Shown here piece after piece: positions 1 to 64,000 of a stretch of 64,000 nucleotides of DNA. This DNA is from Acidobacteriota bacterium (GTDB lineage Bacteria; Acidobacteriota; Terriglobia; Versatilivoradales; Versatilivoraceae). The notes beneath the pieces are model-generated. The model saw nothing but the letters and a program-made list of their open reading frames with translations, had not been told where the DNA came from and did no database searches. Position 1 is the stretch's first letter, and every line of letters starts with the position of its first letter. The position numbers and the translations under genes are program-made. Location: the NCBI GenBank assembly GCA_022826755.1, contig JAJDUG010000064.1, forward strand, positions 62,001-126,000. The letters run 5' to 3'.

Positions 1-1
1 G

Positions 2-700
2 GCTCGATGTCAGGCCGCCGCCGTCCCGCTTTCAGGCTGCGCCACCGGAATCGAGATAGAACGCGACTGGCTGAAGGAATGGCGCCGGAATCTGAAGCCT
101 TTTCCCGTCGGCGCCCGTTTCCGCATCATTCCCGGGCGGCCTGTTTCCGGGAGTGCCGTCCGGGACCGCATACCCATTTGGCTGGAGCCCCGGATGGCCT
201 TTGGAACCGGAACGCACGAATCGACCCAGCTCTGCCTGGAGGTGCTTGAAACACTGCCCTTGACCGGCAGATCCGTGCTGGACATCGGCACCGGATCAGG
301 GATTCTGGCGATCGCCTCCGCCAAATTGGGTGCTGAACCTGTCCTGGCCTGCGATATCGATCCGGTGGCCATCCAGGTGGCCCGGGCCAACTGTTTCCGC
401 AATCGGGTTGACCGGCGGATCCGGCTGTTTACGGGAGAGGTCGAGGCTCTCGCCGATAGAGGATACGACGTCATCCTGGCCAACCTGGAGGGTAAACTGA
501 TTCGGGAGAAACTGAACGATTTCGGCCAACGCCTCAACCCGCGGGGTCAGCTCGTTCTCTCCGGATTGTTGCAGCCGGATGCAGCGGACCTATGTCGGTC
601 GGCAAACGTTCAGGCTCTTCCGCTGACGCTGTTGCAGGATCTCGCCAAGGGGGAATGGCGCTGCCTGGTATTTACAACAAAAACGCATGGAACTGCCTGA
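2..700 (+). CDS. prmA: Ribosomal protein L11 methyltransferase PrmA (5' partial)
   Basis: Class I SAM-dependent methyltransferase that methylates ribosomal protein L11 in the cytosol. The frame is open from the left edge of the window, so the N-terminus is missing; 232 residues remain. The family signature MAFGTGTHEST is followed by the SAM-binding motif I (LDIGTGSGILAIA) and the acidic residue of the next strand (ACDIDPVAIQVA), then a DVILANLEG block equivalent to the NI(L)A motif IV of PrmA. Family members are about 290-310 residues, so roughly 60-80 residues lie outside the window. The gene precedes rsmE by 82 bp on the same strand, a common pairing. Starting at the internal ATG at 194 would give a false truncated protein. 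Confidence 0.9.
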   Translation, partial: ARCQAAAVPLSGCATGIEIERDWLKEWRRNLKPFPVGARFRIIPGRPVSGSAVRDRIPIWLEPRMAFGTGTHESTQLCLEVLETLPLTGRSVLDIGTGSGILAIASAKLGAEPVLACDIDPVAIQVARANCFRNRVDRRIRLFTGEVEALADRGYDVILANLEGKLIREKLNDFGQRLNPRGQLVLSGLLQPDAADLCRSANVQALPLTLLQDLAKGEWRCLVFTTKTHGTA

Positions 701-782
701 AATTCCCTGCCCCGTCACCACCGCAGACTGATTTTGAGGTGGCTCCTTGTGTTCCGGAAAATCCTGATTATCGGGGTCCGCC

Positions 783-1520
783 ATGCCGGCCCGTAGATTT
801 GTTCTGGACACCCCCCCCAGCGGAACCCTCGCAGTGCTGGAAAAACGCGAGGCTCACCACCTGATTCATGTCCTGCGGGCGGAGGTCGGCACAGAAGTGG
901 AACTCATCGATGGCCGGGGGCGTTTGTGGTCAGCCCGAGTCGGGCAAATATCGGGAAACCGGGTCCACTTGGTGGAAGTCTCTCAGCTCGCGGAGACCGT
1001 CGACCCGAAAGTAAGGCTGACGCTGGTCCAGGCTCTATGCAAATCCGATCGGTTGACCTGGATTCTGCAGAAGGCCACCGAACTCGAGGTTTCCGAGATC
1101 TACCTGGTTCAAGGTCGCCGCTCGGTGGTCAGGATCTCCCAAGACCGGAGCCGGGCCAAACTGGAACGGTGGAGGACCATCCTCGTCAACGCGGCCAAGC
1201 AGTGCCGTCGTTCGACCATCCCGATCCTTCACCCACCCCTGGAGTGCGGGGAGGTTTGCGAAGCCGTGGGATCCGATCTGAAACTTCTCCTTCAAGCGTC
1301 TCCTCAGGCCGTGCCCCTCAAAAGACTGGTTCGAGGCAAGTTCTGGCCGTCGGTCGCCTTCGCCGTAGGTCCGGAAGGCGGATGGACCGACGGAGAATGC
1401 GAAGCCTTCCTGCGCAACGGTTTTCAAGCCGTCCAACTGGGCCGCAGCACCCTGAGAACCGAGACGGCGGCCACGGTTGCGACGGCGCTCTTGCGGTACG
1501 AGCTGTTTCCGGAAAATTGA
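783..1520 (+). CDS. rsmE: 16S rRNA m3U1498 methyltransferase RsmE
   Basis: SPOUT-class methyltransferase that methylates N3 of U1498 in 16S rRNA. The 245-residue length is normal for the family. The N-terminal PUA-like part contains the conserved HL.HVLR segment (HHLIHVLRAEVG); the C-terminal SPOUT knot carries the two diagnostic SAM-site motifs, VGPEGGWTDGE and LGRSTLRTETA followed by ATA. The ATG at 783 is preceded by a GGGGT stretch that may act as ribosome-binding site. It follows prmA in the same direction and is probably cotranscribed with it. Confidence 0.95.
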   Translation: MPARRFVLDTPPSGTLAVLEKREAHHLIHVLRAEVGTEVELIDGRGRLWSARVGQISGNRVHLVEVSQLAETVDPKVRLTLVQALCKSDRLTWILQKATELEVSEIYLVQGRRSVVRISQDRSRAKLERWRTILVNAAKQCRRSTIPILHPPLECGEVCEAVGSDLKLLLQASPQAVPLKRLVRGKFWPSVAFAVGPEGGWTDGECEAFLRNGFQAVQLGRSTLRTETAATVATALLRYELFPEN

Positions 1521-1549
1521 TTGCTTCCGCACCGGCCTTGCAATAGTAT
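1521..1549 (+). promoter_or_regulatory. Possible sigma70-type promoter before the 1559 gene
   Basis: TTGCTT (1521-1526) and TAGTAT (1544-1549) are separated by 17 bp. The -10 element ends only nine bases before the ATG at 1559, so a transcript from it would be nearly leaderless, and no Shine-Dalgarno sequence is visible there. This may be chance. Confidence 0.3.
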
Positions 1550-1558
1550 CCGCTCTTG

Positions 1559-2506
1559 ATGAAACAGAACCTTTCCCGGTTCAGCTCACCGACACTTCAC
1601 CTTGGACGCTCGAATCGGTCTCCGGCCTACTGCCCCGGGATCCTCGGGGGACTCCGCAGCCTCTGGAGGCTTTGTTCCCTGTTGCCGGCGCTGGCGGTGT
1701 GCACCCTCACGTCGACCGCACAGCAGCGTCCCTTGCAAACCGAAGACCCCACCATCCTGAAAGCGGGCCGCGCCTCCCTGGAATTCGGGTTCGATTTCCT
1801 GCAGGACGCCAAGTTTCCGGTATCCGGACTGCGAGGGGATCAGACCGGCCTGGGAGTCATGGGCCTGCATATCAGCCTGGCCGGGGTGGCGGAAGTACAG
1901 ATGGACTGGACGGCGCACAACCTTCTCTCGGTTACTGAAGCCTCGCCTGCCCCGGTGAGACCCCATTTGAGCTCCGGCGGGACCGCAACCAGCGACTACG
2001 GGGATCTCTTCCTTTCCACCAAGATACGCATGTTGCACGAATCGGGGCCCAAGCCGTCCTTCGGCTTCTTCACCTCGGTTCAGGTGCCCAATGCATCCAC
2101 CGCCAAGGGCCTCGGCCTGAACGCCACCCAATATCGCGGCGGTGTCCTGGTGGGTAAGCACTTCGGAGATCTGCATGTCTTCGGCAATCTCGGATTGGGG
2201 ATCCTGGCCAACCCCGTGCTGGCGGGGGCGCAGAACGACGTCATGCTCTATGGACTGGCCGGGATCTATCCCCTCACCTCCAAGGTCAATCTCGCCGCTG
2301 AGGTGTTCGGCCACCGCAACAGCCGCCACCAGGCGCCCCTGGGAACCGAGAGCCTCTCTCAGTTCCGCCTGGGACTCCAGGTCCACGCCGGCGGTTTGCG
2401 TTGGGACGTGGCCGCCGCGGCCGGGCTGGCGCACCACTCCCCCCGGTCGGGCATCGTGTTCGGCCTGACCAAGCAGTTCGATTCCTTCCTGTCACCCACG
2501 CATTAG
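1559..2506 (+). CDS. Exported beta-barrel-like protein of unknown function
   Basis: I do not recognise a named family. The protein is 315 residues. A hydrophobic segment around residues 38-54 (LCSLLPALAVCTLTSTA) followed by AQQ looks like a signal peptide with a cleavage site, after an unusually long N-terminal extension. The mature part opens with PLQTEDPTILKAGRASLEFGF and consists of alternating hydrophobic/polar strands rich in Gly and aromatic residues, ending in a phenylalanine-containing strand (IVFGLTKQF), which fits an outer-membrane barrel or a meta-pathway-phenol-degradation-like porin fold. The start is uncertain: ATG 1559 has no clear ribosome-binding site. It could be transcribed with rsmE, whose stop is 39 bp upstream. 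Confidence 0.6.
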   Translation: MKQNLSRFSSPTLHLGRSNRSPAYCPGILGGLRSLWRLCSLLPALAVCTLTSTAQQRPLQTEDPTILKAGRASLEFGFDFLQDAKFPVSGLRGDQTGLGVMGLHISLAGVAEVQMDWTAHNLLSVTEASPAPVRPHLSSGGTATSDYGDLFLSTKIRMLHESGPKPSFGFFTSVQVPNASTAKGLGLNATQYRGGVLVGKHFGDLHVFGNLGLGILANPVLAGAQNDVMLYGLAGIYPLTSKVNLAAEVFGHRNSRHQAPLGTESLSQFRLGLQVHAGGLRWDVAAAAGLAHHSPRSGIVFGLTKQFDSFLSPTH

Positions 2507-2560
2507 GCCAGGGGCTCCTGCCTCCATATCCAAGGAAACTATGGCGCGAAGGAGAACGGC

Positions 2561-2595
2561 GAACCACGAATGGACACGAATGAACACCAATAAAC
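2561..2595 (+). repeat. R2 repeat, module B only
   Basis: Contains GAACCACGAATGGACACGAA followed by TGAACACCAAT, the core of an AT-richer dispersed repeat with internal ACACGAAT direct subrepeats. Related copies lie at 2731, 5147, 5456, 25321 and 33146. Confidence 0.8.
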
Positions 2596-2730
2596 TGATT
2601 GATGAGGTGTCGATAGGCGGGTGTGACCATCGATATCGAGAGGTTTTCCACCAAGGAAACGAAGTCATCGCAAGGTAGCAACGTTGCAGAAGCGTTCCGG
2701 TGCCGCTTGTCGTTCGAGCGAGTCCACCTG

Positions 2731-2806
2731 TATTCGTGTCAATTCGTGGTTCGTCTTTAAGGACGATTGGGTGTTTTCCCCTCGAATGATCCGCACGGCA
2801 GGCGGG
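2731..2806 (-). repeat. R2 repeat, modules A+B, reverse orientation
   Basis: On the minus strand, module A (CGGATCATTCGAGGGGAAAA) is followed after a short variable spacer by module B (GACGAACCACGAATTGACAC). The same A-then-B order recurs at 5147 and 33146 on the plus strand and at 25321 on the minus strand. Confidence 0.8.
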
Positions 2807-2973
2807 GCGCGGCTTGTCTGGGATACGTGGCAATACTTATGAACCGGTGGCCTTCTGGTCCCTTCTTGGACCCCTCTTTTCGTGCCCCTTCGTGTCCTCC
2901 TGAACTCTTTGCCGGTTGGGCGCACACCTGCAACCACAAATCTATAATCTGCATTCACTTAGGGTGGACAGGC

Positions 2974-3585
2974 TCAGACCGACGGGGGGCTCAGAGGCGG
3001 GGCGCTTCGGGATTCGTACTTGGAGATCAGGTGTTCGTGCCGCAGGGTGAGGCCGATATCGTCCCAACCGTTGAGGAGGCAGCGGCGCCGGAAGGGGGCG
3101 ACCCGGAAGCCGTAGCTCATCCCGCCGTCGGCCTGAATCCGCTGCTTCTGCAGGTCAACCGTCATTTGAAAACCGGGCGTTTCTCGAACCCGCTGAAAAA
3201 CGGCTTCCACTTGCTCCTCGGAGAGGCTCACCGGGAGCAGACCGTTCTTGAAGCAGTTGTTGAAGAAGATGTCTGCGAACGAGGGAGCGATGATGCAGCG
3301 AAAGCCGTAGTCCAGCAGGGACCAGGGGGCGTGCTCCCGCGAGGAGCCGCATCCGAAGTTGGCTCGGGTGACCAGGATGCCGGCCCCGCGATAACGCTCC
3401 TGATTCAATTCAAATTCAGGATTGAGGGCCTTCCCTTCCAGGAAACGCCAATCGTAAAAGAGGAACTGGCCGAAGCCGGTCCGTTCGATCCGCTTGAGGA
3501 ACTGCTTGGGGATGATCTGGTCCGTATCCACGTTGGGCAAATCCAGCGGCGCCACCACTGCGTGAACCTTTTCAAAGGGTTCCAT
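2974..3585 (-). CDS. leuD: 3-isopropylmalate dehydratase small subunit LeuD
   Basis: Small (swivel-domain) subunit of isopropylmalate isomerase, which interconverts 2- and 3-isopropylmalate in leucine synthesis. The 203-residue protein has the family hallmarks [15 protein letters not shown] (residues 19-33) and [11 protein letters not shown] (78-88), the substrate-binding loop, followed by [21 protein letters not shown]. The last dozen residues ([13 protein letters not shown]) extend beyond the usual end. It lies 28 bp inside the gap after leuC on the same strand and is translated after it, forming a leuC-leuD operon. leuA and leuB are elsewhere in the window. Confidence 0.97.
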
Positions 3586-3612
3586 ATTGGATCCTCGTCA
3601 ATTACGCAGGCG

Positions 3613-5040
3613 TCAGGAAGGGTTGGATGAGGTTGTTGCCTCGAGTTCGTACTGTCTGACATCCACCAGGTGTCCTTCAATGGCCGCGGCGGCCGCCATG
3701 ACAGGACTGACCAGGTGGGTCCTCCCTCCCTTTCCCTGTCTCCCCTCGAAATTGCGGTTGGAGGTGGACACGCACCGCTGGCCCGGGCTGAGGATGTCGG
3801 GGTTCATCCCCAGGCACATCGAGCATCCCGACTCGCGCCAGTCGAACCCGGATTCCCGAAACAAATGGTGCAACCCCTCCTTTTCGGCCTGCCATTTGAC
3901 CTGTTGCGAGCCGGGCACCACCATGGCCTGAACTCCGGAAGAAACGCGCCTCCCCTTGACGAAGCGGGCCGCTGACCGGAGGTCCTCAAGACGGGAGTTG
4001 GTGCAGGATCCGATGAAGACCCGATCCACTGCAATATCCACCAGCGGCGTTCCCGGCTTCAGATCCATGTAATCCAAGGCTCGTTCGGCAGACTTGCGCG
4101 CATTGGGATCATCGAATTCCGCCGGGTCGGGAACCCGGGAATCGATGGGGGCCACCTGCCCCGGATTGGTGCCCCAGGTAACTTGCGGGCTCAAGCTCGC
4201 GGCGTCGATGTGTATGGTGTCGTCGAATTCAGCTCCGGGGTCGCTTACCAGTTTTTTCCAGCCGGCAACGGCTTCTTCGAAAGCCGCCGGAGCATATCTT
4301 CGACCGCGGAGATAGTTGAAGGTTGTATCGTCCGGGGCAATCATCCCGGCCCGTGCTCCTCCCTCGATCGACATGTTGCAAACGGTCATGCGCTCTTCCA
4401 TGGTAAGGTCCCGGATGGTTTGGCCGGCGTACTCTATCACCGACCCCGCCCCGCCGCTGGTTCCGATCCGACCGATAATGGAGAGAATGATGTCCTTCGC
4501 CTCAACACCATAGGGACGTTTGCCTTCCACCCGAACCAACAGGGTTCTGGGTCTGTCCTGGAGCAGGCACTGGGTGGCCAGCACATGCTCCACCTCGCTG
4601 GTGCCGATCCCGAAGGCCAGGGCTCCGAAGGCGCCGTGGGTAGAGGTGTGGCTGTCTCCGCACACCAGGGTCACGCCGGGAAGCGTCAGGCCGAGTTCCG
4701 GACCTATCACATGCACGATCCCCTGAAAGGGGCTGTTCAGATCGAACAGGGTAATCTCAAAGTCCCGGCAGTTGTCCTCCAGCGTCCGCACCTGCCTGGC
4801 TGCTATCGGGTCTTTAATTGGCAGTCCGCGGCCCGTGGTCGGGATATTGTGGTCCATGGTTGCGAAGGTGAGGTCCGGCCTGCGCACTCGCCGTCCCGCC
4901 AACCGAAGCCCCTCGAACGCCTGCGGCGAAGTCACTTCGTGTACCAGGTGGCGGTCGATATAGAGGAGAGAGGGCTGGCCCGGCTCTTCCCGGACCAGGT
5001 GGGCTGTCCAGATCTTGTCGAACAGGGTCTGTGGCTTCAT
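3613..5040 (-). CDS. leuC: 3-isopropylmalate dehydratase large subunit LeuC
   Basis: Aconitase-family large subunit carrying the [4Fe-4S] cluster; with LeuD it isomerises isopropylmalate. The 475-residue length is typical. Cluster ligands are visible as Cys346 in [10 protein letters not shown] and Cys406/Cys409 in [10 protein letters not shown]; the N-terminal TMDHNIPT and [26 protein letters not shown] blocks are also conserved. I chose ATG 5040 (MKPQTLFDK) because GAGGAG lies 10 bases upstream; a TTG at 5058 would add six non-conserved residues. It is the first gene of the leuC-leuD unit. Confidence 0.97.
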
Positions 5041-5146
5041 GATCAAGGAGCTCCTCAACAGCGCATTTTCCTGGCACCATTATAGCTGGTCCCAAGGCAG
5101 GCCTGCCTGGAACAGCCTGGTTTCACTCCGTATGTTCCGCCCCGTT

Positions 5147-5330
5147 CCTGCCGTGCGGATCATTCGAGGGAAAGCAGTCGTAACGATTATGAATATGAAC
5201 CACGAATGAACACGAATAGACACGAATCTTCTTCAACGGCAAGCGGCGCTAAATTGCTTTTGCAAGTTTGTACCGTTGGTGTGATTACGGGTCCTAGTTG
5301 ACAACCCCTTAATTGGTTTCAGGCATGTGG
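5147..5330 (+). repeat. R2 repeat, modules A+B+C
   Basis: Module A is TGCCGTGCGGATCATTCGAG; module B is GAACCACGAATGAACACGAA with further CACGAAT units; module C (about 5240-5330) ends GGGTCCTAGTTGACAACCCC. The A-B-C order is shared with 33146-33345, where module C is diverged but alignable (for example CCTAGTGAATGCCCCTCAAT). Confidence 0.8.
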
Positions 5331-5455
5331 TTCGTTGTTGTTCTTGTGCACTTCAGGTCCCAGTTCAGTACTGATTAATAACTTGGATTTTGGGCGAAAT
5401 CCGTTGTCGCACCCCGAATATACAATTCATCAATCGGTTTTTTTTAGCTGCCATT

Positions 5456-5488
5456 GGTGTTGATTCGTGTCCATTCGTGGTTCGTCTT
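5456..5488 (-). repeat. R2 repeat, module B, reverse orientation
   Basis: Plus-strand GATTCGTGTCCATTCGTGGT followed by TCGTC is the reverse complement of module B. With 5147 it forms an inverted pair about 230 bp apart. Confidence 0.8.
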
Positions 5489-5513
5489 TTTCTTTTCGAA
5501 CAACTCCTGGCGG

Positions 5514-5987
5514 CTAATCGGACCGCACGAAGTGTCCGGACCGGCCGCCCGATTTTTCCATGAGGCGGATGCTCCCGATTTCCATGGTGCGGTCAAGGGC
5601 CTTGCACATATCGTAAACGGTCAACGCCGCCGCGGACACCGCCACCAGGGCTTCCATCTCAACCCCGGTCTTCCCCTCGGCCAGGGTCGTCGCCTCGATT
5701 TCCACCCCCGCGTCAGTGACCGTCAATTCCAGTTGAACATGGCTCAATGGCACGGGATGGCACAGCGGAATCCACTGCCCGGTATTTTTGGCGGCCATGA
5801 TCCCTGCCAGCCTGGCAGCCTCGAGGACATTGCCCTTGGCCAGCCGGTCGTTGCGGATTTGGGCGACGGTTTCCGCCGACGCCCCGACCCGGCCACGGGC
5901 GCGGGCCCTGCGCCGGGTGACGGGCTTGGAGGACACGTCCACCATGCGCAGGCTGCCTGAATGGTCGAGGTGCGAAAACTGGCTCAT
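5514..5987 (-). CDS. moaC: Cyclic pyranopterin monophosphate synthase MoaC
   Basis: Second enzyme of molybdenum cofactor synthesis; it converts the MoaA product 3',8-cyclo-GTP to cyclic pyranopterin monophosphate. The 157-residue protein shows the conserved MVDVS, AAKNTGQWIPLCHP and GVEMEALVAVSAAALTVYDMCKA blocks, including the catalytic-region residues of the last segment. ATG 5987 is preceded by GGAGGA at a spacing of eight bases, so the longer frame to 6020 is not used. It follows moeA by 47 bp on the same strand and is probably cotranscribed. Confidence 0.96.
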   Translation of the reverse strand: MSQFSHLDHSGSLRMVDVSSKPVTRRRARARGRVGASAETVAQIRNDRLAKGNVLEAARLAGIMAAKNTGQWIPLCHPVPLSHVQLELTVTDAGVEIEATTLAEGKTGVEMEALVAVSAAALTVYDMCKALDRTMEIGSIRLMEKSGGRSGHFVRSD

Positions 5988-6034
5988 GCTGGAATTCCTC
6001 CCCACTGCGATAAGACCCACCCGGGGCGGGCGCT

Positions 6035-7276
6035 TTAGAATTCACAATCGGAATTGCCGGTCATGGGCTCGAAGAGCAGGGCATCGGCCTCCTGGCCCGC
6101 TGACATCTCTTTGCATTCCAAGGGAACCACCACCAAACCGTTGGCATCGGCCAGGCTGAACAGGTCCGCCGATCCCTTCCAGGACACCGGTTGTATCCGG
6201 ATGTCGCCGGATTCGACAGAAACGGTTGCAGGCAGCAAGGCCGTGCGGCCGGATTTCTCCAGAATTCTGTCTTGCAGCCGGCCTCTGACCATCTTCAAGG
6301 GTCCCGCCGGCAACCCCTGCAGGGCCTGGAGGACCGGAACCACGAACAGCTCGAAGGCCACGAAGGTGGAAACGGGATTCCCGGGCAGGCCAAATACAAA
6401 CTGCTGTCCTCGCCTCGCGAAGACCGTGGGCTTGCCGGGTCGCATGCTCACCGCTTCGAACTGGATCTGAATGCCGAGTTCCTCGAACACATCCTCGACC
6501 AGGTCGTACTTGCCGGCCGAAACACCGCCGCTCACCAACAGGATATCGTTCTCCAGGCCCAGGCGGATTTGCCGCCCGAGCTGTTCCATGGAATCTCCGG
6601 CTGTAGCCAGAACACGGGGTGCGCCCCCATGGCTCACTACCTGGGCGGATAGCGAGTAGGCGTTGGAGTTGCGGATCTGCCCGGGACCCGGCTCCTGATC
6701 GACGTCCACCAGCTCGTCCCCGGTGGCCAATATGCCGACCCGCGGGCGCCGGAAAACCTGAACCCGCGCCTTTCCTACCGCCGCCAGGCCTCCCACCTCC
6801 AGGACACCCAGGCGGGTGGAGGTTGACATCAGGAGTTCGCCCTGCCTGCGTTCCGAGCCCGTGGGGGCGATGTTGGCTCCCGAAGCAACCGCTCGAAGCA
6901 CGGAAACTCCGTTTTCGGGCAGCCTTTCGGTATGCTCGACCATGACGACGGCGTCTGCTCCCTCGGGAGCTGGCGCCCCTGTCATGATTTGAATGGCCTC
7001 GCCCGACTTCAGAACCCGGGTCGGGACCTCCCCCGCCTTGATCTCACCCACACATCGGAGCCGGGCCGGCAGCGGATCGAGATCCCGGGACTTGACGGCA
7101 TATCCGTCTCGCATGCTGCGATCGAACGGGGGCTGGTCCGTGTCGAGGTATACCGGCTCGGCCAGGATTCGACCTTGCGAGTCCGGCAAGGGCACCACTT
7201 CCGTGGGCAACCGGCCGGGCCGGATCGAGCGGCAATGGTCCAGAACGATTTCCCTGGCAGTCTTGACGGTCAGCAT
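6035..7276 (-). CDS. moeA: Molybdopterin molybdenumtransferase MoeA
   Basis: Inserts molybdate into adenylated molybdopterin in the last step of Mo cofactor synthesis. At 413 residues it has the full MoeA architecture: N-terminal PPFDRSMRDGYAV, a GAPAPEGADAVVMVE segment, then the MoCF-binding domain with PRVGILATGDEL, SGGVSAGKYDLVED and MRPGKPTVF, GLPGNPVSTFVAFE, and a C-terminal beta-barrel domain. It is the promoter-proximal gene of the moeA-moaC pair; no other cofactor genes (moaA, moaE, mobA) are in the window. Confidence 0.96.
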   Translation of the reverse strand: MLTVKTAREIVLDHCRSIRPGRLPTEVVPLPDSQGRILAEPVYLDTDQPPFDRSMRDGYAVKSRDLDPLPARLRCVGEIKAGEVPTRVLKSGEAIQIMTGAPAPEGADAVVMVEHTERLPENGVSVLRAVASGANIAPTGSERRQGELLMSTSTRLGVLEVGGLAAVGKARVQVFRRPRVGILATGDELVDVDQEPGPGQIRNSNAYSLSAQVVSHGGAPRVLATAGDSMEQLGRQIRLGLENDILLVSGGVSAGKYDLVEDVFEELGIQIQFEAVSMRPGKPTVFARRGQQFVFGLPGNPVSTFVAFELFVVPVLQALQGLPAGPLKMVRGRLQDRILEKSGRTALLPATVSVESGDIRIQPVSWKGSADLFSLADANGLVVVPLECKEMSAGQEADALLFEPMTGNSDCEF

Positions 7277-7625
7277 TGGAAAGGCTCCACGACACCAGTT
7301 GGCGAGGGCCGGCTGGGAACGACCGCTACCGGAGAACCGTCCGCGGCAGCCCCTCGGATTGCAAGGGAGAGTCCTCTTTTCTCCGGGGAACTACCCTTCC
7401 CCGCGAAGCCGGGCACCTATGATACAGGGCTGGCAGCATCTGTCGGAACCAATTCTTGGCGGGGCGCCAGTCGACCGTCCGCGGAACTTGGCGCAGGGTG
7501 AGAGATCAGGTATGCTTCCAACTCTGAATTTCTGTGGTTGGCCGGCTTCGGAGACCATTCTTCAAGAACATCCGGCAAGCCATTGGACCGACTCCCTGTC
7601 CAACCGCGGACCCTTGCAACGAGCC
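7277..7625. other. Divergent intergenic region, moeA / methyltransferase
   Basis: This 349-bp stretch separates moeA from the methyltransferase gene, which run in opposite directions, so it should hold both promoters. I see no clear repeat, terminator or conserved element. The frame of the downstream gene stays open through it, with an alternative ATG at 7512, but third-position GC there is low compared with the gene body. Confidence 0.5.
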
Positions 7626-8354
7626 ATGGGGAAAGTCAGACCATTGGGGGGCGGGAGTTGGGTGTTTTTTTCCCAGCTCCTATCCAACTTCGGGACCGTC
7701 GGGGCCATCGCTCCCAGTTCCCCGCTCCTGGCCAAAGCTATTGTCCACCCTCTTGAAGACCGTCCGCAGCGACCCATTTCGGTCCTGGAAGCAGGGGCGG
7801 GTACCGGGGTCTTTACCTCCCAAATCCTCAAACGGCTGCGCCGGGGAGACCGGCTGGACGTCTACGAGTTGAACCCCAGGTATTTCGGGTACCTGAGCCG
7901 GTTTCTGCAGGGCCAGGAACTCCACTCCCGGGGGATACGATGCAACCTTTACAACGCCGACGTTCGTCTATTGAGTCAGGCGCGGCCCTACGATTTCATT
8001 GTCTGCGGGCTTCCCTTCAACAGCTTCGATGTTCAGACGGTCGATGAAATCCTGGAGATCCTGATGAGCCACCTGGCGGCAACGGGTGTGTTTGCCTATT
8101 TCGAATACTCCCTGCCCCCCGGCGTCAGGAGCCGCTTTCTCAAGGCCGCGGAGCGCGACCGACTCCGAAAGGTCAGTTTGAGAATTGGCAGGTTCGTCCG
8201 AAAGCACCAGTTCGGCTCCCGCCAGGTGTGGTGGAATTTCCCGCCCGCCAAAGCCCGGTTTTGCCGCAAAGCATCGGCCGGCAGCGGTTTGCCGGAGACA
8301 AGCCGTGACAAGACCGCTGAGGCGCAGCCACCTGCACGGCCGGTCAAGCATTGA
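7626..8354 (+). CDS. PmtA-like phospholipid N-methyltransferase
   Basis: SAM-dependent methyltransferase resembling the rhizobial-type phosphatidylethanolamine N-methyltransferase, which makes phosphatidylcholine from phosphatidylethanolamine at the membrane. The N-terminal FFSQLLSNFGTVGAIAPSSPLLAKAI block is characteristic of that subfamily; SAM motif I is VLEAGAGTGVFT, followed by DVYELNPRYF and DFIVCGLPFNSF (motif IV). The 242-residue size is a little longer than usual, with a low-similarity basic C-terminal tail. Start: ATG 7626 fits the family N-terminus but has a weak ribosome-binding site; ATG 7512 would add 38 residues. Related rRNA adenine dimethylase-like proteins share the fold, so the substrate is inferred. 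pssA and psd for its presumed substrate are at 52880-54308. Confidence 0.75.
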   Translation: MGKVRPLGGGSWVFFSQLLSNFGTVGAIAPSSPLLAKAIVHPLEDRPQRPISVLEAGAGTGVFTSQILKRLRRGDRLDVYELNPRYFGYLSRFLQGQELHSRGIRCNLYNADVRLLSQARPYDFIVCGLPFNSFDVQTVDEILEILMSHLAATGVFAYFEYSLPPGVRSRFLKAAERDRLRKVSLRIGRFVRKHQFGSRQVWWNFPPAKARFCRKASAGSGLPETSRDKTAEAQPPARPVKH

Positions 8355-8385
8355 TGCCACTCCCATGAAATCGAGGATAGAAGCC

Positions 8386-11190
8386 ATGAGGTCTCCCAGA
8401 AAAATCTCCCTCTCTTCCAGACTCTTTGCCCTGTCTCTGGCCGGTGTGGTCTTTTCCACCCTGGTCTTATGGACGGGGTCCGTCGCTGCCGCGGCGCCGG
8501 TTCCCGTGCGGCCGGAAGACTCCAGCCTGCCGGAGGGTATGGAGCGGGTAACCTCTGTCGAAGGAATCACCGAATATCGCCTCGACAACGGGCTTCGGGT
8601 TCTGCTCTTTCCCGATCCCTCCAAGCCCACCATCACCGTGAACATCACCTACCTGGTGGGATCGCTCCACGAGAGTTACGGTGAGACCGGGATGGCCCAC
8701 CTGCTGGAGCACCTGGTCTTCAAGGGCACGCCGCGTCACCCAAACATCCCCCAGGAGCTGACCGAGCATGGAGCCCGCCCCAACGGGACCACCTGGTTCG
8801 ACCGGACCAACTATTTCGAGACCTTCAGGGCTACGGACAAAAATCTGGACTGGGCGCTGGACCTGGAAGCCGACCGCATGATCAATTCCTTCATCGCCAA
8901 GAAGGACCTGGACAGCGAGATGACGGTGGTGCGCAACGAGTTCGAGCGCGGGGAGAACAACCCCTTTCGCATCCTGATGCAGCGCACCCTGGCCGGTGCT
9001 TTTCTATGGCACAACTACGGCAAGTCCACCATCGGGGCCCGCTCCGACATCGAGAACGTTTCCATTGACCGTCTGAAGGCCTTTTATCGGAAGCACTACC
9101 AGCCCGACAATGCCGTCCTGCTGGTGGCCGGGAAGTTCGACGAGGCCAAGACCCTGGCCCTGGTCGCCAAAAAGTTCGGACCCATTCCCCGGCCGACGCG
9201 AAAGCTGCAGAAACCCTACACATCGGAGCCCACCCAGGACGGCGAACGCGCCGTGACACTGCGGAGGGTGGGAGACGTGCAGTTGCTGATGGCCGCCTAC
9301 CACATTCCCGCGGGATCCCACCCCGACTTCGCCGCCCTGGACCTGCTGACCCATATTCTGGCCGACACACCCTCCGGGCGCCTGCACAAGGCGCTGGTCG
9401 AATCCAAGAAGGCCAGCAGAATCTATGGATACAACTTCCAATTACATGACCCGGGGGTTGTCATGATGGGCGCCGAGGTGCGCCAGGAGGATTCGCTGGA
9501 GGATGCCCGCAACGCCTTCCTGCACACCATCGATAAAATCAAAACGGAGCATCCGACGCCGGAAGAAGTCGAAAGGGCGCGGACGCAATTGCTGAAAAAC
9601 ATCGACCTGGCCTTGAATGACGTGAATCAAGTGGGATTGAGCCTGAGTGAGTGGGTAGCCATGGGAGACTGGCGCCTCTTTTTCCTGCACCGTGACCGTA
9701 TCAGGAAGGTGACCCCCGAAGATGTCAGCCGGGTGGCGACCACTTACCTGAAATCATCCAACCGAACCCTGGGGCAGTTCATCCCCACCGAGGATCCGGA
9801 CAGAGCCGAAATTCCCCAACGTCCCGACGTCGCCGCCATGCTCAAGGATTACAAGGGCGACACCGCCGTCGCCGCCGGTGAGGCGTTCGATCCCTCTCCC
9901 GGCAACATCGAGTCGCGAGTACAGCGACTGACCATCGGATCCAACCTGAAGCTGGCGCTGCTCCCCAAGAAAACGCGTGGCACCACGGTTGTGGCAAACA
10001 TTCGCCTCCATTTCGGCGACGAGAAGAACCTCATGGGAAGGGTCACCGTCGGAGGGTTGACCGGATCGATGCTCATGCGGGGGACAGCCAACCGCAGCCG
10101 GCAGGAGATCCAGGACGAGTTGGACCGGCTCAAGGCGACGGGCCGCGTCTCGGGAGGGGCCACCGGCGCCTCCGCATCCATGGAGACCGTCAAGGATAAT
10201 CTTCCCCAGGTCCTGCGGCTGGTGGGCGAGGTCTTTCGCCAACCTTCCTTCCCGACCGGAGAGTTCGACACGCTCAAAGAGGAACGACTGGCCGCCATCG
10301 AGCAGCAGCGGAGCAATCCCCAGTCCATTGCCGCAAACACCTTTGCGCGGCACGGCAACCGCTATCCCAAGGGTCATGTCAACTATTCTCCCAGCTTTGA
10401 CGAGCGAATCGCCGCCATCCAGTCCGCCACCCTGGACGACCTGAAGAGTTTCCACAGGGACTTTTACGGAGCTTCCCACGGCGAAGTGGCCGTATCGGGA
10501 GACTTCGATCCCGACCGGATCGTCGAGGTCCTGAAGGAAATCTTTCCCGACTGGAGCAGCCCCGGCGGATACCGGCGGGTCGAACGACCCTTTCAGGAGA
10601 TTGCCCCGGTCAACCGCTCGGTAGAGACGCCCGACAAGGCCAACGCGGTCTTCATTGCCGGAGTGCCGCTTGCAGTCGGCGACAGCCACCAGGACTACCC
10701 GGCCCTGGTGCTGGGCAACTACATGCTGGGCGGCGGATTCCTCAACTCGCGCCTGGCGGTGCGCATTCGTCAGAAGGAGGGGCTCAGCTACGGGGTACGA
10801 GCCTACCTGGATGCAAGCTCCGAGGACGAGCGCGGCTCTTTCTCCACCTGGGCCATCGCGGCGCCGCAAAACATCGAGAAAGTGGAAGCAGCCTTCCGGG
10901 AGGAGATCGAGCGCGCGCTCAAGGACGGGTTCACCGCCGAGGAAATCGCGGCGGCCAAGTCGGGGTACCTGCAGTCCCGGCAGGTGAGCCGATCTCAGGA
11001 CAGCCGGTTGGCGGGAACCATGGCCAGTCGCCTTTTTCAGGGCCGGACACTGGCCTGGGATGCGGAATTCGAGCGCAAGGTCGATGCTCTCAGCGGGGAC
11101 GGGATCGTATCCGCCCTGCGACGCCACCTGGATCTCGAAAAGATGATCATCGTCAAGGCAGGCGACTTTGCCGCGGCCGCCAAGCAGTAG
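8386..11190 (+). CDS. M16 family zinc protease, exported, fused two-half form
   Basis: Periplasmic or membrane-associated metallopeptidase of the pitrilysin/insulinase superfamily. The 934-residue protein has a signal peptide (basic n-region MRSPRK, hydrophobic 13-36, AAAAP cleavage region). The N-terminal half carries the inverted zinc motif HLLEH (105-109), with the distal ligand probably in VVRNEFE near residue 182; the C-terminal half repeats the fold but lacks the motif (RGTANRSRQEIQDEL at the equivalent place), as in PqqL-type proteins. The R/Y pair expected for substrate binding is seen in GLSYGVRAYL. ATG 8386 has GAGGA nine bases upstream; ATG 8365 has none. A related but zinc-less protein is encoded at 48945-51770. 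Confidence 0.9.
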   Translation: MRSPRKISLSSRLFALSLAGVVFSTLVLWTGSVAAAAPVPVRPEDSSLPEGMERVTSVEGITEYRLDNGLRVLLFPDPSKPTITVNITYLVGSLHESYGETGMAHLLEHLVFKGTPRHPNIPQELTEHGARPNGTTWFDRTNYFETFRATDKNLDWALDLEADRMINSFIAKKDLDSEMTVVRNEFERGENNPFRILMQRTLAGAFLWHNYGKSTIGARSDIENVSIDRLKAFYRKHYQPDNAVLLVAGKFDEAKTLALVAKKFGPIPRPTRKLQKPYTSEPTQDGERAVTLRRVGDVQLLMAAYHIPAGSHPDFAALDLLTHILADTPSGRLHKALVESKKASRIYGYNFQLHDPGVVMMGAEVRQEDSLEDARNAFLHTIDKIKTEHPTPEEVERARTQLLKNIDLALNDVNQVGLSLSEWVAMGDWRLFFLHRDRIRKVTPEDVSRVATTYLKSSNRTLGQFIPTEDPDRAEIPQRPDVAAMLKDYKGDTAVAAGEAFDPSPGNIESRVQRLTIGSNLKLALLPKKTRGTTVVANIRLHFGDEKNLMGRVTVGGLTGSMLMRGTANRSRQEIQDELDRLKATGRVSGGATGASASMETVKDNLPQVLRLVGEVFRQPSFPTGEFDTLKEERLAAIEQQRSNPQSIAANTFARHGNRYPKGHVNYSPSFDERIAAIQSATLDDLKSFHRDFYGASHGEVAVSGDFDPDRIVEVLKEIFPDWSSPGGYRRVERPFQEIAPVNRSVETPDKANAVFIAGVPLAVGDSHQDYPALVLGNYMLGGGFLNSRLAVRIRQKEGLSYGVRAYLDASSEDERGSFSTWAIAAPQNIEKVEAAFREEIERALKDGFTAEEIAAAKSGYLQSRQVSRSQDSRLAGTMASRLFQGRTLAWDAEFERKVDALSGDGIVSALRRHLDLEKMIIVKAGDFAAAAKQ

Positions 11191-11258
11191 GGCATCCTTG
11201 CGTTTTCTGCCTCGGGGCGGGGTCCGAAAGCCTCGGCGGCAACCGGGAAGGGGGCGCC

Positions 11259-11549
11259 ATGCAGTGCTGGAAGTGCGGAACAAGGGTTGTTCTCGCACCC
11301 CGCAGCAGGGTTTCGAGAAATGCCAGTTGCGACCAATGCGACAGCGACCTCCACGTCTGCAAGAACTGCAGATTCCACGATCCGACGGTCCACAACCAGT
11401 GCCGCGAGACCCAGGCCGAGTGGGTGAGCGACAGGGAACGAGCCAACTTCTGCGACTACTTTGAACCCTCCGAAACAATGGCGGGGGGCTCTGGCGCATC
11501 TGCTGCCCAAGAGGCCAAGACGGCCTTTGACAGTCTGTTCAAGGACTGA
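11259..11549 (+). CDS. Small multi-cysteine zinc-ribbon protein
   Basis: A 96-residue protein with paired cysteines CWKC (3-6), CDQC, CKNC and further isolated Cys/His (CRFHDP, NQC, NFCDYF), arranged like tandem zinc ribbons, followed by an acidic flexible tail. The pattern VCKNCRFHDP...C.....E.V.D...ANFC.YF suggests a conserved family, but I cannot name it. A strong ribosome-binding site (AAGGGGG) precedes ATG 11259. It sits 18 bp before the QueC-family gene on the same strand, so the two are likely cotranscribed. Confidence 0.75.
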   Translation: MQCWKCGTRVVLAPRSRVSRNASCDQCDSDLHVCKNCRFHDPTVHNQCRETQAEWVSDRERANFCDYFEPSETMAGGSGASAAQEAKTAFDSLFKD

Positions 11550-11567
11550 GCTTGCCCCACAACGGCA

Positions 11568-12299
11568 ATGACCGCGGTCAATTCAAGAGGACTGAACAAT
11601 CGGCGGGCATGCGTGCTGATCAGCGGAGGACTGGATAGCTGCGTCCTCTTGGCCTGTCTTGCCGAACAGGGCTGGGAGATCACTCCTCTCTATATCAAGG
11701 CCGGCCTGGTCTGGGAAAGAGTAGAGCTGAAATGGATCCGGAGGTTTCTGGCCCGCCTGGACCACTTCGGACTCAAACCCCTGAGGCAGCTCAGCCTTCC
11801 GGTCCAGGACACCTACCATTCCCACTGGAGCACCACCGGCCATGCCGTTCCCGGAACTCATACCGACGACAGCGCCGTCTACCTTCCGGGGCGAAACCTC
11901 CTTCTGCTCTCCAAGGCCGCGGTCTATTGCGCGCTCAACCGGATCGGCGTCATCGCTCTGGGGTTGTTGAAGGGCAACCCGTTCCCCGACGCCACGCCGG
12001 ACTTTCTTCGCGGTTTCGAGCGTCTGGCCAGCGGCGCTCTCGCTCACCCGCTCGAGATCGTGACTCCGTTCAGCAATCTCTCCAAGGCAGAGGTGATCGA
12101 TCTGGGCAGGGACCTCCCCCTGGAATTGACCTTTTCCTGTATCTGTCCGGTTGGGGAAATCCACTGCGGCGACTGCAACAAGTGCGCCGAGCGACGGCGC
12201 TCCTTCGCCGAGGCGGGGGTGACGGACCGAACCGACTACCACCGGCTGCCTGGATTGGAGGCCCAGCCGGGTTCCGTCCGACCGGATCAGGTGGATTGA
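11568..12299 (+). CDS. queC: QueC/ExsB-family 7-cyano-7-deazaguanine synthase, divergent
   Basis: ATP-pyrophosphatase fold protein related to QueC, which converts carboxydeazaguanine to preQ0 for queuosine. The P-loop SGGLDS is at 19-24, the VPGRN-like YLPGRN at about 105-110, and the C-terminal zinc site is C191, C200, C203, C206 (CGDCNKC). The canonical YPDCR segment of QueC is replaced by FPDATPDFL, and the family's nucleotide/loop region is otherwise diverged. The 243-residue length is normal. No queD, queE or queF is near; the partner is a small zinc-ribbon protein. It may be a true QueC or a specialised paralogue; the family assignment is firm, the exact reaction less so. Confidence 0.75.
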   Translation: MTAVNSRGLNNRRACVLISGGLDSCVLLACLAEQGWEITPLYIKAGLVWERVELKWIRRFLARLDHFGLKPLRQLSLPVQDTYHSHWSTTGHAVPGTHTDDSAVYLPGRNLLLLSKAAVYCALNRIGVIALGLLKGNPFPDATPDFLRGFERLASGALAHPLEIVTPFSNLSKAEVIDLGRDLPLELTFSCICPVGEIHCGDCNKCAERRRSFAEAGVTDRTDYHRLPGLEAQPGSVRPDQVD

Positions 12300-12313
12300 A
12301 ATCGGCGGTCCGC

Positions 12314-13729
12314 TCAGGTGCCCTTGCCAAGCAGCACAATCGGAATGGTCTTCAAGGCGATCTTGACGTCCAGCAGCAAGGACCAGTTGTCGATATACTG
12401 CAGGTCCAACTTCATCCACTCGTCGAAGTCGATCTCGTTTCTGCCGCGAACCTGCCACAAGCAGGTAAGTCCCGGCTTCATCCGAAGCCTTCGACGCTGC
12501 CAGCGCTGGTAGTCTTCCACCTCTCGCGGGAGCGGCGGGCGCGGACCCACGAAGGACATGTCCCCCTTGAGGATGTTCACAAGCTGGGGCAGCTCATCCA
12601 GGCTGAACTTGCGCAGGAAGCGACCCACCGGCGTGCAGCGGGGATCCTTGCCGATCTTGAAAACCGGTCCCGACATTTCGTTGAGGTGTTGTAGCCGGCT
12701 CCGGGCGGCTTCGGCGTTTTCCACCATGGACCGGAACTTGTAGAAGACGAACTTCCTTCCCCCCAACCCGCACCGGACCTGTTTGAAGATGATCGGTCCC
12801 TTCGAGGTGGTCTTGATCAAGAGGGCGATCAAGCCGAACAGCGGCGCCGTCAACACCAACAGGGCGCAGGCCAGGACCAGGTCGAACCCGTTCTTGACCA
12901 GGAGCAGGTAGTCGTTTTGGGGCGTGGTGGTGAACGTCAGCAGGGGCAGGTCCTGCAAGGCCTCCAGGTAGACCTTGGAAGTCACGTGGGGAAAGAAGCT
13001 GAGCATGACCCGGGTCTTGACGCCCTCTTCCTCGCACAGGAGAAAAATCTCCTCCAGCCCCGCCAGGGCATCCTTGGAGACCACGAAAATGACTTCATCG
13101 ACGGTATGCCTCTTGATGGCCTCGCCGAATTGGGAGAGTGGGATCCTGGGATAGGCTCCGAGCCGGGAGTCGGGCAAGTCGCCGGGAGATTCCGGCACGA
13201 TGCCGACCAGGTGATACCCCCAGGGCTCGGCCTCCTCCAGCACGGCCGCGACCCGTGCGGCCCGGTCACCGCTGCCGACGATCAGGAGGTTCCGGTCTCC
13301 CGACACCAACCGGCCGAAGCGGCTGACTCCCCTGGCGGCGAACAGGCGGAACGCCAACAGGAAACAGAAGTTGACCAGGACGAAAATCAGGATGAAGGGA
13401 CGGCTGATGAACTGGTATTTCAGCACGAAGATGGCCGCGCTGATGAGGACGCCTCCCAGAAAGACCAGCAGCGCCGTTTCCTTGACCACCCCCAGCCGGT
13501 CATTGGCCGAGAGGGCGGGCTGCCGCTGAATAAGCAGGGCCAACCCGTTCCACAGCAGGACCACCACCAGCAGCAGTCCCAGGTAGTCGCGGAGGGGAAA
13601 CAATTCTCCGAAATAGGCCAGCGGCAGATGGTCTCGAATCGCATAGGCCAGCAGGAACGAAACCACCGTCACTGCCGTCTCCACCAGGGCGTTAACCAGG
13701 CGGGCGATGCGGTACTTGCGCTGCATCAT
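12314..13729 (-). CDS. Polyprenyl glycosylphosphotransferase (WbaP/WcaJ type)
   Basis: Initiates exopolysaccharide or O-antigen synthesis by moving a sugar-1-phosphate from a UDP-sugar to undecaprenyl phosphate at the inner membrane. The 471-residue protein has four N-terminal membrane segments (about 10-25, 48-66, 85-106, 112-132), a nucleotide-binding-like CoA_binding_3 domain beginning LLIVGSGDRAARVA, a fifth hydrophobic segment (LVLACALLVLTAPLFGLIALL), then the catalytic bacterial sugar transferase domain with KFVFYKFRSM, FSLDELPQLVNIL and MSFVGPRPPLP. It ends tail-to-tail 14 bp from the QueC gene. No other polysaccharide gene is in the window, so the target polymer is unknown. Confidence 0.93.
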   Translation of the reverse strand: MMQRKYRIARLVNALVETAVTVVSFLLAYAIRDHLPLAYFGELFPLRDYLGLLLVVVLLWNGLALLIQRQPALSANDRLGVVKETALLVFLGGVLISAAIFVLKYQFISRPFILIFVLVNFCFLLAFRLFAARGVSRFGRLVSGDRNLLIVGSGDRAARVAAVLEEAEPWGYHLVGIVPESPGDLPDSRLGAYPRIPLSQFGEAIKRHTVDEVIFVVSKDALAGLEEIFLLCEEEGVKTRVMLSFFPHVTSKVYLEALQDLPLLTFTTTPQNDYLLLVKNGFDLVLACALLVLTAPLFGLIALLIKTTSKGPIIFKQVRCGLGGRKFVFYKFRSMVENAEAARSRLQHLNEMSGPVFKIGKDPRCTPVGRFLRKFSLDELPQLVNILKGDMSFVGPRPPLPREVEDYQRWQRRRLRMKPGLTCLWQVRGRNEIDFDEWMKLDLQYIDNWSLLLDVKIALKTIPIVLLGKGT

Positions 13730-13786
13730 GGGTCATCGCCTCCGTTCACCCCCGTAGCCGATACGGTCTGCCGGTCCGGAACCCCC

Positions 13787-14824
13787 TCAATGGACAAGGA
13801 TCGCCGGCCCCCCCCATCCGGCCACCCGTCCGATCACGCCGGCGCTCGGGTAGGTTGGCCGCAGTTGAGCCAGCAGCGACTCCACCTTCTGTTGGGGAAC
13901 CGACATCAGGATGCCGCCTGCCGTTTGGGGATCGAAGAGCAGACTGACAAGCTCGGACGCGATGCCTTCCCGAAGGGCAACCCCCGATCCTACGAATTCC
14001 CGATTGGTCTTGTCCCCGCCGGTCAACATTCCTTGCCCCGCCAACTCCAGAGCCCCCTTCAGCAGCGGAACCCTTGCCGAATCGATTTCGAGGTTCACCC
14101 GGCTGGCTTGAGCTACTTCCCAAAGGTGCCCCAACAGGCCGAAACCGGTGACGTCGGTCGCGCAGCGGAGGCGAAAGTCCCGCATGGCGCGGGCTGCCGC
14201 CTCTCCCGGCAGCAGCATGGTGCCCACCGCGGCTCCGGCAACTGAAGCTTCCGTAGTTTGAAACTTGATCCCGGTCGAGATCACACCGGTCCCGATGGGC
14301 TTTGTCAAGACCAGGAGCTCCCCGGGCCGGGCAGCGGCGTTGGTGGCCACCTGATCCGGATGGATGGTGCCCGTCACGGCATAGCCGAACATGATCTGCT
14401 CGTTGTCCACGCTATGGCCGCCCAGGAGTGTGACCTTGTGCTGCGACAAGACTTCCAATCCTCCCCGCATCACCTCGGACAAGATGGCCCAGTCCACCCC
14501 CTTCTTGGGAAAACAGGTCACCGAAAGGGCCGTCAACGGTGTCCCGGCCATGGCCCAGACGTCGCTGAGGGAGTTCAGGGCGGCAATGCGCCCGTAGTCG
14601 AAGGGGTCGTCGACGATGGGAGTAAAGAAGTCCAGCGTCTGAACCAGGGCCAGATCGTCCTGCAGACGGAATACTCCCGCGTCGTCGGCGGTGTCGAAGC
14701 CGACAAGGAGATTGGGATTCCGGGGTTGTCGGGGTAACTCACTCAACACTTGAGCGAGCGCCTGTGGGGCGAGCTTGGAAGCTCAACCCGCACAGGAAAC
14801 CATCTCTGTCAGTCGCTTGCTCAT
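13787..14824 (-). CDS. selD: Selenide, water dikinase SelD, selenocysteine-containing (in-frame UGA)
   Basis: Makes selenophosphate from selenide and ATP, the selenium donor for selenocysteine and selenouridine. Read through one in-frame TGA (14783-14785), the gene starts at ATG 14824 behind GGAGGT and gives 345 residues: the N-terminus reads [20 protein letters not shown], with U at 14 and Lys17 in the same U/C-x-x-K spacing as catalytic Cys17/Lys20 of E. coli SelD. Downstream are [46 protein letters not shown] and [12 protein letters not shown]. Starting at GTG 14749, as an automatic caller would, removes the catalytic loop. A hairpin follows the UGA. It is monocistronic; selA, selB and selC are not visible here. 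Confidence 0.92.
14751..14785 (-). promoter_or_regulatory. Candidate bacterial SECIS hairpin in selD
   Basis: Directly after the UGA the mRNA can fold with outer pairs UGAGC/GCUCA and an apical stem CGCC/GGCG closing a CCACA loop, placing the loop about 18-23 nt past the UGA, the position expected for a SelB-binding element. The loop lacks the guanine typical of the E. coli element, so the fold is plausible but not decisive. Confidence 0.5.
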
Positions 14825-15059
14825 TCACACCTCCAATTCCGGAGAAACCGCAAAAGACGGCCCTATTATGCCACGCATGCGCCTTGCGTTTTGGAGCGCT
14901 GTCCCAGTTTGGCGAAGTCGGGGAGATATTCGAGGTTGTGCCAATCTCGGTGAGAGCTGGCGCCCGCGCTCCCAGGCGCTGTCCGCTCGGTTGAGAGTCA
15001 CTCCCGGAACGCCGCGTCGGCCCCCTCCGCATCAGCCTTCGCCATTCGGCTCGGCTGCG

Positions 15060-15079
15060 ACTCCCCTCAAGAGGGGAGT
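15060..15079. repeat. Perfect 20-bp palindrome at the R1 edge
   Basis: ACTCCCCTCAAGAGGGGAGT; near-identical palindromes occur at 57231-57252 and 58675-58693, each next to or near R1-type sequence. Confidence 0.75.
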
Positions 15080-15381
15080 GATACTTGAGGCTTGCAAACG
15101 GCCCCTTGCCCTATTCCTGGGCGTGATGTAAATCATGGTCCAGGTTTGTTGTGTGGATGATGGCCCACCCGGGAACACGGGCGTCCCGCCCGCACATGGC
15201 CTGGCGCAGCCTTGGCCATCGCCGCCGCTGGGATGGAACGGTAACGGGGCCTTGCCTTTCATTCGGACTGGCCCATGCCGTTCACGCCGGCAGGGTGGCT
15301 GCCTGCCGGCAACCTTGCGCCGACGCTCCACCACCTCCAGCCAGAAATAAGGTTGCGGGCGAGACGCCCGCGTTCCCGGGG
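15078..15381 (+). repeat. R1 dispersed repeat, copy 1
   Basis: About 304 bp. It opens GTGATACTTGAGGCTTGCAA, contains the inverted-terminal-like GC palindrome pair (CGGGCGTCCCGCCCGC near the left, GGGCGAGACGCCCGCGTTCC near the right) and the inner constant stretch GGGGCCTTGCCTTTCATTCG. It is directly followed by copy 2. Confidence 0.85.
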
Positions 15382-15700
15382 GTGATTCTTGAGGCTTGCA
15401 AACGGCCTCTTGCCCGATTCCTGGGCGTGATGTAAATCATGGTCCAGGTTCGTTGTGTGGAGGATGCCCACCCGGGAACGCGGGCGTCCCGCCTGCACAT
15501 GGCCTGGCGCAGCCTTGGCCATCGCCGCCGCTGGGATCGAACGGTAACGGGGCCTTGCCTTTCATTCGGACTGGCCCATGCCGTTCACGCCGGCAGGGTG
15601 GCTGCCTGCCGGCAACCTTGCACCGACGCTCCACCACCTCCAGCCAGGAATAAGGTTGCGGGCGAGACGCCCGCGTTCCCGGGGGGCGGGACGCCCGCGG
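15382..15700 (+). repeat. R1 dispersed repeat, copy 2 (tandem with copy 1)
   Basis: Nearly identical to copy 1 at a 304-bp offset; differences are scattered substitutions. It ends with a duplicated palindrome half (GGGCGGGACGCCCGCGGTC). Other copies lie at 25076-25295 (inverted) and 58362-58700. Confidence 0.85.
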
Positions 15701-15812
15701 TCGAGCCGGTGGGGGCAGACGCCACGCCGCCAGACCACGCTGAGGAACGAGCAAAGCAGGAAGAGAGCAGGATTGTTTCCCGGAAGAGTTCAGGAGGGGA
15801 AAACTCTAGCCG

Positions 15813-16907
15813 TCAATGGCCTTTAGCGTCCAGCCTGTCCAGGATCAGCCGTCCCATCTCACGCGTGCCTACCGAGCGCCCGCCCGCCGCCATCAGGTCG
15901 GCGGTTCGGTATCCCTCGTCCAGCACCGACGCAATGGCCGTCTCGATGGCTGCCGCTTCCCGCTCCAAGCCGAAGGAATACTTGAACATCATGGCCGTGG
16001 AGGCAATCATGGCGATCGGATTGGCCAGGTCCCTGCCGGCAATGTCGGGAGCCGTACCGTGGACGGGTTCGTAAAGACCGTTGCGGCCGCCCAGACTGGC
16101 CGAGGGCAACATTCCAATGGAGCCGGTCAACATGGAGGCTTCATCGCTGAGGATGTCCCCGAACATGTTGGTGGTGACGATGACGTCGAACTGCCCGGGG
16201 TCGGCAATCAACTGCATGGCGCAGTTATCGACCAGCATGTGGTTGAGTGAAATGTCGGGGAAACTCTTGCCCACCTCGGAAACCACCCGGCGCCACAACT
16301 GCGACGATTCCAGGACGTTGGCCTTGTCGACCGAAGTCACCCGGCCTCGCCTCTTTCCGGCAGCCTCGAAGGCGACCCTGGCGATCCGCTCGATCTCGGA
16401 GGTTCGATAGATCAGGGTATTGATTCCGACTTCCTGCCCGTTTCTCTTCGAGATGCCGCGGGGCTGACCGAAATAGATGCCGCCGGTCAACTCTCGCACG
16501 ATCAACAGATCGACTCCCTTGACAATCTCGGGTTTCAGGCTGGAGGCCCCTGCCAGCGTGGGATAGACATGGGCCGGCCTGAGATTGGCAAAGAGGCCCA
16601 GGCCGGCTCGCAGCCCCAGAATCCCCTTTTCCGGCTTGAGCTCCGGAGGGTTGTCATCCCATTGGGGACCGCCCACGGCTCCCAACAGGACGGCATGGCT
16701 CCGCTTGCAGAGATCCAGGGTGGATTCCGGCAGGGGGACGCCGGTGGCATCCAGGGCGCTGCCTCCTGCCAGGGCTTCTTCCGTGCCAATGCAGTGGCCG
16801 TACCGAGTTGCGATCTCTTCGATCACCAGCAAGGCCTGGGCCATGACCTCTTTCCCGATTCCGTCACCCGGGATTACCGCGACCCGCTTCTCACCCTTGG
16901 ATCCCAT
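15813..16907 (-). CDS. leuB: 3-isopropylmalate dehydrogenase LeuB
   Basis: NAD-dependent oxidative decarboxylation of 3-isopropylmalate in leucine synthesis. At 364 residues it has the full beta-decarboxylating dehydrogenase fold: [11 protein letters not shown] at the N-terminus, [24 protein letters not shown], the [14 protein letters not shown] motif that separates LeuB from isocitrate dehydrogenase, [23 protein letters not shown] and [21 protein letters not shown]. The start has an AGGACATTCC ribosome-binding region. It is the last gene of the ilvC / TIGR00300 / leuA / leuB series, 35 bp after leuA. Confidence 0.97.
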
Positions 16908-16942
16908 GGAATGTCCTTTGCGCTTTCCTTTTATAGGGGGTT

Positions 16943-18505
16943 TTATGCCTGGGGCACCGGCTGCTTCTGCTTGGCCTGCTTCCGGGCCACCGCCGACTCC
17001 CTGGCGTGGATGGTCTTGTTGACGGCGTTGAGGTAGGCGCGGGCGCTGGCGTCCACCAGGTCGGAACTGGCTGCCTTGCCTGTGAAGTGCTGGCCTTCGA
17101 AATTCACGTGAACGAAGACTTCTCCGACGGCATCCTTGCCGCTGCTGACGGAGCGAACGGAATAGTCCAGCAGCCTGCCGGGTACGCCGGTGATTTGATC
17201 GATGGCCCTGTAGGTGGCCTCTATGGGACCGCAGCCCAATGCCGTATCCACGAAGAACTCGTTGTCCTTGCTCAGCCTGACCGTTGCCGAAGCCAGCACC
17301 TGGTTGCCGCCCGTGGCATGGACATACTTCAAGTGGTATCTCTCGGGAATCATTCGTATGCCGTCGTGAATGATGGCCAGCAGGTCCTCGTCATAGATGT
17401 TCTTCTTCTTGTCCGCCAGCTTGGTGAAGAGCATGTAGGCTCGGTCCAGTTCCTTCTTGTCCAGGGTGTAGCCCAGATCGAAGTAGCGCTTGGAAAGCGC
17501 ATGGCGCCCGGAATGCTTGCCCAGCACCAGGTTGCTGGTAGGAACCCCCACCGACTGCGGTGTCATGATCTCGTAGGTCAACGCCTGCTTGAGCACTCCG
17601 TCCTGATGGATCCCCGCCTCGTGGGCAAAGGCGTTCTTGCCCACCACCGCCTTGTTGGCCTGGACCATCATTCCCGTCAGATTGGAAAGCAGGTGGCTGG
17701 TCTTGTAAATCTCCTCCGCCTGAATTCCCGTGTTGAAACCCAGGTGCTCGCGGCGAACCCGCAGCGCCATCACAATCTCTTCCAGGGAGGCGTTGCCGGC
17801 CCTCTCGCCGATTCCGTTGATGGTGCACTCCACCTGCCGGGCACCGGCCCGAATGGCGGCCAGGGAGTTGGCCACCGCCAACCCCAGGTCGTTGTGGCAA
17901 TGGCAGCTCAAGCGCGCCTGGCCGATATTGGGCACCTTTTCCCGCAAGACACTGAAGATGCGTCCAAACTCTTCCGGCACGCAATATCCCACCGTATCGG
18001 GGATGTTGACGATGGTCGCTCCCTCGGCGATTGCCGCCTCCACGATTTGGCAGAGATAGTCCAGGTCGCTGCGCCCCGCGTCCTCTGCGGAGAACTCCAC
18101 CTCGTCACAGAGGGACCGGGCCAACCGGACCGCCTTGACCGTGTCCTCCAGGACTTGATCGCGGGAACGCTTCAGCTTGAACTTCAGATGGATATCGGAG
18201 GTGGCGATGAAGGTGTGGATTCGCGGCTTGGCGGCAATGTCCAGAGCTTCCCAGCATCGGCGGATGTCCTTTTCCATGGCCCGTGCCAGCCCGGCCACCG
18301 TCACCGAACGGATTTCCCTGGCGACCTGGCGCACCGACTCGAAATCGCCGTCGGAGGCGATGGGAAACCCGGCTTCCATCACATCCACCCGGAGGGCTTC
18401 CAACTGGTGAGCCAGCTTCAGCTTCTCCTCCAGGTTCATGCTGCAACCGGGAGACTGTTCCCCGTCCCTCAAGGTGGTGTCGAAGATATGTATGGTGTCT
18501 TCCAT
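16943..18505 (-). CDS. leuA: 2-isopropylmalate synthase LeuA
   Basis: Condenses acetyl-CoA with 2-ketoisovalerate, the committed step of leucine synthesis. The 520-residue protein has the HMGL-like barrel ([52 protein letters not shown]) and, from about residue 390, the LeuA regulatory domain that binds leucine, so feedback inhibition is likely. HxH metal ligands are seen in CHCHND. ATG 18505 follows an AGGGGGAAATCG ribosome-binding site; the longer frame to 18544 adds residues without similarity. It lies between the TIGR00300 gene and leuB. Confidence 0.96.
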
Positions 18506-18567
18506 CGATTTCCCCCTGGTCCTGCTCACCTGCCGAAGCCGCAAGGCGCCAGCTCCGCTCTAAGGGT

Positions 18568-19809
18568 TCAGGCCTTGAACCGAAGAGACCTGCTGCCACA
18601 TAGTTTGAGCTCAGCCGCCAGAACATTCAAGAAAAAGGAGACATCGGTCACGATTCCGATGGCCTGCTTGCTTCCCCGATTGCCCAGCTTGAGGGGCGTG
18701 GCTTCGTTGATATCCACGCACACGGTCTTGACGCTGCTCTTCAGGACATTGCCCACGGCGATGCTGTGCAGCGTCGAGGCCAGCATCAGCACCACCGCCA
18801 CGCCCTCCAGGGCGTCGATGTATTCCCGTTGCGCCACCACGCAGTCGGTGACCACGTCCACCAGGGGACCGTCGTCCCGAATGGACCCGGCCAGGACCGT
18901 CCGTATGCCCCGCTGGACGCACTCGTACATCAGGCCCGAGGTCAGAACTCCCTGGTCAACCGCGCTCTGAATGCCGCCCACCCGGTTGATCTCGTTGATG
19001 GCCCAGATGTGGTTGCGATGTCCTCCATCCACGGCTTTGCCGCTTTCCTGGTTAATTCCCAGAGAGGTATTCAGAAAGGCCTTCTCGATATCGTGGGCGG
19101 CAAAGGCGTTGCCGGTGAGCACCACGTCCACGTAGCCCATCCCGATCACTTCCTTCAGGTAGCCGTCCGCGCCTGAATGGATCACCGCCGGACCCGGGAC
19201 AATGGCAATCCTGTGACCCGCCTTCTTGGCCGCGTCGATCTCCTTGGCGATTTGGGAAATCAATATGCCCTTGTTGATTTCAGCGCTGGCGTCGTTGGAC
19301 ATGAAGTCGAACACCGAGTACTCGCGGCTTCGTTCCTGCGGCTTGACTCGAATCCCCTGGCGTCCGGTGACGATGCGATCTCCCGACTTGACCCCGCTGA
19401 TCTTCTTGGTGATGGCCCGTTCGCCCGTCCAGACGATGACGGCATCCATCTTCTGGTTGACGACGGGATGCCATTCCCCCCGAACCTTGATGAGCGTGTC
19501 GAAATTGGTGGTGGAATAGAACTCGCGGGGCAGGATACCGTCCCGTTCGGCCGGAACCAGGCGGCAATCCTCCCGATCGATGATGGCGCCGAAATCCTCC
19601 AGGGCGGCCAGGATGTCCTGCAACTGCTGCTGACTCCCCGCCTTCACCATGAGCCAGGCCCGGGAGGGCTCCTGGTTGTTCCTGCCGATCTCGAATCGCA
19701 GGACTTCGAACTGGCCCTCCATTTCGACGATCTTGTCGAAGGCGTACTTGAGTATCCCCGAATCGATCAGGTGGCCTTCGATCTCGATTTCTTCCTGGAA
19801 CTGAACCAT
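18568..19809 (-). CDS. TIGR00300 / LOR-SDH family protein (archaeal-type ornithine cyclodeaminase-like)
   Basis: The 413-residue protein matches the stand-alone form of the LOR/SDH conserved-region family, related to the C-terminal domain of cyanobacterial AgrE and to the archaeal ornithine cyclodeaminase. The N-terminal part (about 1-100) looks like the small LOR domain (IEIEGHLIDSGILKYAFDKI); the rest is a Rossmann-like NAD-binding region with IAIVPGPAVIHSGADGYLKEVIGMGYVDVVLTGNA and AVDGGHRNHIWAINEINRVGG. The start follows GAGGACCTTCC. The ornithine-to-proline reaction is known for some members only; here the gene sits inside a branched-chain amino acid operon, between ilvC (29 bp) and leuA, which does not obviously fit that reaction. 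Confidence 0.8.
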   Translation of the reverse strand: MVQFQEEIEIEGHLIDSGILKYAFDKIVEMEGQFEVLRFEIGRNNQEPSRAWLMVKAGSQQQLQDILAALEDFGAIIDREDCRLVPAERDGILPREFYSTTNFDTLIKVRGEWHPVVNQKMDAVIVWTGERAITKKISGVKSGDRIVTGRQGIRVKPQERSREYSVFDFMSNDASAEINKGILISQIAKEIDAAKKAGHRIAIVPGPAVIHSGADGYLKEVIGMGYVDVVLTGNAFAAHDIEKAFLNTSLGINQESGKAVDGGHRNHIWAINEINRVGGIQSAVDQGVLTSGLMYECVQRGIRTVLAGSIRDDGPLVDVVTDCVVAQREYIDALEGVAVVLMLASTLHSIAVGNVLKSSVKTVCVDINEATPLKLGNRGSKQAIGIVTDVSFFLNVLAAELKLCGSRSLRFKA

Positions 19810-19838
19810 GGAAGGTCCTCGAAAGTGGCTCCGTCGCC

Positions 19839-20945
<1,107 letters not shown>

Positions 20946-20988
20946 TTACACCAAGCCATCGCTTGCCTTCAAAAAACTCGGTAGCGCC

Positions 20989-22758
20989 TTGCAACCCTTC
21001 ACGCTCTCTCTGCTGGCCACTCTCCCCATCGTTGCGGTAGCCCTGCTGCTGGTGCTGCTGCGGTGGCCTGCCCGGCGGGCCATGCCCATCGCCTACCTGG
21101 TAACCGCCGCACTCGGCCTGCTGGTGTGGCAGGTACCGGCGCGGCAGTTGGCCGCGGCCTCCATCAATGGCCTGGTGGTTGCCGCCACCCTGCTCTACAT
21201 CATCTTTGGAGCCATCCTGCTGCTCAACACTCTGCGGCAAAGCGGTGCCATTCAGGCCATCCGAAGCGGCTTCACCGGCGTGACTCCCGACCGACGGATT
21301 CAGGTGGTGATCATCGCCTGGTTGTTCGGCAGCTTCATCGAAGGGGCGGCCGGCTTCGGGACACCGGCAGCCATCGCCGTCCCCCTGCTGGTCGGACTGG
21401 GGTTCCCGGCCATGGGCGCGGTCATGGCCGGGATGATTATTCAGAGCACGCCCGTCTCTTTCGGTGCCGTGGGAACCCCCATCTTGATCGGCGTCAACAG
21501 CGGGCTGGCCGTCGATGCTTCCATTCAGGCCTTCGCCCTTCAGGCCGGATTCGCCGACTGGAACGGCTTCCTCTCCGAAATCGGGTTCCGGGTGGCGCTG
21601 CTGCACACCGCTGCCGGAACCCTGGTGCCCCTGTTCGTGGTGGCGCTGATGACCCGTTTCTTCGGCAGGAACCGATCCTGGGCGGAGGGGTTGCGGGTCT
21701 GGCCCTTTGCGCTCATGGCCGCCTTTGCCATGACCCTTCCCTACCTGCTGGTGGCCAGGTTTCTGGGCCCCGAGTTCCCCTCGCTGTTCGGCGGACTTAC
21801 CGGTCTGGCCCTGGTGATCCTTGCCGCCAAAAAGGGCATCTTCATGCCGCGCCCCGAAGACCGCTGGGATTTCGATGTTTCGGAAAACTGGCCCGACCAC
21901 TGGACCGGATCGCTTCGCCTGGAGGAGGAGCCGCCGGCCCGCCCGATGGGGCTGTTGAGAGCCTGGACCCCTTATCTGCTGGTGGGCCTGCTGCTGGTAG
22001 TCACCCGGTTGGGATTTCTCCCTTTCCTGGACTGGACCCGGGCCTGGACCATTGCCTTCCCGCACATCCTGGACACCGGGATCTCGGCCCGAGTGCAGCC
22101 GCTCTACCTGCCCGGAACCATATTCCTGCTGGTATCGGTCCTGACCTGCTGGGCTCACCGGTTGAGTCTTTCCCGATTCCGGGCGGTCTGGATGCGATCG
22201 GCCAGGACCACGGCGGCCGCCTCGGTGGCCCTCGTCTTCACCGTCCCCATGGTGCAGGTATTCATCAACTCGGATGGAGGAGCGGCCGGCTACGACAAGA
22301 TGCCCATCGTGCTGGCTGCCGGCGTGGCTGCCCTGGCCCAGACCGCCTGGCCGATTTTCGCCCCCTTCATCGGAGGCCTGGGGGCTTTCGTGGCCGGCAG
22401 CAACACGGTCAGCAACATGATGTTCTCCCTGTTCCAGTTTGGAGTCGGGCAGCGAATCGGGGCAGACCCGGTCTGGATGGTGGCCTTGCAAGCGGTCGGC
22501 GGGGCCGCCGGCAACATGATCTGCGTTCACAACGTGGTGGCGGCTTCGGCGGTGGCCGGGCTGGTCGGCAAGGAAGGCGCCATCATTCGCCTGACCCTGC
22601 TTCCCTTCACCACCTACGCCCTGCTGGCGGGTGCTCTGGGTTATGCGATCGTGTGGCATTCCCGGCAAGGCTGGGTGAACCCGGGAACGTTCATCGTGCT
22701 GTTGATTGCGGGCGCCGTCCTGTGGCTGATCGCCGCCAGCCGGCGGACCGCCCGGTAG
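20989..22758 (+). CDS. lctP: L-lactate permease family transporter LctP
   Basis: Inner-membrane lactate/glycolate:proton symporter. Around a dozen hydrophobic helices are seen, with family segments [42 protein letters not shown], and near the C-terminus [25 protein letters not shown] and [22 protein letters not shown]. The start is uncertain: TTG 20989 would give 589 residues, near the family norm of about 550; TTG 20866 gives 630 but the added part overlaps the ilvC promoter region and is not hydrophobic in the family manner. No lactate dehydrogenase gene is adjacent. A hairpin with a T run follows the stop. Confidence 0.9.
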
Positions 22759-22784
22759 GGCTCTGTCCTGGACAGGGCCTTTTC
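22759..22784 (+). terminator. Rho-independent terminator after lctP
   Basis: GGCTCTGTCC-TG-GACAGGGCC forms a nine-pair stem (one G-U) with a short loop, followed by TTTT, one base after the lctP stop codon. Confidence 0.7.
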
Positions 22785-22825
22785 GATTCTGCTTGACCCC
22801 CCTCCGACAAAATGCCAACAACCAT

Positions 22826-22849
22826 GTTGCCAATTGATTTGTTGGCAAC
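22826..22849. repeat. Inverted repeat downstream of the aminotransferase
   Basis: GTTGCCAA and TTGGCAAC flank an eight-base loop. It lies eight bases past the stop of the minus-strand aminotransferase gene and may terminate or stabilise its transcript, but the following bases are not a clean T run. Confidence 0.5.
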
Positions 22850-22856
22850 GTGAGGG

Positions 22857-24029
22857 TTACATCCTCCTCAGAGCCTGTTCCATCAGGTCCATTCCGGTCA
22901 CCAGGTTCTCCATGCTGGTGGCAAAGGAGATGCGCACGTGGCCCTCCATGCCGAAGGCTGATCCCGGCACCACGGCCACTCCCGAATGACGCAGCAGCCA
23001 GGTGGAGAAGTCCACCGAGTCCCGCACCTCGCTCCCGAAATAACTGGAAATGTTGGGGAAGGCGTAGAAGGCGCCGCCCGGAGTGGCGCAGCTCAGGCCG
23101 GGCATGCCGTTGAGCCGTTCCACCACGTAGCGGCGCCTGCGCTCATACTCTGCAATCATCTGCGACACCGAGTCCTGGTTGCCGAGAATGGACTCCAGGG
23201 CCGCTTGCTGGGAAACCGAGGCCGGATTGGCGCTGTGGCTCTGCACGTTGCTGACGCTCTTGGCGACTTCCCGTGGGGCCACCAGGTATCCGATGCGCCA
23301 TCCGGTCATGGCATAGGTCTTGGAAGCGGTGTTGACCAGCAGGGAGACCTGCCTGGCGCGGTCGGCGTACTGTGCCAGCGAGGTGTGCTTGTTCCCGTCG
23401 AAGACGAAGAATTCATAGCATTCGTCGAAGATGATCATCAGATCCCGGTCCAGGGCCAGGTCCACGATCCGGTCCATCTCCTCGGCCGGGATCACGGCTC
23501 CGGTGGGATTGTTGGGCGTGTTGACCACCATGGCCCGGGTGCGCGAGGTTACCTTGGCTTCCAGCGCCGACGCCTTGAGGACGAAGTCGTCCTCCTCCCG
23601 GGTCATGACCTCGACCGGAACAGCCCCAACCATCTTGAACTGCTCGGGAAAAGTCACCCAGTAGGGAACGGGAAGCAGCACCTCGTCACCTTCTTCGAAC
23701 AGGGCAAAGGCCAGGTTGAACAAGGTGTGCTTGGCTCCGCAGGAGATCACCACCTCGGGCACGGAGTAGTCGACCCGATACTGGCGGCGGTATTTCTCCA
23801 CCACGGCCTCCCTGAGGTCCTTGATGCCCGGAGCCGAGGTGTAGCGGGTGAAGTTGTCGTCGATGGCCCGGTGTCCTCTGCCCTTGATGTTGTCGGGGGT
23901 ATTGAAGTCCGGCTCACCGATGCTGAAGTCCACCACGTTTCGACCCTCTGAGCGAAGGCGGTTGGCCTCTTCCGATACCGCCATGGTCGGCGAGGGCGAA
24001 AGGCGCCCGACCCGTTTGGCTAGTCTCAT
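22857..24029 (-). CDS. Class I aspartate/aromatic-type aminotransferase
   Basis: Pyridoxal-phosphate enzyme, probably aspartate aminotransferase of subgroup I-gamma/beta type. At 390 residues it has SIGEPDFNTPDNI, the NTPNNPTGAV motif, FDECYEFFVFDG (the Asp and Tyr that bind cofactor), and the Schiff-base lysine in NTASKTYAMTGWRIGYLVAP; the C-terminal substrate arginine is in VRISFATS. ATG 24029 follows GGGGAGAAACG; the 18 residues before it in frame are not conserved. Substrate cannot be fixed from sequence (aspartate, prephenate or tyrosine are possible). It stands alone on the minus strand. Confidence 0.9.
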   Translation of the reverse strand: MRLAKRVGRLSPSPTMAVSEEANRLRSEGRNVVDFSIGEPDFNTPDNIKGRGHRAIDDNFTRYTSAPGIKDLREAVVEKYRRQYRVDYSVPEVVISCGAKHTLFNLAFALFEEGDEVLLPVPYWVTFPEQFKMVGAVPVEVMTREEDDFVLKASALEAKVTSRTRAMVVNTPNNPTGAVIPAEEMDRIVDLALDRDLMIIFDECYEFFVFDGNKHTSLAQYADRARQVSLLVNTASKTYAMTGWRIGYLVAPREVAKSVSNVQSHSANPASVSQQAALESILGNQDSVSQMIAEYERRRRYVVERLNGMPGLSCATPGGAFYAFPNISSYFGSEVRDSVDFSTWLLRHSGVAVVPGSAFGMEGHVRISFATSMENLVTGMDLMEQALRRM

Positions 24030-24161
24030 CGTTTCTCCCCGCGTCGATTCCAGTAATTCCAGCCTATCCGCCGGCCCTTTCAAGGCCCAAACGGAAGCAG
24101 AGTATATTCAGTTCCCGGTGCAAAGTAAAACCGTCCCGACAAGGCTTCCGCCCCCTCCGCA

Positions 24162-24890
24162 TCAGCCTTCGCTATTGGACCGGGCGTACCACTTCCACTG
24201 CCTCAGGATTCCCCGCAGAATGCGGATGTCGCGGTCATCGAGCGAAGCCCGCGCCAACATTTGACGCAAGGTCATGATGATTTCCCGGGGGTTCTGTTTC
24301 TTGAGGAACTGGATTTCCTTCAGGCATCCTTCCAGGTCTTGCGAGAAGGCTTCGATCTGGCCCAGTTCCGCCAGCCTCCGAGCCCCACTGGACGGGGCCT
24401 CGGACCGGCCCCGGGAGAGCTCGTAGGCCACGATGGCCACGGCGTGGGCCAGATTGAGGGAGGGGAACTTGGGGTCGCTGGGAATCCGCACCTGCCAGTG
24501 GCAGTGCTGCAGGTGCTCATTGGTCAGGCCGGTTCGCTCCGGCCCGAAGACGATGGCCACCTGCTGGTCGGGGTCCAGCCCCTTCAGTGCGGCTGCCATC
24601 TCCCGGGGATCCAGCGACCGTTCGAACCATCTCGCCGGCCGGGAGCCGGTCGCCACGCTCAGGTTATAGGGCTTCAGGGCCGAGCCCAGCCCATGGGTCC
24701 GGAGGGCCGTTTCCAACAAGTCGTCCGCGCCCCGGGCCCGCTGCCGCGCTTCCTCGGTCAGATCGGCCCGGCAGTCCACCAGGATGAGTCGATCCAGGCC
24801 CATGTTCTTCATCACACGAGCCACCGAACCCAGGTTTCCCGGGGAACTCGTCTCCACCAGCACGATGGCAATGCGGCCGAGATCGGGCAT
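24162..24890 (-). CDS. trmJ: tRNA (cytidine/uridine-2'-O)-methyltransferase TrmJ
   Basis: SPOUT-class enzyme that 2'-O-methylates position 32 of several tRNAs. The 242-residue protein begins with the typical VLVETSSPGNLGSVARVMKNMGL, has VAIVFGPERTGLTNEHL as SAM-binding motif and IPSDPKFPSLNLAHAVAIVAYEL as the knot motif, followed by a helical C-terminal extension found in full-length TrmJ. The last residues and the stop codon lie in a short GC motif (around 24151-24171) also present near 15022, so the C-terminus appears remodelled by a repeat. Confidence 0.93.
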   Translation of the reverse strand: MPDLGRIAIVLVETSSPGNLGSVARVMKNMGLDRLILVDCRADLTEEARQRARGADDLLETALRTHGLGSALKPYNLSVATGSRPARWFERSLDPREMAAALKGLDPDQQVAIVFGPERTGLTNEHLQHCHWQVRIPSDPKFPSLNLAHAVAIVAYELSRGRSEAPSSGARRLAELGQIEAFSQDLEGCLKEIQFLKKQNPREIIMTLRQMLARASLDDRDIRILRGILRQWKWYARSNSEG

Positions 24891-25075
24891 GGCGTCTTGC
24901 CGGAGCGCCTCACCGGCAGTTAGCTACGCAATCAAAATGCGGGGCGGCAGCTATTTGAAACACACGAAAAAAGAGTGATCCACCAAGGGTGACGGCCCTG
25001 CCGCATGGGCAGGGCTACGGCCCGACAAGCCGGCGCGTGCCCCCCCGAGGAGCAACAGGGATGGGAGGAGGCGCC

Positions 25076-25295
25076 CCCCGGGAGCGCGGGCGTCCCGCCC
25101 GCATGCTATCCCGTTGCGTGCCGCTCAGTTTCCCTGCGATGCGGCACCCGGCCGCCCTGCCGGCGGGAACGGCATGGGCCCGGCCGAAGCAGAGCCCTGG
25201 CCCCGTTGCCGGTCGTCCCGGGTGGAGGAGTTGGCCGAGGCTGTGCCAAGACTGGTGCGGGCGGGACGCCCGCGCTCCCGGGTGGGCTTCATCCC
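25076..25295 (-). repeat. R1 dispersed repeat, copy 3, shorter and diverged
   Basis: Bounded by CGGGAGCGCGGGCGTCCCGC on the left and GGGCGGGACGCCCGCGCTCC on the right. The interior aligns to R1 copies only when reverse-complemented (for example GGCCCATGCCGTTCCCGCCG on the minus strand), showing that the copy is inverted. Confidence 0.7.
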
Positions 25296-25320
25296 ATGAC
25301 GTCGTCGTAGCAAATGATGT

Positions 25321-25402
25321 CCATCGGTCTTCCTGTATATTCGCGGTTCCTCTTCAACAACCATCGGCAGTTTTTCTCTCGAATGATCCGCCCGGCAGGG
25401 CG
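25321..25402 (-). repeat. R2 repeat, modules A+B, reverse and degenerate
   Basis: Minus-strand module A is GCGGATCATTCGAGAGAAAA; module B is reduced to GAGGAACCGCGAATATACAG. Confidence 0.65.
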
Positions 25403-25455
25403 GGGGGGGACTTGTCGGGATCGCCCATGTCTCCCAATCCCATCCGGAGACAGCG

Positions 25456-26157
25456 CTACTCGGGTTGGGGGGCTCCTTCAGGCAGCAATTCTCCCTTTTC
25501 CAGGTAGCGGATCTTGCTGGCGTGGCGGGCGGCATGGGGATCGTGAGTCACCATCAGGATGGTTTTCCCGTGGTCCCGGTTCAACCTGGAAAGGATGGTG
25601 AGGATCTCCTGGGCCGACTGGGCGTCCAGGTCTCCCGTAGGCTCATCGGCCAGGATAATGGAAGGATCGCTCACAATAGCCCGGGCGATGGCCACCCGTT
25701 GCTCCTGGCCGCCCGAGAGCTGGCGAGGATAGTGATCCATGCGGTCCGACAATCCAACCAGTCCCAGCGCGGTGGCGGCATGCTCGGAGCGCTCCTGCCG
25801 GCTGAGGTGGGTCAGCAGCAGGGGAAGCTCCACGTTTTCGCGGGCGGTCAGGACGGGAATGAGGTTGAAGGTCTGAAAGATGAACCCGATGTTCTCGTTC
25901 CTCCAGTCCGCGATGGCCCGCTCCTTGAGCCCGAGGATGTCCTGGCCCAGGACCTTGACCTGTCCCCGAGTGGGCCGGTCGATGGCGGCAATGAGATAGA
26001 GCAGGGTGGACTTGCCCGACCCCGACGGTCCCATGAAGGCCACAAATTCTCCTCGCTCAATCGTCAGATGAACATCCTGCAGGGCGATGACCTGAAAGGC
26101 GTCCCGCCGGAACTCCTTGTGCAGGTCGGTAGCCTCCACCACCAGATCGTTGACCAT
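25456..26157 (-). CDS. ABC transporter ATPase, MacB/LolD type
   Basis: ATP-binding subunit of an MacB-like efflux or lipoprotein-type transporter. The 233-residue protein has Walker [11 protein letters not shown]-loop [22 protein letters not shown], signature [14 protein letters not shown], Walker [13 protein letters not shown] and the H-loop MVTHDP. The family-type phrase [12 protein letters not shown] is typical of LolD/MacB. ATG 26157 has GAGGGAGACGC upstream. It is the last gene of a minus-strand cluster: two FtsX-type permeases, an adaptor and this ATPase. Confidence 0.93.
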
Positions 26158-26185
26158 GCGTCTCCCTCTTGGACTCACAGTATGG

Positions 26186-27565
26186 TTAATTCCCTGCCCT
26201 GCGAACCCGGTCCCCGTCCTCCAGATTGGCGGGAGGGTTCACGACGATATCCTCCCCACCGATAAGACCTTCGGTGACAATCACCCTTTCGGCGGTTGGA
26301 TCTCCGATCCGCACCGGGCGTTCACTGGCCCGGCCTTGCAGGACAACCAGCACCGACTTGCGGCCCTGCCGGTCTCGGATGGAGGCGGTCGGCACGGTAA
26401 TCCGGGAGCCCGAAGGAGCCCGATCTCCGTTGGACGGCTCTTCCGGAGCCAGGAAGGCGACCTGGGCGTTCATCTCCGGTCTCAGGAAGGAGTCGGGGTC
26501 GGCCACCTGGACCTTGACCTGCACGGTGGCCTTCTGCCGGTTGGCCTCCGGCGCGATCTCGGCAATATAGCCCCGGTAGGCCCGGTCCGGAAAGGCGTCG
26601 GTCCTGAGGGTGGCCTTTTGCTCCATGGAGAGCCTGGAGAAGTCGTCCTGGCTGATGTCCAGCTCCACCTGCAGATCGTTCAGATCGGCCAGGGTGACCA
26701 CGTAGCCCTTGGCGCCCCGCTCACCCACAAAGCTGGTGGTCACGAACTCTCCCTGCTCTACCGCCTTTTCCAGGATCGTTCCGGTGATGGGTGCTCGAAT
26801 CACCGTGGAGTCCAGGAAGGTCCGGCGCAGAGCCAACTGGCCGCGGGCCTGCTTGACCCGTCCCCTCATGGACTCGATCTGTTCCTCCCGCGGACCCAAG
26901 CGCACCAGGTCGGCTTCCTTGGCCAGGGATTCCACCCGCGCCGCTTCCGCCTCGAAGCGGGACTGGGCGTTGTCCAGGTCCTGCCGGGGCAGCACTTCTT
27001 CCTCAAAGAGCTTCCGCACTCGATCCAGGTTGATCCTGGCATTCTTCAGATCGGCCTGGGCGCGGGCCAGGTTGGCGTTGGCCCGAGCGATCTCTTCGGG
27101 ACGGGAACCGGCCTCCAGCTCACTCAACTGGGCCAGCAAGCTGGCCAGTTGCCCCTCGGCCTGCTGAGCCTGGGCCCGATACTCGGCATCCTCCAACCGC
27201 ACCAAGACCTGCCCCTTCTGGACCAAGTCCCCTTTTTCGACGCCGATCCAGGCGACTTTTCCCACCACCTTGGCCGTCAACTGGATCTTGCGGTGGGCCA
27301 CGATGTACCCGGAGGCGTTCAGGACCACCGAGGAACCCTGAGACCCGGGCTCACCGCCTGCGACCACCCGGAAGACCTCGACTTCGATCTCCTGCCTGGC
27401 GAAGCGGGCGGCGGTGACCGCCGCGCTCACGGCCACCAGCAGCACGATGCCGGCAAGGATCCACCGGGATGTCCAGCGCGAGGGTCCCTTCGAGGACCGC
27501 CTGTGGCTCTTGTGGATTCTCAGGCTGTCGAGTTCCTGCTCCAGATTTTTCCCCGATTCAACCAC
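26186..27565 (-). CDS. HlyD/RND-type periplasmic adaptor protein
   Basis: Membrane-fusion protein that bridges the inner-membrane permeases to the outer membrane. The 459-residue protein has an N-terminal transmembrane anchor (about 35-52, [19 protein letters not shown]), a biotinyl-lipoyl-like half motif ([25 protein letters not shown]), a long alpha-helical hairpin rich in Glu, Arg and Ala (about 145-250), the second lipoyl half ([22 protein letters not shown]) and a beta-barrel domain. The GTG at 27565 overlaps closely with the upstream permease end (TAG at 27569), so translation is probably coupled; the exact start is uncertain. Confidence 0.9.
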
Positions 27566-27568
27566 CGG

Positions 27569-28732
27569 CTACAACTCCCGCAGTGCACTCAGAATGCTTT
27601 CCCTGGCAGCCCCTCGCGCCGGCAGCAGTCCGCCCAGAAGCCCCATGATCGAGGCAAATCCAACCCCGACCGCCACAATTGCCGGCGAAAGTCGAAAATC
27701 GAAACCGGTCTCGCTGAAGGTGAGATTGTTGCCGATGCCGGACTCCAGACCATGCAGCGGCAACACCAGCAGCACCCCGATCAACCCGCCCAGCAGCGAA
27801 AGCAGCAGCGACTCGATCACGAAGGCCAGCAGGATGCTGCCGCCGGAAAAACCCAGGACCCGTAGCGTGCCGATCTCCCGCGAGCGACGGGCCACGGCGG
27901 CATACATGGTGTTCATGGCGGCGAAGCAGCTTCCGACGGCCATGATGACGGCCACGAAGATGCCCAGAAACTTTACCGGCTCGGCCGAGGCGGTCTGTTC
28001 CTGGTAGTAGTCCACTTCCCTCTTGCCTTCCAGGTAAAGCCGTTGATCGTCCGCCAGGGAGTTCCGGAGCGCCTGCAGGCTCACCGGGTCGGAGGCACGC
28101 ACCAGGACCGAGGAAAGGACCTCCATGCGATTGGAATCGGTAGCGAGTTGATTGAGGCCGACCCAGATCTCGCTGTCGAAGGCGGTACTACCGGCGTCAA
28201 GAACACCGACCACATTCCAGTCGCCACGGCCGATGCGCAGCCGATCTCCCACGCCGGCGTTGACGTACCGCCTGGCGATTGATTTCCCGACCACGACTTC
28301 CCGCTGACCCGGCTGGAACCAACGGCCCTCGATCAACTTCAGGTTGGGACGCATGCGGATTCCCATCGGGGGCAGGCCCCGGATGTTCACGTTGGCCCCC
28401 TCGGGACTGTTGTGGCGCGGCAAATTGATGACAGTCACAATTTCGGGAGAAACCATCGGCTCCCCCTCCAGTTGCTGAATCCCCGGCTTGTTCCGAATAT
28501 TCGACACGGCCTCGCGGTTGATCTGGCTGACCAGCTCCGAGAGGGAGTTCTTCCTCATTACCAGCAGGTGGAGCGGATGGCCGGTGGCCTGGAGAGCCTT
28601 TTCCAAGCCTCCGACCAAGGCGAGAATCCCCAGCAGCACTGCCACCGTAAGCCCTATGCCCAAGGCCGTCATGACCGTGGTGGTCTTGCGGACCGTCAGG
28701 TTCTTCAGGTTGTAGGAGAGAGGCAAAGGCAT
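27569..28732 (-). CDS. FtsX-family ABC transporter permease
   Basis: Permease with one N-terminal helix (residues 18-41, TTVMTALGIGLTVAVLLGILAL), a large extracytoplasmic MacB-type domain and three C-terminal helices (IFVAVIMAVGSCFAAMNTMYAAVARRSREIGTLRVLGFS, LAFVIESLLLSLLGGLIGVLL and the last at about 355-378). The AVARRSREIGTLRVLGFSG segment between helices is the FtsX-domain signature. At 387 residues it is a normal size. It is followed by the adaptor gene with only a few bases between. Confidence 0.92.
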   Translation of the reverse strand: MPLPLSYNLKNLTVRKTTTVMTALGIGLTVAVLLGILALVGGLEKALQATGHPLHLLVMRKNSLSELVSQINREAVSNIRNKPGIQQLEGEPMVSPEIVTVINLPRHNSPEGANVNIRGLPPMGIRMRPNLKLIEGRWFQPGQREVVVGKSIARRYVNAGVGDRLRIGRGDWNVVGVLDAGSTAFDSEIWVGLNQLATDSNRMEVLSSVLVRASDPVSLQALRNSLADDQRLYLEGKREVDYYQEQTASAEPVKFLGIFVAVIMAVGSCFAAMNTMYAAVARRSREIGTLRVLGFSGGSILLAFVIESLLLSLLGGLIGVLLVLPLHGLESGIGNNLTFSETGFDFRLSPAIVAVGVGFASIMGLLGGLLPARGAARESILSALREL

Positions 28733-28886
28733 GTCGAGACTCAGAGCCCTTCAATCGATTCGGCAATTTCGACCGCCGAGAAGAGGGCCGCCCGGCCAGG
28801 ATGGGGCCGGCCAAATCGGGTCAAGCGCTTCAAGGCCAACTCTCTTTCCGCCCTCTGCCCACCGACTGGTTGAGCCCAGAAGCCTC

Positions 28887-30044
28887 TCACCCCGTATGCC
28901 TGAGGGCCGATGTGATCGGCAGCCGGGTGGCTCCCAGGGCCGGGACCAGGGAACTCAGGATGCCGATGGCCAGGGCAATGGACAGGCTGATGAGGAACAC
29001 CGGCGTCGAAAAGGACAGCCCCGAAAGCATGAGCTGCGACTGTCGCAAATACCCCGACGCCCCCCAGGCCAGGCCGCAACCCAACAGGCCCCCTGCCAGG
29101 GAAATCAGGACGGCCTCGGCCACGATCATGCCCAGCACCTTGCCGTTGGTAAATCCCAGCGTCTTGAGCACCCCGATTTCAGTGATTCGCTCGCGCACCG
29201 ACATGCCCATGGTGTTGGCGGCCACCAGCAGAATGGTGAACACCAGGGCACCGCAAATGCTGAGCAGGAACACCTTGACGTTGCCCAGCATGGAAACGAA
29301 GCTCAACTGGAAGGCCCGCTCGGTTTCGGTCTTGGTCTGCCGCTCCGAATTTCGATAGAGATCGTCGATTTGCCGTGCGATGCGAGGCACCGCCTCGGCG
29401 GAATCCGCCAGGATGCCAAAGGTGCCCACCATCCCGCGCCGGGACTGGGGCAGTCCCTCTTCCAGGTATTTCCGGTGAAAATACATCGCATAGTCCTGGT
29501 TTTCGACATCGCTTTCGAAGATGGCCCGAACGGTCAATTCCAGGTCCATCGGATAGATGTCTCCCTTGATCGTAATTCGCTGGCCCAGCTTGAAGTTCAG
29601 CCGTTCGGCCAGGGTCTTGCCGACGGCTGCAGCCGTGCGCTCCGACTGAAAGGCCTCGAGTTGTTCAGGAGGGACGGCGAACTCCGTATAGACTTCGAAG
29701 ATCCTTCCCGGGTCGGTGGCGAAACGCGGAAAGAAATTCTCGGGCCGATTGTCGATATACACCCCACCGAACCAGGAGGTGGGCACCAGTTCACGCACGC
29801 CGGGTACCTTGCGGATCTGCTGTTCGTAGTATTCGGGAAGGGAGAAGGTCAGAGAAACCCGATTTCGGGTCACCAGCCTCAGGGCCTGCTCCGGAGGCCC
29901 TTCCTGGTGGTAGAAGGCGTAATAGACCGAAAGGAGCACCCCCAGGAGAAACAGCGAAATACTGATGCTGGCAACCGTCAGCAGCGTTCGACGCCGGTTG
30001 CGCAGTGCGTTCTTGAGAGCCAGGCCCAGGGTGTCCCGGAACAC
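28887..30044 (-). CDS. FtsX-family ABC transporter permease, second copy
   Basis: Paralogue of the downstream permease, 385 residues, with the same layout: an N-terminal helix after KNALRNRRRTLLTVASI, a periplasmic domain (about 40-265) and three C-terminal helices; the signature region is MSVRERITEIGVLKTLGFTNG. First gene of the four-gene efflux cluster. The frame continues to a TTG at 30089 (15 more residues), but the GTG at 30044 gives the usual short N-terminus; neither has a strong ribosome-binding site. The 154-bp gap to the next permease contains no element I recognise. Two different permeases suggest a heterodimeric transporter. Confidence 0.88.
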   Translation of the reverse strand: MFRDTLGLALKNALRNRRRTLLTVASISISLFLLGVLLSVYYAFYHQEGPPEQALRLVTRNRVSLTFSLPEYYEQQIRKVPGVRELVPTSWFGGVYIDNRPENFFPRFATDPGRIFEVYTEFAVPPEQLEAFQSERTAAAVGKTLAERLNFKLGQRITIKGDIYPMDLELTVRAIFESDVENQDYAMYFHRKYLEEGLPQSRRGMVGTFGILADSAEAVPRIARQIDDLYRNSERQTKTETERAFQLSFVSMLGNVKVFLLSICGALVFTILLVAANTMGMSVRERITEIGVLKTLGFTNGKVLGMIVAEAVLISLAGGLLGCGLAWGASGYLRQSQLMLSGLSFSTPVFLISLSIALAIGILSSLVPALGATRLPITSALRHTG

Positions 30045-30141
30045 GGTGAGTCTCGCTTCCTGCGGGAAGGAGAATGCTTGTCCCGCCAATTCTCAGATTA
30101 TCACAACTCTCGCCGGCCCGATAAAGGCGCCTTCGGCACCC

Positions 30142-30327
30142 TTATCCAGCTTCCCGGGTGTCTTCGCGCAAGAGGCTGGAACACCCGCGGCAATGGGTTC
30201 TTCGCCGCGCGTTCAGCATCCCGCAACGCCGGCACCGAATGTACATGAAGTGGGTGAACCACTGGGTCAGCAGGGCGCTCCCACCCAGGATCAGCACGGC
30301 CAGCAGGACATTGAGGGCTGTTTCCAT
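30142..30327 (-). CDS. Small membrane-anchored zinc-ribbon protein
   Basis: A 61-residue protein with one N-terminal transmembrane segment (about 7-28, VLLAVLILGGSALLTQWF) followed by a compact zinc ribbon CRRCGMLNARRRTHCRGC (32-49). Function unknown. It could be a real small gene or a conserved leader; the four correctly spaced cysteines after a membrane helix argue for a real protein. It lies between the NupG-like transporter and the ABC cluster, all on the minus strand. Confidence 0.6.
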   Translation of the reverse strand: METALNVLLAVLILGGSALLTQWFTHFMYIRCRRCGMLNARRRTHCRGCSSLLREDTREAG

Positions 30328-30404
30328 GACGGGAGCACCTCGAGACCGGCGGCGGCTCCACCGGGGTCCGGGCAGCCCATGCCGCCAGGCGCGGACGGCG
30401 CGCG

Positions 30405-31622
30405 CTATCTTGACCGCGTTGCTTCGTCTTCCGCCACCCTGCCAGGTCTGAAGAACAAGGCAAACAGAACCAGAACCACCGCTGCCGCCACCGCGGGCAC
30501 CAGCCAGATCTCATCCCAATGGTGCTGCACGGCGCCATCCACACCCGGGAAACTGTAATGCTGCACCACCAGCCCGGAGACCCTGGCGCCCACGAACATG
30601 CCCAGGCCCAGGGTGACCAGGGCGATGAATCCCTGGGCCGCTGCCCGCACCCGGATGGGGGCCTTGCGGTCCACGTAGACCTGGCCGGCCACGAAAAAGA
30701 AATCGTAGCAGATGCCGTGCAGCAGAATGCCTCCCAGCAACATCCACAGGTGCTCGCTGCCGTCACCCCAGGAAAAAAGCAGATAACGGGCCACCCAGGC
30801 AGCCATGCCGATCAGCAGCGTCCCCTTGAGTCCTACCCGGGTCAGGAAGAAGGGCATGGCCAGCATGAAGAGAATTTCAGAGCCCTGCCCCAGGGTCATC
30901 TTGCTGGCCGCCTGGCTGACGCCGATCTCATTGAGGAACAGGTTGGTGAAGGTGTAATAGAACTGCAGGGGAATGCAGAGCAGAAACGATCCGGCCACGA
31001 AGATGGCAAAGGACCGTTCTCTCATCAGGCTCAGGGCATCCAGGCCCAGCAGACCCCGGAGGCTGAAGGGCTGGCCGCCTCCCCTGGGAGGGGTGTGGGG
31101 CAGCAGCAGGCAGTAGAGACCCATCAGCACCGACGCACCCGCGGCAATCTGCAGCGGCAGGTGGCTGGCCTCCAGGTGCAAGCGGCCCACCAGCAATCCC
31201 GCGGCGATCCACCCGATGGTCCCCAGCACTCTCACCCTGGGGAATTCCCTTTCCGGACTCTCCATGTGGTGAAAGGAAAGGGAGTTGGTGAGCGCCAGAG
31301 TCGGCATGTAGCACAGGGTGTAGATCAACAGAACCGGGAAGAGGTGGCTGAAGTTGTCCAGGCCGGAAACCCAATACAGCAGGAAGCCTCCCACGAGATG
31401 CAGTCCCGCAAGCACCTTCTCCGACGCGAAGTACCGGTCGGCCACCAGCCCCATGAAAAACGGAGAGATCATGGCCGCGATGGCCGTGGTGGCATAGGCC
31501 CAGCCGATCTGGCTGTCGCTGAAGCGCAGCGTCTGGCTCAGGTAGGTGACCAGGGTGACGTACCAGGCCCCCCAAATGAAATACTGCAGAAACATCATGG
31601 CCGAGAGCTTCAGGCGGACCAT
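30405..31622 (-). CDS. NupG-like nucleoside/proton symporter (MFS)
   Basis: Major-facilitator protein of the nucleoside:H+ symporter family, inner membrane. The 405-residue protein has about 12 hydrophobic segments and the family start [63 protein letters not shown], and [14 protein letters not shown] in the middle, which is the pattern of NupG/XapB relatives. Its start lies three bases after the stop of gltX, which suggests cotranscription. Substrate (nucleosides or other) is inferred from family. Confidence 0.88.
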
Positions 31623-31625
31623 TCC

Positions 31626-33089
31626 TCAACCCTCCGGGTCATTCTTCACCCAGGACGTCCCCGACAGGCGGGCCACGGTTCGTTCCTGTCCCAGAGCCAC
31701 CATGACCTCGAAGATTCCAGGAGCGACCGCCCGCCCGGTCAGCAGCGCCCGGGCCGCGTTGATGAGGAGAGCCGCCTTGACCCCATTTTCGGCGGCAAAG
31801 GTGCGCAGGGCCGACTCCGCCTCCTCCAATTCGAAAACCGGCAGGGATTCGAGCCGCGCGGCCAGTTTGGGCATCAGAAGCGGCAGGGTTGCGTTCTTGA
31901 GGAATTTCCGGCGAGCCTTGTCTTCGATCTCGAATTCATCGGTGAAGAAGGCTCTTCCCTGGGTGGTGAAGTCGGACACCATGCGGACGCGCTTCTTGAG
32001 CAAATCGATCACCTTCAGCGTCCAGTCCCTCGCGGAGGAGCCGAGTTGCTCTTTCCAAAGCCCCTCCCCTTCCAGTTCGCTCCTGATCAAGGGATACAGC
32101 CTCTCGGCGGGAGCATTGCGCAGATACCGGCTGTTGAACCAGTCCAGCTTCTCCTGGTTGAAGACGGCGTTGCTCTTCTGAACTCCCTCCAGAGTGAACT
32201 GGCGGACCAACTCATCGGTGGAAAAACACTCCGTCTCGCTTTTGGGCGACCAGCCCAGCAGGGCCAGGAAGTTGCAGAACGGAGCCGGCAGGTAGCCCTG
32301 ATCCCGATAGGAGGTCACGGCTGTAGCCCCGTGTCGCTTGCTGAGCCTGGTCCGGTCGGGACCCAGAATCAGCGGGAGGTGCGCAAAGACGGGGACCGGG
32401 CGATCCAGGGCCCGGTAGAGAAGAATCTGCTTGGGGGTGTTGGAGATGTGGTCGGCGCCGCGGACGACGTGGCTGATGTTCATGTCCAGGTCATCCAGCA
32501 CCACGCCCAGGTGGTAGGTGGGCATGCCGTCGGACCGAACCAGCACGAAGTCCTCGATCTGTTCCGTCCGGTGGGCAATCCGGCCGAAGATCCGGTCCTC
32601 GAAGGCAACCTCTCCGTCGCGGGTCCCCTTGAAACGCACCATGCTGCTCAGACCGCGGGTGCGCCTCTCGCCGGCCTGGTCCGGCGGAAGTTCCCGGCAG
32701 GTATCGTCACATTTCAGGGCTTTTCCGGAGGCTGCCGCCGCCTGGCGCCTGGCGGCCAACTCCGCCGTGGAACAAAAGCAGCGGTAGGCCTTGTTTTCGT
32801 TCAAGAGTTGATCCGCCGCCTGGCGGTAGCGGTCCAGCCGCTCCGACTGCAGGAAGGGGCCCTCGTCCCAATCGAGGCCCAGCCACTGGAGGGCGCCCAG
32901 GATGTCGTCCACCATCTCCGGGCTGGAGCGCTGCCGGTCGGTATCTTCGATTCGGAGGATGAAACGCCCTCCCTGACCTCGTGCGAACAGCCAGTTGAAC
33001 AGGGCCGTTCGCGCCCCACCCACGTGCAGGGCCCCGGTAGGCGAAGGTGCAAAACGTACTCTCACACCCGGCAAGCCAAGACCCTCCAT
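31626..33089 (-). CDS. gltX: Glutamyl-tRNA synthetase GltX
   Basis: Class I aminoacyl-tRNA synthetase charging tRNA-Glu. The 487-residue protein has the HIGH-like motif PSPTGALHVGGART, the zinc/CP region with CSTAELAARRQ, GADHISNTPKQILLY, and the KMSKS-like LSKRHGATAV, then a helical anticodon-binding C-terminal domain. Full length, so it is GltX rather than the short Glu-Q-RS. The start is uncertain by a few codons (no clear ribosome-binding site; the conserved block starts VRVRFAPSPTG). Upstream is an R2 repeat, downstream the NupG-like gene. Confidence 0.96.
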   Translation of the reverse strand: MEGLGLPGVRVRFAPSPTGALHVGGARTALFNWLFARGQGGRFILRIEDTDRQRSSPEMVDDILGALQWLGLDWDEGPFLQSERLDRYRQAADQLLNENKAYRCFCSTAELAARRQAAAASGKALKCDDTCRELPPDQAGERRTRGLSSMVRFKGTRDGEVAFEDRIFGRIAHRTEQIEDFVLVRSDGMPTYHLGVVLDDLDMNISHVVRGADHISNTPKQILLYRALDRPVPVFAHLPLILGPDRTRLSKRHGATAVTSYRDQGYLPAPFCNFLALLGWSPKSETECFSTDELVRQFTLEGVQKSNAVFNQEKLDWFNSRYLRNAPAERLYPLIRSELEGEGLWKEQLGSSARDWTLKVIDLLKKRVRMVSDFTTQGRAFFTDEFEIEDKARRKFLKNATLPLLMPKLAARLESLPVFELEEAESALRTFAAENGVKAALLINAARALLTGRAVAPGIFEVMVALGQERTVARLSGTSWVKNDPEG

Positions 33090-33410
33090 GAGTGATTGGA
33101 AATCGCTGCGTGCAAATGTCGGGAAGAGGTTAGCCGGGCCCCCGTGCCGGCAGGTGGATCATTCGAGGAAAAAGCCAATCGCTTAATGAAGACGAACCAC
33201 GAATGGACACGAATGAACACGAATAGACAAGGAGACGGATGCATCTCATTCAAAGACAGGCGGTGCCAAGATGCCTCCCTATTGTTGTGCTCTTGGCGTG
33301 ACTTCCCGTCCCTAGTGAATGCCCCTCAATTAGCTTCAGTAAGGGTGGCCTGAATCGGTGTCGAAGGGATTCGGAATTCCGGAGTTCCGGAGTTCCCATC
33401 CCGATCGCTC
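33090..33410. other. Intergenic region with an R2 repeat
   Basis: 321 bp between gltX and tpx; most of it is the R2 copy at 33146-33345. The remaining 65 bp toward tpx include the short near-palindrome GGAATTCCGGAGTTCC, which could follow the tpx transcript end. Confidence 0.65.
33146..33345 (+). repeat. R2 repeat, modules A+B+C
   Basis: Module A GTGGATCATTCGAGGAAAAA, module B GACGAACCACGAATGGACAC with CACGAAT units, and module C from about 33255, ending CCTCAATTAGCTTCAGTAAG. It has the same order and length as 5147-5330. Confidence 0.8.
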
Positions 33411-33929
33411 TTAAACGGCGTCCCTGGTGGCAGCCAGCGCCGCATCGTAGTCGGGATGGGAGGCAATCTCCTTCACATACTCGACGTGGCGAAGCCGGCC
33501 GGCGGCATCCACCACGAAAATGGCCCGGCTGTTCAACCGAAGCTCCTTGACCAGGGTGCCGTAGCTGTTTGCAAAGGACATGTCCCGGTGATCCGAGAGT
33601 GTCTGGAGGTTTTCCGCCTCGGCCGCCCCGCACCAGCGCTTCTGGGCGAACGGCAGATCGGCGGAAACGGTCAGGACCACCACGCCGTCGCCCAGACCAG
33701 CAGCCTCCTGGTTGAATCGCCGGCTCTGCTGGTCGCAGACCGGGGTATCCAGCGAGGGAACCACGCTGATGAGGCGCACCTTGCCCGCCGAATCGGAAAG
33801 CCCCACGGGTGCGAGATCGTTTGAGAGCAGCGAAAAGTCGGGGGCCGGGTCACCCGCCTTCAACTCGGGCCCGATCAGTGTCAATGGATTCCCCAGAAAT
33901 GTTGTGGCTCCAGCTCTTTCCTGCGCCAT
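33411..33929 (-). CDS. tpx: Thiol peroxidase Tpx
   Basis: Atypical 2-Cys peroxiredoxin that reduces peroxides with thioredoxin. The 172-residue protein has the peroxidatic Cys65 in SLDTPVCDQQSRRFN and the resolving Cys100 in FAQKRWCGAAE; the spacing of 35 matches the E. coli enzyme closely. ISVVPSLDTPVCD and YVKEI..HPDYDAAL are family features. A strong ribosome-binding site AAGGAGGA precedes ATG 33929. It appears monocistronic, 114 bp after the acs stop region on the same strand. Confidence 0.95.
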   Translation of the reverse strand: MAQERAGATTFLGNPLTLIGPELKAGDPAPDFSLLSNDLAPVGLSDSAGKVRLISVVPSLDTPVCDQQSRRFNQEAAGLGDGVVVLTVSADLPFAQKRWCGAAEAENLQTLSDHRDMSFANSYGTLVKELRLNSRAIFVVDAAGRLRHVEYVKEIASHPDYDAALAATRDAV

Positions 33930-34043
33930 ATTTTCTATCCTCCTTGGATGGATTGCGTCCTTTCAGCGTTTCCGAAACTCGAACTCTCCGGGCCGGCCGG
34001 ACAGCACCGCATTCTCCCGGCACATGGCACGGGCGGCCTGCCT

Positions 34044-35999
34044 CTAACCGTCCTCGTACTGACTCTTCAACTGGGCCACCACGGTGGCGTCGGCCAGGGT
34101 GGTGGTGTCCCCCAGGGCACGGCCTTCGGCGATGTCCCGCAGCAAGCGCCGCATGATCTTGCCGCTTCGGGTCTTGGGCAGCTCGGCCGTAAAGTACAGG
34201 CTCTGCGGCCGGGCAATGGGTCCGATTTTCCGGACCACGTGCTTCTTCAACTCGTCGACCTTGCCGGCGTTCCCCTCGGCTCCTTCCTTCAAGGTCACGA
34301 AGGCGGCAATGGCCTCCCCCTTGATATCGTCTTTCTTGCCGATCACCGCCGCCTCGGCCACCTCCTGGTGGTCCACCAGGGCGCTCTCCACTTCCATGGT
34401 GCTCAAGCGGTGCCCCGAGATATTCATGACGTCGTCCACGCGGCCCAACAGCCAGAAGTAGCCTTCCTCGTCCCGCTTGCATCCGTCCCCGGCAAAATAG
34501 ACGTTCTTGCCGAAGCGCCGCCAGTAAACATCCTCATACCTCTCCGGGTCCCCGTAGATGGTGCGGGCCATGGAGGGCCAGGGAGACTTGAGCACCAGGT
34601 AGCCGCCTCCCCCCAGGGGCACGCTGTTGCCAGCCTCGTCCACCACGTCGGCGTTGATGCCCGGAAGGGGAAAGGTGGCCGAACCCGGCTTGGTGGTGGT
34701 GAGTCCCGGCAGAGGCGAAATCATGATGGAACCGGTCTCGGTCTGCCACCAGGTGTCCACGATGGGGCAGCGACCCTGCCCGATCTTCTGGTGGTACCAC
34801 ATCCAGGCCTCGGGGTTGATGGGCTCGCCTACGCTCCCCAAAAGGCGCAGGGTGGACAGGTCGTGCCTGGCCGGATAGGACTCGCCCCACTTCATGACCG
34901 CCCGGATGGCGGTGGGAGCCGTGTAAAAGACATTCACGCCGTACTTGGCCACCATGGCCCACCAGCGGTCCTTGTCGGGCCAGTCGGGCGAACCCTCGTA
35001 GAGGACGCCGGTGGTTCCGTTGGCCAGAGGGCCATAGACGATGTAGCTGTGCCCGGTGACCCAGCCGATGTCGGCCGAGCACCAGTAGACGTCCTCTTCC
35101 TTGGCGTCGAAGACCCACTTGTGAGTCAGCGACGCCCCCAGCAGATAGCCGCCGGTAGTGTGCAGAATGCCCTTGGGCTTGGCGGTGGTGCCCGAGGTGT
35201 AGAGAATGAAGAGCGGATCCTCCGAGTCCATGGGCTCGGGCTCGCAGTAGGCCGGAACATTTTCGATGGCCTGGTGCCACCAGACGTCCCGAGTTTCGTC
35301 CACCTCCACCGCGGCGGCCTCCCCGATCCTGCGGACCATCACCACCGTCTCGACGCAGGGGCAGTCCTTGAGGGCCGCGTCCACGTTTCGCTTGAGCGGA
35401 ACGATCTGCCCGCGGCGGTAGCTCCCGTCGGCAGTGATCACCAGCCTGGATTGAGCGTCGTTGATCCGGTCCCGCAGGGACTCGGCGCTGAATCCGCCGA
35501 AGACCACGCTGTGAGGGGCGCCGATTCGGGCGCAGGCCAACAGGGCGATGGGCAACTCCGGAATCATGGGCATGTAGACGGTGACACGGTCGCCCTTTTT
35601 CACTCCCAGCCGCTTCATGGCATTGGCGAACCGATTGACCTCCCGGTAGAGGTCGGCAAAGGTCAGAACCCGCTCCTCGCCGGGTTCTCCCTCCCAAATG
35701 AAGGCGGCCTTGTTGCGCCTCCAACCCCGAACGTGCCGGTCCAGACAGTTGACGGAGACGTTTATCTTCCCACCCACAAACCATTGAGCGATCGGTGGAT
35801 TCCAGTCCAACACCCGATCCCACTTCCGTATCCATTCCAGGCTCTCGGCAGCCTGGGCCCAGTAGGCCTCGGGGTCTTTGGCCGCCCGTTGGTAGATGTC
35901 CGGATCGGCCATGTTGGCGTCTCGGGAGCACTCCTCCGGAGGCGGAAAGAGGCGCTCTTCGTCCAGCAGGGCTTCAATGGGTTGATCGGAGCGATTCAT
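34044..35999 (-). CDS. acs: Acetyl-CoA synthetase Acs
   Basis: AMP-forming acetate:CoA ligase. The 651-residue protein is the normal length. Motifs: nucleotide loop [20 protein letters not shown] (approximately 260-280), [47 protein letters not shown] (hinge) and the C-terminal [14 protein letters not shown], whose lysine is the residue acetylated in the family. ATG 35999 has AAGGGGGT upstream; a longer frame exists. It is followed by tpx; acetate use would complement lactate uptake. Confidence 0.96.
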
Positions 36000-36153
36000 C
36001 AGACCCCCTTCGCGGTGACACGGCCATTCCACAGCCTGAACACAGGGGCGCTATTATACACGGCCGCCATTCGGCCGTTAACGCGATTTTCCGGCCAGGG
36101 GGCCGACCCTCCCAGGCGCCACCTGCCAAGGCAGCCGGTCTCGCGCAAGCGTC

Positions 36154-37371
36154 TCAGGACTCCCCGGTCAGCGGGTCCAGTCCCCGGAAGTACTTGGAAA
36201 GAATCTCTGCTTCCCCGGCCCGCTCACCCCAGACCACGTTCTCCTCCACCCGGATGCCGGCCACCGGCCGACTGCCTTCCCGCCAATAGAGTCCGGGCTC
36301 GATCGAAGTCACCTGCCCCGGCAACACCGGCCGGTGCTCTCCGGGACCCAGGGTCGGACGGTCCTCATGGTAGGCGAATCCAAGGCCATGGCCCAGAAAA
36401 TGGGTGATGCCCTGCTCGAATCCGGCCTCCCGCATGGCCTGCCAGGAAGCCTGGCAGAGCTGCTCTCCCGTGCTCTGTCCCGGAACGTAGCTGGCGATTG
36501 CCGCCGCCTGGGCGTCCAGGACGGCCTGGTGCAACCTCTCGAGCAATCGCGTCGGCTCTCCGACCACGGCGGCTCGCGTGATGTCGGCCCAGTACCCCTC
36601 GGCGTGGGCGCCAAGCTCCAACAGCACCGGATCGCCCTGCTCCAGCCTCCTCGGCGTGGGATGGTTGGAAAGGGTATCGGCGATCACGGTGCGCTCCGGA
36701 CCGGAGGTAATCTGCGGCATCTCGCAAAAGACGTAGTCGATTCCCAGCGAGGCCCCCTTCCTGAGGACGGCGCAATGGACCTCGGTGGCCAGATCGATTT
36801 CTCGAATGCCTGTCCGGGCCAACTGGTAGAAGACCTGTGCTCCGGCCCGCGCCACCTGGTGAGCCAACTTGAGCTTGCCGATCTCCCTGGAGGTCTTGAC
36901 CGACTTGAGCTGGTTGATCCGGTCAGCGGCGTCCTCCACCACGGGGAATATCGAAGGCAGTTCCGCCCGGATCCGGTCATAGGTCAAGCACTCCGAGGGC
37001 ATCTTGTTGGGGCCGTAGTGGTGCACCTCAAGTCGGACACCGACCTTTTCGATACCCTGCCCCGAACTCTGGGTCCGAAGCCATTCGATGACGGCCCGGT
37101 CGGGATCCACCTGGCAGCCCCGCTTGCACCAGTCGAAACAGTCGATGCTGTCGGCCCAGCTCTCCTCGGCCACGAAGGCTTCCCGCCACCAGGGCGTCAG
37201 CAGGCTGACCCCGCCGTCCCGATCCAGCAGGACGGCCACGTGGGTGCTGGCCGGCAACATGCCGGTGGCCATCAGAATGTCGTCCGGGTAGAGCAGCAGC
37301 AGGGCGTCCAATTCCCCATCGACCAGGGACTGCCGAATCCGATTCAGTCTTTCTTCGTCCGGCAAGGCCAT
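36154..37371 (-). CDS. M24 family Xaa-Pro aminopeptidase-like protein
   Basis: Creatinase/prolidase-like protein with an N-terminal creatinase domain (1-165) and a C-terminal pita-bread domain, 405 residues. Dinuclear-metal residues can be partly traced: ADITRA (second Asp), HFLGHGLGFAYHEDRP (His), TSIEPGLYW (Glu) and RVEENVVW (Glu). The first metal Asp position, normally VxxDxG, reads LLELGAHAEGYW, so Asp is replaced by Glu. The GHGLGFAYHED motif is typical. It may be a peptidase with a changed site or a non-peptidase relative. It lies between acs and an unrelated gene and looks monocistronic. Confidence 0.82.
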   Translation of the reverse strand: MALPDEERLNRIRQSLVDGELDALLLLYPDDILMATGMLPASTHVAVLLDRDGGVSLLTPWWREAFVAEESWADSIDCFDWCKRGCQVDPDRAVIEWLRTQSSGQGIEKVGVRLEVHHYGPNKMPSECLTYDRIRAELPSIFPVVEDAADRINQLKSVKTSREIGKLKLAHQVARAGAQVFYQLARTGIREIDLATEVHCAVLRKGASLGIDYVFCEMPQITSGPERTVIADTLSNHPTPRRLEQGDPVLLELGAHAEGYWADITRAAVVGEPTRLLERLHQAVLDAQAAAIASYVPGQSTGEQLCQASWQAMREAGFEQGITHFLGHGLGFAYHEDRPTLGPGEHRPVLPGQVTSIEPGLYWREGSRPVAGIRVEENVVWGERAGEAEILSKYFRGLDPLTGES

Positions 37372-37751
37372 GAGTTATCAACCCCTTCCGGTTTCAGTGT
37401 CCCGACTGCGCATCCAACGACGCCACGCCAGCACCTTGGCTGGAACCGATTTTCCGGCGGCGGTCGTGCAGGCGATGAAGACAGGGTGATCGCAACGGCT
37501 TCTGTGCTCGTCGCGCGCGGGCTGCCCACTATAGCCGCAAGCAAGATGAGGGGTCAATGGCCGGGCGGCCGTCTACGCTACGCATCCAACCGGCAGAGGG
37601 ACCATGGGAAGCCCCGGCTTGCCGGCGAGTTCTCCCCTGCCCCCTCCTGCCCTCCGAGGTTGCCAATTCCCGAAAAGGCTGTACCATGGAATGGATCGCT
37701 CACCCAGTCCCCCAACCGAGGGATTTCCTTCCCTCTCCCAAGAGTCCTGTC
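37372..37751. other. Intergenic region, no feature recognised
   Basis: 380 bp between the divergent M24 gene and the next plus-strand gene. I see no repeat from the families described here, no hairpin and no clear promoter. The frame of the downstream gene is open through part of it (alternative ATG 37686). Confidence 0.5.
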
Positions 37752-38150
37752 ATGCGATACCTGGTCACCGCACGACTCAAGCCCGACCGGCGACGCTCTC
37801 TCCTTGAGGCCATCGAGGACAGGTCCCTGGGCCGGGGATCGGTGGCTGGAGGGGAATACCTCCGAAACATGGATCAGGCTCGCAGCACGGCTGACGGTCG
37901 GGCCCGCTGGGTCGAAGTCTGCTTCTGCCCGACGCCTCTGCTGGAGGAACGACCCTACTGGGAGGAGTATTTCGACCTGGAGCGGGTACAGGACGCCCAC
38001 GACCGCAACCGCTGCCGGGACCTCAACGGCCAGGAGCCCTGGGCCTGCACCGACTGTGACTGCACCGAACGGTTGGAGAAGAAGTTGAAGGCCCGGGGAC
38101 GATCCTTCCTGAGGCAGCTCCGCAAGCAGAATGAGGAAGATCCCGTCTGA
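37752..38150 (+). CDS. Conserved cysteine-rich small protein of unknown function
   Basis: A 132-residue protein beginning MRYLVTARLKPDRRRSLLEA. Conserved-looking features are GSVAGGEYLRNMDQAR, RWVEVCFCPTPLLEERPYWEEYFDLERVQDAH and a terminal cluster WACTDCDCTERLE, with five cysteines in short spacing that could bind metal. The N-terminal half resembles small alpha/beta ferredoxin-like domains, but I cannot name the family. Start: ATG 37752 gives the clean N-terminus; ATG 37686 (AAAGG eight bases upstream) would add 22 residues. It is a single gene on the plus strand. Confidence 0.7.
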   Translation: MRYLVTARLKPDRRRSLLEAIEDRSLGRGSVAGGEYLRNMDQARSTADGRARWVEVCFCPTPLLEERPYWEEYFDLERVQDAHDRNRCRDLNGQEPWACTDCDCTERLEKKLKARGRSFLRQLRKQNEEDPV

Positions 38151-38320
38151 AGGACCTGCCTATCCTTGGAAAGTTAAATGAGGTGTTGGCGGCTTTCATT
38201 GAAATTTGGCCCAAGTATCGCCCTCCCAGCAATTACGCCCATGGCGGTAAGTGCTGTCGTGGCCGCCAACGAAAGATCCCCCTTCGTTTTCAGACATCAA
38301 TGTTTTCCTTTCTGCTCCGG

Positions 38321-38722
38321 CTAGCGCACGAGCGCGTGCAACGACACTGCCACGTCTGCGGCCCCGTGCAGGACCGCATTGTCCAGAGTAGCCAAAGGAA
38401 CGCCCAGGGTGCGAGCGAGCGCGACGAACTCGGCATCGTAGGCAGTTAGACCGCACTCCAGCGCGATATCGATCACTTGGTGCCCGGACACGCTCGCGAT
38501 GCGGTCTCCCAGAACGACAGCGGCATCATCGCTCATTGCTTTGGCCTGCTCCGAGGTTACCGTGCCCCGGCGCACGAATCCGATCAGGACATTATGCAAC
38601 TCACTCATGAGGATACTGGGGGCCGCCCACTCGGTCTCCCGCTCGAACAACCTGGTCGCGCCGGCCCCGTCTGCTCCGCCCACTACCAGACGAACCATCA
38701 CATTCGTGTCAACTACGATCAT
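38321..38722 (-). CDS. PIN-domain toxin, VapC/FitB-like (module 1)
   Basis: PIN-domain ribonuclease toxin, 133 residues. The acidic metal-binding residues are in VVDTNVMVRL (Asp5), SELHNVL (Glu), LTAYDAEFVALA (Asp) and ATLDNAV (Asp), and the order is canonical, so it is likely active. Its ATG (38722) overlaps the antitoxin stop by four bases (ATGA), typical of coupled toxin-antitoxin operons. This is the first of three toxin-antitoxin modules in 38.3-40.8 kb. Confidence 0.92.
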   Translation of the reverse strand: MIVVDTNVMVRLVVGGADGAGATRLFERETEWAAPSILMSELHNVLIGFVRRGTVTSEQAKAMSDDAAVVLGDRIASVSGHQVIDIALECGLTAYDAEFVALARTLGVPLATLDNAVLHGAADVAVSLHALVR

Positions 38723-38961
38723 GGTCGTCCCGTGTTCCGCATCTCACGTAGCGTGTCTTCACTGAGATCAACCGGTCCGAGTTTCTCGTTTCGTTTCCGG
38801 ATGCGATCCAGGAGGGCCTGCGGGTCTACCGGTTCGGGGCTGACCGACTCCGTTAACCTCGCGAGGATCTCTCCATTCAGGCTGCGGTGGTTCCGACTCG
38901 CGGATGACTTGAGCGCCCGGTGCAGGGGAGCGGGGATTCCACGAAGCGCTATGTCTGGCAT
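38719..38961 (-). CDS. Ribbon-helix-helix antitoxin, FitA/Arc-like (module 1)
   Basis: An 80-residue antitoxin with an N-terminal ribbon-helix-helix (MPDIALRGIPAPLHRALKSSASRNHRSLNGEILARL), the FitA-type DNA-binding fold, and a C-terminal toxin-binding tail (RIRKRNEKLGPVDLSEDTLREM). ATG 38961 begins the conserved block. A 15-bp palindromic operator sits 24 bp upstream. The gene overlaps its toxin. Confidence 0.9.
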   Translation of the reverse strand: MPDIALRGIPAPLHRALKSSASRNHRSLNGEILARLTESVSPEPVDPQALLDRIRKRNEKLGPVDLSEDTLREMRNTGRP

Positions 38962-38984
38962 ATTGGCCTCCTTCGGCAAGTGTA

Positions 38985-38999
38985 ATATCATAATGATAT
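38985..38999. promoter_or_regulatory. Palindromic operator of toxin-antitoxin module 1
   Basis: ATATCATAATGATAT is a perfect palindrome around a central A, 24 bp upstream of the antitoxin ATG. Autoregulation by the ribbon-helix-helix protein is expected in this family. Confidence 0.6.
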
Positions 39000-39231
39000 C
39001 ATAAAAGTGTCAAGCAGCACAATGGTGCGGCGACTTGGGGGTAGGAACTACCCACGTATCGCCTGCTTGGCCAAGCCGGGGATTTTTGTTCCAGCGAAGG
39101 AGAGGGGATCGGGTGAAGGAGAGCGGATCAGATTCCAATGCCGACGCAAAATCCAGAGCAGATCCCAACGGTGCTGAGACAGATCGAGGTGGCGGCGGCC
39201 ATGGCGGATGTGTTTCAGGTCGCCTTCGGCT

Positions 39232-39340
39232 AAGGTGTACCGTTTGAGCAGCGAAGGCTCATCAGTCGACTCAAGGACGAGTTCGGCAGGCGGCACGTGA
39301 AGGTTCGTGGCCCTTGGCAAGGTGATGTGCCAACTTGATG
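39232..39340 (+). pseudogene. Possible DDE-transposase C-terminal fragment
   Basis: About 35 codons (ISRLKDEFGRRHVKVRG) resemble the terminal region of IS4/IS5-type transposases. The reading frame has a stop just before it and tandem stops after it. Low confidence, from memory of the motif only. Confidence 0.3.
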
Positions 39341-39391
39341 ATGAGTAAGCCAGACTGCCAAACAACGTTTGCAGCCATCTTCCGAATAATG

Positions 39392-39418
39392 ATATCGTTT
39401 TCTCACATTAGTGATATC
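39392..39418. promoter_or_regulatory. Repeated GATATCG sites before module 2
   Basis: TGATATCG occurs at about 39392 and, as GTGATATCGG, at about 39411 just before the ribosome-binding site. The half-site matches the TGATAT of the module 1 palindrome, so the two antitoxins may bind similar DNA. Confidence 0.45.
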
Positions 39419-39428
39419 GGAGGAATTC

Positions 39429-39677
39429 ATGAGCAAAGTGCTTGTCAGAACTGTGATCAGCCTGGATGACGAACAGAAGGCATGGCTGGACCACCAGGCT
39501 GCGTTGCGCCGCGTTTCCATGGCCTCGCTGATCCGCCAGGCGGTACGCGAATTTCGGATTCGGGAACAGCGCGGCTCGGCTGCCTCGTTTGAAGAGGTGC
39601 TCAAAACTACGGCAGGCATCTGGCAGGCCGGGGACGGACTCGAGTATCAGCAGCGTATTCGCAAGGAATGGCGTTAA
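39429..39677 (+). CDS. Ribbon-helix-helix antitoxin, CopG/VapB-like (module 2)
   Basis: An 82-residue antitoxin; MSKVLVRTVISLDDEQKAWL is the beta strand and first helix, followed by LRRVSMASLIRQAVREF, a typical ribbon-helix-helix. ATG 39429 has GGAGGA upstream, an excellent ribosome-binding site. The gene ends three bases before its toxin. Confidence 0.88.
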   Translation: MSKVLVRTVISLDDEQKAWLDHQAALRRVSMASLIRQAVREFRIREQRGSAASFEEVLKTTAGIWQAGDGLEYQQRIRKEWR

Positions 39678-39680
39678 GGG

Positions 39681-40046
39681 ATGTCCAGATATCTACTCGA
39701 CTCGGTCATCGTCATCGACCACTTTAACGGCGTTGAGGCGGCGACGGAATTTCTTGCCACCCACGGGCGCGATTGCGTGATTTCCGTCATTACCCGTGCG
39801 GAGACGCTTGCCGGATTCCCCGCGACATCGGAGCCCTTGGCCCGGGTACTACTGGACAAATTTGCGACGCTGCCCGTAACCGTCGAAGTCGCCGATACAG
39901 CCGCACGATTGAGGCGCGCCCATCGCTGGAAACTTCCGGATGCGATTCAGGCGGCTTTCGCCATTCAGGAAGGGCTCACATTGGTCACGCGAAACACCCG
40001 GGACTTCAAGGGCGGAGGCCCGACCACGGTGGAAACTCCGTATTAG
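39681..40046 (+). CDS. PIN-domain toxin, VapC-like (module 2)
   Basis: A 121-residue PIN ribonuclease. MSRYLLDSVIVIDHFNG contains the N-terminal catalytic Asp7; further acidic residues are ITRAETLAG (Glu), LPDAIQAAFA (Asp) and TRNTRDF, so all ligands of a functional PIN domain are present. It follows the antitoxin with a three-base gap. Confidence 0.92.
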   Translation: MSRYLLDSVIVIDHFNGVEAATEFLATHGRDCVISVITRAETLAGFPATSEPLARVLLDKFATLPVTVEVADTAARLRRAHRWKLPDAIQAAFAIQEGLTLVTRNTRDFKGGGPTTVETPY

Positions 40047-40080
40047 ACACCGATCCTCTCAAAGGGAAGCATCCTGCCCC

Positions 40081-40191
40081 ATGAATACCGCCCGCATCGT
40101 CTCCACAGCCCGGAGTTTCTGCACCACTCTAAGCGATGACTGCGTGATGTATGCCGGATGCAGTTATGCTTTACCACTTGAGCCCAAGTAA
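40081..40191 (+). pseudogene. Fragment of type I restriction methyltransferase HsdM N-terminus
   Basis: The 36-residue frame MNTARIVSTARSFCTTLSDD then CVMYAGCSY begins exactly like HsdM proteins (MNTARIVSK.W.FC..LRDDGV.YGDY). Only the N-terminus is left before a stop; the rest of hsdM, hsdS and hsdR are absent. It lies between modules 2 and 3 and indicates that a restriction system was once present here. Confidence 0.6.
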
Positions 40192-40239
40192 AGCAATCGT
40201 CACTATTCCTGGGTCGACGAGCAAAGTTCATGGGAGTTG

Positions 40240-40479
40240 ATGATGCTCCGAATCAGCGCCAAGCACCAACTCACGCTTCCGGCCAGCCAGTGCCGCTTGG
40301 CCGGTATGAAGCCGGGTGACAAATGTCGGACTTTCGTCGCCGACGGTCGCATTACGATTATTCGCCAACAGCCAGGAAGCGCCTGGGGATGTCTGGCTCA
40401 CCTTCGAGCGGACGAGACGGTCTCCGATGTAGAGTCGCGCCAACATTCAATGAAAACGAAGCGGGAACACCAACCTTGA
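40240..40479 (+). CDS. AbrB/SpoVT-type antitoxin (module 3)
   Basis: A 79-residue swapped-hairpin antitoxin: MMLRISAKHQLTLPASQCRL and the segment MKPGDKCRTFVADGRITIIR match the AbrB/SpoVT beta-strand fold that partners many VapC toxins. ATG 40240 or 40243 follows GGGAG. Its TGA stop overlaps the toxin TTG start. Confidence 0.8.
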   Translation: MMLRISAKHQLTLPASQCRLAGMKPGDKCRTFVADGRITIIRQQPGSAWGCLAHLRADETVSDVESRQHSMKTKREHQP

Positions 40480-40730
40480 TTGCTTTGGACACCAACGTAC
40501 TGCTCGGCTATCTCCTGAGAGATGACGAAGCGCAGGCTGAAAGGTCGCGGCGCGTTCTTGAACCCGACGAGCGTATTCTCATTACGGATGTCGTATTGGC
40601 GGAGTCGGTGTGGACAATGATCGGGCGCCGCTATCGCGCAACCAGGGTTGACGTGACCACTGCCGTGGAAAGGCTTCTGCAAGAACCCACCGTGCGCTTT
40701 TTCTTAGGACGGCAATTCGAGAGGCATTAG
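40476..40730 (+). pseudogene. Truncated VapC-type PIN toxin (module 3)
   Basis: Starts with TTG 40476, overlapping the antitoxin stop. The 84 residues have LIALDTNVLLGYLLRDDEAQAE and LAESVWTMIG, the first half of a PIN domain with two catalytic acidic positions, but stop before the second half that would supply the remaining ligands (normal size about 130). The continuation in other frames has no PIN-like residues. It is likely inactive. Confidence 0.7.
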
Positions 40731-40833
40731 CAGAAGCTACGGGAGAGGAGGATTACACTACTTCCAGAAGAAAGAATCGAGCATTTCAGAGCGCCACAAT
40801 ACGCAAAGTCCTCATATAGCCGGACAAAAATAG

Positions 40834-40927
40834 TGGCGGAGAGGGCGGGATTCGAACCCGCGTGGGAGCGACTAACCCCCTAACCGCTTTCGAGGCGGCC
40901 CCGTTATGACCACTTCGGTACCTCTCC
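40834..40927 (-). tRNA. tRNA-Ser (anticodon CGA)
   Basis: 94 nt including encoded CCA. Acceptor GGAGAGG pairs with CCTCTCC, followed by the discriminator G; there is a long serine-type variable arm and the T-loop GGTTCGAATCC. The anticodon loop is CTCGAAA, giving CGA. The toxin-antitoxin island lies directly at its 3' side, where integrative elements usually insert. Confidence 0.95.
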
Positions 40928-40964
40928 GCGTGTTTGGCCGGCGTCCCGGCCGCCGAGCGTAGGG

Positions 40965-41429
40965 CTAGCGCCTTAGCCGGAAGAATTCCTGCAGCAGCTT
41001 CACCGACTGGGCTTCTCCGACCCCCGACACCACCTCCACCCGGTGGTTGACCGCGCCCGATTCAAACAGCCGGAGATTGGAGTCGACCGCGCCGGTCTTG
41101 GGGTCTTTGGCGCCGTAGACCAGGCGTTGCACCCGGGCCCAGACCATGCTGCCGGCACACATGGCACAGGGTTCCAAGGTGCAATAAATCGTTGCCGAAG
41201 TCAAACGGTAATTCCCTACCCTCCTGGCAGCCTGCCGCAGGGCCAGGACTTCGGCGTGGGCCGTGGGGTCCGAACGTCCGATGCTCTGGTTGTAGCCCCG
41301 GCCCACCACCTTGCCATCCACCACCACCACCGCCCCCACCGGGACCTCCCCCAGCGAGAAGGCCTTTTGGGCCAGGCGCAGGGCCATCTTCATGAAACGG
41401 TCGTCTGTGGGTGGGTCCGGATGGCTCAC
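40965..41429 (-). CDS. tadA: tRNA-specific adenosine deaminase TadA
   Basis: Deaminates A34 of tRNA-Arg(ACG) to inosine. The cytidine-deaminase zinc site is HAE (58-60) in DPTAHAEVLALR and PCAMC (87-91) with the two Cys ligands, in ATIYCTLEPCAMCAGSMV. Using GTG 41429 (AGGA seven bases upstream) gives 154 residues, the family size; an ATG at 41468 would add 13. The substrate tRNA-Arg(ACG) is encoded at 43875, 2.4 kb away. Confidence 0.94.
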   Translation of the reverse strand: MSHPDPPTDDRFMKMALRLAQKAFSLGEVPVGAVVVVDGKVVGRGYNQSIGRSDPTAHAEVLALRQAARRVGNYRLTSATIYCTLEPCAMCAGSMVWARVQRLVYGAKDPKTGAVDSNLRLFESGAVNHRVEVVSGVGEAQSVKLLQEFFRLRR

Positions 41430-41549
41430 CAGGATTCCTAACGCGGGGCTTGGGTTCGATCGCAACATTCGCCGGACGGACTCCCGGGAACAGCCGATGC
41501 CGTTGCGGCGTCGTTCCAAGGACCGCCGGAAGTCCGCTTCGGACCGGGC

Positions 41550-42299
41550 TCAATCGCAGGGCAACTGGTAGGCCAGCCTGCGGGTCTTGCGGGTCTTGAG
41601 ATCTCGCAGGGACTGGCAGACCAGGAACTCGGAATGGGGGATGTCGGAACTCTTGGGGCATTCGATCTTGCGTCCCCCCGAGATGAGCCCCGGGCGGGAG
41701 GCGGCCCTGAGACTTCCGTCGGTTCCGATCACCAGGTAGGCCTTCACGTCCAGGCTTTGGCCGGAGCAGAGCGGCTGGGGATCCCAGCCTACCCAGACCG
41801 AATCCTCCTCCACCGCCCGAATCGACGCGTTCAATGGGACGTCCCAGCGGGTCAGGACCTTGCCCTTCCTGTTGAATTCCAGCACCCAGTCGGGCAGCAG
41901 CCAATCGGACAGCCCATGGCTCGCGAGATCCTTGACAAAGGTCTGGATGGCCATACCGCAGGGATGGGGCTGAAGACTGCCCGCGGCTCCCGACCGCCTC
42001 AGCGGTTGCCGGCCGCTCGACTGCAGGGCTCCGCTGCCTTCATCATTCCACATGAACTGAAGCGGGATTCCTCTTTCTTTCCGATACGCTTCCAGTTGTT
42101 CACCAGCAATCCTGCGGACCAGGAACCCCAGCAGGAAGCGGTCCCAAGCCAGTGCATTTTCCCGCATGGGTCCGAAGACTGTCGTTCCCTCGGCTTCCGG
42201 AGTATCGAAACAGCCCGCCTGGATCCGTGTCGGTAGAGGGGAGGACGGAAACGCAACTCCGGGCGGCAGCGGCACGACCAGAGCGGCCGCGGCGAGCAT
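41550..42299 (-). CDS. Secreted protein of unknown function
   Basis: A 249-residue protein with a signal-peptide-like N-terminus (MLAAAALVVPLPPGVAFPS) and several cysteines (CFDTPEAEG, HPCGMAIQ, PLCSGQS, ECPKS, VCQSL, LPCD) that could pair in the periplasm. No domain recognised. Start ATG 42299 gives the signal peptide; the frame is open further upstream into the next gene. It follows the Tat-exported protein gene by 38 bp and is likely cotranscribed with it. Confidence 0.6.
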   Translation of the reverse strand: MLAAAALVVPLPPGVAFPSSPLPTRIQAGCFDTPEAEGTTVFGPMRENALAWDRFLLGFLVRRIAGEQLEAYRKERGIPLQFMWNDEGSGALQSSGRQPLRRSGAAGSLQPHPCGMAIQTFVKDLASHGLSDWLLPDWVLEFNRKGKVLTRWDVPLNASIRAVEEDSVWVGWDPQPLCSGQSLDVKAYLVIGTDGSLRAASRPGLISGGRKIECPKSSDIPHSEFLVCQSLRDLKTRKTRRLAYQLPCD

Positions 42300-42336
42300 G
42301 ACGAGCGGAAGTTTCGGAGAAAGTAACGGCAGCGCC

Positions 42337-43698
42337 CTAACCTGTCTCTTCCCTGACCACTCGGGCCAGATAGATCGAGGCGGGAGGCAGCTTGCCCGGC
42401 CACAGCCCGCCGCCAATGTACTGATGGCCATCCGTGGTGATCGAGTGGGAATAATAGACCACCAGCAAGTCGCCATTGGCCTCTTCGATCATGCCCGGAT
42501 AGGAACAGTCTCCCCAACTGGGCAGGGTCACCGCCTGGGTCAGGGTACCGGTCCGATCCTCCAGGGTCCACATGCGCGTCCCGTAGCGCTGTGCCTTATG
42601 GGGATAGTCGGCGCGCTGGGGGTGAACCTGCTCGGTTTCGCCGTCGATATAGCGGCCGGCGATCATCCATCGATCCTTGGCCCAGCGCACCGCCGGGGCC
42701 TGAATCATCCGATCCAGGGGCAGCCGCCGCCAGCTCCGATAGGGCGGATGGCTGAGGTATGCGATGGCATGCCGACTCCCCGGCCTGGCTCCCGGATGAA
42801 GCTTGGAGGAAGCGCCCTTCCGGCTCACCGCCAGGATGCGGCCATCCGGGGCGAAGTCGAAGTCGCTTTCGTCGTTGTCCTCGGCGGCGATATCGCTGAC
42901 CTTGCTCCACGCCAAACCGTCTGCCGAACCGAAAAGCGAGGCGCTCTCGAACATCTCGAAGGTATCGGCCCGCGGGATCATGCTTTCGAGCTCCGGCGAA
43001 AAGGACCACTCCTGTCCGTGACAACGATAGCCGATGATGTAGTGGCGTCCCTGAAAGGTCTGGGGCCGCCAGACCCGCCAACTCGGGTCCAGCAAGGGTT
43101 CGGGATCCTGAAAGCGGACGCCGTCTTCGCTGTAGGTGATCCCGGTACGGAAGGATGTACTGTGGTGGCCGACCCACCGCTTGAAGCCATCCTCCGATCC
43201 CTTCAGACTCAGCCAGCGGCGCTTGAGATCGGCCTTTCGTTGCGGGCTGACGTTCATGTCTCCTTCGGTATAGAAGTAAAAGACCAGAATCAGCCGATCC
43301 TTGAGAGGAAGAAACTTGGGACACACCGTGGTACGGGTGGTGTTCTCCAGGACTCCCCACTCCCCGGCAGACTTGTGAAGCACCGTCTCCCAGTTGAGGC
43401 CGTCGCCCGAAGAGAGCACCAGGAGGCCGTGGCCTCCGCCGTGGTTCTTGCCTCCCGAGTTGAAAGCCACGTAATAGCGGTCCCGCCAGCGACAGATGTC
43501 GGGCCAGGCGTTGTGGGTGCCGTCCCCATGGATTTCCCGAACGCTGACCCAGCGGTATCGGGCCTCCGCAGAGGGCTTCATGGTCCGCGACCCGCCAGGG
43601 AGCGCCAAAGTTTCGGGCACGCCTGCCAGGCCGAGCCCCAGCCCGGCCCCGACTGTCCTCAAGAAGTTTCGTCGATCGGTCAATTTCCAGTGGTTCAT
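42337..43698 (-). CDS. Tat-exported sialidase/glycosidase-like beta-propeller protein
   Basis: A 453-residue protein with a twin-arginine signal (TDRRNFLRTVGAGLGLGLAG). The mature part has repeated Asp-box-like and propeller motifs (WPDICRWRDRYYVAFNSGG, LLVLSSGDGLNWETV, TYSEDGVRFQDPEPLLD, SLFGSADGLAWSKV, EDNDESDFDFAPDGRILAVSRK), like exo-alpha-sialidase-fold proteins. ATG 43698 follows GGAGG. Exact substrate unknown; the general class is glycan-recognising or -hydrolysing. It precedes the 41550 gene on the minus strand. Confidence 0.8.
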   Translation of the reverse strand: MNHWKLTDRRNFLRTVGAGLGLGLAGVPETLALPGGSRTMKPSAEARYRWVSVREIHGDGTHNAWPDICRWRDRYYVAFNSGGKNHGGGHGLLVLSSGDGLNWETVLHKSAGEWGVLENTTRTTVCPKFLPLKDRLILVFYFYTEGDMNVSPQRKADLKRRWLSLKGSEDGFKRWVGHHSTSFRTGITYSEDGVRFQDPEPLLDPSWRVWRPQTFQGRHYIIGYRCHGQEWSFSPELESMIPRADTFEMFESASLFGSADGLAWSKVSDIAAEDNDESDFDFAPDGRILAVSRKGASSKLHPGARPGSRHAIAYLSHPPYRSWRRLPLDRMIQAPAVRWAKDRWMIAGRYIDGETEQVHPQRADYPHKAQRYGTRMWTLEDRTGTLTQAVTLPSWGDCSYPGMIEEANGDLLVVYYSHSITTDGHQYIGGGLWPGKLPPASIYLARVVREETG

Positions 43699-43874
43699 CG
43701 ATTCCAACCTCCGTTTACAGCCCGCAGCCGCCTTCCGATGGGATCCGGCGGTCCCAGGGGTGGATTCACAAAGGGCGCAGCAAAGGACACGGCACGCGGC
43801 CGGTACCGGCCCTCTGGGAACGGCCGCTCAGGCAGCCGAAGCAGCCATCTGCGATTGAACGAGAGATGAAAGAG

Positions 43875-43951
43875 TGGTACGCCCGGCAAGATTCGAACTT
43901 GCGACCTTTGGTTTCGTAGACCAACGCTCTATCCAACTGAGCTACGGGCGC
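43875..43951 (-). tRNA. tRNA-Arg (anticodon ACG)
   Basis: 77 nt including CCA. Acceptor GCGCCCG pairs with CGGGCGT; D-arm AGCTCAGTTGGATAGAGC, anticodon loop TCTACGAAA and T-loop AGTTCGAATCT are standard. The anticodon ACG needs deamination by TadA, which is encoded 2.4 kb away. Confidence 0.97.
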
Positions 43952-44322
43952 TCCGCGTGACGACCGGCGAGGCGAGACTGTCTTTCGTCATGCGACCCCA
44001 TCTTGTAACATATCTGCCCCGGCGGGATCAAATCGCGGCCGGCGGCGGGCTGCACAACATGACTACGATCCCGGGGACTATTGGCGGTGTTCTCTTCAAG
44101 GAACCGGGAATATTACCCGTACACCCAACAGGTTCAGGAACAAGGATGCGGGCGGGACGCCCGCGCTCCCGGGTGGGGCGCCAGAAAGACAGCAAGGCGC
44201 ACAACAGCCGAGAGCGGGACGCCCGCGCTCCCGGGTGGTGACCCGCGTTCCGGGCTGTCCGGAGTCTCACGGCACACTCATTTCAACCCGTCTTCAGCAC
44301 ACTTTCCCTAGCGGAGGCCACC
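43952..44322. other. Intergenic region with GC palindrome pair
   Basis: 371 bp upstream of the nitrilase-family gene, including two copies of the R1 edge palindrome (44147-44240). Nothing else recognised. Confidence 0.6.
44147..44240. repeat. Isolated pair of R1 edge palindromes
   Basis: GCGGGCGGGACGCCCGCGCT with CCCGGGTGGGG, then about 36 bases later GCGGGACGCCCGCGCTCCCG with GGTGG. Only the GC-rich edge of R1 is present, in direct orientation, without the R1 interior. Confidence 0.75.
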
Positions 44323-45168
44323 ATGCCTGAAAAATTCACGCTGGCCGGGGTTCAGATGGACCCCACCTTGATGGACAAGGAGGCCAACCTTGCAGGGATG
44401 ATCGATGCGGTGGAGCAAGCCGCCGCCAAGCAGGCCCGACTGGTGGTTTTTCCTGAATGCGCCCTGACGGGATACTGTTTCGACAGCCTGGAGGAAGCCC
44501 TTCCCTACGCTGAATCCATTCCCGGACCCTCCACCCGACTCCTGGCAGGTCTCTGCCGCAGGACCCAAGCCTACCTGGTTCTGGGGATGTTGGAGAAAGA
44601 GGGCGACCGCTGTTTCAATGCGGCGGCCCTGATTGGACCGGAAGGGGTGGTGGGCAAGTACCGCAAGGTCCATCTGCCCTACCTGGGAGTGGACCGCTTC
44701 GTGGCCCCCGGAGATCTCGGTTTCGGTGTTCACCAGACCCCCGTGGGGCGCATCGGGCTCAACATCTGCTACGACGGATCCTTTCCGGAGAGCGCCCGCA
44801 CCATGGCCCTTCAGGGAGCCGACATGATTCTGCTGCCAACCAACTGGCCCACGGGGGCGGAGGAGTTCGCCGAGATTCTGGTCAACGCCAGAGGGCTGGA
44901 AAACCACGTGTTTTCGGTGGCGGTCAATCGAGTCGGCCGGGAGAGGGGCTTCCGCTTCATCGGCAGAAGCCGTATCGCCGACCCCTCGGGCCGGACGTTG
45001 GCCGTGGCCGGTCCCGATGAAGAGACCATCATCTTCGCTGAAATCGATCCCTCCACCGCTCGCGACAAGCACATCACCCGGGTTCCCGGCAAGCACGAAA
45101 TCAACCGGTTCAAGGATCGCCGGCCCCAGTACTACGGCAGGATCGTGGAGGCTTCCGACGCGGACTGA
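44323..45168 (+). CDS. Carbon-nitrogen hydrolase (nitrilase superfamily)
   Basis: Amidase-like enzyme of the nitrilase superfamily, 281 residues, cytosolic. The catalytic triad is visible: Glu45 in VVFPECALTGY, Lys115 in KYRKVHLPY and Cys149 in LNICYDGSFPE. The GRIGLNICYDGSFPE block and YLGVDRFVAPGD resemble omega-amidase/N-carbamoyl type members, but the substrate cannot be fixed. ATG 44323 has GGAG upstream. Its 3' end overlaps the sulfatase gene tail by 37 bp, convergent. Confidence 0.9.
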   Translation: MPEKFTLAGVQMDPTLMDKEANLAGMIDAVEQAAAKQARLVVFPECALTGYCFDSLEEALPYAESIPGPSTRLLAGLCRRTQAYLVLGMLEKEGDRCFNAAALIGPEGVVGKYRKVHLPYLGVDRFVAPGDLGFGVHQTPVGRIGLNICYDGSFPESARTMALQGADMILLPTNWPTGAEEFAEILVNARGLENHVFSVAVNRVGRERGFRFIGRSRIADPSGRTLAVAGPDEETIIFAEIDPSTARDKHITRVPGKHEINRFKDRRPQYYGRIVEASDAD

Positions 45169-46715
45169 GGGGGCGTATCGGATTGAGGGGGCGGCTCGGA
45201 CTGAGGAGGCGGCCCGGGTTGCCAGGGGACGGCGCCGGCCTTTTGGATTCTGAGTCGCAGTGCCCGGGAAAGCCTGGAGACCGTTCCGGGGTCCTGTTCC
45301 GCCAGGTCATGCTCCTCCAGCGGATCTGCTCTCAGGTTGAACAGCTTGAAGGGCTCGAAGGGTGAGTTCTGCAGCAGCTTCCAGTGGCCCTGGCGGACCG
45401 CATAGTAGTCTTGGCCCTGGTGGAGTCGCCCGCCCTCGCGGCGAACCCAGTGGAGGGTACGTTCCATCGGCGGCGCCATTTGACCCACCAGCGTTCGGAA
45501 CAAGGATACCCCGTCGATCTCCGAATCCACCGTCAGTCCCGCCGCCGTACAGATGGTCGGGAAGAGATCCATGGTCAGCGCCAGCCGGTTGGATGAGGCG
45601 CCGGCGCGGACTTTTTCCGGCCAGGCCGCCACCATCGGCACCCGAATCCCGCCTTCGTACATCTCCCGCTTTCCCCCTCGCAGGTTCCCGCAGTTGGCTT
45701 CCGCCCGCAGGTCCCCGCCGTTGTCGCTGGTGAACAACACCAGGGTTTCAATGTCCTGCCCGTTTTCCATGAGAGCCGCCATCACCTTCCCGATTCCCTC
45801 GTCCAGATGTTCGATGAGAGCCACCAACCGGGTCCGCTTGTCGCTCAGTCCGGCACCCCGCCGGGCCACTCGCTCCAGGAAGGAAGGCGGCGGTTGGGCC
45901 GGCGCATGGGGGGCATTGTAGGAAAGAACGAGAAAAAACGGCTGGTCGTCGGCTGTCCGTTCCTCCAGGTAGTCGATAGCCCACTGGGTGAAGAGGTCGG
46001 TGGCATGTCCGGCCGGCTCGACCGTCTCCGCATTGAAGCGCATGTGGTTCGCCCCGCGGCGAGTGTGAAGGAAGTAATTGTCCATGCGGTCGGCCAGGAA
46101 CCCGCGGAACAGGTGGAATCCCCGCTCGTTGGGGAGGTTGGGCGATTCCAAGCCCAGATGCCACTTGCCGATCAAGGCGGTGTGGTAACCCGCCTGTTGC
46201 AGCAAACCGGGAAGCAGTGTCGCCTGCGGACTCAGGTAGCCCCAATTTCTCTCGGGCTCGGGGCGGATGTTTCCCGGGACTCCTACGAGGTCCGGATACC
46301 TCCCGGTCAACAGTGCCGCCCGGGTGGGAGCTCCAACCGTCGAGTTCGCATAGAAATGATTGAAGCGCATGCCCGACTCGACCAGAGCGTCGATGTGGGG
46401 GGTCTGCAAGTCCTCGGCGCCCCAACTGGACAGGTCCCCATAGCCCAAGTCGTCCACCAGGATCAAGAGGACGTTGGGGGGGCGGGGCGGCTCTTCTTCT
46501 TCCTCTTCCTCACCTTCCCCGGCTTCGTCAGCTTCCTCAGCTACGCCGCCTTCCTGAGATTCCCCGGCATCCTCGGCCACGTCAGCTTCCTTGGCATCCT
46601 CAGCGCCTTCAGGCTCCCGAGTCTCCTGCGGCGGTCCTTCCCGCTGGGAAGCCTGCAGCTCAGGACCCCAGTGAAGCGTCCACAGGGCAAACGCCAACGC
46701 AAGAATGATCTTCAT
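45132..46715 (-). CDS. Sulfatase-family protein lacking the formylglycine cysteine
   Basis: Alkaline-phosphatase-superfamily sulfatase, 527 residues, exported: signal peptide MKIILALAFALWTLHWG, then a low-complexity acidic tract (about 33-76). The sulfatase core is intact in outline (LLILVDDLGYGDL, IGKWHLG, PFFLVLSYNAPHAP, LVLFTSDNGGD, KREMYEGGIRVPMVA) but the C/S-x-P-x-R motif reads GAPTR (128-132), with GGA for glycine in the codon. Metal-site DD at 88-89 is kept. Without the cysteine or serine, formylglycine cannot form in the usual way, so the enzyme is probably inactive or changed. C-terminus has proline/serine repeats (PPPQSEPPPQSDTPPQS). Confidence 0.85.
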   Translation of the reverse strand: MKIILALAFALWTLHWGPELQASQREGPPQETREPEGAEDAKEADVAEDAGESQEGGVAEEADEAGEGEEEEEEEPPRPPNVLLILVDDLGYGDLSSWGAEDLQTPHIDALVESGMRFNHFYANSTVGAPTRAALLTGRYPDLVGVPGNIRPEPERNWGYLSPQATLLPGLLQQAGYHTALIGKWHLGLESPNLPNERGFHLFRGFLADRMDNYFLHTRRGANHMRFNAETVEPAGHATDLFTQWAIDYLEERTADDQPFFLVLSYNAPHAPAQPPPSFLERVARRGAGLSDKRTRLVALIEHLDEGIGKVMAALMENGQDIETLVLFTSDNGGDLRAEANCGNLRGGKREMYEGGIRVPMVAAWPEKVRAGASSNRLALTMDLFPTICTAAGLTVDSEIDGVSLFRTLVGQMAPPMERTLHWVRREGGRLHQGQDYYAVRQGHWKLLQNSPFEPFKLFNLRADPLEEHDLAEQDPGTVSRLSRALRLRIQKAGAVPWQPGPPPQSEPPPQSDTPPQSASEASTILP

Positions 46716-46873
46716 GGAATCGCAATCTCCCACGCGCCGCCCGACCGCGTCACGGTCCAATCCGGACAGAGTGCGGCCGGCCTCCGCCTCCCGGCTGATT
46801 CGGAATGGCATTGCCACCAAAACCCGCTACAATAGCCCCACGCGGGCAGCGCACCTTCCCTCGGGGTGACTTC

Positions 46874-47632
46874 ATGAATTACCGTTATCGATACGCTACC
46901 AGCTCCATCTCCTTCGGAGGTCCACTGACACCCACGGTAAAGCGCATCATCATCGCCTGCGTGGTGGTGTTCGTGATGCAGATCCTTTCGGGGGGCCTCA
47001 GCGGACCGATCACGGCCCTGTTCAGCCTCACTCCGTCCCTGGTGCTCGGCAGGTTCTACCTCTGGCAGTTGTTTACCTACATCTTCCTGCACGGCGGCGT
47101 CTTTCACCTTCTGATCAATATGCTGATCCTGTTCATGTTCGGTTGCGAACTGGAGCGTTACTGGGGAAGGCGCCAGTTCTGGCGATACTTCCTGGTGACC
47201 GGGATCGGCGCCGGCCTCTGCATCACGGTGGTCAACTTCTTTTCCTATCAGGGATCGACCTTGGGGGCTTCGGGAGCCATCTACGGCGTCCTGCTGGCTT
47301 ACGGAATGAGCTTTCCCGACCGCATCATCCACGTGATGCTGTTCTTCCCGCTTCCGGCCAGATACGCGGTGATGGTCTTCGGAGGCATCGCCTTTCTTTC
47401 AAGCCTGTCCGGAAGCGACACCGGAATATCCCATGCGGCTCACCTGGGCGGCATGCTGGTCGGCTACCTCTATCTGAAGAGAGGACCCTATCGCGGCCGT
47501 CCGGGAACAAGCTGGTATCAACCGATCAAGGACGCTTACCTGGAGTACCGTTTTCGGCGGGCCCGGCAAAAATTCGAGGTCTACCTCAACCGGAAAGAGC
47601 GCGAACGCCGCGACAACGACACCATCCATTAA
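46874..47632 (+). CDS. Rhomboid-family intramembrane serine protease
   Basis: Membrane protease of 252 residues with about six hydrophobic segments. The catalytic serine is in TLGASGAIYGVLLAYG (Ser133) and the histidine in SHAAHLGGMLVGYLY (His190); the loop after the first helix has LFTYIFLHGGVFHLLINMLIL, the conserved HxxxN-like feature. A basic C-terminal tail of about 45 residues follows. ATG 46874 follows GGGGTGA. It is divergent from the sulfatase gene. Confidence 0.93.
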   Translation: MNYRYRYATSSISFGGPLTPTVKRIIIACVVVFVMQILSGGLSGPITALFSLTPSLVLGRFYLWQLFTYIFLHGGVFHLLINMLILFMFGCELERYWGRRQFWRYFLVTGIGAGLCITVVNFFSYQGSTLGASGAIYGVLLAYGMSFPDRIIHVMLFFPLPARYAVMVFGGIAFLSSLSGSDTGISHAAHLGGMLVGYLYLKRGPYRGRPGTSWYQPIKDAYLEYRFRRARQKFEVYLNRKERERRDNDTIH

Positions 47633-47801
47633 CCGCCCTTCCCCGGGAAAGCTCTCTCCAACCTCTGCACGCGCAATCGTTTGGGCAAGCGCCAATCACC
47701 TGCCGGCGACAGTCCGTCGTTCTCGATCCATCCGGCTTCGGGCAGGAAGTTCAACCGTAGATGAACGATTCCCGGCGCGGACAAACTTCCGGAGCTATCG
47801 A

Positions 47802-48854
47802 TCAGAACCCGGCCCGATCCGTCTCCGGAACGAAATAGGTGGTGCGGGTCCTCACCCGAAGGCCGGGATCTTTCACCTCCACCCGGACCCGCCGCATTCC
47901 ACCCTGGCCGTCGGGGCTGTTGGAGTAGTAGGCCAGACTGAAGGTGTGCCTCAATTCATGGGCAACCTTGGAATACTCTCCTTTCAGGTCCGACAGGTCG
48001 GCCACCAGAAACATCTTTCCCCCGGTTTCGCTGGAGAGCTGGCTCAATCGCTCGGTTTGAATCTGGTAGACCTCCTCCAGCACCGAGAGGCTCAGCCGAG
48101 CATTTTCCACGTAGGGATCTTCCTCCTTGTCCTGGCTTTCCCGGATATAGCGTTCCAGGATCTCCTTCTGTCGATCCTTGTTCAGGATGGTGATGGGATA
48201 GAAGACCGCATCGTCCTGGGCCAAACGCCTGCGCAATTCCTCGAAAGACACCCGGCTGGAGTTTTCCATCCCGTCGCTCAGCACCACGATGGCCTTGCGG
48301 CCGCTGCGAGTCCGTTGCAGGCTCTTGAGGGCCATGGCCACTCCGTCGTAGACCCGGGAGCCACCGTAGGGATAGGTGGACAACCGCTTGATGGCTCTTC
48401 GAAGCAGCTTGCGCCTATTGGTGAACTTCTGAACCTCCTGGGTGAAAAAGTGGGTTTCGGTGACCGAAATCTGGTCGTCGGGACGCAGTTCCTTGGTGAA
48501 GTTACGGGCGGCATCCTTGATCAGCCTGAGGTTGTTTCGGGTGCTGATGCTGGTGTCGACCAGCAGCACCAACTTGAAGGGAGCCTCCACCGGGAAAAAC
48601 GTGGAGATGTCCTGGCGGACCCCGTTCTCGAAGACCGTAAAATCGTCTCGCGTCAGCGTGGTGACATTGTCTCCGTTTTCGTTTACCACGGTGACGTTCA
48701 ACACCACCAGGTCCACATCCACTTCCAGGCGGAAAGATCCGTCTTCGTCCTGCGGACTTCCCGGAGGAGGGCCGTGTCCGGCCAACGGTAATGGCGACAC
48801 CGGCGCCAACCCGAGCAGGATCACCATGGCGGTGCAAGCACAACGGGTGTACAT
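47802..48854 (-). CDS. Exported VWFA-related protein (acidobacterial type)
   Basis: A 350-residue protein with an N-terminal signal peptide (about 1-25), then LVVLNVTVVNENGDNVTTLT with TRDDFTVFENG and a von Willebrand A domain with MIDAS residues DTSIST and SDGMEN. This composition (VxVxVxDxxGxxVxxLxxxDFxVxExGxxQxIxxF, then VWA) is the acidobacterial VWFA-related domain family. It probably functions outside the cytoplasm in protein interactions; no partner is evident. ATG 48854 and GTG 48872 are both possible, with no strong ribosome-binding site. Confidence 0.88.
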   Translation of the reverse strand: MYTRCACTAMVILLGLAPVSPLPLAGHGPPPGSPQDEDGSFRLEVDVDLVVLNVTVVNENGDNVTTLTRDDFTVFENGVRQDISTFFPVEAPFKLVLLVDTSISTRNNLRLIKDAARNFTKELRPDDQISVTETHFFTQEVQKFTNRRKLLRRAIKRLSTYPYGGSRVYDGVAMALKSLQRTRSGRKAIVVLSDGMENSSRVSFEELRRRLAQDDAVFYPITILNKDRQKEILERYIRESQDKEEDPYVENARLSLSVLEEVYQIQTERLSQLSSETGGKMFLVADLSDLKGEYSKVAHELRHTFSLAYYSNSPDGQGGMRRVRVEVKDPGLRVRTRTTYFVPETDRAGF

Positions 48855-48944
48855 GGCACTGGATTTTAGCACGGGTGTCGCTCCGGCAACGCTTGCCTTC
48901 GCGGCTAAATGGAATGCCCGGCCAGCGTCCGAAGGATGATTACT

Positions 48945-51770
48945 TCAAGGATCGGACCCCGGAACCACCCCGGCAATAAAGAGCTCCGGCCGGAAGAATT
49001 CCCGCGCCACCGCGGCGACTTCCTTGGGCTTCACTCTCCGGATCCGCTTCAGGGTGTTGGCGACGTCATAGACGGACTGCCCGAAAATGGCTCTCTCAGC
49101 CAGTTCCAGGACATGCCGGCGCCGGTGCTGGCCGGTAATCTGGTAGCTTCGGATGAATGCTCTCCTGGCCTGATCGATGGACTCTTCCGGGAGCAATCCC
49201 TCTCCCAGCGCGGTCAGTTGGGCCCGCACCGCCTCCAGGACCTGGTTGCCGGCAGTGGGCGCAGCCGCCAGGCGGGCGTAGAAATATCCCCCCCACTTCA
49301 ATCGGCGCAGGGAGCTCCGGACCTCGATTGCCATACTCTGTGGTTGTTTCAGAGCCAGGGACAGGCTGCCGCCGATGCCGGAAGTCAAGTGCTGCAGCAC
49401 CGTAAAGGCCGCCATTCTCGGGTCGGAGGCCTGCGGCCCCAGAAATCCGGCCTGGGCCAGCCAGGGACGCCCCTCCCTGACCCTTCCTTCGAGGGCCCGG
49501 GACCCGGTCAACCGTTGCTGATGGCCAATGTCCTCGTATTCGAGGCGTGAGATTCCGGATCGCCTCCACTTGCCGGCAAACCTGGCGGCAGAGGCGCTCC
49601 CCTCCACGTCTCCGACAATGATCACAACCGGCTGAGCCCCCTGCACGAATCGCCGGTGCCACTCCACCAGGTCGTGACGAGTGAGCGTCTGAAGGGCTGT
49701 CCGCTCTCCATAGGGATCCCTGCCGTAGGGATGGACGCCGTAGGCGGCCCGCAAAAACAATTGCTCCGCCTGGCGGCGTGGATCGTCCGACTGCCTTGCG
49801 GTGCGCCAACGCAGGGCCTGCTTCTGAGCCGTAATGGCCTCTTCTTCAAAGGTCGGCCGTTGCAGAGTTTCCGCCAGAATATCCACGCAGGCGGCGAAAT
49901 TGTCGGAGAGCCCATGGAGCACAAAGCCAAAGTAGTCAGGCTCCACCACGGCATTCACCTCCACTCCCAGCCGCTCCAGGAGGGCGGCCGGATGGGTGGG
50001 TTGCAGGGCCGTCCCGGCCCCGATTGCGGTAGCGGCCATCAGACCGGTAATTCCCTGTTTGTCGGGAGGCTCCGAGGCCTGGCCACCCGGAAAGAAGATT
50101 CCCATGGAGGCCAGGGGCAGCCAGCGCCCTTCCTGGACCCAAACGTCGGGCCCTCTCAGAATGGAGAACTTTCTCAGGGGCGGCACCAGTCCCGCCGTGC
50201 TGATTTCCCCGGGGGCCTTCCGACTCGGCGGCCGGCCTTCTGCCTGCTCCTTCTCCTCCGGCAGGGGCACCTCGATCCAGTCGTCGCCCTTGATCTCACC
50301 CACGGCGCGAGGCAGGGCCATCCTCAGGAACTCGCGGTAACTGTCGGAGTTGAACTGTCTTGCCTCCTCCGAGGCGGGCTGGTACTCCAGAAGCGTGCAC
50401 CGTTCCAGATCGAGATAGCGACGGGCGGCGGCAACCACTTCCTCCAGGGTCACCGATTCGATTCCATGAAGGGTTTCCTCCCATCTCTTGAAATCCGCAA
50501 GGTGCTCATGACGGGCGATCTGAATCGCCAGGCCCGCCAGCCCCTCCTGGGCCTGCAGAAACTCCACCGTGAGCAGCGCCCGGGCTCGCTGCAGGTCCGA
50601 TTCAGCCAGGGCACCCTGCCTGATCCGCTCGATCGCGGCCAGAGCGGTCACCGCCGACCGGTCCAACCCCAGAACGCCCGCGCCAAGACTGAGAATGAGA
50701 TAGCCGGTCTGTCCCGGAACCATGGTGTTGGAGTCGACCCCATGAACCGGCGATCTGGCCAACTCCAGGCGGCGATTCAGCACAGAGGTTCTGCCCGAGG
50801 TCAGAACGGCTTGCAGGACCTTGCAGGCGTACCACTCCCGGGTGAAAGCGGTCGGCAGGGGAAAGCCGATCTGGATCCCGGCTTGATGCAGGTCCCGACG
50901 GCGGTAGGCGTAGCTGAAGCCGTCGCTTTCGGGGGGGAGAGCGCCGGGTGGATCGGGCGCGGGACCCTTGGGAAGCGGGCGGTAGCGCTTGATGATTTCC
51001 CGCAGGAGCGCCCGCCGGTTGAAATCTCCGGTGATGGTGAGCAGGACGTTGCCGGGAACGAACCAACGGCTGTGAAAACTGCCGAATCGAGCGCCGTCGA
51101 TGCCGGGCAGACCGCCGGGGGAACCACTCCCCTCTTGGGGGCCCCGTTCCCGTCGCAACGCCAAGTCAAATAGCCGGCGACCGAACTCCCTCTGCGGAGA
51201 GACCTGTTTGAATCGGCGCCGTTGACGGACTGCTGGGTTGAGATTCCGTATCCTCTCGGGCGGGAAATCCCATTTCTCGAGGGCGGTGACTTGAAGGTCC
51301 AATCCCCTCCGATAGGCGTCTCGCGGAAGCACGGTGGAAAACCAGGCGTGGTCTTCACCCACCCCGGTGTCCAACACCGCTCCGATTCTCCTGGCTTCCC
51401 CGGCAACGGTTCCCTCTCCACCTCTTGGCGGAGAGTGAAGCAGCAGGGGAGACCAGAAATCCCAGAATCCTCGAGCCGATGCGTCCTGGTGAAGGCGGCC
51501 GGCCTTGACGTAGGTCACCATGGCCACCAGCGGCGTGTTGCTCCTCTCGAAAAGGAGCACCGTCAACCCGTTCTTGAACACGACCCTGGTGAAGGGCCCG
51601 ACATCCTCCCGAGACAGATAGGGCCCGACGATTCTCAGCGGTGGGGAGTCGGCCGCGTCGCCTTGCGAGGCCAGGCAAGAGTGGGCGGGGTCCACCAGGC
51701 CGCCGGCGCCCAACAGTCCCAGCCAACCGCAGAGGAGCGCCGCTCGCCAAGTGAACCGTGTGGTAACCAT
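48945..51770 (-). CDS. M16 family protein lacking the zinc-binding motif
   Basis: Two-half pitrilysin-fold protein of 941 residues with a signal peptide (MVTTRFTWRAALLCGWLGLL, cleavage region GAGG). In the first half the inverted zinc motif HxxEH would be near residue 103-107 but the text reads GFWDFWSPLLLH, without histidines in the right positions; the second half also lacks it. The peptidase fold is otherwise retained (for example RFFGFSVL-like parts and the M16 C-terminal domain HRRFVQGAQPVVIIVGDVEG). It may be a regulatory or structural partner of an active M16 enzyme such as the one at 8386. It is likely transcribed with the dehydrogenase gene upstream. Confidence 0.85.
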   Translation of the reverse strand: MVTTRFTWRAALLCGWLGLLGAGGLVDPAHSCLASQGDAADSPPLRIVGPYLSREDVGPFTRVVFKNGLTVLLFERSNTPLVAMVTYVKAGRLHQDASARGFWDFWSPLLLHSPPRGGEGTVAGEARRIGAVLDTGVGEDHAWFSTVLPRDAYRRGLDLQVTALEKWDFPPERIRNLNPAVRQRRRFKQVSPQREFGRRLFDLALRRERGPQEGSGSPGGLPGIDGARFGSFHSRWFVPGNVLLTITGDFNRRALLREIIKRYRPLPKGPAPDPPGALPPESDGFSYAYRRRDLHQAGIQIGFPLPTAFTREWYACKVLQAVLTSGRTSVLNRRLELARSPVHGVDSNTMVPGQTGYLILSLGAGVLGLDRSAVTALAAIERIRQGALAESDLQRARALLTVEFLQAQEGLAGLAIQIARHEHLADFKRWEETLHGIESVTLEEVVAAARRYLDLERCTLLEYQPASEEARQFNSDSYREFLRMALPRAVGEIKGDDWIEVPLPEEKEQAEGRPPSRKAPGEISTAGLVPPLRKFSILRGPDVWVQEGRWLPLASMGIFFPGGQASEPPDKQGITGLMAATAIGAGTALQPTHPAALLERLGVEVNAVVEPDYFGFVLHGLSDNFAACVDILAETLQRPTFEEEAITAQKQALRWRTARQSDDPRRQAEQLFLRAAYGVHPYGRDPYGERTALQTLTRHDLVEWHRRFVQGAQPVVIIVGDVEGSASAARFAGKWRRSGISRLEYEDIGHQQRLTGSRALEGRVREGRPWLAQAGFLGPQASDPRMAAFTVLQHLTSGIGGSLSLALKQPQSMAIEVRSSLRRLKWGGYFYARLAAAPTAGNQVLEAVRAQLTALGEGLLPEESIDQARRAFIRSYQITGQHRRRHVLELAERAIFGQSVYDVANTLKRIRRVKPKEVAAVAREFFRPELFIAGVVPGSDP

Positions 51771-51772
51771 GC

Positions 51773-52729
51773 TCAGGAAAGCCCGACTCCGTTGGGAAGG
51801 CGCCTGCCCTGCAGACCGGCTCGAATGTTGTCCACGGTCATCTGTGCCATGCGGAGGCGGGTCCGGGATCCGGCTGAACCCAGGTGAGGAGTGATCACCA
51901 GGTTGGACAGGCGCAACAGCGGGTGGTCACGCGGCAAGGGCTCAGGCTCGGTGACGTCGATGGCGGCGCCGGCGATCTTCTTGCCGGCCAGGACCCGATA
52001 GAGGGCCGCGTGATCCACCACGCCTCCCCGGGCCACGTTGATGAGAACGCTGTCCGGACGCATCCAGGCGAGCTGCTCCTCTCCGATCAGGTGCCTGGTT
52101 TCCGGTGTCATGGGAACATTGAGCGTCACGAAATGGGCCTGTTCCAGCAGTTCCCTCAAACCGGCAAACTCCACTCCCAGCTCGCTTTCCGCCTCCGGCT
52201 TTCGGTGCCGGGAGTGATAGAGAATCCGCATGTCGAATCCGCGAGCCCGGCGGGCCACCTCTCGCCCGATGTGGCCCAGGCCGACAATGCCAAGCGTGCT
52301 GCCGTGGACCTCTCTCCCCAGGAAGAGGGAGGGGTCGTAGTACAGGAAGTCGGGGCCACGCGCGTAGCGGTCGCCGGCAACCACGTTGCGGGCGCTAGCC
52401 AGCAGCAGGGCCATGGTCATGTCGGCGGTGGCTCCTTCCACCGCTCCGGGCGTATTCCCCACCGGGATGCCTCGCGCCGCCGCGGCTGCGAGATCCACAT
52501 GGTCGATGCCGACACCGAAGTTGCTGATCACCTTGAGATTGGGCAAGCGGTCCATGAAGGGCCCGTCAATGATGGGATGACCGTAAAGAAAAAGTCCCTC
52601 GACTTCCTGCAGGGCTTCTTTCGATCCCTCCTCCAGAAGGCTCCAGGGTCCCGAGCGGCAGTCCGGAGCCAACAACTCTTCGATAAAGGAGGCCAGAGGC
52701 ACGTCTACCAGAATCAACGATCGGGGCAT
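51773..52729 (-). CDS. D-isomer-specific 2-hydroxyacid dehydrogenase
   Basis: NAD(P)-dependent 2-hydroxyacid dehydrogenase, 318 residues, glyoxylate/hydroxypyruvate reductase-like. The Rossmann motif is GIVGLGHIG (148-155); catalytic Arg234 (NVARGGVVD), Glu263 (TEPEPLPRD) and His282 (ITPHLGSA) are present. The substrate is not known from sequence. It ends two bases before the start of the zinc-less M16 gene and is probably cotranscribed. Confidence 0.92.
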   Translation of the reverse strand: MPRSLILVDVPLASFIEELLAPDCRSGPWSLLEEGSKEALQEVEGLFLYGHPIIDGPFMDRLPNLKVISNFGVGIDHVDLAAAAARGIPVGNTPGAVEGATADMTMALLLASARNVVAGDRYARGPDFLYYDPSLFLGREVHGSTLGIVGLGHIGREVARRARGFDMRILYHSRHRKPEAESELGVEFAGLRELLEQAHFVTLNVPMTPETRHLIGEEQLAWMRPDSVLINVARGGVVDHAALYRVLAGKKIAGAAIDVTEPEPLPRDHPLLRLSNLVITPHLGSAGSRTRLRMAQMTVDNIRAGLQGRRLPNGVGLS

Positions 52730-52879
52730 CGGCAGTTACCGCAAAGATGCAAGAGGTGGAACGGCTGGGTTGCGGATCCCGGCACCCTGGAAACGGGAAC
52801 AGGGTTTGGGCCGTCGCCGCGACGCTTCGAGCGGAGAACCGCGGAGGGCCGGCGGTCCCGGCTCGGAGGTCCCGGGGGT

Positions 52880-53698
52880 TCAGGTGTCATCCGGCCTGAG
52901 CTTGCCGGCCGTCAGCACGCCTTCCGGTTTGTGCTTGACCAGGCCGTAAGCCTTCATCCCCAGTCCGGAGAACGCATATCCGGCGGCCAAAAGGAGCAGG
53001 ACGACCTGCGAGTAGAAGTAAATCAGCGCTACCAGCATGGCCAGGAGCACGAAATTGACGAATCGCTGTCGGCTCCTGAGATCGACATGCTTGAAACTGG
53101 GGTATTTCAGAGTGCTGACCATCAGGAAGCCCAGGAATCCGACCAGCACGTTCCAGAGTATTCCCGCAATCCAGTGATCCGGAGGCGCCGGCGAAAAATG
53201 CACCGTGGCGGCGATCATGGCCGCGCCCGCGGGAATCGGCATGCCGACAAAGGGCTTTTCCGAACCGCTTCCCGAGGGCGCAGGCATCGCGCTCTGAATG
53301 TTGTAGCGCGCCAGCCGCATGGCGCCGCACACCAGGAAACCGAAGCAGACGATCCAACCGAGTTGTTGCAGGTGAAGAGAATAAGGGGACTCCGCGGGAA
53401 TGGCCCGGGCTCCCCAGAGGTAGGCCAGTATTGCCGGAGCCAGGCCGAAAGTGACCACATCGGCCAGGGAATCGATCTGCACGCCGAATTCGCTGCAGGA
53501 GTTGGTCATGCGCGCAATCCTGCCGTCCAGTCCATCGAAGACCACCGCAAAGCCGATTGCAATGGCAGCCAGGTTGAACTCACCCTTGAGGGCATTGGTG
53601 ACCGCGAAAAATCCGCAGAAGATGGTCCCGATGGTGAACAGGGTGGGCAGGACGTAAATACCCCGTCGAAACCGCCGCTTTTTCGAATTATTGCTCAC
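52880..53698 (-). CDS. pssA: CDP-diacylglycerol-serine O-phosphatidyltransferase PssA
   Basis: Integral membrane enzyme making phosphatidylserine from CDP-diacylglycerol. The CDP-alcohol phosphotransferase motif DGxxARxxxxxxxxGxxxDxxxD is seen in FDGLDGRIARMTNSCSEF then GVQIDSLADVV. About six to eight hydrophobic helices, 272 residues, GTG start at 53698. It overlaps the end of psd by a few bases, so translation is coupled; the pair makes phosphatidylethanolamine. Confidence 0.95.
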   Translation of the reverse strand: MSNNSKKRRFRRGIYVLPTLFTIGTIFCGFFAVTNALKGEFNLAAIAIGFAVVFDGLDGRIARMTNSCSEFGVQIDSLADVVTFGLAPAILAYLWGARAIPAESPYSLHLQQLGWIVCFGFLVCGAMRLARYNIQSAMPAPSGSGSEKPFVGMPIPAGAAMIAATVHFSPAPPDHWIAGILWNVLVGFLGFLMVSTLKYPSFKHVDLRSRQRFVNFVLLAMLVALIYFYSQVVLLLLAAGYAFSGLGMKAYGLVKHKPEGVLTAGKLRPDDT

Positions 53699-54308
53699 TG
53701 CTCACCACCCTTCCGATGACGGTGCTGCCTCCCCGCACCCGGTCTCCCCGGCTCAATTCCAGGGTCACGTTGTCGGGAACAAAAACATCTACTCTGGAAC
53801 CGAAGCGAATCAGGCCGATGCGCTCACCGGACTCGACTTCGTCTCCCGGCTTCTTCCAGCAGACGATGCGCCGCGCCAATATCCCTGCGATCTGGCTGAA
53901 GCGAACGGTCAAGGAGCCATTGGCGACCGTCAACATGTTTCGCTCGTTTTCCACCGAGGCCCGCCGGTCGAAGGCCATTCTGAACTTTCCCGGTCGATAG
54001 CGGACTTCCCGGATGGTGCCCCCGATCGGCGAGCGATTGATGTGAACGTCCAAGAGCGAGAGGAAAATGGACACCCTGGTCGTTCCGTCGGGCTGCTTCG
54101 CCAGTTCCAGGACCTTCCCGTCCGCCGGGGCCAGAACCAGACCCTCTTCTCCCGGGACGTTCCGGTGGGGGTCGCGGAAAAACAGCCCAACCAGAAGAGC
54201 GATCCCCAGACAGACCGACCCGAGCAGCATCAAGCCCGCGATCCACAGCAGTCCGGTGATCACCAGCAGGGGGACCAGGAAAAAAAAGGCGTCGGCGGCG
54301 ATCTTCAT
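53688..54308 (-). CDS. psd: Phosphatidylserine decarboxylase Psd (short form)
   Basis: Pyruvoyl-dependent enzyme converting phosphatidylserine to phosphatidylethanolamine. The 206-residue length is that of the archaeal-type short class. The self-cleavage site is in IRFGSRVDVFVPDN, giving the pyruvoyl group at the serine of Gly-Ser. Other conserved parts are APADGKVLEL and FLSLLDVHINRSPIGG. Two N-terminal hydrophobic helices (10-48) place it at the membrane. It comes first in the psd-pssA pair. Confidence 0.93.
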   Translation of the reverse strand: MKIAADAFFFLVPLLVITGLLWIAGLMLLGSVCLGIALLVGLFFRDPHRNVPGEEGLVLAPADGKVLELAKQPDGTTRVSIFLSLLDVHINRSPIGGTIREVRYRPGKFRMAFDRRASVENERNMLTVANGSLTVRFSQIAGILARRIVCWKKPGDEVESGERIGLIRFGSRVDVFVPDNVTLELSRGDRVRGGSTVIGRVVSSEQ

Positions 54309-54443
54309 GGCGGAAACCTTGGCCCCCCGGGTGGGCTGGCCGCCGGCATTATATATCAGGTGCCGGCCGGAAGCCGCCTTATGCCATGATCTCGAGGGCT
54401 ACGGAGCCGCTTCTCCCCGGGCTGATGTTCCGTTTGCCGGCGA

Positions 54444-54473
54444 AATTGAAAAAGGGAACCGCGCGGTTCCCTT
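54444..54473 (-). terminator. Rho-independent terminator of the DUF465 gene
   Basis: Perfect 22-bp palindrome at 54452-54473 (AAGGGAACCG followed by CGGTTCCCTT around a CG centre), followed on the minus strand by a run of T. It lies about 70 bp past the stop of the DUF465 gene and before psd. Confidence 0.8.
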
Positions 54474-54544
54474 GTCGATCCGGACAACCATCCTGCAGGG
54501 TCCGACCACTCCTCGGCGGACCTCAGCCAGGTCCGCCCGGACCA

Positions 54545-54772
54545 TCAGTCCTGCTGCTGCCTCTGGGCTTGAATCATCTGCTGCATTCGGTCCTTGGCCC
54601 GCAGCTTCAACTTCTTCAAAGTCACTTCCTCGAGTTTTTCCTGCTCGGAAAGAAAACTCCTGTTCAGCAAATGGGACAGTTTTTCGTCATAGGCGCTGTG
54701 TTCTCTGGCAAGTTTTCTGAACTCGTCGCTGGACTGCAAGAGGTGCTCTCTGATATCCAAGGCGCTTGACAC
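54545..54772 (-). CDS. DUF465-family small helical protein
   Basis: A 75-residue, mostly alpha-helical protein (LLQSSDEFRKLAREHSAYDEKLSHLLNR; EKLEEVTLKKLKLRAKDRMQQMI), the YdcH-like DUF465 pattern. Function unknown. GTG 54772 is chosen because AAGGAGG lies ten bases upstream; a longer frame starts at 54868. The protein is followed by a terminator, so it is a single-gene unit. Confidence 0.88.
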   Translation of the reverse strand: MSSALDIREHLLQSSDEFRKLAREHSAYDEKLSHLLNRSFLSEQEKLEEVTLKKLKLRAKDRMQQMIQAQRQQQD

Positions 54773-54921
54773 CGTTCCTTGTCCTCCTTGAGTTTCGCTA
54801 ATCCCGGTTGCCGATCCGCACTCGTTGCCCAAAGCTATCACAGCGCCAAAGACCAACTCAAGGAGCAATCGGGGCGGCCGGGGACGGGCCGGTTTCCTGT
54901 CTCGGATTCACTGGTGTCCTG

Positions 54922-55689
54922 TCAGAGCTTCAAGTAATCCTTCAGTTTTCTGGTGTTGGAACGACTGACCGGCACTTCCGTCTCGGCCCGGTCGGCCATC
55001 TTGAGCTGCAGGGTCCGGTTGAACCAGGGAACCACCTCCTTGATCCTGTTGATATTCACCAGGAATGACCGATGGACACGCCAGAAGACCTGCGGGTCCA
55101 GATTGGCCTGCAGCTCCTCCAGAGTTCGATAGTGGGTCTCTCCATTGAGATCCCCGGTGGACACCTGCACGGAGCCATCGGAAACGCTGGCAAAGACAAT
55201 GTCGTCAACGTCGATCATCAGGTGGCGTCTCCTGTCCGTGACCAGAAGCTTCGACTTCCTGGGTTTGGCGGGAATGAACTGGTTGAGCAGGTTCTTGATC
55301 CGGTCGTCGACCGGAACATTGGACTCCAGTTGCTTCCTTGCCCTCTGGATGGCCTTTTCCAGCCTTGATTTCTCAACCGGCTTGAGGATGTAGTCCACCG
55401 CGTTGACCTCAAAGGCCCTGACCGCGTACTGGTCGTAAGCCGTGACGAATATGACTTGGGGCAGCACCTCTTCCCTGACCAACTGGCGCACCACCTGAAA
55501 CCCGTTGAGTCCGGGCATCTGGATGTCGAGAAACATCAGATCCGGCTCCAATTCCTTGACCAGGCGAATGGCTTCCACCCCGTTGCGGCCCTGGCCCACC
55601 ACCCCGACGCCGGGAACCGAATCCAGCAGGAAGTGAAGCTCCTCCAGGGCCAACTCCTCATCGTCAACCAGGATACAGGAAATAGGCAT
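54922..55689 (-). CDS. LytTR-family response regulator
   Basis: A 255-residue regulator: receiver domain with acidic Asp9/Asp10, phospho-acceptor Asp55 (MFLDIQMPG) and conserved Thr/Lys (VTAYD, LKPVEK), then a LytTR DNA-binding domain (VDDIVFASVSDGSVQVST; FWRVHRSFLVNINRIKEV). ATG 55689 is chosen; the frame can start at GTG 55716. It follows the LytS-like kinase in the same operon and is its likely partner. Confidence 0.93.
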   Translation of the reverse strand: MPISCILVDDEELALEELHFLLDSVPGVGVVGQGRNGVEAIRLVKELEPDLMFLDIQMPGLNGFQVVRQLVREEVLPQVIFVTAYDQYAVRAFEVNAVDYILKPVEKSRLEKAIQRARKQLESNVPVDDRIKNLLNQFIPAKPRKSKLLVTDRRRHLMIDVDDIVFASVSDGSVQVSTGDLNGETHYRTLEELQANLDPQVFWRVHRSFLVNINRIKEVVPWFNRTLQLKMADRAETEVPVSRSNTRKLKDYLKL

Positions 55690-55716
55690 CTCGGGATGTT
55701 CTCTCCCCGGGACCAC

Positions 55717-57099
55717 TCAGGCGCCGGCCGCCCCGATTTCGCGGGACTGCTGCAGCGGGATTTCAATATGGGTGAAGGTGCCTTCCCCGGGGCGGCTGTT
55801 CACCGTGAATGCGAAATCGGTTTGATAAGCCACCTTCAACCGCTCCAGGACGTTGCTGATACCGATGCCGGCATGGTAGATCGAAGACAGCTTGTCGTTG
55901 GAAATTCCAAGCCCGTCGTCAGCAACCTCAATACACAGACGTTCCTCCTGAAGCGCCGAGCAAATCCTGATTCGGCCCCCTTCGATCTTGGGCGAAATAC
56001 CGTGCTTGATCGAGTTCTCGATAATCGGCTGCAGGATCATGCTGGGAATCATGCAGGACAGCGTCCGATCGTCGATTTCCTTTTCGACCCGCAGCTTGTC
56101 TTTCCCGAAGCGACTCACTTCGATGTCCAGGTAGTTGTCGATAAACTCCACTTCCTCCCGCAGAGGAATGAAATTCTCGTGTCCCTGCAACAGCTTGCGA
56201 AGGATGTGCGAAAGCTTCAGGACAGTGGCTCTCGCCTTGGCGGGATTGGAACGGATCAGCGATGCGATGGAGTTCAGGGTGTTGAAGAGGAAGTGAGGAT
56301 TAATCTGATTGGCCAGGGCGTCCAGGCGTGACCTCACCACCAGCACTTCCTGCTCGGCAAGCTTGATCTCCAGGCGGGTGTTGTTCCAGATCTTGAGGGT
56401 GACTCCAATGCAACTCAGCGATGCCACCACGATCAGGGCAAACACGATCAGGCTGTCGGTGGGCAGATAAAACAGTCGCGACGAGGTCAATGCCTGTCCC
56501 AGCAACTGCCGCAGGGTTTCCACGCCGACGCAACTGAAAAAGAAGATGAGTTGCCAGCCACTCTTGCTGAATAGCTGCCTGGAGAAGAAGGAAAGAACCA
56601 GGTTGATGAAAACGAAGGGAGAGAAATTCCAAATCTCCTCTTTCCTGGGCGAAAGGTTGCGCAGCAGCCCGCTCAACAGCCCCAGGGTCGGGTAGATCGC
56701 CAAGGCCGCCCACTCCTGCTGCTGCAGCAGCGCCACCATCCCCACGCAGCCGCCGACAATGGCGCCGACGACGGTGCCGCCCAGAAGACCGGCAATGAAA
56801 GTGCCCTCCAGACTGAGATCGAAGGCAGCGAAAGGATTGATGGCCCCACTGCCCACCCCGGCCGCACGAATGACCACTCCGATACAGAGCGGCAGACCCC
56901 AAAACCGGATGAGGGTGAGTTTCTCCGCGGCTTCCCTCTCCTCGGCAAAGAGCGTCTTGCGAAAGGTTTGAGAACGAGTCAGCAGGGAGGCCAGGGAGGC
57001 GATAATCCCCAACTTGACCAGGAGAGCAATCAGTATCTCCCGGTTGGCGGCAAAGATTTCCACTGCCTGTCGTCCCTCGGCGGCTATCCGGGCCGGCAT
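55717..57099 (-). CDS. LytS-type sensor histidine kinase
   Basis: A 460-residue membrane kinase: an N-terminal region of six to eight hydrophobic segments resembling the 5TMR-LYT receptor domain (VVGAIVGGCVGMVALLQQQ), then the kinase core with the phospho-His269 in NQINPHFLFNTLNSIASLIR, and a HATPase with IIENSIKHG, VADDGLGI and GIGISNVLERL. Signals and target genes are unknown. It is the first gene of the kinase-regulator operon; the next, LytTR, starts 28 bp after its stop region. Confidence 0.93.
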   Translation of the reverse strand: MPARIAAEGRQAVEIFAANREILIALLVKLGIIASLASLLTRSQTFRKTLFAEEREAAEKLTLIRFWGLPLCIGVVIRAAGVGSGAINPFAAFDLSLEGTFIAGLLGGTVVGAIVGGCVGMVALLQQQEWAALAIYPTLGLLSGLLRNLSPRKEEIWNFSPFVFINLVLSFFSRQLFSKSGWQLIFFFSCVGVETLRQLLGQALTSSRLFYLPTDSLIVFALIVVASLSCIGVTLKIWNNTRLEIKLAEQEVLVVRSRLDALANQINPHFLFNTLNSIASLIRSNPAKARATVLKLSHILRKLLQGHENFIPLREEVEFIDNYLDIEVSRFGKDKLRVEKEIDDRTLSCMIPSMILQPIIENSIKHGISPKIEGGRIRICSALQEERLCIEVADDGLGISNDKLSSIYHAGIGISNVLERLKVAYQTDFAFTVNSRPGEGTFTHIEIPLQQSREIGAAGA

Positions 57100-57399
57100 G
57101 ATCCGGCGCCATGATCGCTTCCCCGGTGATACCCGCGGGCAAGCATCATCGGTTGATTACTGTAACACCCGACTTCGGAGAATTCCAGACAGGGAGCCTG
57201 GCAGAACGTCCTTCAAAAAACTCACCGCCGACTCCCCCTCAAGGAGGGAGTGAGTGGGGCATTGTGGAAGGCCGTGCGTTCGCGTCCCCAATCTGCTGCT
57301 TGGAAAGACTCTGTCGGGAAAAGGCTTCAATCCCGGTACGAGAATCGATATTCTGCGCACCGGTGCGCATTCCCGCGCCACTTGGACCACGGTGCTCCC
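57100..57399. other. Divergent intergenic region, kinase / cyclodeaminase
   Basis: 300 bp between the kinase (minus) and the ornithine cyclodeaminase-like gene (plus). Contains the palindrome at 57231-57252 and, on the minus strand just beside it, AGTTTTTTGAAGGACGTTCT, which resembles a stretch beside the palindrome at 58675 (AGTTTCTTGAACGACGTTTT). Confidence 0.6.
57231..57252. repeat. Palindrome like that at the R1 edge
   Basis: ACTCCCCCTCAAGGAGGGAG with TG after it; a near-perfect copy of the palindromes at 15060 and 58675. Confidence 0.65.
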
Positions 57400-58371
57400 A
57401 TGCTTTACCTGACCGAAGCCGACGTCGAGCAGCTTCTCACCATGCCGATTGCCCTGGAGGCGGTCGAAGCCGCATTCCAACACCTGGGAAGGGGAACGGC
57501 CGAGAATATTCCCAGGCGCCGGCTGCGCCTTCCTCAGGGTTCCCTGCACCTGATGGCGGGTTCCCTGCCCGAGCCGGGCTACATGGGTTACAAAGCCTAT
57601 ACCGTCTTTCGAGGAAGGCTACAGTTCCATTTCTGGCTTTACGAAACCGAGACCGGCGCCTTGATTTGCATGATGGAAGCCAACCTTCTGGGACAAATGC
57701 GCACCGGGGCCGCCAGCGGTGTGGCCACCCGCTGGATGGCTCCCCAGGACGCGCAAACCGCCGGAATCCTGGGAGCGGGATGGCAGGCCCGCAGCCAACT
57801 GGAGGCCGTTTGCCAGGTACGTCCCGTTCGCAGGGTCCTGGCCTTCTGCCGCACCGCGGCGCGCCTGGAACGGTTTTGCGAAGCCATGCAGGCGCGACTG
57901 GGGATTCCCTGTCTGCCTGCGCGCTCGTCCCAAGCCGTGGTGGATCAGAGCGACATCCTGATTACCATCACCAACTCCTCCCGTCCGGTCTTCGAGGGTG
58001 GAAGGATTCGACCGGGAACCCACATCAATGCGGCCGGAGGCAATTCGCTGGCCCGGCGGGAACTGGATGAAGCCTGCCTGAGGCGTTGCGGCACCATCGT
58101 GGTCGACTCCAGGGATCAGGCCAGGCTGGAATGCGGTGAATTCCTGCGGCCCATCGAAAAGGGACTCCTGCGCTGGGAACAGGTCGGCGAGTTGGGGGAA
58201 GTGGTGACCGGACGACGGCCTCCCAGGAACAGCTCCGAAGAAATCACTCTGTTCAAATCCCTCGGTCTGGCCATCGAGGATGTGGCCGTAGCCGCAAGGG
58301 TGTACCGCTTGGCTTTGGAAGGGGGAAAGGGCCGTCTCTTCCCCTCCGGTGCCACACCCGGGGGGGAGTGA
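57400..58371 (+). CDS. Ornithine cyclodeaminase/mu-crystallin family protein
   Basis: NAD(P)-binding Rossmann-type enzyme, 323 residues, with the family N-terminus MLYLTEADVEQLLTMPIALEA, RRLRLPQGSLHLM, LLGQMRTGAASGVATRWM, the dinucleotide motif GILGAGWQARSQLEAV, and INAAGGNSLARRELDE. Could be an ornithine cyclodeaminase, alanine dehydrogenase or imine reductase; the sequence does not decide. The final residues SGATPGGE and the TGA stop lie at the left edge of an R1 repeat (58362), so the C-terminus was probably altered by its insertion. ATG 57400 has no strong ribosome-binding site. Confidence 0.87.
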   Translation: MLYLTEADVEQLLTMPIALEAVEAAFQHLGRGTAENIPRRRLRLPQGSLHLMAGSLPEPGYMGYKAYTVFRGRLQFHFWLYETETGALICMMEANLLGQMRTGAASGVATRWMAPQDAQTAGILGAGWQARSQLEAVCQVRPVRRVLAFCRTAARLERFCEAMQARLGIPCLPARSSQAVVDQSDILITITNSSRPVFEGGRIRPGTHINAAGGNSLARRELDEACLRRCGTIVVDSRDQARLECGEFLRPIEKGLLRWEQVGELGEVVTGRRPPRNSSEEITLFKSLGLAIEDVAVAARVYRLALEGGKGRLFPSGATPGGE

Positions 58372-58700
58372 TACATGAGGCTTGCAAACGGCGCCCTGCC
58401 CGATTCCTGGGCGTGATGTAAATCATGTTCCCGGTTTGTTGGGTGGATGATGGCCCACCCGGGAACGCGGGCGTCCCGCCCGCACATTAGCCCGGCACAG
58501 CCTTGGCCGACTGCGCCGCTGGGATGGAAAGGTAACGGGGCCTTGCCTTTCATTCGGACTGGCCATCGCCGTTCACGCCGAAAGGCTGGCTGCCAGCCCA
58601 CACGGTCGCAGCAACGCTCCGCGACCTCCACCACGAAATACGGTTGGGGGCGGGACGCCCGCGTTCCCGGGGGCACTCCCCTCAAGGGGGAGTGATTCTT
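58362..58700 (+). repeat. R1 dispersed repeat, copy 4
   Basis: About 335 bp, opening GGGGGAGTGATACATGAGGC (the same edge as copy 1) and containing TAACGGGGCCTTGCCTTTCA and the GC palindromes (CGGGCGTCCCGCCCGC and GGGCGGGACGCCCGCGTTCC). It also has the terminal palindrome at 58675-58693. It overlaps the end of the ornithine cyclodeaminase-like gene. Confidence 0.85.
58675..58693. repeat. Palindrome at the right edge of R1 copy 4
   Basis: ACTCCCCTCAAGGGGGAGT, near-identical to 15060-15079. Confidence 0.7.
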
Positions 58701-58777
58701 GAGTTTCTTGAACGACGTTTTGCGGAATCGGGGAGGCGGCGCCGGGAGACAATCATTAGCCTCCCCCGCGCGTCCGA

Positions 58778-58807
58778 TTGTCAATCCGTCTCAGGCGACT
58801 GTATAAT
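58778..58807 (+). promoter_or_regulatory. Sigma70-type promoter of the DUF2911 gene
   Basis: TTGTCA (58778-58783), 18-bp spacer, TATAAT (58802-58807). This is the closest match to the consensus in the window; the transcript start would be about 55 bases before ATG 58871. Confidence 0.7.
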
Positions 58808-58870
58808 GGCGGGCATCTGCCAGGACGACAGGCAACCTTACCGACCTCCGGGAGCCCAAAGGAGAACGCA

Positions 58871-59350
58871 ATGAAGAAGCTATTGCCGGGAGCCTTGATG
58901 CTCATCCTATCCACGCCGATCCTCCATGCTCAGGTTAACCCGCGCGGGGAGACAACCCTGGAACTGGATGGCGGCACGGTCACCGTTGAATACGGACGAC
59001 CCTCGCTCAAGGGACGAGACATCAAGACAATGATCTATCCCGGCGAGACCTGGCGCCTGGGAGCGGACGGGGACACCACCCTGACCACCGAGGTGGGACT
59101 GAAATTCGGTGAGAAATCCCTGGCCCGGGGAACCTACATTCTGAGAGCCAAGTTCCTCGGGGATGGGAAATGGCAGCTGCAGATCAGCGGCACCGACTAC
59201 TCCAAAGTGGCCGAGGTTCCCCTGAAGCTGGAAGAAACTTCCTCCGAGGTGGACCGCCTGTCCCTCCGGCTCGAAGGCGAGCAGAAGGCGGGCACCTTCA
59301 AGGTGATGTGGGGCAAATTGAGTCTCGCCGCGGGATTTACCGCTCCCTGA
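58871..59350 (+). CDS. Exported DUF2911-family protein
   Basis: A 159-residue protein with a signal peptide (MKKLLPGALMLILSTPILHAQ) and the DUF2911 pattern (VTVEYGRPSLKGRDIK, PGETWRLGADGDTTLTT, LARGTYILRAKFLGDGKWQLQIS). Function unknown; secreted or periplasmic. ATG 58871 has AAAGGAG upstream and a clear promoter precedes the gene. Confidence 0.9.
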   Translation: MKKLLPGALMLILSTPILHAQVNPRGETTLELDGGTVTVEYGRPSLKGRDIKTMIYPGETWRLGADGDTTLTTEVGLKFGEKSLARGTYILRAKFLGDGKWQLQISGTDYSKVAEVPLKLEETSSEVDRLSLRLEGEQKAGTFKVMWGKLSLAAGFTAP

Positions 59351-59510
59351 ATGTCGAGGCCGATCGAAGCGGTGCGTTGCTGACCCGACGATCCCGCTGC
59401 CTGAACGCCATAGCTGCGGGTTCCGGTCGAGATGATCGAGAGCGCTTCCGGGGAAACGGGCGCACCAGCCCTCCGGCGGTGCGGGTCCGGAGCAGCTTCC
59501 TGTTTCAACC

Positions 59511-60905
59511 ATGGATAACAACCCATCTTCCGCCCAGGGCTGGCTCGAACGAACCTTCCTGCTGAGCCGCCGCCGGACCTCTCTGGCGGTGGAGGCTCGG
59601 GCCGGCCTTTCCACCTTCCTGGTGATGGCCTACATCATCTTCGTCAATCCCACGATTCTGGGCGACATCCCCGATTCGACCGGAGCCATCCTCCCCTCGG
59701 GAGCCGTTTTGAGCATCACCTGCCTGGCTGCCGGGGTGCTCTCGATACTCATGGGCCTGCTCAGCAACTACCCCTTCGCCCTGGCTCCCGGAATGGGCTT
59801 GAACGCCGTGGTATCCCTCCACCTGGTCGGCCAGTTGCAACTCACCTGGGTCCAGGCCATGACGGTGGTCCTCTTGCAGGGGCTCATCATTCTGGTTCTG
59901 GTGCTGACCCGGTTCAGGGAAGCCATGATGGATGCCATCCCTACACCGCTCAAGAAATCTATTGGAGCGGGAATCGGGCTGTTTCTGGCGATCATCGGTT
60001 TCAGCAACGCCGGCCTGGTCGCCCGAGGAGAGGGCGGCGCTTTTTCCCTGGGGAATCCCGGCGATTTGGGGGTGGTGACGTTTCTCTTCGGCTTCTTGCT
60101 GACCCTGTGGCTGATGTCCCGCGGAGTGCGGGCGGCCCTGCTATGGGGAATCCTGTCCGCCACGCTGGTGGCCACCCTTCTGAACTTCGGGTTCGGCAAC
60201 CAGCAGGCATTCGGCGGAGCAGCCACGGTGCCCTCCAGCCTGGTGGGTCTTCCTCAGGGCCTGACCGGCCCCGAGGCGATCTTCGGCCGCTGGGACTGGA
60301 GTTTCTTCCCGCGCCTCGGGCTGCTGTCCGCGTTCCTGGCCGTCTTCTCCCTGATGCTCACCGATTTTTTCGATACCATGGGGACTGTGGTGGGGCTGGG
60401 GGAAGAGGGCGGTTTCCTCCAAAAGGACGGAAGACTTCCCGGGATCCACCGGGTGTTGCTGGTGGATTCCCTGGGCGCCGTTGCGGGCGGGCTGTCCAAC
60501 TGCAGCAGCAATACCACCTATATCGAGAGTGCGGCCGGGATCGCTGAAGGAGGACGCACCGGCTTGACCTCGGTGGTGGTGGGCCTGCTCTTCCTGCTGG
60601 GCATGTTTTTCAGCCCCCTGGCGGGGATCGTTCCCAAGCAGGCCACGGCGCCCTCGTTGATCCTGGTGGGATTCCTGATGATGGGGGTTCTGCAGGACAT
60701 CTCCTGGCGCCGTATCGGCGAAGGCGTTCCGGCCTTCCTCACCCTGCTGCTCATGCCCTTTACCTTCTCCATCAGCAACGGCATCGGGGCCGGAATCATC
60801 AGCTACACCTTTCTGAAACTGGCGGCCGGCAAGCACCGGGAACTCCACGCGCTGATGGTCGGGGCCGCCGTCGCCTTCGGGGTTTACTTCGTCCTGTCGG
60901 TCTGA
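59511..60905 (+). CDS. Purine permease, NCS2 AzgA-type
   Basis: Nucleobase:cation symporter of the AzgA/guanine-adenine type, 464 residues, about 12-14 hydrophobic segments, inner membrane. Family features: VEARAGLSTFLVMAYIIFVNP, PFALAPGMGLNAVVS, LKKSIGAGIGLFLAIIGF and ALLSLM-like segments with DFFDTMGTVVGLG and SSNTTYIESAAGIAEGGRTGL. No purine-metabolism gene is adjacent. Start by ATG 59511 with a weak ribosome-binding site. Confidence 0.94.
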   Translation: MDNNPSSAQGWLERTFLLSRRRTSLAVEARAGLSTFLVMAYIIFVNPTILGDIPDSTGAILPSGAVLSITCLAAGVLSILMGLLSNYPFALAPGMGLNAVVSLHLVGQLQLTWVQAMTVVLLQGLIILVLVLTRFREAMMDAIPTPLKKSIGAGIGLFLAIIGFSNAGLVARGEGGAFSLGNPGDLGVVTFLFGFLLTLWLMSRGVRAALLWGILSATLVATLLNFGFGNQQAFGGAATVPSSLVGLPQGLTGPEAIFGRWDWSFFPRLGLLSAFLAVFSLMLTDFFDTMGTVVGLGEEGGFLQKDGRLPGIHRVLLVDSLGAVAGGLSNCSSNTTYIESAAGIAEGGRTGLTSVVVGLLFLLGMFFSPLAGIVPKQATAPSLILVGFLMMGVLQDISWRRIGEGVPAFLTLLLMPFTFSISNGIGAGIISYTFLKLAAGKHRELHALMVGAAVAFGVYFVLSV

Positions 60906-60930
60906 CTCGAACCGGAATACTCAACGACCC

Positions 60931-62010
60931 ATGAAGCCACTGCTCACGCTGGTCCTGCTGGGGCTGGCCCTGCCCATTCACGCGGGCGGCGCACCGGTGG
61001 AGCCGGAAACGCTTTTGGAGAATCTGGCTCGGAGTACCGGCTGCCGGCCCCTGGCACCCTTGACCCGACACACCCTTGCCGATGCGGCCGCATTCGAACC
61101 CGGGGAAGCCCGGATCCTGACGGAGTACGGATTCCACGACCTGAGCCGGCAGAAGCTTGGCTGCCGCGGCCGTTCCCTTGAAATTCAGATCTATCGCATG
61201 GTGGACACCCCGGCCGCCTATGGGCTCTTCACCCTTTACAGGAAGTCCGATTCCCGGGTTCCGGAGGGCTTCCCCAGGCTGGCCGAGGAGAGCGATCGAT
61301 GGGTGGCCTTCGCACAAAGCCGGTTCTACGTCAGGATCCGGCGGCCTGCCCTTCCCGGCGGGCGTGCCGCGGCCCTCGAGGCTGGCCGGTTCCTGGCCCA
61401 GGCGCTGCCTGCCGACTGGGCGCTTCCCTCGCTTGTGGACTATCTCCCTCGGGAACATCGGGTTCCCGGCAGCGAGGTGTTTTTCATGGGGCATCGGGCC
61501 TTGAGCCTCAGGCTCCCGATGGGACGGGAAGACCTGTTCGGCCTGGCCCATGGGGCGGAAGCCCTGCTGGCGGACTACCGGCCCCACAACGGGTCGGCCA
61601 GGATCCTGCTGATGAGCTACCCCACCCAGCAGTTGGCCGGCAAGTATCTCCAAAGCGGCTACCGGGAGTTGATGCGGCTACACCCCGACTGGCAGGTCTT
61701 CTACAAGCGGGAAGGCCCCCTGGTGGTGATGGTTCTGGATTCGAGCGACCCGGAGATCGCCTCGTCCTTCCTGGACAAGATCTCCTACGTCTCCTCGGTG
61801 AGCTGGGACCCCAAGGCGGAGCCCCTGTCGGTGGGACGGATGATGCTGAGCGTATTCCTCTACGTGGGAGCGGTGATTGCGATCACGATGGTGGCGGGGC
61901 TGGGGTTCGGGCTGCTGCGACTGCTGATCAGTTGGCTCTTTCCGGGGAAGATCTTCGACCGCGAGGAAACCTACGAGGTCATTCGCCTGAATTTGCCCCC
62001 ACCCCGATGA
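60931..62010 (+). CDS. DUF6599-like exported protein with C-terminal membrane anchor
   Basis: A 359-residue protein with an N-terminal signal peptide (MKPLLTLVLLGLALPIHAGG) and a C-terminal hydrophobic helix (about 309-340, VGAVIAITMVAGLGFGLL) with a short cytoplasmic tail. The middle (YGFHDLSRQKLGCRGRSLEIQIYRMVDTPAAYGLFTLYRK) resembles the acidobacterial DUF6599 proteins. No function known. It starts 25 bp after the purine permease and may be cotranscribed. Confidence 0.7.
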   Translation: MKPLLTLVLLGLALPIHAGGAPVEPETLLENLARSTGCRPLAPLTRHTLADAAAFEPGEARILTEYGFHDLSRQKLGCRGRSLEIQIYRMVDTPAAYGLFTLYRKSDSRVPEGFPRLAEESDRWVAFAQSRFYVRIRRPALPGGRAAALEAGRFLAQALPADWALPSLVDYLPREHRVPGSEVFFMGHRALSLRLPMGREDLFGLAHGAEALLADYRPHNGSARILLMSYPTQQLAGKYLQSGYRELMRLHPDWQVFYKREGPLVVMVLDSSDPEIASSFLDKISYVSSVSWDPKAEPLSVGRMMLSVFLYVGAVIAITMVAGLGFGLLRLLISWLFPGKIFDREETYEVIRLNLPPPR

Positions 62011-62047
62011 CGTCGGTCCTGGCGCAGTCAATGGCGGGAAGGCAAGG

Positions 62048-63019
<972 letters not shown>

Positions 63020-63079
63020 TCACAGTTCCCTGCCCGGCTGCTGCCCAGGGCCCCCGAATGAACGTTCAACGGTAAGGGG

Positions 63080-64000
<921 letters not shown>

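Follow-up and report, generated by a model that had tools for sequence, protein, structure and literature searches.

What is the short stretch of DNA that separates a conserved gene from tRNA-Ser(CGA) in an uncultured acidobacterium, and how did it come to lie there? The locus belongs to contig C68 of a 4.6-Mb uncultured Acidobacteriota genome (81 contigs), and we analysed it within a 64,000-nucleotide stretch of that contig, here called the window. A first-pass annotation had described it as the remains of an integrated defence island. That description is supported by an integration hotspot, fragments of a restriction-modification (RM) system and intact toxin–antitoxin (TA) operons, yet a duplicated attachment site is absent and the DNA is a mosaic of several events. 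Positions 38151-40833 are, with high probability, what erosion has left of DNA occupying an integration hotspot at the tRNA-Ser(CGA) 3′ end, in which the RM genes have decayed and the TA operons have been kept. The histories of FitAB and VapBC differ within this mosaic, which need not derive from a single decayed element. An anti-phage integration hotspot is thereby identified at tRNA-Ser(CGA) in an uncultured genus of Acidobacteriota.

From left to right, the segment holds the FitB and FitA genes on the minus strand and then, all on the plus strand, a probable hsdR start, the C-terminal fragment of a transposase gene, VapB, VapC, the start of hsdM, an AbrB-like antitoxin and a cut PIN toxin (Table 1). 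Its base composition sets it apart, as the first-pass annotation had stated in calling it AT-richer than its surroundings: the GC content is the minimum among all 2,683-bp windows of the 64 kb (outside mean 62.2%, sd 1.6). The same annotation placed the tRNA gene on the side from which such elements usually integrate; tRNA-Ser(CGA), being on the minus strand, turns its 3′ end towards the segment.

Table 1. Features of the locus, in window coordinates except for the last row, which gives positions in loci of relatives
Feature	Coordinates	Strand	Evidence or remark
Conserved left-flank gene, syntenic boundary of the hotspot	37557..38150	+	No Pfam hit; matched in G001, G003-G006
Variable segment (occupied integration site)	38151..40833		GC 56.9%; other DNA here in genus relatives
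FitB-like PIN-domain toxin, 133 aa, intact	38321..38722	-	Pfam PIN E=3e-8; dN/dS about 0.2-0.4 against relatives
FitA-like ribbon-helix-helix (RHH) antitoxin	38719..38961	-	Pfam FitA-like_RHH E=1.5e-7
Palindrome ATATCATAATGATAT, likely FitAB operator	38985..38999		Near-identical 5′ of fitA in five genomes; farther upstream differs
Probable hsdR start fragment (MPTQNPEQIP)	39138..39167	+	8/9 residues as in G293 HsdR start
DDE transposase gene, C-terminal fragment, frameshifted	about 39256..39340	+	~80% DNA match to multi-copy genes of G000, G001
Two TGATATCG half-sites, likely VapBC operator	39390..39419		Upstream of vapB; conserved in G000, G001, G004, G006
VapB-like RHH (CopG-type) antitoxin, 82 aa, intact	39429..39677	+	Pfam RHH_1 E=2.2e-6
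VapC-like PIN-domain toxin, 121 aa, intact	39681..40046	+	Pfam PIN E=1e-13
hsdM N-terminal fragment (type I RM methyltransferase start)	40081..40147	+	Same DNA starts the 500-aa HsdM of G004
AbrB-like antitoxin, frame open	40240..40479	+	85% aa identity to G001 copy adjoining hsdR; TIGR01439 weak
Truncated PIN toxin, C-terminal half missing	40476..40730	+	Cut past about residue 75; homologous as far as 40700
tRNA-Ser(CGA), integration target	40834..40927	-	ARAGORN; 3′ end at 40834, breakpoint in genus relatives
Amidohydrolase and ZIP metal transporter, hotspot neighbours	L053 4211-5929 and 6279-7118; L058 2325-3167		

The two complete TA pairs that had been listed, one FitAB-like and one VapBC-like, are both confirmed, with intact frames and significant Pfam matches for all four proteins. 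In each, the RHH antitoxin gene lies upstream of and adjoins the PIN toxin gene. The likely start of fitA is at 38961, where upstream alignment places it after an AGGAGG site, although the open frame reaches 38991. FitB residues 2-117 align to PDB 2fe1 and VapC residues 5-121 to the VapC of PDB 7by2 (E=6e-13), the catalytic residues of both having been read by eye only. FitAB copies are homologous throughout the operon and for some 60 bp further upstream, a stretch that contains the palindrome ATATCATAATGATAT; VapBC copies have two TGATATC half-sites in common, which are nearly kept in copies from Binatia, Desulfurellaceae and Gammaproteobacteria and absent from G002. Antitoxin–toxin order, RHH and PIN domains and a presumptive palindromic or repeated operator upstream are all as in the type II systems VapBC and FitAB, a likeness known here from the genes, and the PIN proteins of the window score below the NCBIfam VapC equivalog cut-off. 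PADLOC returned no match for the TA proteins. In the families VapBC and FitAB, the antitoxin acts as a dimer, which binds the operator and blocks the active site of the PIN enzyme, a metal-dependent RNase.

The third pair had been reported with a truncated toxin, and the truncation is real, since its PIN protein matches the 133-aa toxin of G001 at residues 1-75 only. Since the C-terminal half of its PIN domain is gone, this toxin leaves its antitoxin an orphan. The AbrB-like match itself is the weakest profile call of the segment (TIGR01439, E=0.028, below cut-off), and the AbrB identity is taken from intact homologous AbrB/PIN pairs in G001 and a Binatia genome. A separate arrangement of antitoxin genes was seen in G002 (contig C454, L046 1139-2217), where FitA-like, AbrB-like and VapB-like antitoxin genes stand in a row before the start of an hsdM; none of the three has a complete toxin, and the row, in a fragmented metagenome-assembled genome (MAG), is possibly an antitoxin-only array.

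The reported hsdM N-terminal fragment corresponds to the beginning of a 500-aa HsdM in G004 that carries the domains N6_Mtase and HsdM_N, and at the protein level it also matches the start of the deleted hsdM found in a Binatia genome. What had been noted as a possible transposase end is indeed similar to multi-copy transposase genes (DDE_Tnp_1/DUF772) in their 3′ part. To these features we add the probable hsdR start: the best other match to MPTQNPEQI in the 64 kb reaches 5/9 residues, and an AtzG-like match at 39138-39233 (E=0.009, below cut-off) was dropped in its favour. Complete hsdR, hsdM and hsdS genes are absent from the window, in which the hsdR and hsdM starts alone are left.

The order of these remnants (hsdR′, vapBC, hsdM′) agrees with that of G004 and of a decayed Binatia copy. 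In G004, vapBC lies between hsdS and hsdM, and a second, partial hsdM start precedes vapBC; in the Binatia genome (L076/L149), the C-terminus of hsdR is followed by AbrB, PIN, VapB, VapC and an internally deleted hsdM; in G001, an hsdR remnant is followed by AbrB, PIN, VapB and VapC. Judged by this gene order, the vapBC of the window is one that has kept its hsd neighbours as stubs. The AbrB/PIN′ remnant lies on the opposite side of hsdM′ compared with the Binatia genome, so that at least one rearrangement is needed, and an event such as duplication plus deletion may have moved it. An integron had been considered, too, as sharp-ended modules, swapped order and a 137-bp repeat around the G004 VapBC suggested attC cassettes; it was rejected because the 137-bp repeat is the start of hsdM.

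That the site itself is a hotspot emerges from the relatives. Flank DNA was searched in the family, and the fetched loci were then compared by blastn, the genus genomes being in many contigs except for G001 (a single contig). In genus relatives, similarity to the right flank stops where tRNA-Ser ends on its 3′ side. Similarity to the left flank stops where the conserved left gene does, the matches ending at about 38117 (G001, G003, G004, G005) or at 38166 (G006); the left contig of G002 does not reach this gene, and the far side is unassembled there. The space between the flanks measures 2.7 kb in the window, 4.0 kb in G003 and 23 kb in G001, and at least 6.7 kb in G006, 15.6 kb in G004 and 13.4 kb in G005, whose contigs end inside it. 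Different cargoes, many of them anti-phage, lie between the tRNA-Ser 3′ end and the left gene. G004 carries a FitA/PIN pair, HsdR (broken frame), an HsdS-like frame (an open frame between hsdR and hsdM, called by eye and not by a profile), vapBC, HsdM and an Avs3a-like NTPase; G005 a FitA/PIN pair, type III Res and Mod and a P4-type integrase; G006 AbiU, a relaxase and an integrase fragment; and G001 efflux, permease and TonB genes together with decayed hsdR, AbrB/PIN and VapBC. Anti-phage cargo is thus represented by hsdM and hsdR fragments in the window and by RM, Avs3a and AbiU in relatives. The same TA genes in the same order with no sign of insertion were not found among the relatives, the FitAB-VapBC order being common only to the window and G006, with a different spacer.

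Two relatives bear on how the site is used. In G005, the integrase adjoins the 15-nt CGCCCTCTCCGCCAG, in which one further base is added to the 14 nt that end the tRNA gene; beyond this copy, the DNA is similar to that following the tRNA in G003. This G005 copy of CGCCCTCTCCGCCAG is likely attR, with G003 lacking that element; the G005 tRNA is on another contig, and so the full element is not assembled. In G008, which belongs to a different genus within the family, about 150 bp separate tRNA-Ser (end at 7233 of L065) from the left gene (end near 7392), and the two have the same convergent orientation. This arrangement is an empty site in one outgroup; 17 other class members with the left gene have no tRNA in the 1.5 kb fetched beside it, and no second case of this adjacency was found. 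The duplicated tRNA 3′ end that the first-pass annotation would have looked for near 38.2 kb has no copy in the window, where short matches to a possible att remnant occur at chance rate only. Nor does the segment hold a tyrosine integrase, which is intact in G005 and a fragment in G006. Given a window with neither integrase nor att duplicate, we infer the insertion from the relatives, and the segment is not an intact element.

These observations suggest the following history. Elements with P4-type tyrosine integrases would use the terminal ~14 nt of the tRNA gene for recombination, restore the tRNA in doing so and carry anti-phage cargo into the tRNA-Ser site. An hsdR-hsdS-vapBC-hsdM operon (type I RM) was probably inserted here, presumably by the same type of integrase, after which deletions and an IS insertion would have removed it except for gene starts, the integrase and attR being lost as well. 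The two intact TA operons persist, each with its own putative operator. Both are most likely ordinary type II systems, in which the RHH antitoxin would bind the operator and the PIN protein act as a ribonuclease: were the labile antitoxin to fall, the PIN enzyme would cleave RNA and growth would stop. Such action would make loss of a pair costly, a plausible reason for its retention, and may provide abortive defence.

The locus type is already known, given published defence hotspots at tRNA genes (PMC10121019) and a type I RM operon with an embedded TA system (PMC12255303), though we found no earlier description of such a locus in this genus. Among the defence hotspots of E. coli, 18 are tRNA loci, several of them used by P4-like satellites (PMC10121019). 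As in these and in Pseudomonas hotspots (PMC10250203, PMC12629846), variable anti-phage cargo occupies a fixed chromosomal site; here, however, the phylum is another, and the occupant is eroded and has lost its integrase. The RptR-RM-DarTG2 island of EPEC likewise has a TA pair between genes of one hsd operon (PMC12255303), yet DarTG2 lies there between hsdS and hsdR, whereas the PIN-type VapBC of G004 lies between hsdS and hsdM and the RM system of the window is in fragments. The locus can serve as a worked example of island erosion, a well-known principle, with RM genes reduced to start fragments and TA operons intact and exchanged.

The TA operons may instead have been gained singly, as small mobile or recombining units entering an intergenic site that was variable already, with no large defence element ever present in this lineage and the hsd sequences being short flanks of vapBC. 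We regard this as possible, albeit clearly the less probable account. The FitAB and VapBC blocks end sharply near the operon limits and also occur separately, FitAB in L067 and L068 and VapBC as a stand-alone operon in Binatia, Desulfurellaceae and Gammaproteobacteria MAGs. In G001 and G003, FitAB lies elsewhere in the chromosome, so it need not have arrived with the RM element. The two pairs are also unequal in divergence: between the window and G006, dS is 0.036 for VapB and 0.032 for VapC, and 0.077 for FitA and 0.098 for FitB. In the flanks, it is 0.31 for the left gene, 0.45 for the aminopeptidase-like gene, 0.24 for the AcsA-like gene and 0.22 for w42337. This difference (0.03-0.10 versus 0.22-0.45) points to recent exchange of the TA operons; dN/dS is below 1 in all comparisons (NG86), values that are rough for such short genes. 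Against a purely piecemeal gain, hsdR and hsdM fragments flank vapBC in operon order, as expected of an RM operon once present and then deleted, and large integrase-bearing cargo occupies the same site in relatives.

Exchange extends beyond the genus. Nearly the same VapBC operon occurs in Binatia, Desulfurellaceae and Acidobacteriota MAGs, which indicates that these genes cross phyla; dS of VapC between the window and the Binatia and Desulfurellaceae MAGs is 0.23-0.31, no more than that of core genes within the genus. We presume that these MAGs may share a sponge habitat. It is conceivable, if rather improbable, that VapBC (with AbrB/PIN) is a dedicated guard of a type I RM lineage, residing inside the hsd operon, punishing RM loss, crossing phyla and outliving its RM system when that decays, a pattern that the window, G001 and a Binatia genome each display. 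The idea that VapBC is an obligate component of the RM family was rejected: in other genomes, close hsdM relatives (83%, 73% and 70% identity) lack a neighbouring VapBC, and there are several solitary VapBC copies.

Ordinary intergenic decay, with frequent TA genes beside a tRNA by coincidence, would fit the missing att duplicate and the commonness of TA pairs in bacteria, but is very unlikely in view of a site that varies across the genus, that is empty in an outgroup and at which one relative has an integrase together with a copy of att. An assembly or binning artefact joining unrelated pieces is barely credible: the genome is in 81 contigs and several module junctions are unique to it, but G006 independently has left flank, FitAB, VapBC and hsdM start on one contig in the order of the window, and VapBC is joined to the hsdM start in G004 and a Binatia genome, too.

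Beyond the eroded occupant itself, several further features deserve mention. The Avs3a-like NTPase of G004 (L056 17847-19958; PADLOC, 1190 bits) runs off the contig end. In the genus, the hotspot is commonly accompanied by an amidohydrolase (in G003 and G005) and a ZIP metal transporter (in G001-G005); the window lacks both, and neither was seen in G006. A MITE-like element of roughly 270 bp with inverted ends of about 32 bp that begin GGGGACGTTGTTGAATTA is found in the hotspots of G001 (L051 5350-5620), G003 and G005 and is absent from the window. The window's own genome encodes, on contig C14 (G000:C14:33545-34699; L105/L150), an integrase 89% identical to that of the G005 hotspot. The 12 kb fetched there contain no tRNA and no copy of the 12-nt tRNA-Ser 3′ end; in all, the genome has 24 stretches that match this integrase. 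Finally, a dispersed repeat of 32-62 bp occurs in the window at 44143-44181, 25074-25135, 25256-25287, 58452-58484 and 15162-15194, and the same repeat lies beside FitAB in G001 (L067 5259-5325).
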